A DNA stretch of 48,741 nucleotides from Gemmatimonadota bacterium (GTDB lineage Bacteria; Gemmatimonadota; Gemmatimonadetes; Gemmatimonadales; Gemmatimonadaceae), in NCBI GenBank assembly GCA_021299375.1, contig JAJTGR010000005.1, positions 1 through 48,741 of the forward strand. The letters are read 5' to 3'. The notes beneath the pieces were generated by a model. It had not been told where the DNA came from and did not search any database. It saw only the letters and a program-made list of their open reading frames with translations. The position numbers were made by a program, and so were the translations under genes. Shown here in pieces: positions 1-48,741 of the stretch; the stretch's first letter is position 1, and each line of letters opens with the position of its first letter.

Positions 1-1457
1 CGCGGCGGTGGCGGCGGCGCCGGTAGCGGCGGTGGGGGTGGGGAAGGGGGCGGTAGAGGTGGTTCCGAGCCAGCGTCCGACCGTTCGAACACCGGCGTTC
101 CCCCCGGGCGACCGTCCTGCTCGCGCGAAGGGAAACTCCTCCCGCCACGCCCAACCGGCGCATCCGGCTGCGCCGGCGCCGGAGAGCCCCCACGCTCAGC
201 CGGTTCCGACACGCGGGTTCTCCGCCGCTCGTCATCCAGATCGCGCGTCCGGTCGGCCGCTGCGCGATCGCTGGCCCCGACCCATGTATCGCCCTGACCG
301 GGCAGCGTGCGCGTCCGCGACCACGGGCGGCCGGCTTCCTGTTCGACGCCGGGGAAGCGGCGCTCGCTGCCGTTCTCGCCGCGGCGCCAGGCGGACGGCT
401 CGAGCCCGGTTCGGTCGCCCACTCGGCTCACCGAGTCGCGCCCGTCGGGCCGCGACGGATCGCGACGCGCGCTCGAATCGAGCCCGACGACGTCACCGCC
501 CCGCGGGTACCGCGGCAGGCGGTCCACAGGCGACGCCAGGTCTGGGGCGAGCGTGCTGTCTGCCACTGGATGCACCACCGGATTCACGTTGACCGGTTGC
601 GGTAGCGACGGCCACCAGGCCACCCGGTAGCCGGTGCACAGTCGGCCGCCGACCTCGATGGGCATGGCGAAGGAGAAACGCCCGCCGTTGGGCAGCACGA
701 GTGGCAGCCCCAGCGCCCAGCCGACGGGCGCCTGACTGAACAGACCGCCCCCAATCGCCAGCCGCACAAGTGGGTCGACGTCATTCGCATCACTATAAAA
801 GCCGAGGCCGTCGAAGCCGTTGCGCCGGGTCCATCGCGCGGAGAAGCCGGCACACGCGTCGTCGAACGCCCAGGCGTTGGCCGCCCGCGTCACGGGCGTC
901 GGATCGGCGGCGGCGCTCACCACGACATCGTACTCGGCGTCGGGACCGAAGATGGTCTTCCCGAGGATGTTGACCATGTCCTGCTGGTCCACGGCGAGCG
1001 TGTCCATGAGCAGGTCGCGGCCCCACCGCTTGCCGTACGCAAATTGGGAAAGGTCCGGCTTGATGGCGGAGGCAAAGCCAACGATGACCGGCGCTTCTCC
1101 ATAATTGATCAAGTGCAGCAACTCGCGGCTCTCGAGGTTGCGCACCCGCACGAGCTGGTTGGCCTTGAGGCGTCCGTTGGCTGCCGGACGGGTAGGCGAG
1201 AGCACCTGAATGGGGAAGTCACGCCGACCGCGCGTCACGGCGAACACCGTCACATAGGCGTCGCGGTCCACGCTGAGCGAAAAGCCCGGCCACGCGGAAA
1301 GCGACCGCACCGTCGAGACGCTGTGCATGGTGATCCGCGGAATGGCCGCGCGCCCGCCGGCGCCCTGTGCGTGCACGGGTGCCGCGACTGCCGCCAGCGT
1401 CGCCGCCGCGCTCAGTCCCAGGGGGATCACCTTCAACCACCGAGAAAGTCGCACCAT
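1..1457 (-). CDS. Secreted DUF4384-type protein, C-terminus beyond the left edge
   Basis: The frame opens at ATG 1457 and stays open for 485 codons to the window edge, so the C-terminus is missing. A GGAGG lies about 6 nt before the ATG. Residues 1-31 are a clean Sec signal peptide, with a likely cut after VHA. The next ~140 residues contain FSLSVDRDAYVTVFAV and VRVRNLESRELLHLINYG, which resemble the DUF4384 pattern in surface or secreted bacterial proteins. A middle part with two Cys follows. From about residue 320 the protein becomes Arg-, Asp- and Pro-rich low-complexity sequence, ending at the edge in a polyproline run. Its promoter lies at 1529-1556, divergent from the DUF58 gene. Exact function is unknown; probably an exported or outer-surface protein. 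The gene assignment is strong and the family call moderate. Confidence 0.75.
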   Translation of the reverse strand, partial: MVRLSRWLKVIPLGLSAAATLAAVAAPVHAQGAGGRAAIPRITMHSVSTVRSLSAWPGFSLSVDRDAYVTVFAVTRGRRDFPIQVLSPTRPAANGRLKANQLVRVRNLESRELLHLINYGEAPVIVGFASAIKPDLSQFAYGKRWGRDLLMDTLAVDQQDMVNILGKTIFGPDAEYDVVVSAAADPTPVTRAANAWAFDDACAGFSARWTRRNGFDGLGFYSDANDVDPLVRLAIGGGLFSQAPVGWALGLPLVLPNGGRFSFAMPIEVGGRLCTGYRVAWWPSLPQPVNVNPVVHPVADSTLAPDLASPVDRLPRYPRGGDVVGLDSSARRDPSRPDGRDSVSRVGDRTGLEPSAWRRGENGSERRFPGVEQEAGRPWSRTRTLPGQGDTWVGASDRAAADRTRDLDDERRRTRVSEPAERGGSPAPAQPDAPVGRGGRSFPSREQDGRPGGTPVFERSDAGSEPPLPPPSPPPPPLPAPPPPP

Positions 1458-1528
1458 TGCCAACCTCCGAAACCCACGGGGGGCCTTGCGGACGCCGGCG
1501 GCCTACATGCCGCCGGTGTACAAGCGCC

Positions 1529-1556
1529 AACATACAACCTAGGTCCTACGTGTCAA
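1529..1556 (-). promoter_or_regulatory. Sigma70-type promoter of the DUF4384 gene
   Basis: On the minus strand, TTGACA (1556-1551) is followed by a 16-bp spacer and TATGTT (1534-1529). The expected start of transcription is about 65 nt before the ATG at 1457, leaving room for the GGAGG ribosome-binding site. The -35 box is a perfect consensus. Confidence 0.65.
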
Positions 1557-1639
1557 TACTTTCACGATTCAGCGCCGGAATCGGTACAACCTCGCGTCGA
1601 AAGTGTACCCCGCCTTCCACAAAACCGCGCCCGTGCGCG

Positions 1640-1651
1640 TATCCTTGGCAC
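1640..1651 (+). promoter_or_regulatory. -10 element abutting the DUF58 start codon (leaderless candidate)
   Basis: TATCCT at 1640-1645 is separated by only 6 nt from ATG 1652, and there is no Shine-Dalgarno sequence. Transcription starting at the usual distance would begin at or next to the A of the start codon. The -35 region (TTCCAC, 1615-1620) is weak and spaced 19 bp. Confidence 0.45.
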
Positions 1652-2560
1652 ATGGCCACCGCACGCGCAGACCAACTCGATCCCGCTGTTCTGGCGGCCC
1701 TCGGCCACCTGGAGCTGGTGGCCCGGTGGGTCGTGGATGGGTTCATCACCGGCCTCCACCGGTCGCCCCGCAAGGGGTTCAGCGTCGAATTCGCCGAACA
1801 TCGCCCGTACATGCCGGGCGACGACCTGCGCTACCTCGACTGGCGCATCGCCGGCCGGGCCGACCGCTGGGTGGTCAAGCAGTTCGAGGAAGAGACCAAC
1901 GCCCGGGCCATGCTCGTGCTGGATGTGAGCGCCTCCATGCAGTGGACCGGCGACCCGGCCCGCCTGACCAAACTGGCCTACGCCGAACGACTGGCCTCGG
2001 CGATGGCGCTGCTGCTGCTGCGCCAGCGCGATGCCGTGGGGCTGGTGCGCTTCGACGCCGGCATGCGTGACGTGGTGCCGCCACGCTCGAACCGGACCCA
2101 GTGGCGCCGGCTCATGGCGGCGTTCGTCGAGCCCGGCGGCGGCAGCGAGTCGAACGTGGCGGAGGCGCTCCTGCAGGCCGGCAAGCTGGTGCGCCGGCCG
2201 GGTTTCGTGGTACTGCTTTCCGACCTGCTGTGTGATTCCACCGCCGTGGCCGATGCCGCCCGGACCCTGCGGGCCCGGGGGCATGAGGTCCTGGTGCTGC
2301 ATGTCATGGACCCGGCCGAGCGCGATTTCCCGGAAGGCGGGGAAGCGCTGTATCGCGACCCTGAATCCCGGCTTGAGGTGCCGGCGTCGCCCGGCGACGT
2401 GCGCGCGACCTATCGCACCACGGTGCGGGAGGCCCTGACCGAATGGCGAGGGGTCCTGGGCCGCGCCGGCGCCCGGTACGCGCTGGCCTTCACCGACGAA
2501 CCCTTCGGCCGCCCGCTCCGCCATCTGGTGGGTGTGAACGGCCGCGGGGCCATGGTCTGA
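1652..2560 (+). CDS. DUF58 / von Willebrand A-like protein
   Basis: 302 residues. The DUF58 core is clear near residues 30-75: FSVEFAEHRPYMPGDDLRYL, then a DWR and a KQFEEE segment. A VWA-like start with a MIDAS-type motif follows (LVLDVSASMQW). Proteins of this family usually accompany a MoxR AAA+ ATPase and BatA/BatB-like membrane proteins and are thought to act in envelope-linked protein assembly or stress tolerance. Here the BatA-like gene follows after 25 bp, but no MoxR gene lies next door: the upstream neighbour is divergent and unrelated. ATG 1652 was chosen because the DUF58 domain begins soon after and because a -10 box sits just before it; the frame is open farther upstream, but that part reads as non-coding. 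Confidence 0.88.
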   Translation: MATARADQLDPAVLAALGHLELVARWVVDGFITGLHRSPRKGFSVEFAEHRPYMPGDDLRYLDWRIAGRADRWVVKQFEEETNARAMLVLDVSASMQWTGDPARLTKLAYAERLASAMALLLLRQRDAVGLVRFDAGMRDVVPPRSNRTQWRRLMAAFVEPGGGSESNVAEALLQAGKLVRRPGFVVLLSDLLCDSTAVADAARTLRARGHEVLVLHVMDPAERDFPEGGEALYRDPESRLEVPASPGDVRATYRTTVREALTEWRGVLGRAGARYALAFTDEPFGRPLRHLVGVNGRGAMV

Positions 2561-2585
2561 TCGCCGCCCGGCGACCGCATTCCTC

Positions 2586-4505
2586 ATGGCCTTTCTCGCC
2601 CCCGCCTTCCTCGCCCTGGCCGCCTTGGCCGGCGTGCCGCTGCTCGTGCACCTGCTGCGCCGCAAGGTGGGGCGCGTGGTGGACTTTCCCGCCGTGCGCT
2701 ACCTCGAGCGCATGGAGCAGGAGCACAGCCGCGATCTCAAGCTCCGTAATCGCCTGCTGCTGCTGCTCCGGCTGCTCGCGGTGCTCGCGCTGGCGCTGGC
2801 GGCGGCGCGTCCGGTGGCGCGCCTTTTCGGCGTGGGCCACGCCCCGGTGTCGCTGGCCCTCGTACTCGACAACTCCATGAGCACCGGGGCGGTGCAGGAT
2901 GGGCGGGTGGTCTTCGACAGCCTGCGGGCCACCGCCCGCGCGCTGATCGGCGAACTGACGGCGGACGATCGCGCGTGGGTGGTGACGGCCGATGGGCGGG
3001 TGATCGGCGGGGGGAGCGACGCGCTGCAGGATGGTGTGGCGGCGCTCGCGCCTTTGGGAGGCCGCGGCGATCTGGCGGTCGCGACGCGCCGGGCGGTGGG
3101 GCTCGCCCGCAGCGGCAGCCCGCGGGCGCCGGTGGTGGCGCTGCTCAGCGATGGGCAGGCTAGCGCGTTTCGCACCGACAGCGTGGTAGTGGCCGGTGAC
3201 GTGCCGGTGGTGGGGTTGCGGCAGCGGCTTGCTGTCGGTGGCAATCGGGCTGTTCTGCAGGTAACCCCGGATCCGGTGCGCTGGACGCCCGGCGGCATCG
3301 TCTCGGCGTCCGTGGCGTCGGCCGATTCCGTGGCGTGGCGCCTGTTGCTGGATGGCCGCACGATGGCCCGCGGGACCGTCCCGCCGGCCACCCTCGACGC
3401 CCCGGCGCGGGTCACCTCGCGGCTGGCCAGCAGCAATACCGGGTGGTTGCGTGGCAGCGTCGAACTGGACGCCGATGCGCTGCGGGCCGATGACGTGCGC
3501 TGGTTCGCCGTGCGCGTGGCGCCCCCGCCCACGGCGGCCGTGCGCGCCGAGGCAGGGGCGTTTCTGTCGGCGGCGCTGGCCACGCTCGTCGACGAGGGGC
3601 GCCTCGCGCGTGGTCGCGAGGGCGACGCGCGGGTGGTGACGGTCGCGGGGGCGCAGGCCGGTGGGACGCGTCTGCCGGCGCTGCTCACGGCGCCGGCCGA
3701 TCCGATTCAGGTGGGGGAGGCCAATCGCCAACTGGCTCGCCTTAGCATTCCGTGGCGCTTCGGGGCGGTGGCCCGGGCGCAGGTGCTCGCCCGGGTCCCG
3801 GCGCAGGGCGGCGTTCCGGCGGACACCGCCTCGGCCGCGGCGCGCGCTTTCGACGGGACCCCGGTGCGGCTGCGCTATCCGCTGGTGTACTCGCCCGGAT
3901 CGGCGGGTGACCGTCCCGACGGCAATGCCGCCGCATCGCGTCCGGATACGCTGGCCACGGCCGGCGGCACCCCTTGGGTGGTATCCGGCGACGGGTACGT
4001 GCTGATCGGGTCGCCACTCGAACCGGACGCCACCGACCTGCCGCTCGACGCGGCCTTCGTGCCTTGGTTGCTGGAGGCACTGGCGCGCCGGCTTGGGGAT
4101 GACGGTCGTGTGATCGAGGCCACGCCGGGCAGCGTCGTAAGCGGCCTGCGCGACGTCACCGCACTGGAACGCCCCGACGGGACGCTGCTTCCCACCACGG
4201 GCGATCGCGTCACGGTGCCGGCAGAGGCGGGGGTGTACTTCCTGCGCCGGCAGGCGGCGCGCATCGGGGCGCTGGTGGTGAACGCCGAACCCATGGAGTC
4301 TGACCTGCGCGGGGTGGGCGGCCCGGAGAGCGAGTCGGGGAGCCTGGCCACGCTGGTCCAGGGGAAGGACGTGGCTGTTGCCGCGACCCCGTCGGCGTGG
4401 CGGCAGGCGGTCTTTTCCCGCGCCGCCGGTCAGGCCTTATTGCTGCCACTCGTGGCGCTCGCGCTGGCCGCCCTCCTCGCCGAAGCGTGGATCAGCGGAC
4501 GCTGA
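2586..4505 (+). CDS. BatA-like membrane protein with VWA-type region
   Basis: 639 residues. The N-terminus matches the BatA domain: a hydrophobic helix, then VHLLRRKVGRVVDFPAVRYL, a charged stretch and a second helix rich in Leu (about residues 55-75). The next part begins like a VWA domain (LALVLDNSMSTG, about residues 91-102). A long Ala/Val/Asp-rich periplasmic-looking region follows, and one transmembrane helix closes the protein (residues ~613-633). It is probably an inner-membrane partner of the DUF58 protein encoded 25 bp upstream. No strong ribosome-binding site is visible, so translation may depend on the upstream gene. The topology resembles TPR-less BatA relatives; the true client is unknown. 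Confidence 0.85.
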   Translation: MAFLAPAFLALAALAGVPLLVHLLRRKVGRVVDFPAVRYLERMEQEHSRDLKLRNRLLLLLRLLAVLALALAAARPVARLFGVGHAPVSLALVLDNSMSTGAVQDGRVVFDSLRATARALIGELTADDRAWVVTADGRVIGGGSDALQDGVAALAPLGGRGDLAVATRRAVGLARSGSPRAPVVALLSDGQASAFRTDSVVVAGDVPVVGLRQRLAVGGNRAVLQVTPDPVRWTPGGIVSASVASADSVAWRLLLDGRTMARGTVPPATLDAPARVTSRLASSNTGWLRGSVELDADALRADDVRWFAVRVAPPPTAAVRAEAGAFLSAALATLVDEGRLARGREGDARVVTVAGAQAGGTRLPALLTAPADPIQVGEANRQLARLSIPWRFGAVARAQVLARVPAQGGVPADTASAAARAFDGTPVRLRYPLVYSPGSAGDRPDGNAAASRPDTLATAGGTPWVVSGDGYVLIGSPLEPDATDLPLDAAFVPWLLEALARRLGDDGRVIEATPGSVVSGLRDVTALERPDGTLLPTTGDRVTVPAEAGVYFLRRQAARIGALVVNAEPMESDLRGVGGPESESGSLATLVQGKDVAVAATPSAWRQAVFSRAAGQALLLPLVALALAALLAEAWISGR

Positions 4506-4557
4506 TCGCGCGTTCTGCCGGTTTCCGGTTCAGCCGCAACAGTCAGTCAGGTTGGTG

Positions 4558-7500
4558 ATGGGACTTCCGCGTCTTCTCGACGCGATCGCCGCACTTCCGG
4601 CGTTCGCGCGTGTTCTTCAGGCGCTCCCGGCCCAGGGAGCGTCGCTGCGTGTGGGGGGGCTGGCTGGCAGCAGCGATGCCGTGCTGGTGGCCGCCCTCGC
4701 GCGCGCCCTGCCGCAGCGCCTCGTGGTGGTCATTGCCGACCAACTGGGTGACGCTGAACGGTGGCTGGCCGACCTGCAGGCGCTGGTGGATGACGTGCCG
4801 GTGGCGCTGTACCCGCCGCGTGAAGGCTTCGGCGAGGTGGAGCCGCACGCCGAGGTGGCCGGCGAACGGGTGGAGACGCTCGAGAAGCTGGGGCGGAGCG
4901 GGGTGCGCATCCTGCTCACCACCTCGCGCGCCGTGCTGGAAAAGACGGCGCTGCCGCGAGCCCTGAGCGGGGCGCGCCTCGAGCTGCGCAAGGGCGACGT
5001 GCGCCGCCCCGAGGGTCTGGCAGCGCATCTCGAGTCCATCGGCTTCGAGCGCGTTCCCATGGTCGAAGACGTGGCGCAGTTCAGTGTGCGCGGCGGCATC
5101 TTCGACATCTACTCGTTCGGCATGGCCGAGCCGGTGCGCCTCGAGTTCTGGGGTGACGATATCGTTGAACTGCGCCACTTCGACCTGAACACCCAGCGCA
5201 GCACCCGCGATGCCGAGGTCGCCCTGGTGCTGCCGGTGGATGGCCGGGTGCAGCTGGCCACCGACAGCGACGAACGGGTCACGCTCCCCGAGCTGTGGCC
5301 GGCCGACTCCCTGGTGGTGATGCCTGCCGGTACGAGCGTACTGCCGGAGCTGGTGCGTACCTGGGAGGAGGCCTCGCACCACATCGAACTGGCCCTGCGC
5401 CGCGGCGAGGAGTACACGCACCGCGACCGGCTGTTCGTGGAGCCGCCGAAGATGGCGAGTACCCTCGCGCGCTTCGGCACGCTGCGCTTCAATGCGCCGC
5501 CGCAGAAGGCCGCCAGCGCCAACGCGGCGGATCTGGCGCCCGTGGGCCCCGAGGCCGACATCGCGTTCCCGATTCGCGCCCCTGAGACCATCTCGCGCGA
5601 CCTGCGCGTGCTGCGCCGGCTCCAACGCGATGGGTTGCACACGGTCATCCTCTGCGACAACACCGGGCAGGCCGAGCGCCTCGAGGAGCTGCTTGGCGAG
5701 GATGGGCCGGTGGCGGCGTCGTTGGCCATCGGCGTGCTGGGCGGCGGCTTCGTGGTGCCGAACGTGGTGCGGGTGCTCACCGACCACGAGATCTTCCGCC
5801 GCGACCGGCGGCTTCGGCGCGCGCGGCGCTACAGCACCGGGGCGTCGCTCGACACGCTGGGGGCGCTCAAGCCAGGCGACTATGTCGTGCATCTCGAGCA
5901 CGGCATCGGCATCTACCGGGGCATCGAGAAGGTGTTCGTGCGCGAGAGCACGATCGAGTCGGCGGTCATCGAGTACGAGGGCGGCGATCGCCTGAACGTG
6001 CCGCTCTACCGCATCGATCAGATCGAGCGGTATCGCAGCGCCCACGACGTGAGCGAGGACGCCCCGGCGCCCCGGCTGCACAAGCTGGGCGGCAACAAGT
6101 GGAAGGCGCAGCGGGACAAGACGCGCATGGCCATCCTCGAGATGACCCAGGAGCTGCTGCAGCTCTACGCGCGCCGCAAGGTCACCACCCGGCCGCCGCA
6201 CGGCAGCGATACCGCCTGGCAGCGTCAACTCGAAAGCTCGTTTCTGTTCGAGGATACGCCCGACCAGCGCAAGGCCACCGAGGACGTGAAGCGCGACCTC
6301 GAAGGGGAGCGGCCCATGGATCGCCTACTGGTGGGCGACGTCGGGTATGGCAAGACCGAAATCGCCATCCGCGCGGCTTTCAAGGCGGTGCAGGGCGGCC
6401 GGCAGGTGGCGGTGCTCGTGCCCACGACCATTCTCGCCGAACAGCACGCGCGCAGCTTCGGCGACCGGCTGGCCGACTTTCCGGTCACCGTCGAGGTCAT
6501 GAGCCGCTTCCAGACCGCCAAGGAGCAGGCGGCCGTGGTGGACAAGCTCAAGAAGAAGCAGATCGACATCGTAATCGGCACCCACCGGCTGCTGAGCCCC
6601 GATGTGGCCTTCGCCGATCTCGGGCTGATCATCGTGGACGAAGAGCACCGGTTCGGCGTGAAGCACAAGGAGCGCCTCAAGCAGCTCAAGCTTTCCACCG
6701 ACGTGCTCACGCTCACCGCCACCCCGATTCCCCGCACGCTGCACCAGTCGCTGGCCGGGTTGCGCGACCTCACGCTCATGCAGACGCCGCCGCGTGATCG
6801 GTCGCCGGTGCTCACGTTCGTGGAGCCGTTCGACGACGCCCTGCTCGAGGAGGCGATCTCACGCGAGCTCGATCGCGGCGGGCAGGTGTTCTTCGTGCAC
6901 AACCGCATCGAGACCATCGAGGCCATCGCCGATCACCTGCGGCGCATCGTGCCGCGGGCCAGCGTGGCGGTGGGTCATGGCCAAATGAAAGAGCGCGAGC
7001 TCGAGAAGGTCATGCAGCAGTTCGTCGAGGGGGCGGTCGATATCCTGGTCTCCACGCTGATCGTGGAGTCGGGGCTGGACGTCCCCAATGCCAACACAAT
7101 GTTCGTGAACCGCGCCGACCACCTGGGGCTGGCCCAGCTCTACCAGCTGCGTGGCCGGGTGGGGCGCTCGCACCGCCGGGCCTACTGCTACCTGCTGGTG
7201 CCCGACCGGGTGGACGACGACGCCGAGCGCCGGCTGGCGGTGCTGGAGCACCATACCGAACTCGGGGCAGGGTACCGGGTGGCCCTCAAGGACCTCGAGC
7301 TGCGCGGCGCCGGCAACCTGCTCGGCCCCGAGCAGTCCGGCTTCGTGCACTCCGTCGGGTTCGACCTCTATCTGCGGCTGCTCGACGAAACGGTCCGTCA
7401 GCTCACCGACGGCGGGGGGCAGAAGGCGTGGATCCCGGCCGACGTCACCCTCGATTTCCCCGCGTTCCTCCCCGACGACTACATCGTGTCGCAAGACGCC

Positions 7501-7869
7501 AAGCTGGACGTGTACCGCCGCCTGACGGCGCTGCGCGAGCCGGCGGGCATCGAGGCGCTGCAGACGGAAGTGCGCGACCGGTTTGGAGCCCTGCCCGCGC
7601 CAGCCCAGGCGCTCTTCGGCAGCGCCCTGCTGCGGGTGCTCGGCGCCGTGCTCGGGGTGGAGGGGGTGCTTGTGCGCGCCTCGGAGGCCCGTATTACTTT
7701 CCGGGCTGACGCGGTTCCGCGCCTCAAGGGGCTTTCGGCGGCATTTCACGGGGTGCAATTCCACGTGGACGTCCGCCGGACGCAGCCCCTCGCTCTGAAG
7801 CTCACCAGGCTGGGGGGCGCGGAAATGCTCGAGGGCCTCGTTCGCGCGCTCCGGGCGCTCGTCACCTGA
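4558..7869 (+). CDS. mfd: Transcription-repair coupling factor Mfd
   Basis: 1103 residues, slightly shorter than the common ~1150. The UvrB-homology part comes first (for example FDIYSFGMAEPVRLEFWGDD near 182). The CarD-like RNA-polymerase-interacting domain follows (KPGDYVVHLEHGIGIYRG, ~438-455). The SF2 helicase motor has Walker A GDVGYGKTE (~596), the DEEH box (~693), the TATPIPRTL motif III region and the RVGRSHRRAYCYLL motif VI. The C-terminal domain (~940-1100) is present. Mfd removes RNA polymerase stalled at lesions and recruits UvrA. ATG 4558 was chosen as the first Met before the conserved N-terminus; it follows the BatA-like gene by 52 bp, and a GTG sits directly before it. No key motif is missing. 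Confidence 0.97.
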   Translation: MGLPRLLDAIAALPAFARVLQALPAQGASLRVGGLAGSSDAVLVAALARALPQRLVVVIADQLGDAERWLADLQALVDDVPVALYPPREGFGEVEPHAEVAGERVETLEKLGRSGVRILLTTSRAVLEKTALPRALSGARLELRKGDVRRPEGLAAHLESIGFERVPMVEDVAQFSVRGGIFDIYSFGMAEPVRLEFWGDDIVELRHFDLNTQRSTRDAEVALVLPVDGRVQLATDSDERVTLPELWPADSLVVMPAGTSVLPELVRTWEEASHHIELALRRGEEYTHRDRLFVEPPKMASTLARFGTLRFNAPPQKAASANAADLAPVGPEADIAFPIRAPETISRDLRVLRRLQRDGLHTVILCDNTGQAERLEELLGEDGPVAASLAIGVLGGGFVVPNVVRVLTDHEIFRRDRRLRRARRYSTGASLDTLGALKPGDYVVHLEHGIGIYRGIEKVFVRESTIESAVIEYEGGDRLNVPLYRIDQIERYRSAHDVSEDAPAPRLHKLGGNKWKAQRDKTRMAILEMTQELLQLYARRKVTTRPPHGSDTAWQRQLESSFLFEDTPDQRKATEDVKRDLEGERPMDRLLVGDVGYGKTEIAIRAAFKAVQGGRQVAVLVPTTILAEQHARSFGDRLADFPVTVEVMSRFQTAKEQAAVVDKLKKKQIDIVIGTHRLLSPDVAFADLGLIIVDEEHRFGVKHKERLKQLKLSTDVLTLTATPIPRTLHQSLAGLRDLTLMQTPPRDRSPVLTFVEPFDDALLEEAISRELDRGGQVFFVHNRIETIEAIADHLRRIVPRASVAVGHGQMKERELEKVMQQFVEGAVDILVSTLIVESGLDVPNANTMFVNRADHLGLAQLYQLRGRVGRSHRRAYCYLLVPDRVDDDAERRLAVLEHHTELGAGYRVALKDLELRGAGNLLGPEQSGFVHSVGFDLYLRLLDETVRQLTDGGGQKAWIPADVTLDFPAFLPDDYIVSQDAKLDVYRRLTALREPAGIEALQTEVRDRFGALPAPAQALFGSALLRVLGAVLGVEGVLVRASEARITFRADAVPRLKGLSAAFHGVQFHVDVRRTQPLALKLTRLGGAEMLEGLVRALRALVT

Positions 7870-7937
7870 TGGCAACCGATCGGTCGCCTGCAGGGTCCTA
7901 CCCAACCAACACTCACTCCGTGGCCGGAGTCTGCCTG

Positions 7938-9365
7938 ATGAAATCGTATCGTTTGTCCGTGCTCGGAGCCGTCGCGTTCGCTGTCGCCTGCGGCGCAGCG
8001 TCCAATCCTGACGTGGCGGCCAAGGCCGGCAATCAGCAACTCTCGGTGACCCGGCTGGCGGAGATCCTGGGCCAGTCCCAGGCCCCGCTTGAGAAGGACG
8101 TGGCCCGTTCCATCGCGGAGCTGTGGGTGAACTACCAGCTCGTGGGCCTCGCGGCGGCCAAGGGTGACTCGCTCAGCGACCCCAAGGTCATGGAAGCGGC
8201 GCTCTGGTCGAGCATCGAGAACATCCGCGTCAAGAAGTTCTACGATGCCGTGTCGAAGGGGTGGAGCGACCAGGCCCCCGGCACCGACGAGCAGCGCTAC
8301 AACAGTGGCGAGGCGTTTGCCGCCCGTCACATCCTGGTCAAGGTCGACCAGGGGGCCACGCCGGAGCAGAAGGCGGCGGCCAAGAGCAAGGCGGAGGGTA
8401 TCCTGAAGGAGGCCACCCCGGCCAACTTCGCCGCCCTCGCCGCCAAGAGCGACGAGCCCAATGCCAAGGAGCGCGGGGGCGACCTCGGCCTGTTCGGCCG
8501 CGGCATGATGGTGCCGGAGTTCGAAAAGTGCGTCACGGCACTCAAGATCGGTGAGATCTCGAAGCAGGTCTGCGAGACGTCCTTCGGGTACCACATCATC
8601 TATCGCTCGCCGTTCCAGGATGTGGCGGAGAAGTTCGCGCCGATCGCCAAGCAGCGGAATGTGGCCATTGCGGAAAGCACGTATCTGGCCAAGCTCGAGG
8701 CGTCCAACGAGGTGAAGCTCGAGGGCAACGCGACGGTAAAGGCGAAGGCCATCGCCAAGAACCCGCTCGGCTACGCGAAAGACAACGGCGCTCTGGCGTC
8801 GTTCAAGGGCGGGAAGCTCACGGCGGCCCGCTTTGCCGATTGGGTGTCGGCCTACCCGCCGTCGTCGCAGATCCGTCCGCAGCTGGTGCAGGCGCCGGAT
8901 ACGCTCGTCGAGAAGTTCGTCAAGCAGATCGTGCGCAACGAACTGGTGCTCAAGCAGGCCGACAGCGCCAAGGCGATGGCCGACACCGCGGAAATGTCCA
9001 ACCTGTTCCTGAACTTCAAGAACGCGGTCTCCCAGGTGTGGTCGCAGCTCGGCATCGAGCCGAGCAAGCTGGTGGACAGCACGGGCAAGGCCGGTGACAA
9101 GGAGAAGCTCGCCGGAGCCCGCATCGAGGCGTTTTTCGGCAAGCTGATCAAGAACGAGGTGCCGTTCGTCGACATCCCGTATCCGGTCACCCGCGCCGTG
9201 CAGCAGAAGTACGAGTTCACCATCAATGAGGTGGGCCTCGATGCCGTGATCGAGAAGGCCAAGACGGTCCGCGCGACGTCGGACTCGCTGAAGGCGCAAC
9301 AGGCTCCGCCGCCGGGTGGCGCGCCGAAGCCGCCGACGCCGGCGCCGGACACCACCAAGAAGTAA
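7938..9365 (+). CDS. PpiC/PrsA-like peptidyl-prolyl isomerase lipoprotein
   Basis: 475 residues. The N-terminus is a lipoprotein signal with lipobox AVAC (Cys18), so the protein should be membrane-anchored and act on exported proteins. One parvulin domain is seen at about residues 130-235: AARHILVKVD, GGDLGLFGRGMMVPEFE and SFGYHIIYRS. N- and C-terminal helical chaperone parts flank it, in the style of PrsA/SurA. The C-terminus is a Pro-rich tail. ATG 7938 is preceded by GGAG at a good distance, and starting there puts the lipobox in place; the open frame begins 69 bp earlier but without a signal. A second parvulin gene follows, with a strong hairpin between the two. Mfd ends 68 bp upstream. 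Confidence 0.88.
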   Translation: MKSYRLSVLGAVAFAVACGAASNPDVAAKAGNQQLSVTRLAEILGQSQAPLEKDVARSIAELWVNYQLVGLAAAKGDSLSDPKVMEAALWSSIENIRVKKFYDAVSKGWSDQAPGTDEQRYNSGEAFAARHILVKVDQGATPEQKAAAKSKAEGILKEATPANFAALAAKSDEPNAKERGGDLGLFGRGMMVPEFEKCVTALKIGEISKQVCETSFGYHIIYRSPFQDVAEKFAPIAKQRNVAIAESTYLAKLEASNEVKLEGNATVKAKAIAKNPLGYAKDNGALASFKGGKLTAARFADWVSAYPPSSQIRPQLVQAPDTLVEKFVKQIVRNELVLKQADSAKAMADTAEMSNLFLNFKNAVSQVWSQLGIEPSKLVDSTGKAGDKEKLAGARIEAFFGKLIKNEVPFVDIPYPVTRAVQQKYEFTINEVGLDAVIEKAKTVRATSDSLKAQQAPPPGGAPKPPTPAPDTTKK

Positions 9366-9380
9366 GCCGCTTTCTCGGAC

Positions 9381-9411
9381 GCGCCCCGGTCGCACAGTGC
9401 GGCCGGGGCGC
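9381..9411 (+). terminator. Strong GC hairpin between the two foldase genes
   Basis: GCGCCCCGGTCGCA (9381-9394) pairs with TGCGGCCGGGGCGC (9398-9411): a 14-bp stem with one G-T wobble and a 3-base loop. It begins 16 bp after the lipoprotein stop codon. The following bases (TCCTGTAACC) are not a T-run, so this may be a factor-assisted or partial terminator, or an mRNA-stabilising hairpin. Confidence 0.5.
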
Positions 9412-9428
9412 TCCTGTAACCCCGATCC

Positions 9429-10853
9429 ATGAATCGGGTACCACCCCGGATGATGCGTCGACTTTCTCCTCGGATTTCCCTGCTGGCCGGCGCCGCGATG
9501 CTCGCGGCGCCGCTGTCGCTTGCGTCTGCTCAGCGCGGCACCCCGCCGGCGCGTCCCGCCGCTGCGCCGGACACGCTCAAGGCCCTCCCCATCGATGGCA
9601 TCGCCGCCGTGGTGGGTGATCAGGTCGTGCTGGTGTCGGAGGTCATGGCCCAGGTGAATCAGGCCCGAGCGGGCGGTGCCAAGGTGGAGTCCGCCAAGGA
9701 CCTCGCCCGCCTCGAGAAGGAGGTCCTCGAACAGCTCGTCGACGTCGAACTGCTGGTGCAGAAGGCCAAGATCGAGAAGGTCGAGGTCAACGACGTCGAC
9801 ATCCAGAACACCGTCGATGACACCGAAAAGCGCATTCGAAGCCAATTCAAGTCGGAATCGGAGTTCAGGACCGCCCTGAAGGAAGCCGGCATGGGCTCGC
9901 TCGAGGAGTGGCGCAAGCTGCAGGCCGAGCAGGTGCGACGCGGCAAGCTGCAGCAGGGCATCATGCAGAAGCTGCAGCGCGACGGCAAAGTCACATCGGT
10001 GAACGTCACGGAGGCCGAGATCACCGAGGCCTTCAACACGTACAAGGAGCGCCTCCCGCGCAAGGAAGCACGCGTGGGGATGCGGCAGGTGGTGCTCGCC
10101 ACCAAGCCGTCAGAGGAAGCGAAGAAGCGCGCGCGCGCCAAGATCGATTCGCTGCACGCCGAGCTGGAGAAGCATCCGGAGGACTTCGAGAACGTGGCCA
10201 AGCGGGAGTCGATGGACCCCGGCAGCAAGGAGCTGGGCGGCGATCTGGGCTGGAACCGTCGTGGGCGCATGGTGCCCGAGTTCGACCGCATGATGTTCGC
10301 GCTCAACCCGGGTGTCCTGAGCCCAGTGGTGGAGACGACCTTCGGCTTCCACATCATCCGCGTCGACCGTGTGCAGCCGGCTGAGGTGAAGGCGCGGCAC
10401 ATCCTCATTCGCCCTGCCGTCGACTCGGCCGACGAACGCCGGACCAGGGCCGTGGCCGACAGCGTGGCGGCGGCGTGGCGCCGTGGCGGCAGTTTCGATT
10501 CGCTCAGCGTGAAGTTCCACGACGAGGCGGGTGGCGAGGACAAGACCATCCCCGAATACCCCCGCAGCGAACTCCCCGAGGCCTATCGCAACGCGCTCGA
10601 GGGGGCGACGCTGAACCAGATTCTCGACCCGTTCCCCATTCCTGATCCCGGGTCAGGGGTCAACAAGTTCGTCGTGGCGCAGGTCACGTTCCTCGACGAA
10701 GCGGGGGAGTACACGCTGGCCGAATACCGGGACAAAATCCGTGAGCAGCTGTCGGAGGAGCGCAAGATGCGCCGCCTCATCGACACGCTGAAGAAGCAGA
10801 CGTACGTGTCGGTGCGGTACAATCCCGACCAGATGGTGGTGACGCCGCAGTGA
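9429..10853 (+). CDS. SurA-like periplasmic chaperone / peptidyl-prolyl isomerase
   Basis: 474 residues. A Sec signal peptide (residues 1-34, cut after ASA) is followed by the SurA N-terminal helix region, which begins IDGIAAVVGDQVVLVSEV. Two parvulin-type segments follow: residues ~210-315 (VGMRQVVLAT, GGDLGWNRRGRMVPEFD, TFGFHIIRVD) and a more divergent one at ~320-410 (VKARHILIRP). SurA carries outer-membrane proteins across the periplasm, which fits a diderm envelope. Start ATG 9429 is used; ATG 9450 (Met8) is an alternative that keeps the signal. There is no obvious ribosome-binding site. The gene lies between the PrsA-like lipoprotein and pdxA, much as surA neighbours pdxA in enterobacteria. 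Confidence 0.9.
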   Translation: MNRVPPRMMRRLSPRISLLAGAAMLAAPLSLASAQRGTPPARPAAAPDTLKALPIDGIAAVVGDQVVLVSEVMAQVNQARAGGAKVESAKDLARLEKEVLEQLVDVELLVQKAKIEKVEVNDVDIQNTVDDTEKRIRSQFKSESEFRTALKEAGMGSLEEWRKLQAEQVRRGKLQQGIMQKLQRDGKVTSVNVTEAEITEAFNTYKERLPRKEARVGMRQVVLATKPSEEAKKRARAKIDSLHAELEKHPEDFENVAKRESMDPGSKELGGDLGWNRRGRMVPEFDRMMFALNPGVLSPVVETTFGFHIIRVDRVQPAEVKARHILIRPAVDSADERRTRAVADSVAAAWRRGGSFDSLSVKFHDEAGGEDKTIPEYPRSELPEAYRNALEGATLNQILDPFPIPDPGSGVNKFVVAQVTFLDEAGEYTLAEYRDKIREQLSEERKMRRLIDTLKKQTYVSVRYNPDQMVVTPQ

Positions 10854-10881
10854 TGCCGACGTTGGGCGCTTGGCGGCTGAC

Positions 10882-11781
10882 ATGATCCGCCTGGGGCTCA
10901 CACTTGGCGATCCACGGGGCATCGGACCGGAGATTGCCGCCAGGGCCCTTCACGATCCGCGCGTGGCCGGACTCGGGGTGCAGTGGCGGGTGATCGGTCC
11001 TCATGGGACGGAAACCGCCGTGCACGAGGTGGTTGGGTATTGGGCGCCGACAGGAAACGCCACCGTCGATGCCGCGGCGGCCGGTCGTCTTGCGGGTTTG
11101 GCCGTGGAACGTGCCGTACAGTTGGCGCTGCCCGGCGAGTTGGATGGGGTGGTCACGGCGCCCATCGACAAGGCGGCGCTCAAGGCGGGCGGCTACGACT
11201 TCCCGGGCCACACCGAAATGCTTGCCGCGCTGGCCGGGGTGCCCACCACCATGATGCTGGCCTCCGACCGGCTGCGCGTGGTGCTCGCCACCACCCACAT
11301 CGCGTTGCGCGATGTGCCGGCCGCCGTGACGCGCGCGGCGCTTGTGCAGGCCATCGAGACCACCCGGGCTGGACTCGGGCGCGACTTCGGTATTCCGGTA
11401 CCACGTGTGGCGTTGTGCGCGCTCAATCCGCACGCGGGTGACCACGGCCGCTTCGGGTCGGAAGACGACGACCTCTTGGCGCCGGTGGCCCGCGCGATGG
11501 ACGTCGCTGGCCCGTTCCCGGCCGACACGGTCTTCGTGCGCGCCATGCGCGGGGAGTTCGACGCCGTGATCGCGCCGTATCACGACGTCGGGATGACGGC
11601 CATCAAGGTGGCGAGCTTCGGCAGCGCCGTGAACGTCACGCTGGGGCTGCCGTTCGTGCGCACATCCCCGGACCACGGCACCGCGCTCGATATCGCGGGA
11701 CAGGGCGTGGCGTCGGCCGAGAGTCTGGTCAAGGCGATGGAGACGGCGGTGGAGATGGTCCGGCGGCGGCAAGGGCTCTGA
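10882..11781 (+). CDS. pdxA: 4-hydroxythreonine-4-phosphate dehydrogenase PdxA
   Basis: 299 residues. PdxA oxidises 4-phosphooxy-threonine in the DXP-dependent pyridoxal phosphate pathway. Family marks are GDPRGIGPE near the N-terminus (GDPAGIGPE in most relatives), the GHTE metal histidine (KAGGYDFPGHTE), LNPHAGDHGRFG, PYHDVGM and the final VRTSPDHGTALDIAG. The three histidines of GHTE, PYHD and SPDHG form the expected divalent metal site. ATG 10882 gives the usual N-terminus; an in-frame TTG at 10870 would add four residues. The gene starts 28 bp after the SurA-like gene and is probably transcribed with it, as with surA-pdxA of E. coli. Confidence 0.95.
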   Translation: MIRLGLTLGDPRGIGPEIAARALHDPRVAGLGVQWRVIGPHGTETAVHEVVGYWAPTGNATVDAAAAGRLAGLAVERAVQLALPGELDGVVTAPIDKAALKAGGYDFPGHTEMLAALAGVPTTMMLASDRLRVVLATTHIALRDVPAAVTRAALVQAIETTRAGLGRDFGIPVPRVALCALNPHAGDHGRFGSEDDDLLAPVARAMDVAGPFPADTVFVRAMRGEFDAVIAPYHDVGMTAIKVASFGSAVNVTLGLPFVRTSPDHGTALDIAGQGVASAESLVKAMETAVEMVRRRQGL

Positions 11782-11894
11782 TCTCTCGGTTCTGAGAGCT
11801 CAGATCTCGGATCTCGTCGTCTGGGCTCTGGCCCCTCGACTCTCCTGTCTCCGCACCATCGGCGTCGACACGGTGGCCTCGCCAGAAACCCAAA

Positions 11895-11922
11895 GGCCGG
11901 CAGGGCGATTGCCCTGCCGGCC
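11895..11922 (-). terminator. Rho-independent terminator of the small minus-strand gene
   Basis: GGCCGGCAGGGC (11895-11906) and GCCCTGCCGGCC (11911-11922) form a perfect 12-bp stem around a GATT loop. Read on the minus strand, the stem is followed by TTTGGGTTT, a usable U-rich tail. It lies 9 bp beyond the stop codon of the 66-residue gene. On the plus strand no T-run follows, though it may still help end pdxA transcription. Confidence 0.7.
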
Positions 11923-11931
11923 GGTGTCTGT

Positions 11932-12132
11932 TCAACCCTTGTTGCGCTGCTCTCCGCGCGTTCGCTCGTAATCCGGTCGGTCGCTATAGCCGTACCCGCC
12001 GAAGACCTCGCCGCCGCGCATGATGTCGTGGCCGTATCCTCGGCCCAGCGGGTATCCGGCGGCAGTCGCCATCGTCTGTCCGTCCTTGGCGTCGTGGCGT
12101 TCGCCCGGCGCGCCCTGCGTCTGGTCGTGCAT
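11932..12132 (-). CDS. Small Gly/Tyr-rich hypothetical protein
   Basis: 66 residues, no recognised family. ATG 12132 has GGAGG nine bases upstream, and the stop is followed at once by a strong intrinsic terminator; this is the main support for a real gene. The product is hydrophilic, with a Gly/Tyr/Arg-rich second half (for example [20 protein letters not shown]), no signal peptide and no membrane segment. It is convergent with pdxA and divergent from typA. An earlier in-frame Met at 12168 exists but lacks a ribosome-binding site. Confidence 0.55.
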
Positions 12133-12318
12133 CGGTCCCAGCCTCCACGAGGGGGTGTGGAAGGACACTACGACATCCGGACGCCGAGAGCAAGCGGGAC
12201 CACTTCGACTGTAACGAAAGCCCTGAGCGCTCGATACGCGGGAGCCGGCGGCACCTGGCTGGCCGTTGGTTTCCGTGGGCAGGCCCCGGACTGCTCGCAG
12301 GTGTGTCGACCGCCCCGG

Positions 12319-12348
12319 TTGAATCCGGCTCCCGGAGCTCGCTATCTT
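12319..12348 (+). promoter_or_regulatory. typA promoter, leaderless arrangement
   Basis: TTGAAT (12319-12324), an 18-bp spacer and TATCTT (12343-12348). Only eight bases (TCAAGGCT) separate the -10 box from ATG 12357, so the mRNA would carry a leader of about 0-3 nt. The same eight bases occupy the same place between a -10-like box and a GTG upstream of efp (47591-47598). Confidence 0.6.
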
Positions 12349-12356
12349 TCAAGGCT

Positions 12357-14198
12357 ATGGAAATTCGCAACGTTGCCATCATCGCCCACGTCGACCACGG
12401 GAAGACCACCCTTGTCGACAAGATGCTCCGCCAGTCCGGCGCCTTCCGCGAGAACCAGGTCGTCGAAGAACGCGTGATGGATTCCAACCCGCTCGAGAAG
12501 GAGCGGGGGATCACCATCCTCGCCAAGAATACGAGCATCCGCTGGAAGGACACGAAGATCAACATCGTGGACACGCCGGGGCACGCCGACTTCGGCGGTG
12601 AGGTGGAGCGCATCCTGCGCATGGTGGACGGCGTGTTGCTGGTGGTCGATGCCTTTGATGGCCCGATGCCGCAGACCCGTTTCGTGCTGCGCAAGGCGCT
12701 GGAGTTGGGCCGGACGCCCATCATCGTGATCAACAAGATCGATCGGCCAGGCGCGGACCCGCTGCGCGTGCACGATGAGGTGCTCTCGCTGTTCATCGAG
12801 CTCGAGGCCAGCGAGGAGCAACTCGACTCACCGGTCGTGTACTGCTCGGCCAAGAACGGGATCTCCACGCTCGATCTCGACGTCGAGCCCGTCGATTTCG
12901 AGCCGCTGTTCGAAACGATCGTGAAGACGGTGCCGCCGCCACCGCGTGATGCAGAGGGGCCGTTCCAGATGCTCGTGTCGACCATCGACTACTCGGCCTA
13001 CCTCGGCCGGCTCGCGATCGGGCGTATCGAACGTGGGACGATCCACATGGGGGACAGCATCACGCTGGTCACGACGGATGCCGCGATGCCGCCGGTGCGC
13101 GGCCGTGTGACCAAGCTGTACGGGTACGAAGGCCTGGACCGCGTCGAGATCCAGGAGGCGTCGGCCGGCGAGATCGTGCAGTTGGCCGGCTTCGAGGACG
13201 TCGACATCGGCAACACGCTGACCGACCCCTCCCATCCGGAAGCGCTCGAGGGGATCAGCGTCGAGGAGCCGACCATCAGCGTCGACTTCGTGGTCAACAA
13301 CTCGCCCTTCGCCGGCAAGGAAGGGAAGTTCGTGACGTCGCGTCAGATTCGCGAGCGGCTGTACAAGGAACTCGAGCGGAACGTGGCACTGAAGGTCGAG
13401 GACAGCGACACGACCGACGCCTGGAGCGTGTCGGGACGTGGTGAGTTGCACCTCTCCATCCTCATGGAGACCATGCGCCGCGAGGGGTTCGAGTTTCAAG
13501 TGTCGCGGCCGCGCGTGATCACCCGCCTCGATGAGCATGGCCGGAAGCTCGAGCCGTTCGAGGAACTGTCCATCGACGTGCCGGAAGACTATCTCGGGGT
13601 CGTCATCGAGAAGCTCGGGCCCCGCAAGGCCGAAATGATCGAGATGAAGAACCCGGGGCAGGGGCTGGTGCGCTTGTTGTATCGGGTGCCGGCGCGCGGG
13701 CTGTTCGGCTACCGCAGCGAGTTCCTCACGGACACGCGCGGCACCGGCATCATGCACCACCGGTTCCTCGAATACGGTCCGTGGGCGGGGCCGCTGTCCG
13801 GCCGCTCGCGCGGGGTGCTCGTCTCCATGGAAAACGGGACCATCATCGCCTTTGCCCTCTTCTCGCTGCAGGAGCGCTCGACCCTCTTCGTCACGCCGGG
13901 TGATGCCGTCTACGAGGGCATGCTGATCGGGGAGAACTCGCGTCCCGGCGACATGGACGTGAACCCGTGCAAGGAGAAGAAGCTCACCAACATGCGCTCC
14001 AAGGGCGCGGACGAAGCGATCGTGCTCGAGCCGCCCCGCCAGCTCACCCTGGAGAGTGCGCTCGAGTACATCGAAGACGATGAGCTCATCGAAGTGACAC
14101 CCCAGAGCATCCGCCTGCGCAAGCGCCTGCTGCAGGCCAGCGATCGCAAGCGTATCAGCCGCGAAGTCAAGCGCGAGCGCGACCGCGCATCGGCCTGA
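12357..14198 (+). CDS. typA: Ribosome-associated GTPase TypA/BipA
   Basis: 613 residues, the usual family length. All GTPase motifs are visible: G1 AHVDHGKTT (residues 10-18), G2 region [11 protein letters not shown]3 [15 protein letters not shown]4 NKIDRPGA and G5 SAKNG. EF-G-like domains II, III and V and the BipA-specific C-terminal domain follow (for example [16 protein letters not shown] and the [11 protein letters not shown] loop). BipA binds the 70S ribosome and supports 50S assembly and growth under stress or cold. ATG 12357 is chosen because the conserved N-terminus starts there. There is no proper ribosome-binding site; the promoter directly before it suggests a leaderless mRNA. Confidence 0.97.
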
Positions 14199-14249
14199 TC
14201 CTGGCGACGTGAGCCAGGCTGCGTAACCCGGGGCCAGGCCGCGTTTTTT
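14191..14249 (+). terminator. Probable terminator after typA
   Basis: CGGCCTG (14191-14197, overlapping the typA stop) can pair with CAGGCCG (14235-14241), with an inner CCTGGC/GCCAGG stem (14200-14205 / 14213-14218). A run of six T follows at 14244-14249. The long interior makes the exact fold uncertain, but the T-run directly after a G/C stem supports termination. Confidence 0.45.
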
Positions 14250-14253
14250 CGGC

Positions 14254-14282
14254 TTGCGCCCCGGCGTCTCCGTGCCGATACT
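14254..14282 (+). promoter_or_regulatory. Promoter of the hyperacidic protein gene
   Basis: TTGCGC (14254-14259), a 17-bp spacer and GATACT (14277-14282). The expected start is near 14289, giving a leader of ~54 nt that holds AGGAG at 14329-14333, nine bases before ATG 14343. Unlike its typA neighbour, this gene has a conventional leader. Confidence 0.5.
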
Positions 14283-14342
14283 CCCGAGTCCGGGAGTTCG
14301 TTTGCCCTTCCCCTTTCTTCACACTCGCAGGAGAATCGTCCC

Positions 14343-14660
14343 ATGTTGGAGCTGTTCGGGTCGTCGTCGATGGACGCGCTCGAAGAGAAGGTGCCGTCGT
14401 CGCTGTTCGCCTTCGCGGGCGATGACGATGAGGAGTTCGACGACGAAGGGTTGGACGAGGATGACCTCGACGATGATGATGACGTCGACTTCGATGACGA
14501 CGATCTCGATGACGAGGATGATGACGACCTCGATGACCTCGACGAGGACGACGACCTCGACGACGACGACGACGAGGACGATGACGAGGATGAGGACGAC
14601 GAGGACTTCGACTACGAGGATGACCTCGGCTACGGTGACGAGGACGATCCGGACGCCTGA
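14343..14660 (+). CDS. Hyperacidic Asp/Glu-rich protein
   Basis: 105 residues. The first 25 are ordinary (MLELFGSSSMDALEEKVPSS and on). Of the remaining 80, 61 are Asp or Glu, broken mainly by Leu, Phe, Tyr and Gly. There is no signal peptide or membrane helix. The low-complexity codon pattern is GAC/GAT/GAG repeats. Support for a real gene: a clear AGGAG ribosome-binding site, its own promoter and a position behind the typA terminator. I know no characterised family with this layout. Such polyanionic tails can mimic nucleic acid, bind basic proteins such as ribosomal proteins, or bind cations; which applies here is unknown. The short hydrophobic-capped N-terminus could be an interaction segment. 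Confidence 0.7.
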   Translation: MLELFGSSSMDALEEKVPSSLFAFAGDDDEEFDDEGLDEDDLDDDDDVDFDDDDLDDEDDDDLDDLDEDDDLDDDDDEDDDEDEDDEDFDYEDDLGYGDEDDPDA

Positions 14661-14720
14661 CGGCGGCACCGTTGCCGCGTGACGTGAGGAACCTGCCGAG
14701 GAACGGTGCGATCGGCGCCC

Positions 14721-14749
14721 TTGTCCCGAGTCGGGAGCCGGGATACATT
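14721..14749 (+). promoter_or_regulatory. Promoter of tRNA-Ile
   Basis: TTGTCC (14721-14726), a 17-bp spacer and TACATT (14744-14749), placing the start near 14756, about 37 nt before the mature tRNA. Confidence 0.55.
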
Positions 14750-14792
14750 ATGCGGCTCTGGTTGATCGGCAGCCGATGGGGTGGCCGGCACC

Positions 14793-14866
<74 letters not shown>

Positions 14867-14874
14867 CTGCAGTC

Positions 14875-14910
14875 CGACAAAGGCGGCTCCATGCGGAGCC
14901 GCCTTTGTCG
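14875..14910 (+). terminator. Terminator of tRNA-Ile
   Basis: CGACAAAGGCGGCTCC (14875-14890) and its exact complement (14895-14910) form a perfect 16-bp stem around ATGC. The 3' arm ends CCTTTGTCG, so a short U-stretch lies within the base of the stem. Because of the symmetry it could work in both directions. Confidence 0.65.
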
Positions 14911-14956
14911 TGTCTTCGAGACTCTCCCTTACGTCGGCGCACGGGCGCCGTTGCCC

Positions 14957-16141
14957 ATGAACGCGTACCGGCAGTGGCTCGTCGCCTCCGTGCAGGTCGG
15001 GGGCTGTTCACTCTCGGTGGCAACCAAGCCGGGGGTACTGGCGCACGGAACGACGGACGTGGCGGCGTTCATGCTCGCGGAGGCGGTTGCCCGGCGGGGC
15101 GTGGCGGGTGCGCCGTGCCGTTCGGTGCACCTGCACAGCGGCAATGGCCTTGTCGCCGCGGTGGCAGGGCAGGCTGGCTATGCGGTGCAGGCGTATGACC
15201 GTTATCTGCCCAACGTCGAGGCCACGCGCCGAACCCTCGAGGCCAGCGGAGGGGCGGCGCCACGAGTTGCGCACGGCGTGCTGGCCACCGCAGACATGCC
15301 GTCGGGGGGCGCCGATCTGGTCACGATCCGCATTCCGACCGATCGCCTCGGAGTGCAGATGGCCATCGCCGAGGCGTATCGGTGCCTTGCCGTTGGTGGC
15401 GTTTGTCTGCTGGCGGGCGGCAACGACGAGGGGGTGAAGCCCGCCGCGCGGTGGCTCGAACGCGTGTTCGGCGGGGTGCGCCTCGATGCCCAGCACAGCG
15501 GCCACCGCCTCCTGTCGGCCGTCAGGCGCGCCGGGGAGCCCGCCGATCCCGCGGCGCTCGCCTCGCCATGGATGAACCCCGATCACATGCGCGCGACATC
15601 CGTGTCGCTGGGCGCCGGCGAATTCACACAGTACAGCCGGCCGGGCGTCTTCTCGTGGGAGCATCTCGACGAAGCCACCGCGATGCTCGCTGAGACCGCG
15701 CGCATTGCCCCCGGTGAATCCGTGCTGGACCTTGGCGCCGGCGGCGGCGCACTCGGCGTGGTCGCGGCGCGCGCGACCCAGACCGGCCGGGTGCTGTTGC
15801 TCGACGCCGATGCGGATGCCGTGCGGTGCGCGGCGCGCACGGTGATCGGCGCCGGCGTGCATCACGTCGAGGTGCGTGCCAGCGATGCGGGTGAGGCGGT
15901 GGGCGACGCGCGATTCGACGTGGTGGTGACCAACCCGCCGTTCCACGTCGGCAAGGCAACCGACCTCGCGGTTCCGCGCGCCTTCATCGAGGACAGTCAC
16001 GCTCATCTCGTGCCGGGTGGCCGGCTCTATCTGGTTGCCAACCGCACCTTGCCCTACGAGCGCTGGATCAGCGATTGCTTCGGCACCGTGCGGACCGTGC
16101 ACGACGGCCGGCGTTTCAAGGTGCTCGGAGCCACGCGATGA
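14957..16141 (+). CDS. RsmC/RlmG-like rRNA guanine-N2 methyltransferase
   Basis: 394 residues in two tandem Rossmann-like halves, as in RsmC. The N-terminal half (1-~190) is degenerate. The C-terminal half has the SAM-binding motif VLDLGAGGGALG (~residue 257) and the catalytic NPPFH motif (VVVTNPPFHVGKATD). The end shows the YLVANRTLPYERW segment and FKVLGAT, which match the family closely. RsmC methylates G1207 of 16S rRNA and RlmG a guanine of 23S rRNA; I cannot tell which applies. ATG 14957 is the first plausible start after the tRNA terminator; there is no strong ribosome-binding site. The stop overlaps the next start (ATGA), so tlpA-like translation is coupled to it. Confidence 0.88.
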   Translation: MNAYRQWLVASVQVGGCSLSVATKPGVLAHGTTDVAAFMLAEAVARRGVAGAPCRSVHLHSGNGLVAAVAGQAGYAVQAYDRYLPNVEATRRTLEASGGAAPRVAHGVLATADMPSGGADLVTIRIPTDRLGVQMAIAEAYRCLAVGGVCLLAGGNDEGVKPAARWLERVFGGVRLDAQHSGHRLLSAVRRAGEPADPAALASPWMNPDHMRATSVSLGAGEFTQYSRPGVFSWEHLDEATAMLAETARIAPGESVLDLGAGGGALGVVAARATQTGRVLLLDADADAVRCAARTVIGAGVHHVEVRASDAGEAVGDARFDVVVTNPPFHVGKATDLAVPRAFIEDSHAHLVPGGRLYLVANRTLPYERWISDCFGTVRTVHDGRRFKVLGATR

Positions 16142-16671
16142 AGCGGCCAGCCTGGGTGAATGCGTCGAACGTACTGCTGGTGGCCGTGCTGATGTGGGCG
16201 GCACCGCGCTGCTGGCCGCATGTCAAGGCGATCGTCGGGGTGCGCGAGCGCGCCGCCCGGCGCCCGGCCTTTGCCATTTATACGCGGTCGGGACAGCACC
16301 TGACCGCCGACAGCCTGCGGGGCAGGATTGTGCTGGTGAACGTCTGGGCCACCTGGTGCCCGCCTTGCCGAGCGGAGATGCCCGCGCTGCAGCAGTTGGC
16401 GACGGCGTATGCGCCCAGAGGCCTGGTGCTGCTCGGCCTGTCGGTCGACCGCGGCGCCCCCGAGCAGGTCGACGCCTTCCTGCGCGAGCGTGGCATCACC
16501 TACCCGGTGGCCATCGTCGACGGCGAGGTGATTCGCGCCTTCGGTGGAGTGCGTGGCTACCCGACGAGCTACCTACTCGACCGCGACGGCGTCCTCAGGC
16601 ATACCGTGATGGGGCCGGTCGCGCCGTTCACACTGCGGCCGGCCATCTCCCGCCTGCTTGACGAGCCCTGA
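16138..16671 (+). CDS. TlpA/ResA-like membrane-anchored thioredoxin
   Basis: 177 residues. One N-terminal hydrophobic helix (~residues 10-25) anchors a periplasmic thioredoxin fold. The redox centre is WCPPC (Cys74, Cys77) within LVNVWATWCPPCRAEMPALQ. The cis-Pro region is GYPTSYLLDRDG. Such proteins reduce disulfides in cytochrome c maturation or act in general periplasmic redox control. The start codon overlaps the stop of the methyltransferase gene (ATGA), an odd pairing for a redox protein. No cytochrome c maturation gene is nearby, so the substrate is unknown. Confidence 0.88.
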   Translation: MKRPAWVNASNVLLVAVLMWAAPRCWPHVKAIVGVRERAARRPAFAIYTRSGQHLTADSLRGRIVLVNVWATWCPPCRAEMPALQQLATAYAPRGLVLLGLSVDRGAPEQVDAFLRERGITYPVAIVDGEVIRAFGGVRGYPTSYLLDRDGVLRHTVMGPVAPFTLRPAISRLLDEP

Positions 16672-16726
16672 CGGTCGCGCGGGGTAGTCGGTGCCCAGGT
16701 CCGCCCGATCGTGGTGCTGTCCGCGG

Positions 16727-17449
16727 CTACGTGGTGGGTCGCTTCGTGGCCGATGCGCGAAGCGCGTCCACTTCGTGTGGCGCGAGGACCCGCCAGGTGC
16801 CTGCCGCGAGTGACCCCAGCGTCAGGGCACCGAACGCGGCGCGATGCAGCGACACCACGTGGTTGCCGGTGGCGGCGAACATGCGCCGCACCTGGTGGTA
16901 GCGCCCCTCGTGCAGACAGAGCGTCGCCGTGCGCTCACCGGTGACCACGAGGCGCGCCGGTCGCAGGGGGGTGGTCTCCCCTTGCAGCATCAGGGTGCCA
17001 CTCGCAAACCGGTCGACTTCGTGTCCGCGCACCGGTTCGGCGAGCGTGACCTCGTACGTCTTGGGGAGGTGCGAGCGCGGTGAGGTGAGCCGGTGGTTGA
17101 GTACTCCGTCATCCGTCAGCAGCAGTAGCCCGGACGTGTCGGCGTCGAGTCGCCCTACCGGGGCCATGATCGGCGTACGCGCCAGGAAACGCGTCGGGAA
17201 GAGGTCGTACACCAGTGGCGGCCGATCGCTGGTGGAACAGACGTAACCCAGCGGCTTGTTGAGCAGCAGGACCGCACCGGGCGGCGGGTCCAGCGGCGCG
17301 CCGTCCACGTACAACGACGTGTGCTGGAAGGCATCGCGATCACGCACCACCTGTCCGTCCGGCGTGGTGACACGTCGTTGGGCCAGCAGGTACTCGGCCT
17401 CCCGGCGCGTACCATAGCCAAGCCGCGCGAGGTAGCGGGCGATAGACAT
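16727..17449 (-). CDS. RsuA-family 16S rRNA pseudouridine synthase
   Basis: 240 residues. An N-terminal S4 RNA-binding domain (SIARYLARLGYGTRREAEYL) is followed by the RsuA/RluB/E/F catalytic domain: LLLNKPLGYVCS, then VGRLDADTSGLLLLTDDG with catalytic Asp102, then HEGRYHQVRRMFAATGNHV. Close in length to RsuA, which forms pseudouridine 516 in 16S rRNA; RluE/RluF-type specificity cannot be excluded. ATG 17449 is fixed by the S4 domain and by the TATACT box seven bases before it; the frame stays open much farther upstream only because it runs antisense to the next gene. Divergent from the acyl-CoA dehydrogenase with 39 bp between start codons. Confidence 0.92.
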   Translation of the reverse strand: MSIARYLARLGYGTRREAEYLLAQRRVTTPDGQVVRDRDAFQHTSLYVDGAPLDPPPGAVLLLNKPLGYVCSTSDRPPLVYDLFPTRFLARTPIMAPVGRLDADTSGLLLLTDDGVLNHRLTSPRSHLPKTYEVTLAEPVRGHEVDRFASGTLMLQGETTPLRPARLVVTGERTATLCLHEGRYHQVRRMFAATGNHVVSLHRAAFGALTLGSLAAGTWRVLAPHEVDALRASATKRPTT

Positions 17450-17456
17450 GTCAGAG

Positions 17457-17464
17457 AGTATAAC
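17457..17464. promoter_or_regulatory. Overlapping divergent -10 elements
   Basis: AGTATAAC reads TATACT on the minus strand (17462-17457), seven bases before the pseudouridine synthase ATG at 17449. It reads TATAAC on the plus strand (17459-17464), 24 bases before the dehydrogenase ATG at 17489. Both fit the -10 consensus well and share four base pairs, so one DNA segment may serve both genes. No good -35 box is visible on either side. Confidence 0.5.
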
Positions 17465-17488
17465 GGACACCACCCTTGCCCCCACCGC

Positions 17489-18685
17489 ATGCCTGCGCCG
17501 AATGCCGTGACACCTCCCGCCATCGTGGCCGATTTCTACGACTGGTTCGCGGCGCTTCCCGTACCGGTGCAGGAGGCGCGCACCAGGCTCCGGGCCTTCC
17601 TGCGCGACGAATGGGAGCCGCGCGCCAATCACTATTGGGAGCGAGCCGAGTTCCCTCGCGAGTATCTGGTCGGAGCGATGCGCGAACTCGACCTCCTGCG
17701 CGGGGCGTGGACGCCGGAACGAACCGCATACGCCACGCTCATGGATGGCCTGCTCAGCATGGAGTTCGCGCGTGTCGATCCCTCGCTCGCCACCTTCTTC
17801 GGGGTACACGCGGGGCTGTGCATGGGGGCGATCGCGCTGTGCGGGTCGGAGGCGCAGCAGGCCGAGTGGCTGCCGGCGCTGCGCTCGTGGGACCTCGTGG
17901 GGGCCTTCGGGCTCACCGAGCCTGATGTAGGCTCCGGCGTGGCCCGCGGGCTTACCACGACCTGCCGGCGTGAGGGGGAGGCGTGGGTCCTCAACGGGCA
18001 GAAAAAGTGGATCGGCAACGCCACATGGTGCGATGTGGTGATCGTGTGGGCACGCGACGAGGCCGACCGACAAGTGAAGGGGTTCATCGTGCGAACCACG
18101 CTGCCCGGCTACTCCGCCGACCTCATGCACGGCAAGATCGCACAGCGCACGGTGCACAACGGGCTCATCACGCTGCGTGACGTACGTGTGCATGAACGCG
18201 ACCGTTTGCAGGGGGCGCACACCTTCGCAGACACCCAGCGGGTACTCGTCACGGCGCGCTGCGGCACCGCCTGGCAGGGAGTAGGCTGCGCCATGGGCGC
18301 GTATGAGCACGCGCTGCGCTACGCCCAGACGCGAACGCAGTTCGGACGTCCGATCGGCGGGTTCCAGCTCGTGCAGATGATGTTGGTCACCATGCTTGGC
18401 AGCGTCACGGCGATGATCGGCCTCGCGATGCGCGCCAGCGAATTGCAGGACCGTCTCGGACCTGTGGACGAGCTGTCGGCGCTCGCCAAGCAATTCTGTG
18501 CGGCCAGGTGCCGCGAAGTCGTCCAACTCGCCCGCGAATCCCTCGGTGGCAACGGCATCCTGCTGGAATACCACGTGGCCCGACTCTTTGCCGATGCCGA
18601 GGCGATCTACAGCTACGAAGGCTCGAACGAGATCAACGCCCTGATCGTGGGACGTGCCATCACGGGACATTCGGCGTTCGTCTGA
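17489..18685 (+). CDS. Acyl-CoA dehydrogenase, glutaryl-CoA dehydrogenase-like
   Basis: 398 residues, full length for the family. The flavin/substrate loop LVGAFGLTEPDVGS, the NGQKKWIGNA strand and the C-terminal helical domain (TRTQFGRPIGGFQLVQ) are intact. The catalytic base is Glu377 in YSYEGSNEINALIVGRAITG, a position and sequence most like glutaryl-CoA dehydrogenase (YEGT and a similar tail). It would use FAD and pass electrons to ETF; if a true glutaryl-CoA dehydrogenase, it makes crotonyl-CoA in lysine/tryptophan degradation. The substrate is inferred from similarity only. ATG 17489 lies 39 bp from the divergent synthase; the upstream in-frame part is antisense to that gene. Confidence 0.88.
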   Translation: MPAPNAVTPPAIVADFYDWFAALPVPVQEARTRLRAFLRDEWEPRANHYWERAEFPREYLVGAMRELDLLRGAWTPERTAYATLMDGLLSMEFARVDPSLATFFGVHAGLCMGAIALCGSEAQQAEWLPALRSWDLVGAFGLTEPDVGSGVARGLTTTCRREGEAWVLNGQKKWIGNATWCDVVIVWARDEADRQVKGFIVRTTLPGYSADLMHGKIAQRTVHNGLITLRDVRVHERDRLQGAHTFADTQRVLVTARCGTAWQGVGCAMGAYEHALRYAQTRTQFGRPIGGFQLVQMMLVTMLGSVTAMIGLAMRASELQDRLGPVDELSALAKQFCAARCREVVQLARESLGGNGILLEYHVARLFADAEAIYSYEGSNEINALIVGRAITGHSAFV

Positions 18686-18712
18686 CCATCGAGGCGCCGA
18701 GTCGCGGCCCTC

Positions 18713-19456
18713 TCAGCGATCGAGCCCGTACACGACGGTGGTCACCACGCGAACGCGCTTGACGACCTGGCTTTCCTCGGTGATCCCCATGGCCTGGTCG
18801 CGCGGCAGGATTTCGAAGACGCCCTGACTGGCGCTCCGAATGCCGGAGAGCTGGCTGGCGGCATCCTTGGCGAACTGCTCGGCGCCTTCGCGGGCCCTCG
18901 CGGTGGCCTCGGCGATCATGGCGGGCTTGAGTGCATTGAGCTTCGTGAACACGCAGGTCGGACCACCGCCTCCGTACTCCTGGCCGGAGGACAGCACGAC
19001 CCCGTTGCGGACGAGCTCTGGCACCCGCTGGCTGGCCGCCTGCACGAGGTCGACGCGCGGCGAGCGCACCACCAGGGTCTGGCGGATGATGTAGCGGGCC
19101 GTGCTCGCATAACCGCCAAGCGTGCGCGCATCCTGCACCGAGAATTCCTGGACGGTGATCTCGGTGCCGGCCGAGTCGAGGCCCTGCTCGCGCAGGAACA
19201 CCCGCACCTGCTGCACGTTGCGCTCGAGTGCCGCATTGGCGCGTCCGAGGTCATCGTCGGTCACCACGAGCCGCAGCGGCCAGATCGCGAGATCGGCTTT
19301 CGCTTCCCGTTCGGCGACACCCTTCACCGACACCGTGCGGTCGGCGGTGCGGAAGCGCGAGAACCCCGCGCCGACGAAAAAGCCCCCCGCCGTGATGCCG
19401 AGCGCGAGCAGGACGGCAGGAATGATCGGGGCGCGGGACGTGGGCAAGGTGGTCAT
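18713..19456 (-). CDS. SIMPL (DUF541) domain protein with N-terminal membrane anchor
   Basis: 247 residues. A single hydrophobic segment (~11-33, IIPAVLLALGITAGGFFVGA) serves as anchor or uncleaved signal. The SIMPL domain follows (TVSVKGVAEREAKADLAIWP to the VVTTVVYGLDR end). Such periplasmic or surface proteins resemble E. coli YggE and are linked to oxidative stress; the biochemical role is not known. Two Cys-free halves and a GQEYGGGGPTCVFTKLNAL segment are visible. Start ATG 19456 gives the membrane segment at the N-terminus; an in-frame extension to 19543 is possible but Arg/Pro-rich and unlikely. No clear ribosome-binding site. Confidence 0.85.
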   Translation of the reverse strand: MTTLPTSRAPIIPAVLLALGITAGGFFVGAGFSRFRTADRTVSVKGVAEREAKADLAIWPLRLVVTDDDLGRANAALERNVQQVRVFLREQGLDSAGTEITVQEFSVQDARTLGGYASTARYIIRQTLVVRSPRVDLVQAASQRVPELVRNGVVLSSGQEYGGGGPTCVFTKLNALKPAMIAEATARAREGAEQFAKDAASQLSGIRSASQGVFEILPRDQAMGITEESQVVKRVRVVTTVVYGLDR

Positions 19457-19839
19457 CGTGATTCGGTGGTGAAGGGGTCGGCGCGGTCTGGGTTGGGCGT
19501 CGTGAATGCCGGGCGGCTGACCGTGTCGGGTCGCCACGCCCACGTGATGAGTTACCCCGAGGTCCCCGCCTTGTCACGTATCCGGTGTCCGCCCTCGGGG
19601 GGCCTGACGCGGCGCGAGTCGAGGACCGTGTGGCTGTTCCTCGTCCTGCCGACCCACCACGGCCCCTCGTCGCGCCAGCGCTCGCCGCGGCAACCCTCGC
19701 CGCGGGCGTCGTGCGAGGTACGGCCGCCCATCTGGGGCCGCCTCAGGGGCACCCGGGGGGCACGTGGACCACCGCGCCCGTGGGCGGCGCCCTCCGGGTG
19801 CGGCTGACCGACTCAGGCTGGGCGTGAGCCCGTCGTCGG
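19457..19839. other. 383-bp stretch without a supported gene
   Basis: It lies between the histidine kinase and the SIMPL gene, both on the minus strand, and must contain any promoter for the latter. Short frames in several phases (for example an 80-codon GTG frame at 19585-19827 +) lack ribosome-binding sites and domain character. I see no convincing hairpin with a T-run. Confidence 0.5.
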
Positions 19840-20988
19840 CTAGCGGTCGTCGATGGGCAGCCGGATCTCCACGCGGCATCCGCCCGTCGGCAGGTTGCTC
19901 ATGCGGAACGCGTATCGGTCGCCGTAGAGCATGGTGAGCCGGGAGCGCGTGTTGGTCAGCCCGATCCCGAGGCCATCAACCGACGGAACGGCGGCCAGGA
20001 AGCGGCCACTCGTGGTCAGCAGGCCGTCGAGCCCCTTGCCGTTGTCCTCGACCACGATCTCGAGGCTCCGGCCGTTGCGCGTCAGGCGCACTTCGATGGT
20101 CTGGTCACGATACCCCGGGGCCAGCCCGTGCTTCAGCGCGTTCTCGACGAGGGGTTGGAGCAGAAAGCTGGGGACCATGAGGTCGACGACCGATGGATCG
20201 ACGGTGATGTCGGCGTCGAGACCGGCGCCATAGCGCACCCGGGCGATCTGCAGGTACAGCTCCACCAGTTCGATCTCCTGCCACACCGGAATGAGCGACT
20301 GCGCGGCGCTGCGCAGCGACAGGCGCAGGAGGTCGGCCACCCGCGTCAGCGTACGCTGCGCTTCCTGCACGTCCATTTCCATCAGCTCCGCCACCGAATT
20401 GAGGGCGTTGAAGAGGAAGTGCGGGTTGAGCTGCATGCGCAATGCCTCGAGCTGTGTGCGGGCCAGCTTCTGTTCGAGCGCGGTGGCGGCTCGGTCGCGC
20501 TCGCGGTAGCGCCGTACGAACTCGACCATGTACGCGGCCCCGAGCACCGCCCAGTAGAGCACCACCTGGATGTCGAGGTGGTTGACCAGCACGACCCGCA
20601 CCGCGAAGGCGAAGCTCGTGACTTGCCCGACGGCCCCGAACACGTGGTCGAGCCACGCGATGGCGAGCACATTCACGGTGCACACGACCACGGTGCTGCC
20701 GACGTGTACCGCAAGCCATGGTAGCGCCCGGGCCGAATCCAGCTTGACGCGATCGACCAGCGTGAGGATGAGTTGCGACCAGACACCCCACAGCATCCAC
20801 GCGGAACCCTGCCACACCAGCGCCGTGCCCAGCCCATAGTGGGTGCCCGAGGCATCCCCGACCAGGACAAGCTGGGTGGCCGCGAGAGCCGAGGGGACGA
20901 CCCACACGACGGCGAAGAGCAGGCGCGTGAGTTGGCGAAGGCGGTGACCTTCGTCGGCAATCGTGAAGGGGAGTGACGGAGCGGCCAT
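19840..20988 (-). CDS. LytS/YehU-type sensor histidine kinase
   Basis: 382 residues. Four hydrophobic segments at ~23-40, 53-77, 88-112 and 126-155 form a membrane domain, then a coiled linker (VRRYRERDRAATALEQKLAR). The His_kinase (PF06580) box is LRMQLNPHFLFNALNSVAEL with phospho-acceptor His190. The HATPase_c region carries the N box (LLQPLVENALKHGLAPG), G1 (VVEDNGKGLDG) and G2 (GLGIGLTNTRSRL). It should phosphorylate the LytTR regulator encoded divergently at 21304. The ATG at 20988 has only a weak leader. The signal sensed is not evident; the membrane helices have no known sensor domain that I recognise. Confidence 0.9.
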   Translation of the reverse strand: MAAPSLPFTIADEGHRLRQLTRLLFAVVWVVPSALAATQLVLVGDASGTHYGLGTALVWQGSAWMLWGVWSQLILTLVDRVKLDSARALPWLAVHVGSTVVVCTVNVLAIAWLDHVFGAVGQVTSFAFAVRVVLVNHLDIQVVLYWAVLGAAYMVEFVRRYRERDRAATALEQKLARTQLEALRMQLNPHFLFNALNSVAELMEMDVQEAQRTLTRVADLLRLSLRSAAQSLIPVWQEIELVELYLQIARVRYGAGLDADITVDPSVVDLMVPSFLLQPLVENALKHGLAPGYRDQTIEVRLTRNGRSLEIVVEDNGKGLDGLLTTSGRFLAAVPSVDGLGIGLTNTRSRLTMLYGDRYAFRMSNLPTGGCRVEIRLPIDDR

Positions 20989-21303
20989 GGCGGTGGACGA
21001 GGTGCGGTCGGCGCGCGCCGAACCGCATCGAGCGGCTGGAACTCGGGCGTGATGACCGTCGTATCAGGAATCGCGACGGCCAGTGCAGCCCGTTGGCTGC
21101 ACTTTCGCTCGTCGGGTTTTGGTGCAAGGCTTCTCAGTGTACAGGCATGATGCATGGAATCGGGACGGTGTGCCACCGGCACATGGCGCGTGACCCGCAC
21201 CGTGCCGGTGGCCGAAATCCGTCAACGTTGGTGATGCCGCGACGCGCCGTACCTCCCGGCGCTGACCCCCGGGCGCACCGGCGTCCCAATCGGAGGGGAG
21301 AGC
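20989..21303. promoter_or_regulatory. Divergent control region of the LytS/LytTR pair, with an 11-bp inverted repeat
   Basis: 315 bp separate the two divergent genes. GCCACCGGCAC (21172-21182) and GTGCCGGTGGC (21202-21212) are perfect inverted copies 19 bp apart. A smaller stem, GCAGCC-CGTT-GGCTGC, lies near 21087. The repeat may be an operator or form a leader hairpin for the regulator mRNA. No clean promoter could be assigned. Confidence 0.4.
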
Positions 21304-22149
21304 GTGCGTGTGCGAGTCCTGATCGTGGATGACGAAGCGCTGGCCCGTCAGCGAGTGCGTCGGCTGCTGCAGAAGGAGCCTGATGTGGACGTGGTCGGCG
21401 AAGCCGAGTCGGGGCACGAAGCGGTGACGATGATCCGTGCGTTGCAGCCGGATCTCGTCTGTCTCGACGTGCAGATGCCCGGACTCGATGGATTCGGGGT
21501 GCTGCGAGAGGTTGATGGCGGGCCCGTGCCGATGGTGCTGTTCGTTACGGCCTACGACGAGCATGCGCAACGGGCCTTCGACGTGCATGCGGTCGACTAC
21601 GTCCTCAAGCCGGTCGATGCGGACCGCTTTCGCGCGGCGTTCGACAAGGCCCGCAAGCAGCGGGCCAATGCTGTCGCCGCGGAGCGCCTCGGCGAACTGC
21701 TCGACACGGTGCGCCGGCTGGCCGATGGTGGCGCTCCCGGCGAGGCGGCCGGGGCGGCGGTCCCGGGGCCCACTGCCGCGGGGGCGTCGGTGGGCGCCGC
21801 GCCAAGCGCCAGCGGCCGGTACGCGAGCCGCATCCTCGTCAAGCAGGATGGTCGCATGTTCTTCGTGAAGACCACGGAGATCGACTGGATCGAGGCCGAC
21901 CGCAACTACGTCAAGCTGCACGTCGGCAAGACGGCGCACACCATCCGTGAGCGCATCAGTCATCTCGAGGAAACGCTCGACCCGCGGCTGTTCGTACGCA
22001 TCCATCGGTCCACCATCGTCAACCTGAACCGCGTGCGGGAGATGCAGCAGTGGTTCTCGGGCGACTACGTCGTGATCCTCGAAGACGGCACCCGCCTGCG
22101 GCTCAGTCGTCATTACCGCGACCGGGTGGAGCGGCAGGTCGGCGTCTGA
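21304..22149 (+). CDS. LytTR-family response regulator
   Basis: 281 residues. The receiver domain starts VRVLIVDDEALARQR and has phospho-acceptor Asp55 (LVCLDVQMPG), Thr in FVTAYDEHA and Lys in YVLKPVD. A variable Ala/Gly/Pro linker (~145-175) leads to the LytTR DNA-binding domain: MFFVKTTEIDWIEADRNYVK, LFVRIHRSTIVNLNRVRE and the LRLSRHYRDRVE end. GTG 21304 is the start because GGAGG sits seven bases upstream; a second GTG at 21310 is too far from it. It is divergent from its probable kinase. LytTR proteins bind pairs of direct repeats, so the inverted repeat in the shared upstream region may not be its own site. Confidence 0.92.
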   Translation: MRVRVLIVDDEALARQRVRRLLQKEPDVDVVGEAESGHEAVTMIRALQPDLVCLDVQMPGLDGFGVLREVDGGPVPMVLFVTAYDEHAQRAFDVHAVDYVLKPVDADRFRAAFDKARKQRANAVAAERLGELLDTVRRLADGGAPGEAAGAAVPGPTAAGASVGAAPSASGRYASRILVKQDGRMFFVKTTEIDWIEADRNYVKLHVGKTAHTIRERISHLEETLDPRLFVRIHRSTIVNLNRVREMQQWFSGDYVVILEDGTRLRLSRHYRDRVERQVGV

Positions 22150-22168
22150 CGATCTTGGGGATGGCCTG

Positions 22169-23146
22169 ATGCCGATCGGGCAGCGGTTCGCGTCGCCCAG
22201 TTGGCAGGCTCGGCTCGTGCACCTGCTGGTGGCGGCGCGCATGCGGCCACATGCGCGACGTCCGATCGATCCCCTCTGGGTACGAGAGCACATGGGGCGT
22301 CCGCGTTCCGCCCGGAGGCTGATGGCGCGCTCGACCGGGGCTACCGTCCAACTCCGTGCCGCCACGGGCCGGTGGCCGGGTGGTGAAGTGCTCCAGTGGC
22401 CCGGCATTGATCAGACCCGGGCGCCGGTGCTGCTCTACCTGCACGGCGGTGGCTACATCGGTTGCTCGCCAGAAACACACCGCTCGCTGGTGGGGTCGCT
22501 GGTGCGCCGGGTTCGCGGCTCCGCCTTCGTGCCTCGGTACCGTTTGGCACCGGAGCATCCGTTTCCCGCGGCGCTCGACGATGCGCGCGGGGCCTATCGG
22601 TACCTGCTCGACGAGCTACAGGTCGATCCCGCGCGTCTCGTCCTCGTCGGCGACTCGGCCGGCGGCGGACTGGTGCTGGCCTTGGCGCTGGCCGCACGAG
22701 AGGCCGGGTGGCCGCTCCCCGCCGCACTGGTGACCTTCAGTCCGTGGACGGATCTGGCGGCCACCGGCCCGTCGCTCGACGAGAACAGCGACCGGTGCGC
22801 CATGTTCGCTGGTGAGACCATTCGCCGGGCCGCACGGTTCTATCTCGGTGAGACCGATCCGTATGCCCCGCTCGTCTCTCCGCTGTATGGCGACCTGCGC
22901 GGCCTGCCACCGCTTCTGGTGCACGCGAGCACCGATGAGGTGCTCCGCGATGATGCCGTGCGCCTGGCCGAGCGCGCCCGTGAGGCTGGCGTGTCCGTCG
23001 AACTCCAACTGTGGCGGCACGTGCCGCACGTCTGGCAGTTCTTTGCGGCCGTCTTGCCGGAGGCACGGCAATCCCTGGCGGCGACTCGCCGCTTCATTCT
23101 GCACCAGACCAGCCTCACAATTGCACACCGATCGCCCGTCACGTGA
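22169..23146 (+). CDS. Alpha/beta hydrolase, hormone-sensitive-lipase family
   Basis: 325 residues. The oxyanion motif HGGGYIGCS starts at His92, and the nucleophile is Ser163 in VLVGDSAGGGLVLA. The acid is probably Asp in STDEVLRDDA, and the His is in LQLWRHVPHVWQFF. This is the HSL (family IV) esterase layout; the likely role is carboxylester hydrolysis in the cytoplasm, substrate unknown. No signal peptide. The gene begins 19 bp after the regulator and ends overlapping the next start (GTGA), so the three probably form one transcript, although a regulator-esterase link is not an established one. Confidence 0.88.
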   Translation: MPIGQRFASPSWQARLVHLLVAARMRPHARRPIDPLWVREHMGRPRSARRLMARSTGATVQLRAATGRWPGGEVLQWPGIDQTRAPVLLYLHGGGYIGCSPETHRSLVGSLVRRVRGSAFVPRYRLAPEHPFPAALDDARGAYRYLLDELQVDPARLVLVGDSAGGGLVLALALAAREAGWPLPAALVTFSPWTDLAATGPSLDENSDRCAMFAGETIRRAARFYLGETDPYAPLVSPLYGDLRGLPPLLVHASTDEVLRDDAVRLAERAREAGVSVELQLWRHVPHVWQFFAAVLPEARQSLAATRRFILHQTSLTIAHRSPVT

Positions 23147-23487
23147 CGTTCCGTGACGCGGTCTTCGACGAGGCGTCCTGCGAGCAACTCCAAGCCGCGA
23201 TGTCCGACGAAATCTTTCCCCCGTATCGCTCCCCAGATTGGGTCCCGCTGCAGCGCGCGCTGTCGACCGTCTTCGGTGCGACGGCAGCCGAGGCAACTTC
23301 GGCCTTCTGGTTCATCGGCTTCGTCAATGGGCCGGTGGACGTCGGGGAACTCCGACTGTACGAGCATACGGCAACGCGCCGGCGTCTGGCGCTGGACCGT
23401 GAGGGCGGGGCGTATCGGTGGCTCGAGGCGATCGGCCACTACGTCCGGGTGGCTGGGGACGAGGCGCTGATCGAGACGCTCATCTGA
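23143..23487 (+). CDS. Orphan protein translationally coupled to the hydrolase
   Basis: 114 residues, no recognised family. GTG 23143 overlaps the hydrolase stop (GTGA), a typical coupling signal; ATG 23200 is an alternative start without it. The sequence is soluble and mixed, with an aromatic core (TSAFWFIGFVNGPVDVGELR) and an ordered-looking end (RWLEAIGHYVRVAGDEALIE). It has no signal peptide or membrane helix. The overlap suggests it works with, or is made in proportion to, the esterase. Confidence 0.6.
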   Translation: MTFRDAVFDEASCEQLQAAMSDEIFPPYRSPDWVPLQRALSTVFGATAAEATSAFWFIGFVNGPVDVGELRLYEHTATRRRLALDREGGAYRWLEAIGHYVRVAGDEALIETLI

Positions 23488-23535
23488 CGCGCCGGTGGAC
23501 GCAGGACTCCGCTGAAGTCGCCGGAGCCCGCCACC

Positions 23536-23547
23536 GATACTCCCCGC
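23536..23547 (+). promoter_or_regulatory. -10 element before the repeat protein start (leaderless candidate)
   Basis: GATACT (23536-23541) ends six bases before ATG 23548, and there is no Shine-Dalgarno sequence. The -35 candidate CTGAAG (23512-23517, 18-bp spacing) is weak. The same hexamer serves as -10 for the hyperacidic gene. Confidence 0.4.
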
Positions 23548-25272
23548 ATGCCGTTTGACCTCACTGGAGCCGCCGGACTCGGACGTCCACGCACGACGCC
23601 GGCTGGCGCCGGACGGCCGATCGATCCCGCGCGGGCGCTGCTGCCCGTGGGAGGGGTCGCTCCGCGCACCCCACCCTCGGCGGATGCCTTGCTGGGTCGG
23701 AGTGGGGTGGAACTCAGCGACCTGCTGCTGACCGCCGACATTCTCGAACAGCGCGATGGGGTGGCACCGGTTGCGCTCGAAATGGGATTGGAAGGCGCGC
23801 GGGCCGCCCTGCTGCGGCACCAACCGGGCGATGCGCTGGCGGCCCTCGATAGGGTCTGGTCGACGGCGCAGCGCAGCGAGGAAGGCTGGTATCTCCGATC
23901 GGGTGCCTTGACCGTGATGGGGTTACCGGGCGAAGGGGACCGCATTGCAGCCGAAGGGCTGCACCTGATGCCGACGTCGCTGGCGTTGCGGCTGGTGCAG
24001 TCCGTCGCCCTCGTGCTCGTCGGCGACGTCACGGGGGCGCGGGCCGCGCTCGCGCCCGCACTGGATGCGTCGCCACGCAATCCGGTGCTCCTGGCACAAC
24101 AGGCGGTGATCGTGGCCCGGCACGGCCTCATCGACGATGGCGCGGAGCTGCTCGAGCGCGCACTGGCGGACAGTCCGGATCATCCGGCCTTCGTGTGGGC
24201 GAGAGGCATGGTGCGGGCCATGGCGGCCGATCGCACACGACGGGCGGCTCGAATCGGGGTGGAGAGCGACCCGCACCGTCCGACCGATCCGCGGACTGAC
24301 GGACCGAGTGGCGCGACAGGACGCCCGGGACCCATTGGCTGGCCGGAGGACGACCCCCCGGTCGACGGGGCCGAGGCCGCAGGGCTCGACGAGCCCCCGT
24401 CGGACGGATGCGGCAACGACCTGGCGGCGGTCGCCTTTTCCCGCATGGGTGCCCGCCTCGGCACATCGACCGACCTCGAACTCGCGCGTGAGGCCCGCGT
24501 GTTGGTGCGCGCGTTTTCGAGCGGCGGGACCATGGCCTCCGCCGTCCTGCCGGAGCAGGCCCACGCCGCCCGTGCGGTTCTCTCGGGGATGCTCTACGTC
24601 ATGTCGCCGCCGGATGGGCCAATGCGGGAGGCTACGCCGCCGGCCGTGGCTGCGCTGCTGGCGCCGCTGCTGAAGGCGCGACGAGGTCCGGCCGCGTTGT
24701 CGAGTGGGGAGGATCTCCTGCGGTTGCTGCGGCGGGCGTCGAACGCGGTGCCGGCCGCGCAGCTGCGTCTGGTGGAGCTACTGTTCCGGCCCGCCGGGGA
24801 CGACACGGCAACCCGCCCTGGCGACCGCGCTCGGAGCGCAGAGCATGATGGGGACCGACCCGCCGTGCATCAGGACGCCGAGCCCACCAGCCCCCTCGTG
24901 CCCATCCGCATGGGATTGGCGCTCCTCGCGGAGTCCCGCGAGACGCGCGCTGCGGAGTTGGCGCTCCGGGCGGCGGATGCCGACGCGGCCAGTACACTGC
25001 GGCGCGAGACGATGCCGTCGCCGCTCGGCGTATCCGCTGTGGTGGCCGGCGGTCGTGATCGATTCACGTCGGATTGGACGACCGCGCGGCTGGTCGCCGA
25101 GCAGCAATCGGTCACCCGCACCAGTGGACGCGGGGCCGGCTTCGTGGCCGTCCTGTGTGTCTCGGCGGCGCTGGCGGCGGCGATCAACGGCGCCACCGTC
25201 ATCGCCGTGGCCCTCGGCATCGGGGCCGCCTGGCTCGGCGGCCGTCGCGGCGCGCGTCCCACGGCCGATTAG
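23548..25272 (+). CDS. TPR-like repeat protein with C-terminal membrane segment
   Basis: 574 residues. Residues ~65-235 are Ala/Leu-rich helical repeats that look like degenerate TPRs (GARAALLRHQPGDALAALDR, then three or four similar blocks). A charged, Pro/Gly-rich linker spans ~235-285. A second helical part runs to ~470, and the C-terminal ~45 residues hold one or two hydrophobic helices (FVAVLCVSAALAAAINGATV and IAVALGIGAAWLGG) followed by a basic end. This suggests a cytoplasmic protein tethered to the membrane at its C-terminus. I recognise no catalytic motif; the function is unknown. The start is set by the -10 box immediately upstream. Confidence 0.65.
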   Translation: MPFDLTGAAGLGRPRTTPAGAGRPIDPARALLPVGGVAPRTPPSADALLGRSGVELSDLLLTADILEQRDGVAPVALEMGLEGARAALLRHQPGDALAALDRVWSTAQRSEEGWYLRSGALTVMGLPGEGDRIAAEGLHLMPTSLALRLVQSVALVLVGDVTGARAALAPALDASPRNPVLLAQQAVIVARHGLIDDGAELLERALADSPDHPAFVWARGMVRAMAADRTRRAARIGVESDPHRPTDPRTDGPSGATGRPGPIGWPEDDPPVDGAEAAGLDEPPSDGCGNDLAAVAFSRMGARLGTSTDLELAREARVLVRAFSSGGTMASAVLPEQAHAARAVLSGMLYVMSPPDGPMREATPPAVAALLAPLLKARRGPAALSSGEDLLRLLRRASNAVPAAQLRLVELLFRPAGDDTATRPGDRARSAEHDGDRPAVHQDAEPTSPLVPIRMGLALLAESRETRAAELALRAADADAASTLRRETMPSPLGVSAVVAGGRDRFTSDWTTARLVAEQQSVTRTSGRGAGFVAVLCVSAALAAAINGATVIAVALGIGAAWLGGRRGARPTAD

Positions 25273-25389
25273 ATTCCGCAGCGCGTCGCACAGACGCCTT
25301 GCCGGCATACCCGTGCCGGGCACCGCGCGGGCCGCGCAGACGCGCGTCCAGCGGCGCCGCTGCCGTTGTCTCGACACCGATCCCACGTC

Positions 25390-26376
25390 ATGGCCCAGTC
25401 CACATCCGCGCCGGTCTCGGCGTTCCTTCGTCATCACTATCGGCACTTCAACGCGGCCGCCCTGATCGACGCCGCCGATGCCTACGTCCGCCATCTCGAC
25501 AACGGCGGCAAGATGATGGTCACACTCGCCGGCGCCATGAGCACCGCGGAACTCGGCCTGTCGCTGGCCGAGATGATCCGCCAGGACAAGGTGCACGCGA
25601 TCACCTGCACGGGTGCGAATCTCGAGGAGGACATCTACAACCTCGTGGCACACGACCACTACGAGCGCGTACCGAACTACCGCGACCTGACGCCGCAGGA
25701 TGAGCAGCGGCTGCTGGAACGGCACTTCAACCGCGTCACCGACACGTGCATCCCCGAGGCGGAGGCGATCCGCCGCATCGAGAAGGCCGTGCTCGACGAG
25801 TGGCAGGCGGCGGACCGCGCGGGCGAGAGCTACTTCCCGCACGAGTTCATGTATCGCATCCTGCTCAGCGGGAAGCTGGAGCCGCACTACCAGATCGACC
25901 CGAAGGACTCCTGGATGCTGGCCGCGGCGCAGAAGAACCTGCCGATCATCGTGCCGGGTTGGGAAGATTCCACGACCGGCAACATCTTCGCGTCGCACGT
26001 GATCGACGGCAACATCAGGAACGTGCACACCGTGAAGGGTGGCATCCAGTACATGATGTACCTTGCCGAGCACTACACGCAGGTCACGAAGGACAGTGCA
26101 CTGGGTTTCTTCCAGATCGGTGGCGGCATCGCCGGCGATTTCCCGATCTGCGTCGTACCGATGCTGCATCAGGACCTCCAGCGCACCGACGTGCCGCTCT
26201 GGGGCTACTTCTGCCAGATCAGCGACTCGACCACCTCGTATGGGTCGTATTCGGGGGCGGTGCCCAACGAGAAGATCACCTGGGGCAAGCTCGGCATCGA
26301 GACGCCCAAGTTCATCATCGAGAGTGACGCGAGCATCGTGGCGCCACTCGTGTTCGCACTCGTCCTCGGACACTAG
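25390..26376 (+). CDS. Deoxyhypusine synthase-family protein
   Basis: 328 residues, a little shorter than eukaryotic deoxyhypusine synthase (~370). The NAD-binding parts are visible (KMMVTLAGAMSTAELG, then VHAITCTGANLEEDIYN and FFQIGGGIAGDFPICVVPML). The active-site Lys is conserved: Lys300 in NEKITWGKL, matching the SWGK lysine that forms the imine intermediate. The family moves the aminobutyl group of spermidine to a lysine of eIF5A, or in homospermidine synthases to putrescine. Bacteria lack eIF5A, so a polyamine product is the more likely outcome here. The gene stands 117 bp after the repeat protein and is convergent with the LysM gene. The family is certain, the reaction inferred. Confidence 0.9.
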   Translation: MAQSTSAPVSAFLRHHYRHFNAAALIDAADAYVRHLDNGGKMMVTLAGAMSTAELGLSLAEMIRQDKVHAITCTGANLEEDIYNLVAHDHYERVPNYRDLTPQDEQRLLERHFNRVTDTCIPEAEAIRRIEKAVLDEWQAADRAGESYFPHEFMYRILLSGKLEPHYQIDPKDSWMLAAAQKNLPIIVPGWEDSTTGNIFASHVIDGNIRNVHTVKGGIQYMMYLAEHYTQVTKDSALGFFQIGGGIAGDFPICVVPMLHQDLQRTDVPLWGYFCQISDSTTSYGSYSGAVPNEKITWGKLGIETPKFIIESDASIVAPLVFALVLGH

Positions 26377-26425
26377 CGTCGGCCACACCGATGGCCTCTC
26401 ACCGCCAGGCGGTGCGAGGCGCCGG

Positions 26426-27265
26426 CTACGGCAACGTGTCCAGCCGCGCCGCCGGGTCGCCCCTCGGCACCCGCAGCCGCTGCCCCACCGTGATGTCGTC
26501 GGCGGTGAGTTGATTGAGTTGGCGCAGGACGTCGGGTGAGGTGCGGAAGCGCGCGGCGATGCCCGTCAGGGATTCGCCGCGCCGTACAATGTGGCTGACG
26601 TATTCGTCCGCCCGCGGCGGTGGTGCCCGGGTCACGGCATCCAGCTGCTGCACGGCCTGCGTGGCCAGCCGCCGGGCGGCGGCGCTGGCGCTCGCTACGC
26701 GCAGGGCGGCCGCCCACTCGCGGTCGTCGACGAGGAAGTCGACCTGGGTCGACGGCGTGCGCAGTACGAGCCCGCGCCCGCGACCTCGCCAGATCGTGCG
26801 CCGGTCCAGCGTGAACGCGGCATCGTACGGGTAGCTCTCCACCAGCAGGTCGAGGGGACCATCGTCCCGCGGACGAAGCAGGGGCGTGGGCGGCGCCCCC
26901 ACGTAGAGCAGCCGGCGATCCGTGGCGACGACCACGCCGTACGACTCGCGCCACATGTCGGTCCATCGACGTTGGGCCGCGAACACCTGCGCCACCGGTC
27001 GTTCCCCCGCCTCGTACAGGGCCGAGAGCTCCCGCAGGGCAGCCTCACGTGCGGTGCGCCGCGCCCCGATGGGAGGCACCACCGCCGCCGCTGCGACGAT
27101 ACCGGCCGTCGCCAGAATCGCGGACCCACTCGTCAGGCCGATCAGGAAACGCAGCCACAGGCTACGCGGCGTGCGGACGGGGGCGGCCGCACCGGCACGG
27201 CGCCACCCCTGCTTGGGTGGTCCGGGGGGCGGGGGACTGTCGGATGGAACGGTTGGCGCCGTCAT
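26426..27265 (-). CDS. LysM-domain membrane protein
   Basis: 279 residues. A Pro-rich cytoplasmic N-terminus (~1-35) precedes one transmembrane helix (~38-60). A middle domain with strands such as YGVVVATDRRLLYVGAPP and a short helix (~150-205) could be PH-like (the phrase 'VVATDRRLLYVG' resembles bacterial PH domains), but this is only a resemblance. A C-terminal LysM repeat binds peptidoglycan (SHIVRRGESLTGIAARFRTS, LRQLNQLTADDITVGQRLRV). It probably links the inner membrane to the cell wall. ATG 27265 is chosen because TATCTT lies seven bases upstream and the extended frame is Arg/Gly-rich filler. Convergent with the deoxyhypusine synthase homologue. Confidence 0.8.
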   Translation of the reverse strand: MTAPTVPSDSPPPPGPPKQGWRRAGAAAPVRTPRSLWLRFLIGLTSGSAILATAGIVAAAAVVPPIGARRTAREAALRELSALYEAGERPVAQVFAAQRRWTDMWRESYGVVVATDRRLLYVGAPPTPLLRPRDDGPLDLLVESYPYDAAFTLDRRTIWRGRGRGLVLRTPSTQVDFLVDDREWAAALRVASASAAARRLATQAVQQLDAVTRAPPPRADEYVSHIVRRGESLTGIAARFRTSPDVLRQLNQLTADDITVGQRLRVPRGDPAARLDTLP

Positions 27266-27278
27266 TGGGGGGAAGATA
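27266..27278 (-). promoter_or_regulatory. -10 element abutting the LysM gene start (leaderless candidate)
   Basis: On the minus strand TATCTT (27278-27273) is followed by seven bases and ATG 27265. The hexamer is identical to the typA -10 box. No ribosome-binding site and no good -35 box are visible. Confidence 0.4.
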
Positions 27279-27424
27279 CCCCGCCGGTTCGCCGACGAGG
27301 CTGCACCGCCTCCGCGGGGAACGCTGCCCTGCCACTCGCCCCTGCGTATGGGCCCACCGATATTCCCGCTCCATGGCCCCCCTCTTCCGGTCACCGCGGT
27401 CGTTTCGGCGACGTCGGGCGCTGC

Positions 27425-27910
27425 ATGACTGACCATGCCGCGTACCGTGCGTCGCGTACCCGCCGGCGTGCCTTCACGGCCATCGTGCTCGGCACTCTGG
27501 GCATTGCCTTGGCCTACGTCAGCGCGTTCCTCGCGCCGCCGCTGTCACGGTGGGGCCCCTGGGTGATGGCGGTGGCGCTGCCCGCGTGCATGGTCGGCAC
27601 CATGTCGTTCGGGGCCACGCGCCGCGGGCGTTCGCTCGGGGTGTTGGCATGGCCCATCGGGTTGGTCTGCGTACTTGTGACCGGCGGATTCCTGCTGGCA
27701 CTGCTGTTGCCCGCGGATTTGGTAGAGGGTCCGTACTGGCTGGGCCTTCCCCGGCGGGCGGCGGTGATTCTGTATGGCGTAGGCATCCTGCCGCTGTTCG
27801 TGTTGCCCGTGGCGTATGCCCTCACCTTCGACGCGCTGACGCTGTCGGACGACGACATCGCCCGGGTGCGCGCGGCCCGCCTCGGCGATGGGCCGCCGGG
27901 GCACCGCTGA
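27425..27910 (+). CDS. Four-helix membrane protein coupled to a sodium symporter
   Basis: 161 residues, no family recognised. Four hydrophobic segments are plain (~17-38, 46-63, 72-96, 112-133), with a basic N-terminus (YRASRTRRRAF) and a hydrophilic C-terminal tail. Its stop codon overlaps the next start (TGATG), so it is translationally coupled to the symporter. The arrangement recalls YjcH-ActP and the DUF4212 small subunits of some symporters, but those have two helices, so this is not an obvious member. It may be an accessory subunit of the transporter. ATG 27425 is used; no strong ribosome-binding site is seen. Confidence 0.7.
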   Translation: MTDHAAYRASRTRRRAFTAIVLGTLGIALAYVSAFLAPPLSRWGPWVMAVALPACMVGTMSFGATRRGRSLGVLAWPIGLVCVLVTGGFLLALLLPADLVEGPYWLGLPRRAAVILYGVGILPLFVLPVAYALTFDALTLSDDDIARVRAARLGDGPPGHR

Positions 27911-29439
27911 TGGTCGGCCCCCACCTGACCGGCATGGCGCATCTCCTGCAGGCCGGCCGCATCCCCGACCACGCCCGCCCCGTCATCGGCGGGGTGGCGC
28001 TCGTCTACTTCGTGGTGGTTGCCGTGATCGGTGTCTGGGCCACCCGGCGCACCAGGTCGGCCTCCGATTTCTTCGTGGCGGGGCAGGGCATCGGTCTGTT
28101 CCCGCTCGCCATGGCCGCGATGGCCGCGACCCTGTCCGGTTTCGCCTTCATCGGCGGGCCGGGACTCGTGTACACCGTGGGGCTCGGCGCGGTGTTCATC
28201 GTGTTGCCTGCGGCGCTCACCAACTCGATGGGGGCGTGGGTGCTGGCCAAGCGCCTGCGGCTGCTGGCGGAAGTCCGCGAGATGATCACCATCCCCGATG
28301 CGATTGGCGCCCGGTTCCAGTCACCCGCCGCCCAGGGTCTCGCCGGACTGGCGATCATCCTCGCGGTGATCGGGTACATGGCCACGAACCTGCTCGCGCT
28401 CGGCTTGGTGGTCGATGCGACATTCGCGTGGGGGCTGGCCACCTCCATCTGGGTGGGTACGCTCATCGTCCTCGCGTACTCGGTCTCGGGCGGCATCCTC
28501 GCCGGCATCTACAATGACGTCTTCCAGGGCCTGCTGATGGCGGCCGCGTCGGCGCTGGTGTTCGGGTATGCGCTCGACAGCGGGGGGGGGCTCGCTGGCA
28601 TCTCGCGCACCATCCTCAGGCACGAGGCGGCCGTGCTCGGCCCGTGGGGTACGCTCTCGCCGCTGGCGGCGCTGTCGTTCTACTTCGTGTTCGGTCTCGG
28701 GTCGCTGGGGCAGCCGCACGTGGCGCACAAGTTCTTCATGTTGCGGGATGCGCGGAAGCTGAAGTGGTTCCCGCTGCTCATGACCTGTGCGCTGTTTCTG
28801 ACCCTGCTGCTGTTCGTCGGCGTCGGCCTTGCCATGAAGGCGCTGGTTCTCTCGGGAACGTCGCCCGCACTCCGCACGGCCGATGAGGCGACGCCCACCT
28901 TCCTGCTGCGCTTCACGCCGCTGCCGCTGGCCGCGGTGGTCTTCTCCGCCGTGGCGGCGGCGATCATGAGCACGGTGAACTCCTTCATGAGCATCGGGGC
29001 GGCGGCGTTCACGCACGATCTCCCGGTGGCGTTCGGCTGGCGCGTGAAGAATGAACTGCGCTGGGGGCGTATCTGGACGGTGGTGCTGACGCTCGTCGCT
29101 GCCGCCGTGGCGCAGGCCTCGGGCACGCTGGTGTCGTTCCTCGGGATCTTCGGCTGGGGGCTTTTCGCCTCCACGCTGGTCCCGTCGCTCGCGATTGGCC
29201 TCAACTGGCAGGGGGCCACTCGCGCCGGCGCCATCGCCTCGATTGCCACCGGTCTCGTGATCACGCTGGGCCTCGAGTCACTCGCGTACTTCAAGGTGTT
29301 CACATTCCCCTCGGGCGTCACGGCCACGGCCATCGCGCTGGTGGCCTCGCTGCTGGTGTTTCTCACCGGCTCCTGGCTCACCCGTCAGACGGCTGCGGCA
29401 ACGCTGGCACCCGATGTGCGCGCCGTCATGGAGGCCTGA
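27910..29439 (+). CDS. Sodium:solute symporter (SSS family)
   Basis: 509 residues with about 12-13 hydrophobic segments. SSS-type features are the early RTRSASDFFVAGQGIGLFPL segment, the GFAFIGGPGLVYTVG turn, SVSGGILAGIYNDVFQGLLM and a late MSTVNSFMSIGAAAFTHDL segment that matches the family's conserved helix 8 region with small polar residues for sodium. Substrates of this family include acetate, pyruvate, proline and sugars. The gene is coupled to a four-helix protein and is followed, after a gap, by acetoacetyl-CoA synthetase, so a carboxylate or keto-acid substrate is a reasonable guess. A small GGGAG-CGCG-CTCCC hairpin follows the stop (29451-29464). Confidence 0.9.
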   Translation: MVGPHLTGMAHLLQAGRIPDHARPVIGGVALVYFVVVAVIGVWATRRTRSASDFFVAGQGIGLFPLAMAAMAATLSGFAFIGGPGLVYTVGLGAVFIVLPAALTNSMGAWVLAKRLRLLAEVREMITIPDAIGARFQSPAAQGLAGLAIILAVIGYMATNLLALGLVVDATFAWGLATSIWVGTLIVLAYSVSGGILAGIYNDVFQGLLMAAASALVFGYALDSGGGLAGISRTILRHEAAVLGPWGTLSPLAALSFYFVFGLGSLGQPHVAHKFFMLRDARKLKWFPLLMTCALFLTLLLFVGVGLAMKALVLSGTSPALRTADEATPTFLLRFTPLPLAAVVFSAVAAAIMSTVNSFMSIGAAAFTHDLPVAFGWRVKNELRWGRIWTVVLTLVAAAVAQASGTLVSFLGIFGWGLFASTLVPSLAIGLNWQGATRAGAIASIATGLVITLGLESLAYFKVFTFPSGVTATAIALVASLLVFLTGSWLTRQTAAATLAPDVRAVMEA

Positions 29440-29981
29440 CGGCACCCGCAGGGAGCGCGCTCCCTCTGGTTCCAGCGCCGAACTCCCCCCGATCCGGCCT
29501 CGCCGCTTCCCTCCCGCCGGGAATCGCACGGTGGCCTGCAGACGCGGGTGTGCCCGTCGTGGGACGCCGCTGCGGTGCCCCGTCGGTGATCGCGAGGCGC
29601 TGTCGCCTCATTGTGATTCGGGCAGGGACATACTCGGTGCCGGAGCCGCGCGGCGGGCGCGCGCCGTGGGCGCCGTGCCGCGCACTCGGGCCTTCGTGCG
29701 GTTGCGGAGCCGACCGGACAGCGGGGGCGGTGCTTCGGTCGGTGGGGGTCGATCCCCTGACGCCACGGTGTTGCCAACCCCTCAGTGGCGGGGGGTACCG
29801 ACTTGTCACGCTGGCCGGTGGTGCGCAGGCGACCGTGCACCACGTGCGCGGCGCCCCCGACGGCGCTGCCTCGTGCGAGCGGGCGCCGGGCTGGCGGCCG
29901 GCGCCGCCGTTGGCGGTGCCCCCCGCTGGCGGCCGGCGGGCGCCCTAGCGAGCATTGGGACATGCCAGCGCCTGCCCCGCG
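29440..29981. other. 542-bp stretch with no firmly supported gene
   Basis: It begins with an inverted repeat (AGGGAG/CTCCCT, 29450-29465) without a T-run. A 14-base direct repeat GCTGGCGGCCGGCG occurs twice (near 29889 and 29925). A GC3-rich open frame on the plus strand (about 29611-29948, GTG start) ends in sequence such as YRLVTLAGGAQATVHHV and could be a small gene, but it has no ribosome-binding site or family match. The region must also carry the promoter for the 94-residue gene and aacS. Confidence 0.4.
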
Positions 29982-30266
29982 ATGACCGCCTCCCGACGCC
30001 CAAGCACCCGGCGCACCGGCGCGTCCGACGAGTCCACCGCGCCAGCGCCAGCGCAGCTCGACCTCTTTCCGGTGCGCCCGGTGGTGGACGTGCTCGACGC
30101 GCGTGCGGTGGTGGGGCCACGCACGGGTGTCGAACACCTCGTGCGGGTGCGACTGCGCCCCAATGATGCGCCGCATCTTGTGTTTCACGATCGTCACGGC
30201 TGGTACTGCGACGCGCACGGCCCGTCGTGTCAGGCGGTGACCCTGGCTCGCGACGAGGTGCGGTGA
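29982..30266 (+). CDS. Small hypothetical protein upstream of acetoacetyl-CoA synthetase
   Basis: 94 residues, no family recognised. A basic, Ser/Thr/Ala-rich N-terminus (~30 residues) leads into an ordered-looking part (VVDVLDARAVVGPRTGVEHL, then HLVFHDRHGWYCDAHGPSCQ). The closely set His, Cys, His and Cys residues of HDRHGWYCDAHGPSC could bind metal. The stop lies two bases before the next ATG (TGAGCATG), suggesting one mRNA with the synthetase. ATG 29982 is the start; no clear ribosome-binding site. Confidence 0.55.
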   Translation: MTASRRPSTRRTGASDESTAPAPAQLDLFPVRPVVDVLDARAVVGPRTGVEHLVRVRLRPNDAPHLVFHDRHGWYCDAHGPSCQAVTLARDEVR

Positions 30267-30268
30267 GC

Positions 30269-32296
30269 ATGGCAGCGGAGGCGCCGATCTGGAGTCCCAC
30301 GGCGGACGACGTCGCCCGGGCGCGGCTGACGCAGTTCCTGCACGACCTGCAGGCGCGTGGTGTGGTGCCGGCCAACGTCGCCGACGCGCACGCGCTGCAG
30401 CGCTGGTCGGTGGCGTATCCGGAAGCGTTCTGGGCCGAGGTGTGGCGGGCCGCTGATATCGTGGCTGACGGAGACGGTACCTCCGGCAGGCCATGGCGCG
30501 CGGTACTCGAGCGGGGGGATGTGATGCGGCCACCGCACCAGGGCTCGAACGGCTGGGAGGGGCCGCGCTGGTTCACGGGGGCGCGCCTCAACTTCGCGGA
30601 GCACCTGCTGCGCCGGAGCGACGACGGCGTGGCGCTGGTGGCGTGGAACGAACAGGGGGCGCAGCAGCGCCTCACCTATGGTGACCTGACCGGTCGCGTC
30701 GCGCAGTGCGCGGCCGCGCTCGAGGCGCTGGGGGTGGGTGCCGGGGACCGTGTGGTGGGGTGGATGCCCAACCTCCCCGAAACGGTCATCGTGATGCTCG
30801 CCGCCGCATCGCGCGGGGCCACGTGGTCGAGCTGTTCGCCCGACTTCGGCACCAAGGGCGTACTCGAACGGTTCGGGCAGATCGCGCCGACGGTACTCGT
30901 CGCGGCCGACGGCTACCGGTACGCCGGCAAGCGCATGGACTGTCTGCTCCGGCTCCGCGAGATCGAGGCGGCGCTGCCGAGCCTCAAGGCGGTGTGGGTG
31001 GTGCCGTACCTGTCCCCAGCGCCCGCTCTTGACGGACTGGCGCGGGCGGAGCGCTTTGACGAGGTGCTCGCGCAGCATGGCCACGCCACGACGCCGCAGT
31101 TCGTGCGTCTTCCCTTCGACCACCCGCTGTACATCCTGTACTCGTCGGGCACGACCGGGTTGCCGAAGTGCATGGTCCACGGTGCCGGCGGCACACTGCT
31201 GCAGCACTGGAAGGAGCTGGCGCTGCACACCGACCTCGCCGCCGATGATGTGCTGTTCTACTTCACCACCTGCGGTTGGATGATGTGGAACTGGCTCGTG
31301 TCGGGGCTCGCGCTCGGCGCCACCGTTGTGCTCTACGACGGCGCCCCACTCGCGCCGGACCCCACGATCCTGTGGCGCATGGCGGAGGCCGAGGGGATTA
31401 CGGTGTTCGGCACCAGCGCCAAGTACCTGGCCATGCTCGAGAAGGAAGGAGTGGTGCCGCGCGAGGTTGCTGACCTCGCGGGGCTGCGAACCATCCTGTC
31501 CACCGGGAGCCCACTGGCCGCCTCGAGTTATGACTTCGTGCGGCAGGCGGTTGGCTCACGGGTGCGCGTGTCCAGCATCAGCGGTGGCACCGATATCGTG
31601 AGCTGCTTTGCGCTTGGCGACCCGACCGGTCCCGTGCACCGGGGTGAGCTGCAGATGCGTGGGTTGGGTATGGCGGTCGATGTGGTGGATGACACGGGCC
31701 GCCCGGTGCGAGGAGCGCCCGGGGAGCTGGTGTGTACGCGGCCCTTTCCCAGCATGCCGGTGGCCTTCTGGAACGATCCTGAAGGCGCCCTGTACCGCGC
31801 GGCGTATTTCGAGGCCATACCGGGCGTGTGGCGCCATGGAGACTGGGCCGAAATCACGGTACACGACGGCCTGGTCATTCATGGCCGGAGCGATGCCACG
31901 CTCAACCCGGGGGGCGTACGCATCGGGACTGCGGAGATCTACCGCCAGGTCGAACAGATCTCCGAGGTGCTCGAGTCCCTCGTGGTAGAGCAGACCATCG
32001 GCGAGGCCGCCGGCACCGATTCGCGGGTGGTCCTTTTCGTCCGCCTGCGCGAGGGGGAGGCACTCACCGATGCCCTGCAGTCGGCCATCCGGACGCGCAT
32101 TCGCGAGCACACCAGTCCGCACCATGTGCCCAAGGTGATCGTCGCGGTGCCGGACATCCCTCGCACCCTTAGTGGCAAGATCACCGAGCTGGCTGTACGC
32201 GACGTGCTGCACGGCCGGCCGGTGAAGAACGTGGACGCCCTCGCCAACCCCGAGGCGTTGGCGCACTTTCGCGACCGGCCGGAGTTGCGCGGCTGA
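30269..32296 (+). CDS. aacS: Acetoacetyl-CoA synthetase
   Basis: 675 residues, typical of acetoacetate-CoA ligase (EC 6.2.1.16) rather than the similar-sized acetyl-CoA synthetase. The long N-terminal region (VAYPEAFWAEVWRAADI, then RPPHQGSNGWEGPRWFTGAR) and the TTCGWMMWNWLVSGLALGAT block are characteristic. AMP-binding motifs: YSSGTTGLPKCMVHGAGG, the SGGTDIVSCFALGDP loop, GRSDATLNPGGVRIG and catalytic Lys637 in TLSGKITELAVR. It activates acetoacetate with ATP and CoA in the cytoplasm. Acetoacetate is an end product of tyrosine degradation, whose genes start 650 bp downstream, and may also be imported. The start follows the previous stop by two bases. Confidence 0.92.
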   Translation: MAAEAPIWSPTADDVARARLTQFLHDLQARGVVPANVADAHALQRWSVAYPEAFWAEVWRAADIVADGDGTSGRPWRAVLERGDVMRPPHQGSNGWEGPRWFTGARLNFAEHLLRRSDDGVALVAWNEQGAQQRLTYGDLTGRVAQCAAALEALGVGAGDRVVGWMPNLPETVIVMLAAASRGATWSSCSPDFGTKGVLERFGQIAPTVLVAADGYRYAGKRMDCLLRLREIEAALPSLKAVWVVPYLSPAPALDGLARAERFDEVLAQHGHATTPQFVRLPFDHPLYILYSSGTTGLPKCMVHGAGGTLLQHWKELALHTDLAADDVLFYFTTCGWMMWNWLVSGLALGATVVLYDGAPLAPDPTILWRMAEAEGITVFGTSAKYLAMLEKEGVVPREVADLAGLRTILSTGSPLAASSYDFVRQAVGSRVRVSSISGGTDIVSCFALGDPTGPVHRGELQMRGLGMAVDVVDDTGRPVRGAPGELVCTRPFPSMPVAFWNDPEGALYRAAYFEAIPGVWRHGDWAEITVHDGLVIHGRSDATLNPGGVRIGTAEIYRQVEQISEVLESLVVEQTIGEAAGTDSRVVLFVRLREGEALTDALQSAIRTRIREHTSPHHVPKVIVAVPDIPRTLSGKITELAVRDVLHGRPVKNVDALANPEALAHFRDRPELRG

Positions 32297-32334
32297 CTGT
32301 CCCACGCTCCATTCACCCCTGCACGGAGCCCTCC

Positions 32335-32742
32335 ATGTCCAACCTGTCGGAGTCGGGTCTGGCGACCGCGCGCGTCGTCATGGCCACGCGGAGACGGATG
32401 CGGGTTGCCACCCTTGGCCTTGCGTGCCTCATCGGCGTGTCGGGCGAGCCGCTCGACGCGCAGGTGCGCCGCCCTGACTCCATGCCCGCGACGGCGTCGC
32501 CGGTGCAGCCTCGGCCTGGCCCGGCCGGAAGCGGCCAGCTGGCGGCTCCCTCCGCGGCCCTGGTGGACATCAATCGGGCCACCGCCGGCGACCTCGAGGC
32601 GCTCCCCGGGATCGGCAAGGCGCTGGCGGCGAAGATCATCGGCGGCCGCCCGTACGCCAACAAGCAGCAACTCGTCCAGCGGGGCATCCTGACGCCGGCC
32701 GTGTACGAGACGGTGAAGGACCGCCTCATCGCCAAACGGTAG
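32335..32742 (+). CDS. Secreted helix-hairpin-helix (ComEA-like) protein
   Basis: 135 residues. An N-terminal signal or anchor (about residues 20-43; a cut after LDA is likely) and a Pro-rich linker precede a helix-hairpin-helix domain (VDINRATAGDLEALPGIGKA, then ILTPAVYETVKDRLIAKR). ComEA uses this domain to bind incoming DNA during transformation, but such small HhH proteins also have unknown functions, and no other competence gene is here. ATG 32335 is preceded by GGAG at six bases. The N-terminal ~20 residues before the hydrophobic part are long for a signal peptide; an internal ATG (32380, Met16) is possible. Confidence 0.75.
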   Translation: MSNLSESGLATARVVMATRRRMRVATLGLACLIGVSGEPLDAQVRRPDSMPATASPVQPRPGPAGSGQLAAPSAALVDINRATAGDLEALPGIGKALAAKIIGGRPYANKQQLVQRGILTPAVYETVKDRLIAKR

Positions 32743-32779
32743 CCGGGACGGCCGAGGCCCGCTGCGGCCCGGGATCGAC

Positions 32780-32866
32780 TAGATTCCCCACATGCTGCAT
32801 AGCCCGCTGGCGGAGGATCAACGGGAGCGTGCCTGGATCGGCGCGTTGCCGCGCTCGCATATCTGA
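32780..32866 (+). promoter_or_regulatory. Candidate promoter and leaderless short frame upstream of hppD
   Basis: TAGATT (32780-32785) lies six bases before ATG 32792, which opens a 24-codon frame ending at TGA 32866 (MLHSPLAEDQRERAWIGALP and four more residues). The arrangement copies the leaderless starts elsewhere in the window. The peptide is not rich in Tyr or Phe, so classical attenuation is unlikely. The box may simply be the promoter of the hppD-hmgA operon, giving a leader of ~160 nt. Confidence 0.3.
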
Positions 32867-32952
32867 GACGGACGGTCGGTGTGCATCCCGCACCGCGCGG
32901 CAGGCTCGCGTGTGTGCCTCCCTGACCACTTCCATGCCTTGCAGGTGTGCCC

Positions 32953-34077
32953 ATGGCCACGTTGACCGTACCCGAAACGGGCGTCGAGCAGGACGCCTTC
33001 CCCATCAACGGCACCGACTACGTCGAGTTCTACGTCGGCAATGCCAAACAGGCGAGCCACTATTACCGCGCGGCCTTCGGCTATGCGCTCGTCGCCTACC
33101 GCGGTCCGGAAACGGGCGTCCGCGATCGTGCCAGCTACCTCATGCAGCAGGGCAAGATCCGGCTGGTGCTGACCACCGCGCTGGCCCCCGAGTCGCCCAT
33201 CGCCGAGCAGGTGCATCGGCACGGCGACGGCGTGAAGGACTACGCCCTGTGGGTGAACGACGCGCGACTGGCGTACGAGACGGCGCTCTCGCGCGGGGCC
33301 ATCCCGGTGCACCCCCCCGAGGTTCATCGCGATGCGCATGGTGAGGTGGTCATCGCCGCCATCGGGACGTACGGCGACACCATCCACTCGCTCGTGGAGC
33401 GTCGCGACTACCGCGGCATCTTCCTGCCGGGCTTCGTGCCCGTGACGCCGCACTACCAGCCAGCCGATGTGGGCCTCAAGTACGTGGACCATTGCGTGGG
33501 CAATGTCGAGTTGGGCCAGATGAACCGGTGGGTGGGCTACTACGGCGACGTGCTTGGCTTTCGCAACCTCGTCACCTTCGACGACCAGGACATCAGTACC
33601 GAGTATTCGTCGCTGATGTCGAAGGTCATGGCGAACGGGAATGACAAGATCAAGTTCCCGATCAACGAACCGGCATCGGGGAAGAAGAAGTCGCAGATCG
33701 AGGAGTACCTCGACTTCTACCGCGGACCGGGGGCGCAGCACCTCGCGCTTGCGACCGATGATATCCTGGCCACGGTGACGGCACTGCGCGAACGCGGCGT
33801 GGAGTTCCTGTCGGTGCCCACGTCGTACTACGATGAGCTGCAGGCGCGGGTGGGCACCATCGACGAGCCCGTGGATGAACTGGCCACGTTGGGCATCCTG
33901 GTGGACCGCGATCCCGACGGCTACCTGCTGCAGATCTTCACGAAGCCGGTGGAGGATCGCCCGACGCTGTTTTTCGAGATCATCCAGCGCAAGGGGGCCA
34001 CGAGCTTCGGCAAGGGCAACTTCAAGGCGCTGTTCGAGTCGATCGAGCGGGAGCAGGAACGGCGGGGCAATCTGTAG
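32953..34077 (+). CDS. hppD: 4-hydroxyphenylpyruvate dioxygenase HppD
   Basis: 374 residues with two vicinal-oxygen-chelate halves. The iron ligands are His180 (KYVDHCVGNVELGQMNRWV), His263 (GPGAQHLALATDDI) and Glu342 (LFFEIIQRKGATSFGKGNFK), with the conserved C-terminal helix. HppD (EC 1.13.11.27) turns 4-hydroxyphenylpyruvate into homogentisate, the second step of tyrosine degradation. ATG 32953 has AGG seven bases upstream; an in-frame GTG two codons earlier is possible. hmgA follows after 96 bp and an aminotransferase after that, so the window holds the first three enzymes of the route. Confidence 0.97.
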   Translation: MATLTVPETGVEQDAFPINGTDYVEFYVGNAKQASHYYRAAFGYALVAYRGPETGVRDRASYLMQQGKIRLVLTTALAPESPIAEQVHRHGDGVKDYALWVNDARLAYETALSRGAIPVHPPEVHRDAHGEVVIAAIGTYGDTIHSLVERRDYRGIFLPGFVPVTPHYQPADVGLKYVDHCVGNVELGQMNRWVGYYGDVLGFRNLVTFDDQDISTEYSSLMSKVMANGNDKIKFPINEPASGKKKSQIEEYLDFYRGPGAQHLALATDDILATVTALRERGVEFLSVPTSYYDELQARVGTIDEPVDELATLGILVDRDPDGYLLQIFTKPVEDRPTLFFEIIQRKGATSFGKGNFKALFESIEREQERRGNL

Positions 34078-34130
34078 CGCCCGGGCTCGTCGTCGACACG
34101 CGTAGGTCACCGGTTTCTCCATTGGTCCAC

Positions 34131-34159
34131 GCGGGCCGCCCCCGCCGGCGGCGGCCCGC
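34131..34159 (+). repeat. GC hairpin in the hppD-hmgA gap
   Basis: GCGGGCCGCC (34131-34140) pairs perfectly with GGCGGCCCGC (34150-34159) across a 9-base loop, 14 bp before the hmgA ATG. No T-run follows. It could stabilise the hppD message, slow polymerase or mask hmgA translation initiation. Confidence 0.45.
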
Positions 34160-34173
34160 CTCACGTTTGAGCC

Positions 34174-35367
34174 ATGCCGATCTATCACCAGTTGGGCACC
34201 GTCCCGCGCAAGCGGCACACCGTCTTCCGCCGGCCAGACGGCGGCCTCTACGCCGAGGAGCTGATGGGCCACGAGGGCTTCGTGGGCACCTCCTCGCTGC
34301 TCTACCACACGCACCCGCCCACGACCGTCACGTCGGCCCGCAAGGTGGCCGACGTGCGCTGGGAAGCGGACACCGAGACCTCGCTCCGCCACCGCCACTT
34401 CCTGACCGCGCGCGCCGCCAAGGGCGGATCGCCCACGCTCAGCCGCATCCCGCTGCTCTTCAACAGCGACATCGGCATGCTGTACGTGGAGCCCGATGTC
34501 ACCGACGCGCACTTCTACCGCAACTCCCAGGCGGACGAGGTGGTCTACGTGGTCGAAGGCAGCGGCGTGCTGGAGTCGGTGTTTGGCGAGCTGCCCTACC
34601 GCCCCGGCGACTACGTGGTCATCCACCGCAACATCACGCATCGCTGGCGCCTCGGCACCGACGCCGGGGCCACCAAGCTGCTCGTGATGGAGAGTCGCGG
34701 TCACGTGCGCACACCCAAGCGCTACCGCAACGAGTTCGGCCAGCTGCTCGAGGGGGCGCCGTACTCCGAGCGTGACATCCGGCGTCCCAGCGCGCTCGCG
34801 CCGCGCGACGAACAGGGCGACTTCCCCATTCTCGTCAAGCAGTACGACGCGCTCAACGAGCTGGTGCTCGACCATCACCCGTTCGACGTGGTGGGCTGGG
34901 ACGGCTACTTCTATCCGTGGGCGTTCAACATCCACGACTTCGAACCCATCGTCGGGCGCATCCACCAGCCGCCGCCGGTGCACCAGACGTTTCAGGGCGA
35001 CGGCTTCGTGATCTGTTCGTTCTGCCCGCGCCCGTACGACTTCGACCCGCAGGCCATTCCGGCGCCGTACAACCACAGCAACGTCGACTCCGACGAGGTG
35101 CTGTTCTACGCGTCCAGCGAGTTCATGAGCCGCAAGGGCATCGAATATGGGTCCATCACGCTGCACCCCGATGGGCTGCCGCACGGCCCGCACCCGGGGC
35201 GCACGGAGGCCTCCATCGGCGCCACGCATACCAATGAGCTGGCCGTGATGATGGACAGCTTTCGCCCACTCAAGGTGGCCAGGACGGCCCTCGGCATCGA
35301 GGACCCGGCCTACCACCTCAGCTGGATCGACGCCCAGCACGCGCAGTTCAATCCGCCCACCTCCTGA
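34174..35367 (+). CDS. hmgA: Homogentisate 1,2-dioxygenase
   Basis: 397 residues, the shorter bacterial form. The N-terminus (MPIYHQLGTVPRKRHTVFRR) and EELMGHEGFVGTSSLLYHTH are typical. Cupin-like strands follow (DEVVYVVEGSGVLESVFGEL and RPGDYVVIHRNITHRW). The C-terminal active-site part has an NHSN..DSDE segment and LPHGPHPGRTEAS, where the iron-binding His and Glu should lie; exact ligands are not assigned because alignment to the human enzyme is shifted here. It opens the ring of homogentisate to maleylacetoacetate (EC 1.13.11.5). The 96-bp gap from hppD holds a 10-bp hairpin. No strong ribosome-binding site. Confidence 0.93.
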   Translation: MPIYHQLGTVPRKRHTVFRRPDGGLYAEELMGHEGFVGTSSLLYHTHPPTTVTSARKVADVRWEADTETSLRHRHFLTARAAKGGSPTLSRIPLLFNSDIGMLYVEPDVTDAHFYRNSQADEVVYVVEGSGVLESVFGELPYRPGDYVVIHRNITHRWRLGTDAGATKLLVMESRGHVRTPKRYRNEFGQLLEGAPYSERDIRRPSALAPRDEQGDFPILVKQYDALNELVLDHHPFDVVGWDGYFYPWAFNIHDFEPIVGRIHQPPPVHQTFQGDGFVICSFCPRPYDFDPQAIPAPYNHSNVDSDEVLFYASSEFMSRKGIEYGSITLHPDGLPHGPHPGRTEASIGATHTNELAVMMDSFRPLKVARTALGIEDPAYHLSWIDAQHAQFNPPTS

Positions 35368-35421
35368 GCTCCACCTGATCCCCACGCGCTGACGCCGTCG
35401 CCGGCGTTCCGAGGAGTACCG

Positions 35422-36630
35422 ATGCCGCGCCTCTCGCTGCGTTTCGCGGGCTTCCCCGTGTACCCGCTGGCCCACATCCCGGCGCGCAAGCAGGCGCTCA
35501 TCGCTGCCGGCGTCGATGTGATCGACCTCGGCGCCGGCGACGCCGACCTGCCGCCCCCGCCGCGCGCCGTGGCCGCCCTGCAGGCCGCCGCCGAGGTGCC
35601 GGCGATGCAACGCTACGGGTTCGCGATGGGCCATGGGCCCTATCGCGACGCCATCGCGGCGTGGATGCAGACGCGCTTCGGCCAGCCGTTCGACCCGCGT
35701 ACCGAAGTGGTGCCGCTCCTTGGCAGCAAGGAGGGGCTGGCCCATGTGGCCTCGGCCTACCTTGGCCCCGGGGACATCGCCATCATCCCCGATCCGGCGT
35801 ATCAGGCGTACATCGGCGGCACCCTGCTCAGCGACGCCACCCCGTACGTGTACCCACTGCGGCCGCGCACGAATTTCCTCGTTGATGTCGATGAGATCCC
35901 GGGCGACGTGCTCGCGCGCACGCGGGTGCTGTACCTCAACTATCCCAACAATCCCACGGCAGCCATCGCGCCGCGCGACTATCTCGAGCGGGTCGTGCAG
36001 GTCTGTCGGGACCGCGACATTCTGCTGGTGTATGACAACGCGTACTCGGAGATGGGTTTCGACGGCTATGTGCCACCGAGCATCTTCGAGATCGACGGTG
36101 CGCGCGAGGTGGCCATCGAGTTTCACTCGCTGTCGAAGACGTACAACATGACCGGGTGGCGGTGTGGATGGGCGGTGGCCAATCCTGCCATCGCGTCGGC
36201 ACTCACGCGTATCAAGTCGTTCACCGACACCGGGCAGTACATGGGCATTCAGGCAGCGGGTGTTGCCGCCATCGAAAGCTGGGCCGAGTTCGTGCCGCGG
36301 AATCTCGCCGTGTTCGCCGAGCGCCGCGACGCGGCCGTCGCGGCGTTCCACGCCAGCGGGTTCTCCTGTGAGACCCCACGGGCCACCATGTACCTCTGGA
36401 TTCCGCTCCCCGAGGGCATTCCGAGCGCCGCCTTCGCGGAGCGCTTACGGGAGGAGCAGGGGGTGGTGGTGATGCCGGGGTCGGGCTTCGGGGCCGGCGG
36501 GGAGGGGTTCTTCCGCGTGTCGTTCATCCAGCCGGGTGATCGCATCGCCGAGGCGGCGCGCCGGGCTGGTGTGGTGCTCGCCGAGATGGTGAAGGCGCGT
36601 GACGCGATGGTCGCGGCGGGTCACCCGTGA
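35422..36630 (+). CDS. Class I/II PLP aminotransferase, probably for tyrosine or aspartate
   Basis: 402 residues, fold type I. PLP contacts are visible: Lys in HSLSKTYNMTGWRCGWAVAN, Asn in YLNYPNNPTA, Asp/Tyr in LLVYDNAYSEMGFDG, and the substrate Arg near GFFRVSFIQPGDR. The N-terminus is like LL-diaminopimelate and aspartate aminotransferases, but with GAGDADLPPPP in place of the common GxGDPD. Its position 54 bp after hmgA argues that it makes 4-hydroxyphenylpyruvate from tyrosine; a DapL or aspartate role remains possible. GAGGAG lies 6-7 bases before ATG 35422. The stop is close to or overlaps the next start. Confidence 0.85.
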   Translation: MPRLSLRFAGFPVYPLAHIPARKQALIAAGVDVIDLGAGDADLPPPPRAVAALQAAAEVPAMQRYGFAMGHGPYRDAIAAWMQTRFGQPFDPRTEVVPLLGSKEGLAHVASAYLGPGDIAIIPDPAYQAYIGGTLLSDATPYVYPLRPRTNFLVDVDEIPGDVLARTRVLYLNYPNNPTAAIAPRDYLERVVQVCRDRDILLVYDNAYSEMGFDGYVPPSIFEIDGAREVAIEFHSLSKTYNMTGWRCGWAVANPAIASALTRIKSFTDTGQYMGIQAAGVAAIESWAEFVPRNLAVFAERRDAAVAAFHASGFSCETPRATMYLWIPLPEGIPSAAFAERLREEQGVVVMPGSGFGAGGEGFFRVSFIQPGDRIAEAARRAGVVLAEMVKARDAMVAAGHP

Positions 36631-36638
36631 GGCACGCC

Positions 36639-38267
36639 ATGCGGGGTGGCAGCGCAGCAGCGGCGTTCGCGATGGTCGTGGCGTCGTGCCGTGGCTCGAC
36701 CGTCGTAATGCCGGCCGCAGCGCCCGCGGCGGTCTCGGGGGGCTCTGCGCCAACTCCTGCCAAGGCCCCGGCGTCCCGTCCCGCTCCGGTTGTCAGCGAC
36801 GTCGCGCCCCCGCTTCCGCGCGAGTTTCGCGGTGTCTGGGTGGCGAGCGTCGGCAACATGGACTGGCCGTCCCGGCGGACGCTGACCACCGCCGAGCAGC
36901 AGGCCGAACTCCTCGCCCTGCTCGACCGGGCCGCGGCGCTCAAGCTCAACGCCGTGATCTTCCAGGTGCGGCCGGCCGCCGACGCGCTGTACGCCTCGCG
37001 CCTCGAACCGTGGTCGGAGTATCTCACCGGCACTCAGGGCAAGAAGCCCGACCCGTACTGGGACCCGCTCGAGTTCGCGGTCCGCGAGGCACATGCCCGC
37101 CATCTCGAGTTGCACGCCTGGTTCAATCCGTACCGCGCGCGCTTCACCGGCGCCAAGTCGCCGCTCGCCCCGTCGCACATCGCGAACACCAACCCGGCCC
37201 TCGTCAAGCGGTACGGCGGCTACCTCTGGATGGATCCCGGCGAGCCCGCGGTACGGCATCGTACGCTGCGCGTCGTCATGGACGTCGTCCGCCGCTACGA
37301 CATCGATGGCGTCCACATCGACGACTACTTCTATCCGTACCCGGAAACCGATCGTCGCGGTCGGCCTTTGCCCTTTCCGGACACTCGGAGCTGGACGCGC
37401 TATCGGGCCGAGGGTGGTGCCTTGCCGCGGGACGACTGGCGGCGGCGCAACGTGGACCTGCTCGTCCAGGCGCTGCACGACAGTATTCACGTGGCCAAGC
37501 CCTGGGTGCGCTTCGGTATCAGCCCCTTCGGCATCTGGCGACCGGGGTTCCCCGAACAGATCCGCGGCTTCGACGCCTACGCCCAGCTCTTTGCCGACGC
37601 CCGCAAGTGGCTGCGCGAGGGGTGGCTCGACTACTTCACGCCGCAACTCTACTGGCCCACCACCAAGGCCCAGCAGGCGTATCCGGTGCTGCTCGACTGG
37701 TGGGCCGGTGAGAACGTGCACGATCGCCATCTGTGGCCGGGCAACTTCACGTCCCGGGCAGGCGCGACGGGCTCCGGTGCCTTCCCGGTCAGTGAGCTGG
37801 TCGAGCAGATCCGCGTCACGCGCGATCAGCCCCGTGCCACGGGGAACGTGCACTTCAGCATGAAGTCGTTCCTGACCAATCAGGCCCGCATGAACGACAC
37901 CCTGGTCAACGGGCCATACGCGTCCCTCGCGCTGCCACCGGCGACGCCGTGGCTGAAGGTCCCCCCGCCGCCCGTACCCACCGTCGCGGCCACCTCCGAC
38001 GGCGGCGGATGGCAGGTGCAACTGTCCACTCGCGGCCGGTCGGCGCCGTGGCAATGGGCAGTCCGGCTGCGCACGGACACCGCGTGGATTACCATGCTGT
38101 TGCCCGGGACCGCCAGTCGCTGGACCACGCCCAAGGGGATGGCGGCGTCGGTGCTCACGGTCACCGCCCTGAACCGGGTCGGGAGCGAAAGCCCGCCGGT
38201 CACCGTTTCTCTCGAGTCCAGCTCCACGTCGCCCACCACCGGCACGCGTCGCTCCAATGGCCGCTGA
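36639..38267 (+). CDS. GHL10-type glycoside hydrolase-like lipoprotein
   Basis: 542 residues from ATG 36639; an in-frame GTG at 36627 overlaps the aminotransferase stop (GTGA) and would add four residues. A lipobox VASC (Cys17) makes this a lipoprotein. After a Pro/Ala linker, the GHL10 (DUF187) barrel starts at LPREFRGVWVASVGNMDWPS. It shows LNAVIFQVRPAADALYAS, LELHAWFNPYRARF, YDIDGVHIDDYFYPYPETD and VRFGISPFGIWRP, all characteristic. The acidic pair in HIDDYFYPYPE is a probable active-site element. A C-terminal part may be a Fn3-like domain (~450-540). Such proteins are thought to act on cell-wall or extracellular polysaccharide; the substrate is unknown. Confidence 0.87.
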   Translation: MRGGSAAAAFAMVVASCRGSTVVMPAAAPAAVSGGSAPTPAKAPASRPAPVVSDVAPPLPREFRGVWVASVGNMDWPSRRTLTTAEQQAELLALLDRAAALKLNAVIFQVRPAADALYASRLEPWSEYLTGTQGKKPDPYWDPLEFAVREAHARHLELHAWFNPYRARFTGAKSPLAPSHIANTNPALVKRYGGYLWMDPGEPAVRHRTLRVVMDVVRRYDIDGVHIDDYFYPYPETDRRGRPLPFPDTRSWTRYRAEGGALPRDDWRRRNVDLLVQALHDSIHVAKPWVRFGISPFGIWRPGFPEQIRGFDAYAQLFADARKWLREGWLDYFTPQLYWPTTKAQQAYPVLLDWWAGENVHDRHLWPGNFTSRAGATGSGAFPVSELVEQIRVTRDQPRATGNVHFSMKSFLTNQARMNDTLVNGPYASLALPPATPWLKVPPPPVPTVAATSDGGGWQVQLSTRGRSAPWQWAVRLRTDTAWITMLLPGTASRWTTPKGMAASVLTVTALNRVGSESPPVTVSLESSSTSPTTGTRRSNGR

Positions 38268-38670
38268 TCGCCTTCCGTTCTACTACCGCATCACCTCGGG
38301 CATCCGCATCACGGTGCGCCCGTCGTACCTGCGTGAGCGTTCGAATCCCATGCTCGGGCAGTTCGTCTTCGCGTATCGCATCCGCATCGAGAACGTGGGT
38401 GAGCAGGCCGCGCAGCTGCGCACGCGGCGCTGGCTCATTCACGACGATGCCGTCGGGGACACCGTCGTCGAGGGGGAAGGCGTGGTGGGCGAGCAGCCGC
38501 ATCTGCTACCCGGCCAGGTCCACGAGTACCGCTCGTTCTGCGTGCTCAAGGCCCCCAACGGCTGGATGGAAGGAACCTACCGCTTCGTGCGTGACGATGG
38601 CTCATCGTTCCTCGCACTGATCCCGCGCTTCACGCTGGCGGCCGAACCGCGGGCAGACACCGTCTCGTAG
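38257..38670 (+). CDS. apaG: ApaG domain protein
   Basis: 137 residues. The whole protein is the ApaG/DUF525 beta-sandwich: ITVRPSYLRERS, FVFAYRIRIENVGEQAAQLR, TRRWLIHDDAVGDT and the VVGEQPHLLPGQVHEYRS turn, then NGWMEGTYRFV. ApaG is linked to Ap4A metabolism and the cobalt/magnesium efflux phenotype in enterobacteria, but its biochemical action is not settled. It overlaps the GHL10 gene by 11 bp. ATG 38257 is a family-typical start. Confidence 0.9.
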   Translation: MAADRLPFYYRITSGIRITVRPSYLRERSNPMLGQFVFAYRIRIENVGEQAAQLRTRRWLIHDDAVGDTVVEGEGVVGEQPHLLPGQVHEYRSFCVLKAPNGWMEGTYRFVRDDGSSFLALIPRFTLAAEPRADTVS

Positions 38671-38692
38671 CCAACGCGATGCCCCCACAAGG

Positions 38693-39172
38693 CTACCGTA
38701 CGTGGGGGGCAATCACGTCGCGCAATGGGATGCGATCCGCGCAGGCGGCGTACAGCACGTCGAACGCCGCCGAATCGAGCAGGTCGCGCACCAGCAAGGC
38801 AAGCAGCGCGGCCAGCGCGGGTTCGGCCACCGGGTCGAGACCCTCAGGGAGGCTTCTCTCAGGCATGCTCGCCTCAGGGCTGCTCGCCTCGTTGACGCTC
38901 GCCGCTGGGACCGTCGTGCCACCGGGAGCGCTGGGGGCACGGACCAGTTGCAGCAAGGGACCACTCAGGGCATCTCGCGCCGGCTCCCTCCCGCTCCGCT
39001 CGATGACCTGCGCCAGAGTGGTCTCCGCCCTGTCGTAGGCCGGCAAGGCCGTCAGGCGCCGCCAGCCCTGGACGATCGCCCTCCGGTCGGCCGCGCCAAG
39101 GCCGGCCAACCGCACCAGAAAGCGGCGGATGGCCGCCGTCTCCGGGCCATACGGCAGGGCTTCGGCCGTCAT
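38693..39172 (-). CDS. Orphan helical protein coupled to the epimerase
   Basis: 159 residues, no family recognised. It is mostly Ala/Leu/Arg helical, begins [20 protein letters not shown], has a Pro/Ser/Glu linker around residues 85-110 and ends with another helical block (PALAALLALLVRDLLDSAAF). No signal peptide. ATG 39172 overlaps the epimerase stop (ATGA), a coupling signal that also fixes the start. The base composition is like its neighbours. A partner of the epimerase is a plausible but untested idea. Confidence 0.6.
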   Translation of the reverse strand: MTAEALPYGPETAAIRRFLVRLAGLGAADRRAIVQGWRRLTALPAYDRAETTLAQVIERSGREPARDALSGPLLQLVRAPSAPGGTTVPAASVNEASSPEASMPERSLPEGLDPVAEPALAALLALLVRDLLDSAAFDVLYAACADRIPLRDVIAPHVR

Positions 39173-40053
39173 GACACGGTCGCGGCCAGACCGGGCAGCG
39201 TGTGCCCAAGCCGGCGCAGCCCGTCGAACACGGTGGGTACCGACGGCTGCCACCCGGTGGCCTGGAGCGCGTCGGTGCGAATGCGCTGGCTGCTCCGTCC
39301 GGCCGTTCCCGGTCCGTCGGCGCCGGCGACCTCATGCCGCGACCGCGCCGACCCGGTGAGCGCTTGCCTGATCGCTGCCGCCTGCACCGGGTGCCCATCG
39401 GTACAGTTGAACACGTGAACCGAAGAGGCCGCCGGCTGTGTCAACAGGTGCCTGATGGCCTCCGCGACATCGTCGCGCCACGAGAAGTTGCACCAGGTGT
39501 CCGGCGGCACGGCGCCGCGTGCGAATCGATCGGCCGGATCACGGCCCGGCCCGTACAGGCCGGCCGCGCGCACGATATCCACGCGGACACGGTCACTGGC
39601 CGCGCTGGCGATGGCCTGTTCTGCGTCGAGCAGGGCCTGCACGCGCGGGTTCGTCGGCGCGATGGGTACGGATTCGGATACCTCGCTCCCGTCGTGGCGG
39701 TCGTAGATGCCGGTGCTGGACACGTACACCACGTGGCGTACGCCGAGTGCGGCGGCGAGGGCCTGCGCTCCCCGGGCCGCTGCCGGATAGATCGCGTAGC
39801 TGTCGCCACGGGCCGAGGACGGCGCCACGCACACCACGAGGTGCTCGACTGCCGGCGGCAAGGCGGTCAGGGTCACGGGGTCCGTCGCGGCGGTCGTGAC
39901 ATCTCCCGTGACGGCGACGCAGCCACGGGGAGCCGTTCCACCGGACCGGTGCAGCGTCCACACGCGGTGCCCGGCGGCGGCGAGGCGCTCGGCGGTGGGC
40001 CCCCCGAGCCAGCCGGGCCCCACCAGCAGCGTTCGCTCAGCCATGCCCGGCAT
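39169..40053 (-). CDS. NAD(P)-dependent epimerase/dehydratase-like (YeeZ-type)
   Basis: 294 residues, extended SDR fold. The nucleotide site is [16 protein letters not shown] near the N-terminus, a variant of GxxGxxG (GPGWLGG). The active-site part is [20 protein letters not shown], with Ser-Ser and a YxxxH-like arrangement in place of the classic YxxxK, and [16 protein letters not shown] follows. YeeZ and its relatives have this variant; substrate unknown. The stop overlaps the start of the downstream orphan (ATGA). Start ATG 40053 or 40044 (Met4); the second places the nucleotide site six residues from the N-terminus. Confidence 0.8.
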
Positions 40054-40152
40054 TTCGCTGGCTACGGGCCGGGGGACGCATGTACATTATCCGCCGTCTC
40101 GTCGGCACGACTGGCGTGTCGATCTCACTGTGTGGACAGGATTCTGGCATAC

Positions 40153-40374
40153 ATGGGGAAGCAGGACGCGATCGAGCTCGAAGGCACCGTCACCGAGTTG
40201 CTGCCGAATGCCATGTTTCGCGTGACCGTGCCGAGCGGCCACGAAGTGTTGACGACGCTGGCGGGGAATATGCGCCGCAACCGGATCCGTGTGTTGGCCG
40301 GTGATCGCGTGACGGTTGAGGTGTCGCCGTACGACCTGTCCCGCGGTCGCATCACGTTCCGCCACAAGAACTGA
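40153..40374 (+). CDS. infA: Translation initiation factor IF-1
   Basis: 73 residues, the standard length. It is a complete S1/OB-fold: [20 protein letters not shown], then [20 protein letters not shown] and [18 protein letters not shown]-1 binds the A site of the 30S subunit during initiation. The usual ribosomal-protein neighbours (map, rpmJ, rpsM) are absent, so it stands alone between an epimerase (-) and a TPR protein (-). ATG 40153 is preceded by AGGA about a dozen bases away, a weak fit; the frame is open far upstream but antisense to the epimerase. Confidence 0.96.
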
Positions 40375-40428
40375 GCGGGGCAGGGCGCCGTCGCGTCACC
40401 CGTAACACAGACGGGCGGATGGGTCTGA

Positions 40429-42147
40429 TCACCGCAGCAGGAACCACCACGCCGCCGCGCCGCCGCCTAAGGCGGCCAGGCCGCCGATGAGGAACGGCAG
40501 TTTCGAGGAGCCACCCTGCTCGGGAGCGGAACGTCGGCCTGCGCCGGTGGCCGCGCCGGCGCCATCCGCGCGCGGCGGGCGCCAGCGCGTCGCACGTGGC
40601 GCGACTCCGCCGGCCGGCGTGCGGCTGGCCGGGGCCACGCCCGCCGATGATGGTGGCGCGGTGGACGCCATGGCGGCCGGGGCGACCAGCGGCGCCGCGA
40701 CCGGGGCGGCGTGGGGGATGTCCACGGGCCGCAGCAGTGCCGGTGTACTCGCCGGCATGGCCTCATGGGCAGCATCGGCCTGAACCGGCGCGGGGTGCTC
40801 CACCGGTTGGAAGAGCAGCGGCGCGGTGAGCGCATCGTCTCCCGGCTGCGACTCCGGGGGCCTCGCGATGTCCTTGTCATCGAACGTCGAGTCGACCACG
40901 CCGTACTCGACGACAAAGCCCAACGGCGGAGTGCCAACGACGGGGGGCTCGAGCTGCAGGTCGAACTCAATGGCCTCGGAGTCCCGCGGCGTCGACGACT
41001 CGCGGTCGTCGGCGGAAATGGTGAGAAAGCCGGGCGACTCGGCGGCGACGTCCGCTGACCATGGCTCGCCCAACTGTGGCGACGACGCGCTCGAGGCATC
41101 GGCACGGTCTGGCCCCAGGCCGGACGAGGGGACGTCGTCGGGCCCGATCGAGATGAGTGACGTGTCGGGGGTCGCCATGTCAGCAACGACCGGTACCCCT
41201 GCGGGGGTCGAGCGCAGCAGGACGTCGGTGAGCTCCACGGCGTCACGTAGCGGCTGGTCTTCCCACTCGGGGACCGCCAGCATCGAGGCCTCGAGAAAGG
41301 CGGCAAAGGCATTGTCCGGCGCCGATGCCGGGGCTGGCGGCGCCTGGTTCGGCGTCAGGAGGAGTTCGGTATGCACGTCGGGGACCGGCTCCACGAAGGC
41401 CTCGGCTGCCATCGTCCGCTGCACTTCGGCCAGCACAGCCGACACCGGCGTGATCATCGCCGGGCTGAGCGTATCGCCGTCCGGTGCCACGGGCGCGGAC
41501 GGCGCGTCGCCGAGGCGTTCAGTGCGTGCTGCGGCTTGCTCGGCCTGTTGCGCACGCACGGACGCAATGCGCGCCAGCAGCTGCTCGGCTGGCGCCGTGG
41601 AGAGCCCGTGCACGTCGAGCAGGGCGTGCAGGCGCAGCAACAACGGCTCCGCGTAGGCTGGAGCACCGGCGGCGAGGGAGATGCGGGCGGCATTCTCGAG
41701 TACGATGGCGAGACGCGCGTCCTCGTCGCCGACGTGGTGTTCGATTGCCGCGATGGCGCGTTGCACCAGCGCCGTGGCCTCGTCGATCCGGCCGCTGGCG
41801 GCCAGCATCACGGCAAGGTCCATGCGAGCCCGAGCCACCGGCATGCCGTCCTCACCTGCCAGGGCGACGCGCAACGCGCAGGCGCGCTGCGCCTGCTGGA
41901 TGGCGTCGTCGACGCGACCAGCCCGGAAGTACGCCTGGGCGAGGTTGCCGAGGACGAGCGCCAGTGCTTCATGCCCGGTGGCGCCGGCGGGCAGTGTGCG
42001 AGCCAACGTGTCGGCCGCCTCGGCGAACGCCTCCGCGGCTTCGGCCCAATCGGCCCTGGCCGCGAGCGCCAGCCCTCGCTCGTTATCCACCTGCCACGCG
42101 CGTGCCGTGGTGCGTGTCGCGTCGGAATCCATGCGTAGATCGATCAT
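40429..42147 (-). CDS. TPR protein with C-terminal membrane anchor
   Basis: 572 residues. Four or so TPR-like repeats occupy ~15-210 (for example DWAEAAEAFAEAADTLARTL, LGNLAQAYFRAGRVDDAIQQ and PVARARMDLAVMLAASGRID). A long acidic, Pro/Ala-rich region of low order follows (~215-545), then one hydrophobic segment at the very end (LPFLIGGLAALGGGAAAWWF). This is a tail-anchor layout, with the N-terminal repeats in the cytoplasm. No catalytic motif; it may be a scaffold. Start ATG 42147, or 42132 (Met6). Convergent with infA, divergent from the 42382 lipoprotein. Confidence 0.7.
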   Translation of the reverse strand: MIDLRMDSDATRTTARAWQVDNERGLALAARADWAEAAEAFAEAADTLARTLPAGATGHEALALVLGNLAQAYFRAGRVDDAIQQAQRACALRVALAGEDGMPVARARMDLAVMLAASGRIDEATALVQRAIAAIEHHVGDEDARLAIVLENAARISLAAGAPAYAEPLLLRLHALLDVHGLSTAPAEQLLARIASVRAQQAEQAAARTERLGDAPSAPVAPDGDTLSPAMITPVSAVLAEVQRTMAAEAFVEPVPDVHTELLLTPNQAPPAPASAPDNAFAAFLEASMLAVPEWEDQPLRDAVELTDVLLRSTPAGVPVVADMATPDTSLISIGPDDVPSSGLGPDRADASSASSPQLGEPWSADVAAESPGFLTISADDRESSTPRDSEAIEFDLQLEPPVVGTPPLGFVVEYGVVDSTFDDKDIARPPESQPGDDALTAPLLFQPVEHPAPVQADAAHEAMPASTPALLRPVDIPHAAPVAAPLVAPAAMASTAPPSSAGVAPASRTPAGGVAPRATRWRPPRADGAGAATGAGRRSAPEQGGSSKLPFLIGGLAALGGGAAAWWFLLR

Positions 42148-42345
42148 GCGAAGGTGGACGCGTCGTAACGCCGCTCGTCACCGCCGCGAGGGCGATGGCA
42201 CCGTGCGGGGGGAGGCGTGAGGCACGAGCGGGGAGCGAGTGGGCGCGGACCCGCCGCCGTTGGAAATATGCCATGGTCGCCGCGCTCCCGTCACCACGCG
42301 GCCAGCATGCGCGGTGCGCCTCACGCCCGCGATGCGGGTAACGCG

Positions 42346-42373
42346 TTGACGATCCCGGCGCGCGCCGTAGCTT
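42346..42373 (+). promoter_or_regulatory. Promoter of the 42382 lipoprotein gene, leaderless arrangement
   Basis: TTGACG (42346-42351), a 16-bp spacer and TAGCTT (42368-42373). ATG 42382 is eight bases beyond the -10 box, so transcription would begin about two bases before the start codon. This is the best-formed leaderless candidate in the window because both promoter boxes are good. Confidence 0.6.
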
Positions 42374-42381
42374 CCGGTCTC

Positions 42382-43275
42382 ATGCACGCCACGCGGCACG
42401 TGCCGTCCTCCCACACGCAGATCCCGTTGATTCGACGCTCGGCGCAGGTCGCCTCGGCATGGGTCGTGATGATGCTCACCGCTTGCCGCCCCGGCGACGA
42501 CGGCACGGTGACCATTCGCGGCGACGTGCCCGGTCTTGACACCCTCGGGTATCGCGCCGATTCCTTGCTGGGCGCCGCCGACCGCAGCGCCCTCGTGCTC
42601 GACTCCATGCGGGCGGCGATGCGTGCGGAGTTGGCCAAGGCTGCACAGGAGCCGCTGGCGGGGCCCGCGAGGCCGTCGGTCACGGCGTCGGGGAACGGGA
42701 CCCTGGCGATGGCTGGTGATTCGGCTGCCAGCGCGGCGGAGGCCGAGCGTGAGGCGCGCCGCGCCACCATGGCCGCGTCGGCACTGTCCGCCGGCAACGC
42801 CATGTCGCGGCGCGCCCTCGAACGCGGCGATTCCATGGCCCGCGCCATTGCCCGGCGGATGACGAGTGACGAACGCAAGAACCGGACGCGCGGCGACACC
42901 CTGCGCGGCGTCCTGACCTTCGAGGGCGATGAGCCTGCCAAGGCGGTGGTGCTGCGCACCGGGGGCGCGACGGTGGCCCTGAGCGGCATGGCGACCACCG
43001 GCCTTTCGCGCCTCGTCGGCGCCGAAGTGGTGGTGCGCGGCCTGGCCGTTTCTCCGCGCGACATCGTCGTGGCCGACTACCTCGTGCGCGCCGTCAATGG
43101 CACACCGGTCTTCGACGGCACGCTGCTCGACGGCGGCATGCTGCGGCTCACCGATGGGTCGGGCGTCCATCGCGTACCCCTCCCCCCCGCGCTCGACGGC
43201 CTGCAAGGGGCCCGCGTTTGGATCGCCGTCAGGGACGGCGCGGTGACCGCCTACGGCCTCGTGGGCCGACGGTAG
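42382..43275 (+). CDS. Hypothetical lipoprotein
   Basis: 297 residues, no family recognised. The N-terminus has a basic stretch and a hydrophobic part ending MLTAC, a fair lipobox (Cys ~35), though the n-region is longer than usual. The middle is Ala/Arg/Ser-rich and helical (~70-160). The C-terminal ~120 residues look like a small beta-rich domain (RGVLTFEGDEPAKAVVLRTG, TVALSGMATTGLSRLVGAEV, FDGTLLDGGMLRLTDGSGVH). It ends 15 bp before the YbbP-like gene, which is convergent. ATG 42382 is set by the promoter directly upstream. Confidence 0.6.
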   Translation: MHATRHVPSSHTQIPLIRRSAQVASAWVVMMLTACRPGDDGTVTIRGDVPGLDTLGYRADSLLGAADRSALVLDSMRAAMRAELAKAAQEPLAGPARPSVTASGNGTLAMAGDSAASAAEAEREARRATMAASALSAGNAMSRRALERGDSMARAIARRMTSDERKNRTRGDTLRGVLTFEGDEPAKAVVLRTGGATVALSGMATTGLSRLVGAEVVVRGLAVSPRDIVVADYLVRAVNGTPVFDGTLLDGGMLRLTDGSGVHRVPLPPALDGLQGARVWIAVRDGAVTAYGLVGRR

Positions 43276-43290
43276 CCGCCACGCTGCGCA

Positions 43291-46047
43291 TCACCCCGGC
43301 TCGCGAATCGCGATCATCGGGGTTTCGCGATACACGTCCCGGCTGGTCAGCAGGCCGATCAGCATCGTCAGCGCCAGCATGCCGCCGGCGATGGCCACCG
43401 TCGGGCCCAGCGCCGGATCGAACGGATCGTCGAACACGAAGTGCGTGAGGGCCCACGCACCACCGAAGGCCAGTACCATGCCCGTCAGCGCCCCAAGCGC
43501 TCCCAACGCGCCGTACTCGGCCAGCAGCACTCGGGCCACCTGCGCCCGTGAGGCGCCGAGCGTGCGCAGCAGCACCCCCTCGCGCAGCCGCGCGCGACGG
43601 GTCGCGGCCACGGCGCTGAACAGTACCGGGATGCCCATCGCCAGCGAGAAGATTCCGAGGAAACGAATCGCCAGCGTGACCCGGTTCACGATGGACCCGA
43701 TCGTCTGCCGCACGAGCGTGAGGTCGAGGCTCGACACGTTGGGAAAGCGACGCACCACGTCGCGCTGGATGGCCGCGAGCGGTTCGCCCGCCGGCACGTT
43801 GGCCACGATCACATACTGCTGCGGCGCACGGCGCAGCGCGGCCGGCTCGAAGACGGCAAAGAAGTTGGCCTCGAAGCGCCCCCAGTTCACCTGGCGCGTG
43901 TTCACCAGCACCGTGCGCACCGGCACGCCCTGCACGTTCCACGTAATGGTGTCACCGAGTGCGACGCCGAGGTCGCGGGCCAGGTCCTGTTCGAGTGACA
44001 ACTCGAACGGCAAGTCCGGGTTGGCGGCACGGGCCGCCGCACGATCGGGAGCGGGCGTGAACCAGCGGCCGCTCACGAGCGACTCCGACCGCGCGATGGA
44101 GTCACGATAGGTCGACCGGTATTCGCGGCGCAGCGCCCAATTGGCGCGGCGCACCGCGGTGTCCCCCAGCAGGCCCACGATGTTCCGGCCATTGATGGCA
44201 TCGACGCGCATGGTCACGATCGGGGTCTGCTGCACGATCTCATGCCGGCGCGCCCGCAGCAGCGAGTCGAGCGGCGGCGCCTGATCGTCCTGCACATCGA
44301 AGAAGAGCAGGTTGCCGGCCGCCGCATCGGCGGTGGACTGCACGGTGCCGAGCAGGTTGGCCTGCACGAGGTAGACGGTGCTGAGCAGGAACGCGCCAAA
44401 GCCCAGGGCGAGGGTGACCGCCCGCGTCTGGTTGGCGGGGCGGTGCAGGTTGGCGACGCCCTGCCGGAGCTCGAAGGGCCACGACGGGCGCGCGCTGCGG
44501 CGCGCCGCGGCAATGAGCAGCGTGGCGGCGCCCCAGAGAATGGCCACCACGCTCACGATGCCGGCGGTGATGGCCAACCCGTCGCGCAGGTTGCCCACGC
44601 GCGTCACGACGATCGCCACGATGCTGCCCACGAGCAGTCCGTCCACCAGCAGGCGCGCGGGATCCTTCCACTCGCTGGGCAGGGCCGTCGGGTCGGCATT
44701 GCGGCGAATGGCCTGCAGCGGCGACACGCGGCGCAGCGCCAGCAGCGGCCGCAGCGCGAACACCAGCGCCACCCACACCCCCGTGGCGAGCCCCAGCAGC
44801 AGCGGCCACGGCTCGAGCGCGATGGTCACGTCGATGGGCAGCAGGTCGCCCATCACGCGTGGGAGCAGGAACTGCACGGCCACACCCAGCGCGGCGCCGG
44901 CGGACGCGCCCACGAGACCCATGGCGCCCGCCTGCACCACGTAGAGCGCGAGCACCTGGCGACTGGTGGCGCCGAGGCAGCGCAGCACGGCCACCGTGTC
45001 GATCTTGGCCGAGACGAAGGCGTTCACGCCGCTCGCCACGCCGATGCCGCCCAGCAGCAGGGCAATCAGGCCGATGATGCTGAGGAAGTCCGCAAGCCGG
45101 GCCACGGCCTCGGTGAAGTCCTGCTCGGTGTCGGCCACGGTGCGCACACGCACCCGGGTGCGTGCCGCTCCGCTGGCGAGCGCCGAAGCCTCCGGGGCGG
45201 TCGTGGTATCCGCGGCCGCGGATACCGGCAAGGTTGCCGCCGTGTCAGCCGCCGCCACCTCCTCGCCCTCGCCGCCGGGGCCACGGCGGCCTTCGCCCTG
45301 TGCTTCGCGCCGCTCCTGGATGGCGGCATTGACGGGGTCGATGCGCCGTCGCAGGTCGCGCGCCAGGCGCGCGGCCGGGCGGGGCGCCTGCAGTGCCACC
45401 GGCAGCTGCAGCACCACGTCGTACTCGGCGCGGCTACCGAACCTGAGCAGCCCCGTGCGCTCGAGCCAGCGGTCGGACACGTAGACGCGCGGCCCGATCA
45501 CGGCGGTGATGCCGGCGTCTCCGGGTACGTTGCCGAGCGTCCCCCCGATGGTGAACTGCTGCTGTCCCAGCTTGAGCGCATCGCCCACCTGCGCGTTGAG
45601 CGAGATCAGCAGCGAGGCATCGACGAACACGACCGAATCCTCGTGCACACGCGACCAGCCATTGGCGGGGATCGTCTCGATGGCCCCATAAAACGGGTAC
45701 CCCGGCGAGACGGCGCGCACCTGCACCAGCCGGGTGCCGCCGGAGGGCTCGGCGAGGGCCATGGACGCGAACGTCGTCACGCGCGACGTGAGCACGTTCC
45801 GGGCGCGCAGCGAGTCGAGCACGGTGTCGACGACGGCCGGGAAGGCGGCGCGCGCCTGCAGCGCCATGTCGCCGCCGAGCAGTGTGCGCGACTGATCGCG
45901 GATGGAGCGGGTGACGTTGCCGGCGAACGAGTCGATGGCGACGAGCGCCGCGACGCCGAACGCGATCGACGACATGTAGAGCGCGAGGCGGCGGCGCGCG
46001 GTGCGGCTTTCGCGCCACGCGAGGCGGAGCAGGGCCTGGGTGGTCAT
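43291..46047 (-). CDS. YbbP-like FtsX-family ABC transporter permease
   Basis: 918 residues. An N-terminal membrane helix (~20-40) leads into a large periplasmic region (to ~300) containing an Ala/Thr/Glu linker around 255-300. An FtsX core follows (~314-450: LSIIGLIALLLGGIGVASGV, then AVLRCLGATSRQVLALY), a second periplasmic region (~550-770) and a final FtsX core (~790-918, with TLGASRAQVARVLLAEYGAL). This duplicated layout matches YbbP (COG3127), suggested to work in lipid or lipoprotein handling beside TesA. The start ATG 46047 overlaps the ATPase stop (ATGA), so the two are coupled. The exact cargo is unknown. Confidence 0.88.
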   Translation of the reverse strand: MTTQALLRLAWRESRTARRRLALYMSSIAFGVAALVAIDSFAGNVTRSIRDQSRTLLGGDMALQARAAFPAVVDTVLDSLRARNVLTSRVTTFASMALAEPSGGTRLVQVRAVSPGYPFYGAIETIPANGWSRVHEDSVVFVDASLLISLNAQVGDALKLGQQQFTIGGTLGNVPGDAGITAVIGPRVYVSDRWLERTGLLRFGSRAEYDVVLQLPVALQAPRPAARLARDLRRRIDPVNAAIQERREAQGEGRRGPGGEGEEVAAADTAATLPVSAAADTTTAPEASALASGAARTRVRVRTVADTEQDFTEAVARLADFLSIIGLIALLLGGIGVASGVNAFVSAKIDTVAVLRCLGATSRQVLALYVVQAGAMGLVGASAGAALGVAVQFLLPRVMGDLLPIDVTIALEPWPLLLGLATGVWVALVFALRPLLALRRVSPLQAIRRNADPTALPSEWKDPARLLVDGLLVGSIVAIVVTRVGNLRDGLAITAGIVSVVAILWGAATLLIAAARRSARPSWPFELRQGVANLHRPANQTRAVTLALGFGAFLLSTVYLVQANLLGTVQSTADAAAGNLLFFDVQDDQAPPLDSLLRARRHEIVQQTPIVTMRVDAINGRNIVGLLGDTAVRRANWALRREYRSTYRDSIARSESLVSGRWFTPAPDRAAARAANPDLPFELSLEQDLARDLGVALGDTITWNVQGVPVRTVLVNTRQVNWGRFEANFFAVFEPAALRRAPQQYVIVANVPAGEPLAAIQRDVVRRFPNVSSLDLTLVRQTIGSIVNRVTLAIRFLGIFSLAMGIPVLFSAVAATRRARLREGVLLRTLGASRAQVARVLLAEYGALGALGALTGMVLAFGGAWALTHFVFDDPFDPALGPTVAIAGGMLALTMLIGLLTSRDVYRETPMIAIREPG

Positions 46048-46787
46048 GCCGAGGCGGCGGTCGCCGCGGGCGATGACTCGGCGCCGGCGGCGATCGGCGC
46101 CGGCGGTTCGTGCCGAACATCTTCGACGATCACGCCATCGCGGAGGCGAATGGTGCGCTGGGTGCGGGCGGCCAGATTCACGTCGTGCGTGACGAGCACG
46201 ATCGTGCACCCGCGTTCGCGGTTGAGGGCCTGCAGCAGTTCCACGATGCGCTCGCCGGTGGCCCCATCGAGGTTGCCGGTGGGTTCGTCGGCGAAGAGGA
46301 TCTTGGGTTCGTTCACGAACGCGCGCGCGAGCGCCACGCGCTGCTGTTCGCCGCCGGAGAGCTGCTGTGGAAAGTGATGGGTGCGGTCGCCGAGCCCCAC
46401 GCGCGTGAGCAGGTCGCGGGCGCGGGCGGCGGCCTCGCGCACCGACACGGCGCCCGACAGTTCGAGCGGCACCTGGACGTTTTCCAGGGCCGTGAGCGTC
46501 GGGATCAATTGAAAGCTCTGGAACACGAACCCAACTTTCTCGCCGCGCAGCCTGGCGCGGCGGTCTTCGTCGAGGCGGCCGAAATCGACCCCATCGAGGG
46601 ACACGGTGCCCTGACTTGGGGTATCCAGTCCGGCGAGCAACCCCAACAGGGTCGTCTTGCCGCTGCCGGATGGGCCGACAATCGAGACGAAGGCGCCGTC
46701 CGGTACGTCAAAGGTGACATCACGCAGGACGGTCAGGCGATGGTCACCGGACTGGTATTCCTTGGTCAACCCACGGGCAACGAGCAT
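46044..46787 (-). CDS. YbbA/LolD-like ABC transporter ATPase
   Basis: 247 residues. Walker A SIVGPSGSGKTTLLGLLAGL, the Q loop (GFVFQSFQLIPTLTALEN), signature QLSGGEQQRVALARAF, Walker B ILFADEPTGNLD and the H loop (IVLVTHDVNLAA) are all intact; the C-terminus is a Pro/Ala-rich tail. It belongs to the MacB/LolD/YbbA group that drives FtsX-type permeases as mechanical pumps. It is coupled to the permease gene by an ATGA overlap. The start ATG 46787 is interlocked with the divergent lipoprotein ATG at 46786 (GCATGC). A longer frame upstream runs antisense to that gene and is not expected to be used. Confidence 0.93.
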   Translation of the reverse strand: MLVARGLTKEYQSGDHRLTVLRDVTFDVPDGAFVSIVGPSGSGKTTLLGLLAGLDTPSQGTVSLDGVDFGRLDEDRRARLRGEKVGFVFQSFQLIPTLTALENVQVPLELSGAVSVREAAARARDLLTRVGLGDRTHHFPQQLSGGEQQRVALARAFVNEPKILFADEPTGNLDGATGERIVELLQALNRERGCTIVLVTHDVNLAARTQRTIRLRDGVIVEDVRHEPPAPIAAGAESSPAATAASA

Positions 46788-47535
46788 GCGAGTGCAGACG
46801 AGAGGAGAAGGGAACGGCTGGCGGCGACGGGCGATCCCGATCGCGGTGTGGCTGCTGGCCGCGTGCGGCGGCGAGGCCGCCTCGGCAACCAACGGCGAGG
46901 CCGCGTCCAGAGATTCCACCGCGGCGACGGCTGAATCCGGGGAGAATACACCAGTGTCGGCGCCGAGGGCCCTGCCTCGGGTCGTGCTGCTGGGGACCAG
47001 CCTCACGGCGGGGCTCGGGCTCGACCCGGACAAGGCCTATCCGGCGCTGCTGCAGCAGAAGGCCGACTCGGCGGGGTATCGGGTGCGGATCGTGAACGCG
47101 GGGCTCAGCGGCGAGACGTCGGCCGGCGCCCTGCGGCGGGCGGCCTGGGTGCTCGACCAGCCGGCCGCGCTCGTGGTGCTCGAGGTGGGCGCGAACGACG
47201 GGCTGCGGGGCGTCGACCCGGATTCCACGTACGCCAATCTGGTGAAACTGGTCGAGGTCGTGAAGACGCAGCGTCCCGAGGCCAGGATCGCGCTGATGCA
47301 GATGGAGGCGCCGACGAACCTGGGGGCCGACTATACGCGGCGCTTTCGCGGGGTGTACGCGAAGGCGGCGAAGACGACCGGGGTCCCGCTCTGGCATTTC
47401 CTGCTCGACGGGGTGGCGGGGGTGGCGTCGCTCAACCAGGCGGATGGTATCCACCCGAATGAGACGGGCTCGCAGCGCGTTGCGGGCACGGTCTGGGGTG
47501 ATCTGGCGCCGGCCCTGGCGTCGTTTCCCCACTGA
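46786..47535 (+). CDS. TesA-like SGNH esterase lipoprotein
   Basis: 249 residues. A basic n-region (GWRRR) and lipobox LAAC (Cys27) mark a lipoprotein, followed by a Ser/Thr/Glu-rich linker. The SGNH fold begins RVVLLGTSLTAGLGL, with nucleophile Ser72 in GTSL, where most relatives have GDSL. Block III is EVGANDGLRG, and block V is DGIHPNETGSQ with Asp220 and His223. E. coli TesA is a periplasmic thioesterase/lysophospholipase encoded divergently from ybbA-ybbP, the same arrangement as here. ATG 46786 overlaps the divergent ATPase start; GTG 46792 is a fallback. A purine-rich AGAGGAG at ~46799 is inside the frame and is not used. Confidence 0.87.
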   Translation: MRVQTRGEGNGWRRRAIPIAVWLLAACGGEAASATNGEAASRDSTAATAESGENTPVSAPRALPRVVLLGTSLTAGLGLDPDKAYPALLQQKADSAGYRVRIVNAGLSGETSAGALRRAAWVLDQPAALVVLEVGANDGLRGVDPDSTYANLVKLVEVVKTQRPEARIALMQMEAPTNLGADYTRRFRGVYAKAAKTTGVPLWHFLLDGVAGVASLNQADGIHPNETGSQRVAGTVWGDLAPALASFPH

Positions 47536-47561
47536 GCCGACCGGGAGGGCGCCCGGGTCCC

Positions 47562-47598
47562 TTCCAGCCCGGGGCCGGCTCGGCTACTGTTCAAGGCT
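47562..47598 (+). promoter_or_regulatory. efp promoter, with the same 8-base spacer as typA
   Basis: TTCCAG (47562-47567), a 17-bp spacer and TACTGT (47585-47590), followed by TCAAGGCT (47591-47598) and GTG 47599. The EF-P reading frame is open from this GTG. The spacer is identical to the one between the typA -10 box and its ATG. Whether it makes a leaderless GTG start or a ~60-nt leader before ATG 47665 is open. Confidence 0.45.
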
Positions 47599-47664
47599 GT
47601 GCCGGACCCGCTGTGGCGGGCCGATGTCGTGCTGAACGTCCACCTGCTCGCAGGTCTTTCGCAT

Positions 47665-48231
47665 ATGGCTTTCTCCGCAACGCAGATCCGCCGGGGCATG
47701 GTCCTCGTCTTCGAAGGCGATCCCTGCCGGGTCGTCGAGTTCCGTCACCACACGCCGGGCAACCTGCGCGCGATGGTGCAGGCCAAGCTCAAGAACCTGC
47801 GCACCGGCTCGAGCTTCGAGCACCGCTTCCGTGCCGCCGACACGATCACCAAGGCGGACATGGAAACGCACGAGCTCGAGTTCATGTATCAGGGTGGCGA
47901 CACATATCACTTCATGAACGCCGAGAACTACGACCAGATCGAGCTCGACGAGGAGGCGCTGGGTGATTCGGCGCCTTGGATGCAGCCCGGGCTGAAGATC
48001 TTGGCCGAGTACTACAATGGGCGGCCGATCGGCATCCAGCTCCCGAACTCGCTGGTGTTCGAGATCGTGGAGACGGCACCGGTGGTGCGTGGTGCGACCA
48101 AGACGGCGTCGTCCAAGCCGGCCAAGCTCGAGAACGGCGTGACGGTGAACGTGCCCGAGTTCATCGAGCAGGGCACGCGCGTGCGCGTGAACCCGAGCAC
48201 GGGTGAGTATCTCGATCGCGCGAAGGATTGA
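47665..48231 (+). CDS. efp: Elongation factor P
   Basis: 188 residues, full length with all three domains: the KOW-like N-terminal domain (FSATQIRRGMVLVFEGDPCR), the OB domain (DTYHFMNAENYDQIELDEEA, then LPNSLVFEIVETAP) and the C-terminal OB domain ending RVRVNPSTGEYLDRAKD. EF-P relieves ribosome stalling at proline runs. The loop that reaches the peptidyl-transferase centre reads HHTPGNLRAMVQAKL; Asn33 occupies the tip where E. coli has the beta-lysylated Lys34. No modifiable Lys or Arg sits at the tip itself (Arg35 is two residues later). ATG 47665 is the family start; GTG 47599 would add 22 residues. AGG lies ten bases before ATG 47665. Confidence 0.96.
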   Translation: MAFSATQIRRGMVLVFEGDPCRVVEFRHHTPGNLRAMVQAKLKNLRTGSSFEHRFRAADTITKADMETHELEFMYQGGDTYHFMNAENYDQIELDEEALGDSAPWMQPGLKILAEYYNGRPIGIQLPNSLVFEIVETAPVVRGATKTASSKPAKLENGVTVNVPEFIEQGTRVRVNPSTGEYLDRAKD

Positions 48232-48292
48232 CGCACGCCGGTGGCGGAGCGCCGGCCTGGGAGTGAATCGCCAGGCGGCGCCCGCCCCCCGC

Positions 48293-48321
48293 TTGAATTC
48301 GGGTCGTCGACCGGTTACTCT
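48293..48321 (+). promoter_or_regulatory. Promoter of the tRNA cluster
   Basis: TTGAAT (48293-48298), a 17-bp spacer and TACTCT (48316-48321). The expected start is near 48328, 86 nt before tRNA-His. The -35 hexamer is the same as at typA. Confidence 0.55.
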
Positions 48322-48413
48322 AGGCGTCTCCCGTGGAAGTCGAGCGGTTGTGACGCTGTGACGCGCCAGGGGGTCGCAAGCGAGCAGGGTGGAGACTCGA
48401 TTCGTTTGCCCAT

Positions 48414-48488
48414 GGTGGCCGTAGCTCAATCGGTTAGAGCACCGGATTGTGGTTCCGGGGGTTGCGGGTTCGATTCCCGTCGGTCACC
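48414..48488 (+). tRNA. tRNA-His (GTG)
   Basis: 75 nt including the encoded extra 5' G (48414), which pairs with C at 48488. Acceptor GTGGCCG (48415-48421) pairs with CGGTCAC (48481-48487). The anticodon stem CCGGA/TCCGG encloses TTGTGGT with anticodon GTG at 48449-48451. The T arm is GCGGG-TTCGATT-CCCGT with the usual wobble at its base. First of a three-tRNA cluster. Confidence 0.96.
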
Positions 48489-48529
48489 CTGAACACACTG
48501 GCGGGCAGCGATCCATCGCCGCTCTCCGG

Positions 48530-48602
48530 AGGTCCGTAGCTCAATTGGTAGAGCACCGGTCTCCAAAACCGGCGGTTGGGGGTTCGATTCCCTCCGGGCC
48601 TG
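48530..48602 (+). tRNA. tRNA-Trp (CCA)
   Basis: 73 nt. Acceptor AGGTCCG pairs with CGGGCCT (48595-48601), with discriminator G at 48602. The anticodon stem CCGGT/ACCGG encloses CTCCAAA with anticodon CCA at 48563-48565. Starts 41 bp after tRNA-His. Confidence 0.96.
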
Positions 48603-48648
48603 TATCTGTTTGTTCCGCCGTCGGCATTCGCCGAAGGCGACTGTCAAC

Positions 48649-48721
48649 GGCGGTATCGTCTAGGGGACTAGGACACAGCCCTCTCAAGGCTGGAACACGG
48701 GTTCGAATCCCGTTACCGCTA
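48649..48721 (+). tRNA. tRNA-Glu (CTC)
   Basis: 73 nt. Acceptor GGCGGTA (48649-48655) pairs with TACCGCT (48714-48720), where the first pair is G-T; discriminator A at 48721. The D arm GTCT..AGGA is typical of tRNA-Glu. The anticodon stem CAGCC/GGCTG encloses CTCTCAA with anticodon CTC. The T arm is ACGGG-TTCGAAT-CCCGT. Last of the cluster in this window. Confidence 0.94.
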
Positions 48722-48741
48722 TGCGCTGGACGTTGCTGCAG

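Follow-up and report, generated by a model that had tools for sequence, protein, structure and literature searches.

Comparative analysis of a 48,741-nucleotide stretch of a Gemmatimonadota genome (contig JAJTGR010000005.1, hereafter the window) indicates that a short hyperacidic open reading frame (ORF) is a real, conserved gene, since its position between typA and a translation RNA gene is kept across a whole bacterial group. Its product represents an unrecognised, position-conserved family that belongs to no known family, and it probably serves the ribosome. We assign a probability of roughly 0.4 to the more specific reading, in which the product would be a disordered polyanion in ribosome assembly or translation that engages basic proteins or competes with RNA. 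The features of the window that bear on this reading are as follows.

12351–14198, plus strand: typA/bipA, the upstream gene for a ribosome-associated GTPase, identified as an ORF with relatives 53–95% identical across the phylum
14254–14282, plus strand: promoter, consisting of TTGCGC (14254–14259), a 17-nt spacer and GATACT (14277–14282), assigned from conservation in the genus
14320–14387, plus strand: start block, comprising the end of the 5′ UTR, the ribosome-binding site (RBS) AGGAG (14329–14333), the start codon and codons 2–15, delimited by nucleotide conservation
14343–14660, plus strand: hyperacidic protein gene, an ORF of 105 aa plus stop
14352–14387, plus strand: possible RNA hairpin in codons 4–15, part of the predicted minimum-energy fold in 19 of 20 genus members
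14421–14621, plus strand: Asp-rich tract, residues 27–93, varying in length by whole codons among relatives
14622–14657, plus strand: C-terminal end DLGYGDEDDPDA, kept in the genus, at the place where a basic-aromatic tail is often found outside the genus
14793–14867, plus strand: tRNA-Ile (GAT), at a place often taken in relatives by this tRNA or by a 16S rRNA gene

Asp and Glu make up 65 of the 105 residues in the translation of this ORF (50 Asp and 15 Glu, with one Lys and no Arg), and the longest uninterrupted D/E run spans 16 residues. The initial annotation had counted 61 acidic residues among the last 80, and the same number was obtained here. No other frame on either strand of the window reaches 45% D/E in 40 residues. 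Searching the 4.48 Mb genome for a pattern of 11 GAN codons gave two loci, namely the acidic gene and a locus on contig 68 (approximately 7.1–8.1 kb, minus strand). The latter was rejected as a second copy, as it encodes a different, H1-like protein. Up to 305 aa long, this protein is acidic in its N-terminal half, contains a GRP motif and carries a long histone-H1-like tail of the KAPAKKA type; its gene adjoins a glutamine-synthetase-like gene.

In the window, the acidic ORF begins 144 nt after the end of typA, directly downstream and on the same strand, and a lone tRNA-Ile(GAT) follows 133 nt further on. In order to evaluate this arrangement across the phylum, typA loci were sampled from 59 of 102 genomes of the same family outside the genus (f1; plus G018), 20 of 30 genomes of the sister families f2/f3, and 20 of 39 genomes of the remaining class and phylum. 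A same-strand acidic ORF follows typA at 57 of the 59 family loci, at all 20 loci of f2/f3 and at all four loci of f4/f6, and at none of 16 loci from f5, f7 and f9; a second, unrelated frame in L114 was dropped before counting. The two family exceptions are L134, whose sequence ends 147 bases past typA, and L117, which offers the full stretch and contains no acidic ORF. Outside the Gemmatimonadota, none of 56 typA loci, assigned by record names that include two reading only "bacterium", carries an acidic ORF within 1.5 kb; the 56 were drawn from 73 non-Gemmatimonad loci, with 17 left out that were mostly short contigs and otherwise not chosen. The typA neighbourhood, which the initial annotation had singled out for comparison among relatives, is therefore conserved over the order, and this favours a link to the ribosome. 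Sequence profiles were less useful than position. One profile (A2) found 15 of 198 class genomes, missing the window's own genome and family members shown to encode the protein, and the other (A1) failed to recover G184, a genome from which it had been built. Since both overlook known members, absence from a profile search is uninformative and the positional test is the usable one.

The gap between typA and the acidic ORF is at most 100 nt at 39 of 57 family loci outside the genus and at 20 of 20 loci of f2/f3, which suggests that the two genes form one operon there, whereas the window's genus has a longer gap with a promoter inside it. On the other side of the gene, a tRNA-Ile(GAT) or the start of a 16S gene lies inside the fetched 1.5 kb at 46 of 81 loci (31 of 57 in f1, 11 of 20 in f2/f3 and 4 of 4 in f4/f6), and neither was found at the 19 loci without an acidic ORF, two of which have incomplete sequence. 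The tRNA-Ile(GAT) of the window has no rRNA genes with it, and relatives hold 16S rRNA after typA and the acidic gene; the lone tRNA is possibly the remnant of an rRNA operon.

Within the genus, a sequence search recovered an orthologue in 22 of 30 genomes, as the initial annotation had proposed to look for, and all 22 (the window's own genome, 19 loci, G010 and G012) are open and in frame, with none of the frameshifts in the tract that it had raised as a possible objection. Of the eight genomes with no match, five also gave no typA match at the cut-off used, G018 has typA at a contig end, and G013 and G027 yielded no orthologue in this search. Two loci (L002 and L007) were dropped as duplicates of L090 and L087, and the 20 aligned genus members encode proteins of 90–111 aa.

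The pattern of substitution in these orthologues points to selection on the protein itself. Codons for Asp and Glu differ solely by third-base transversions. GAN–GAN comparisons in the tract contain 1823 transitions and 984 transversions, compared with 2157 transitions and 6206 transversions at typA four-fold sites in an identical set of 15 genomes (15 of the 20, with L082, L090, L091, L097 and L100 left out), so that, when scaled to transitions, D/E exchange falls roughly five-fold below the neutral expectation. The corresponding ratio at D/E positions of typA itself is 2084 to 283, and the acidic tract is thus less constrained than D/E in typA. At the C-terminus, P-D-A is kept among the 20 genus members (P in 17, D in 20 and A in 20), although four different codons encode the Pro and two the Ala. 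Given the depletion of D/E exchanges and a C-terminus kept through synonymous changes, these comparisons indicate that the full-length protein is under selection, and they show that selection acts on how acidic it is, on its use of Asp over Glu and on its C-terminal end. Many members outside the genus carry a C-terminal tail combining K/R with an aromatic residue (e.g., RPKKGPRRDWE and RPHPGRYEE), which a simple rule detects in 40 of 57 f1 members outside the genus, 9 of 20 in f2/f3 and 2 of 4 in f4/f6. The window protein ends in DLGYGDEDDPDA, which contains no K or R, and the basic-aromatic tail is missing throughout its genus.

The region upstream of the gene is conserved as well. TTGCG and GATACT are unchanged in 19 of 19 aligned genus members (L097, the 20th, has just 89 nt of upstream sequence and was left out); of two further members, G010 contains the motif, and G012, the most divergent of the genus members read, does not. 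A strict sigma-70 consensus scan returned no promoter, as TTGCGC/GATACT falls below its threshold, and the assignment therefore follows from conservation among genus members and not from a consensus match. The initial description of a promoter and RBS holds for the conserved motif and for AGGAG.

From the RBS through codon 15 the gene is almost frozen at the nucleotide level within the genus. Third positions of codons 2–15 are invariant at 12 of 14 sites in 20 species, compared with 2 (rpsN), 5 (rpsH), 1 (rplF) and 4 (rplR) of 14 for ribosomal-protein genes in partly different genome sets. In the 15 genomes shared by all genes, 13 of 14 third positions are invariant in the acidic gene vs. 5–7 at ribosomal-protein gene starts, and third positions differ by a pairwise mean of 0.018 vs. 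0.17–0.27, which is approximately ten-fold lower. When the divergent G010 and G012 are added, the values become 9 of 14 vs. 4–6 and 0.065 vs. 0.20–0.27, a three- to four-fold reduction. For typA, 26 codons are invariant among the 214 that are conserved in residue, in runs of at most two. Base patterns near the start recur in other genera despite changes in the encoded residues: the second codon has G as its last base in 47 of 54 f1 members and 18 of 19 f2/f3 members, and a further G-ending codon is found at codon 7 in 47 of 54 (f1) and at codon 6 in 18 of 19 (f2/f3), with L123, L140, L154 and L187 left out owing to uncertain start codons. Taken together, these comparisons firmly support a nucleotide-level constraint on the start block. 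The block was also considered as a repeated genomic element and rejected as such, with one full match in the window's own genome and otherwise short matches.

This constraint bears on the proposal that the N-terminal 25 residues form a separate recognition segment. The segment is indeed separate from the tract, but a role in protein recognition is weakened, because the first 15 codons are nearly frozen at synonymous positions, so that conservation in the genus is at least partly at the nucleotide level, and because in other genera the segment shows no more than loose conservation. A hairpin in codons 4–15 is a weak candidate for the cause of the nucleotide conservation. Folded alone, these codons exceed in stability about 95% of the 3000 synonymous recodings drawn at random. 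Once 30 nt of upstream sequence are included, the native sequence becomes ordinary, 52–71% of recodings being at least equally stable. The RBS is slightly more accessible than expected (11% of 300 recodings are equally accessible), an 85-nt region shows no extra stability relative to shuffles (z +1.14), and the stem hardly varies inside the genus.

The protein is probably disordered, as judged from an AlphaFold2 model built on a shallow alignment of seven sequences, which contains no secondary structure or fold (mean pLDDT 60, pTM 0.12, no residue at or above 70). Searches of the window protein against Pfam-A, NCBIfam and PADLOC returned no family at E ≤ 1, and five relatives returned none in NCBIfam and one sub-threshold Pfam match (E 0.46), in profile searches that bias filters limit for low-complexity proteins. 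A PDB sequence search found no solved structure at E ≤ 1, and no paper on a Gemmatimonas acidic protein appeared among the literature matches listed. Since no family model exists, annotation pipelines are unable to name or recognise the family.

Action on the ribosome is the simplest reading, because a chain of 65 carboxylates is kept beside typA and stable RNA genes. The gene would be part of an ancient block made of typA, the acidic gene and a tRNA-Ile/rRNA operon, and the charged chain would engage basic partners without folding, either proteins of the ribosome or the basic regions of factors bound to it; alternatively, the polyanion may compete with RNA for these partners. We infer that the frozen RBS and first codons would act as a control element that sets the right amount of protein. 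The position beside typA, the selection at the protein level, the promoter kept in 19 of 19 members and the predicted disorder all count in favour of this reading, as does the role of TypA/BipA, described in one report as a 50S assembly factor important at suboptimal temperature in E. coli (PMC8313970). Against it stand the absence of the gene at all 16 loci of f5, f7 and f9 and at L117, the relatives of f5 that lie elsewhere, the missing tail in the genus, and the consideration that a neighbourhood can be conserved without a common function. The observation made in the initial annotation is confirmed, and its interpretation is supported in part. Its suggestion that the protein is a chaperone for ribosomal proteins is plausible, and it is a guess that the partner is a ribosomal protein and not some other basic protein. 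An acidic gene in the typA locus, often at operon-like distance, would suit a partner of TypA/BipA; no acidic protein is known to us as a partner of BipA, and none appears among the BipA literature matches listed.

The same chain might act in transcription or in the nucleoid, by displacing DNA or RNA from RNA polymerase or by holding HU or histone-H1-like proteins, which we consider unlikely. Prothymosin alpha, of about 110 residues by commonly known figures, is likewise Asp/Glu-rich, negative and fully disordered, and the window protein resembles it in size and charge (105 aa, 65 D/E vs. 1 K/R), its own disorder being predicted. However, prothymosin alpha is a linker-histone chaperone of eukaryotes and shares no detectable homology with the window protein, low complexity making sequence comparison uninformative, and to our knowledge it has no basic-aromatic tail. 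Prothymosin alpha is reported to bind histone H1 with both proteins staying disordered (PMC7661507). In the window's own genome, the KAPAKKA-rich H1-like protein of contig 68 would be an obvious candidate for such a role and a possible basic partner for acidic proteins. RNA polymerase delta, which has an acidic C-terminal tail and a folded N-terminal domain, is a second point of comparison. Like the window protein, whose disorder is predicted, delta (RpoE) of Firmicutes is bacterial and has an extended acidic region that is disordered, and it is reported to act in polymerase recycling (PMC7749165). The window protein, however, has some 25 residues before its tract and no predicted fold, and sequence searches matched it neither to delta nor to another family. 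No link to an RNA polymerase or nucleoid gene was seen in the neighbourhood, whose conserved members are typA and genes for stable RNAs.

Less likely still, the ORF may be a sensor of ribosome stability, in which translation of the D/E tract destabilises the ribosome, ribosome state or Mg2+ is read out through how much of the ORF is made, and translating it counts at least as much as the product. In E. coli, translation is reported to abort at D/E runs, particularly when Mg2+ is low, and a run of 20 Asp is reported to defeat the ribosome even after full-length GFP (PMC9718836), while MgtL is reported to sense Mg2+ through ribosome destabilisation (PMC11282234). The acidic ORF resembles MgtL-type ORFs of these reports in bearing acidic residues early, where they would strain the ribosome: its tract begins at about residue 27, within roughly the first 30–40 codons, it contains D/E runs of up to 16, and its start region shows nucleotide-level conservation. 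However, MgtL acts as a short leader peptide in the control of mgtA, whereas the acidic ORF is served in the genus by a promoter of its own and has a C-terminal end past the tract that is kept through synonymous changes, which implies that the full-length product matters. In addition, the downstream tRNA of the genus appears by eye to be a separate unit, with a −10-like GATACA upstream of it, and a terminator scan of 13900–15100 found no attenuator-like terminator. A combination of sensing with action on the ribosome is also improbable; here the start block and hairpin would let ribosome state govern the yield of the polyanion, which would act back on ribosome assembly, and a D/E-run ORF, of a type that the ribosome of E. 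coli does not complete, would be kept between typA and the tRNA-Ile/rRNA genes of Gemmatimonadota.

A role as a metal or cation buffer, with carboxylates binding Mg2+, Ca2+ or polyamines, is similarly doubtful: 65 carboxylates per 105 residues and an excess of Asp over Glu of 50 to 15 would suit it, but a pure buffer needs no fixed C-terminus, no basic-aromatic tail in relatives, and no position beside typA and tRNA or rRNA genes. Finally, a spurious or slippage-born ORF without function, to which low complexity and the length range of 90–111 aa among 20 aligned genus members might point, is scarcely credible given 22 of 22 genus orthologues in frame, a conserved promoter and start region, a position kept over several families, and the depletion of D/E exchange, which already contradicts neutrality.

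Free-standing proteins composed almost wholly of Asp and Glu are known mainly from eukaryotes. For this reason, and because bacterial ribosomes are reported to struggle with D/E runs (PMC9718836), a bacterial polyanion selected order-wide beside a ribosome-assembly GTPase is a natural test case for the way in which ribosomes handle these runs. The hyperacidic protein is, moreover, a candidate bacterial counterpart of charged disordered chaperones.

Two relatives from f5 lie away from typA, one (G215) with a tRNA-Ile approximately 1.4 kb off and the other (G216) at a locus with no tRNA. The acidic ORFs of the f5 relatives outside the typA locus (L241 and L255) encode W-rich tracts and the tails GRRGGRTTWN and GRPPPRPAWD, and one of them lies near a YigZ/IMPACT-like gene and tRNA-Ile. 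At its far end, the window contains a cluster of tRNA-His, tRNA-Trp and tRNA-Glu (48415–48721).
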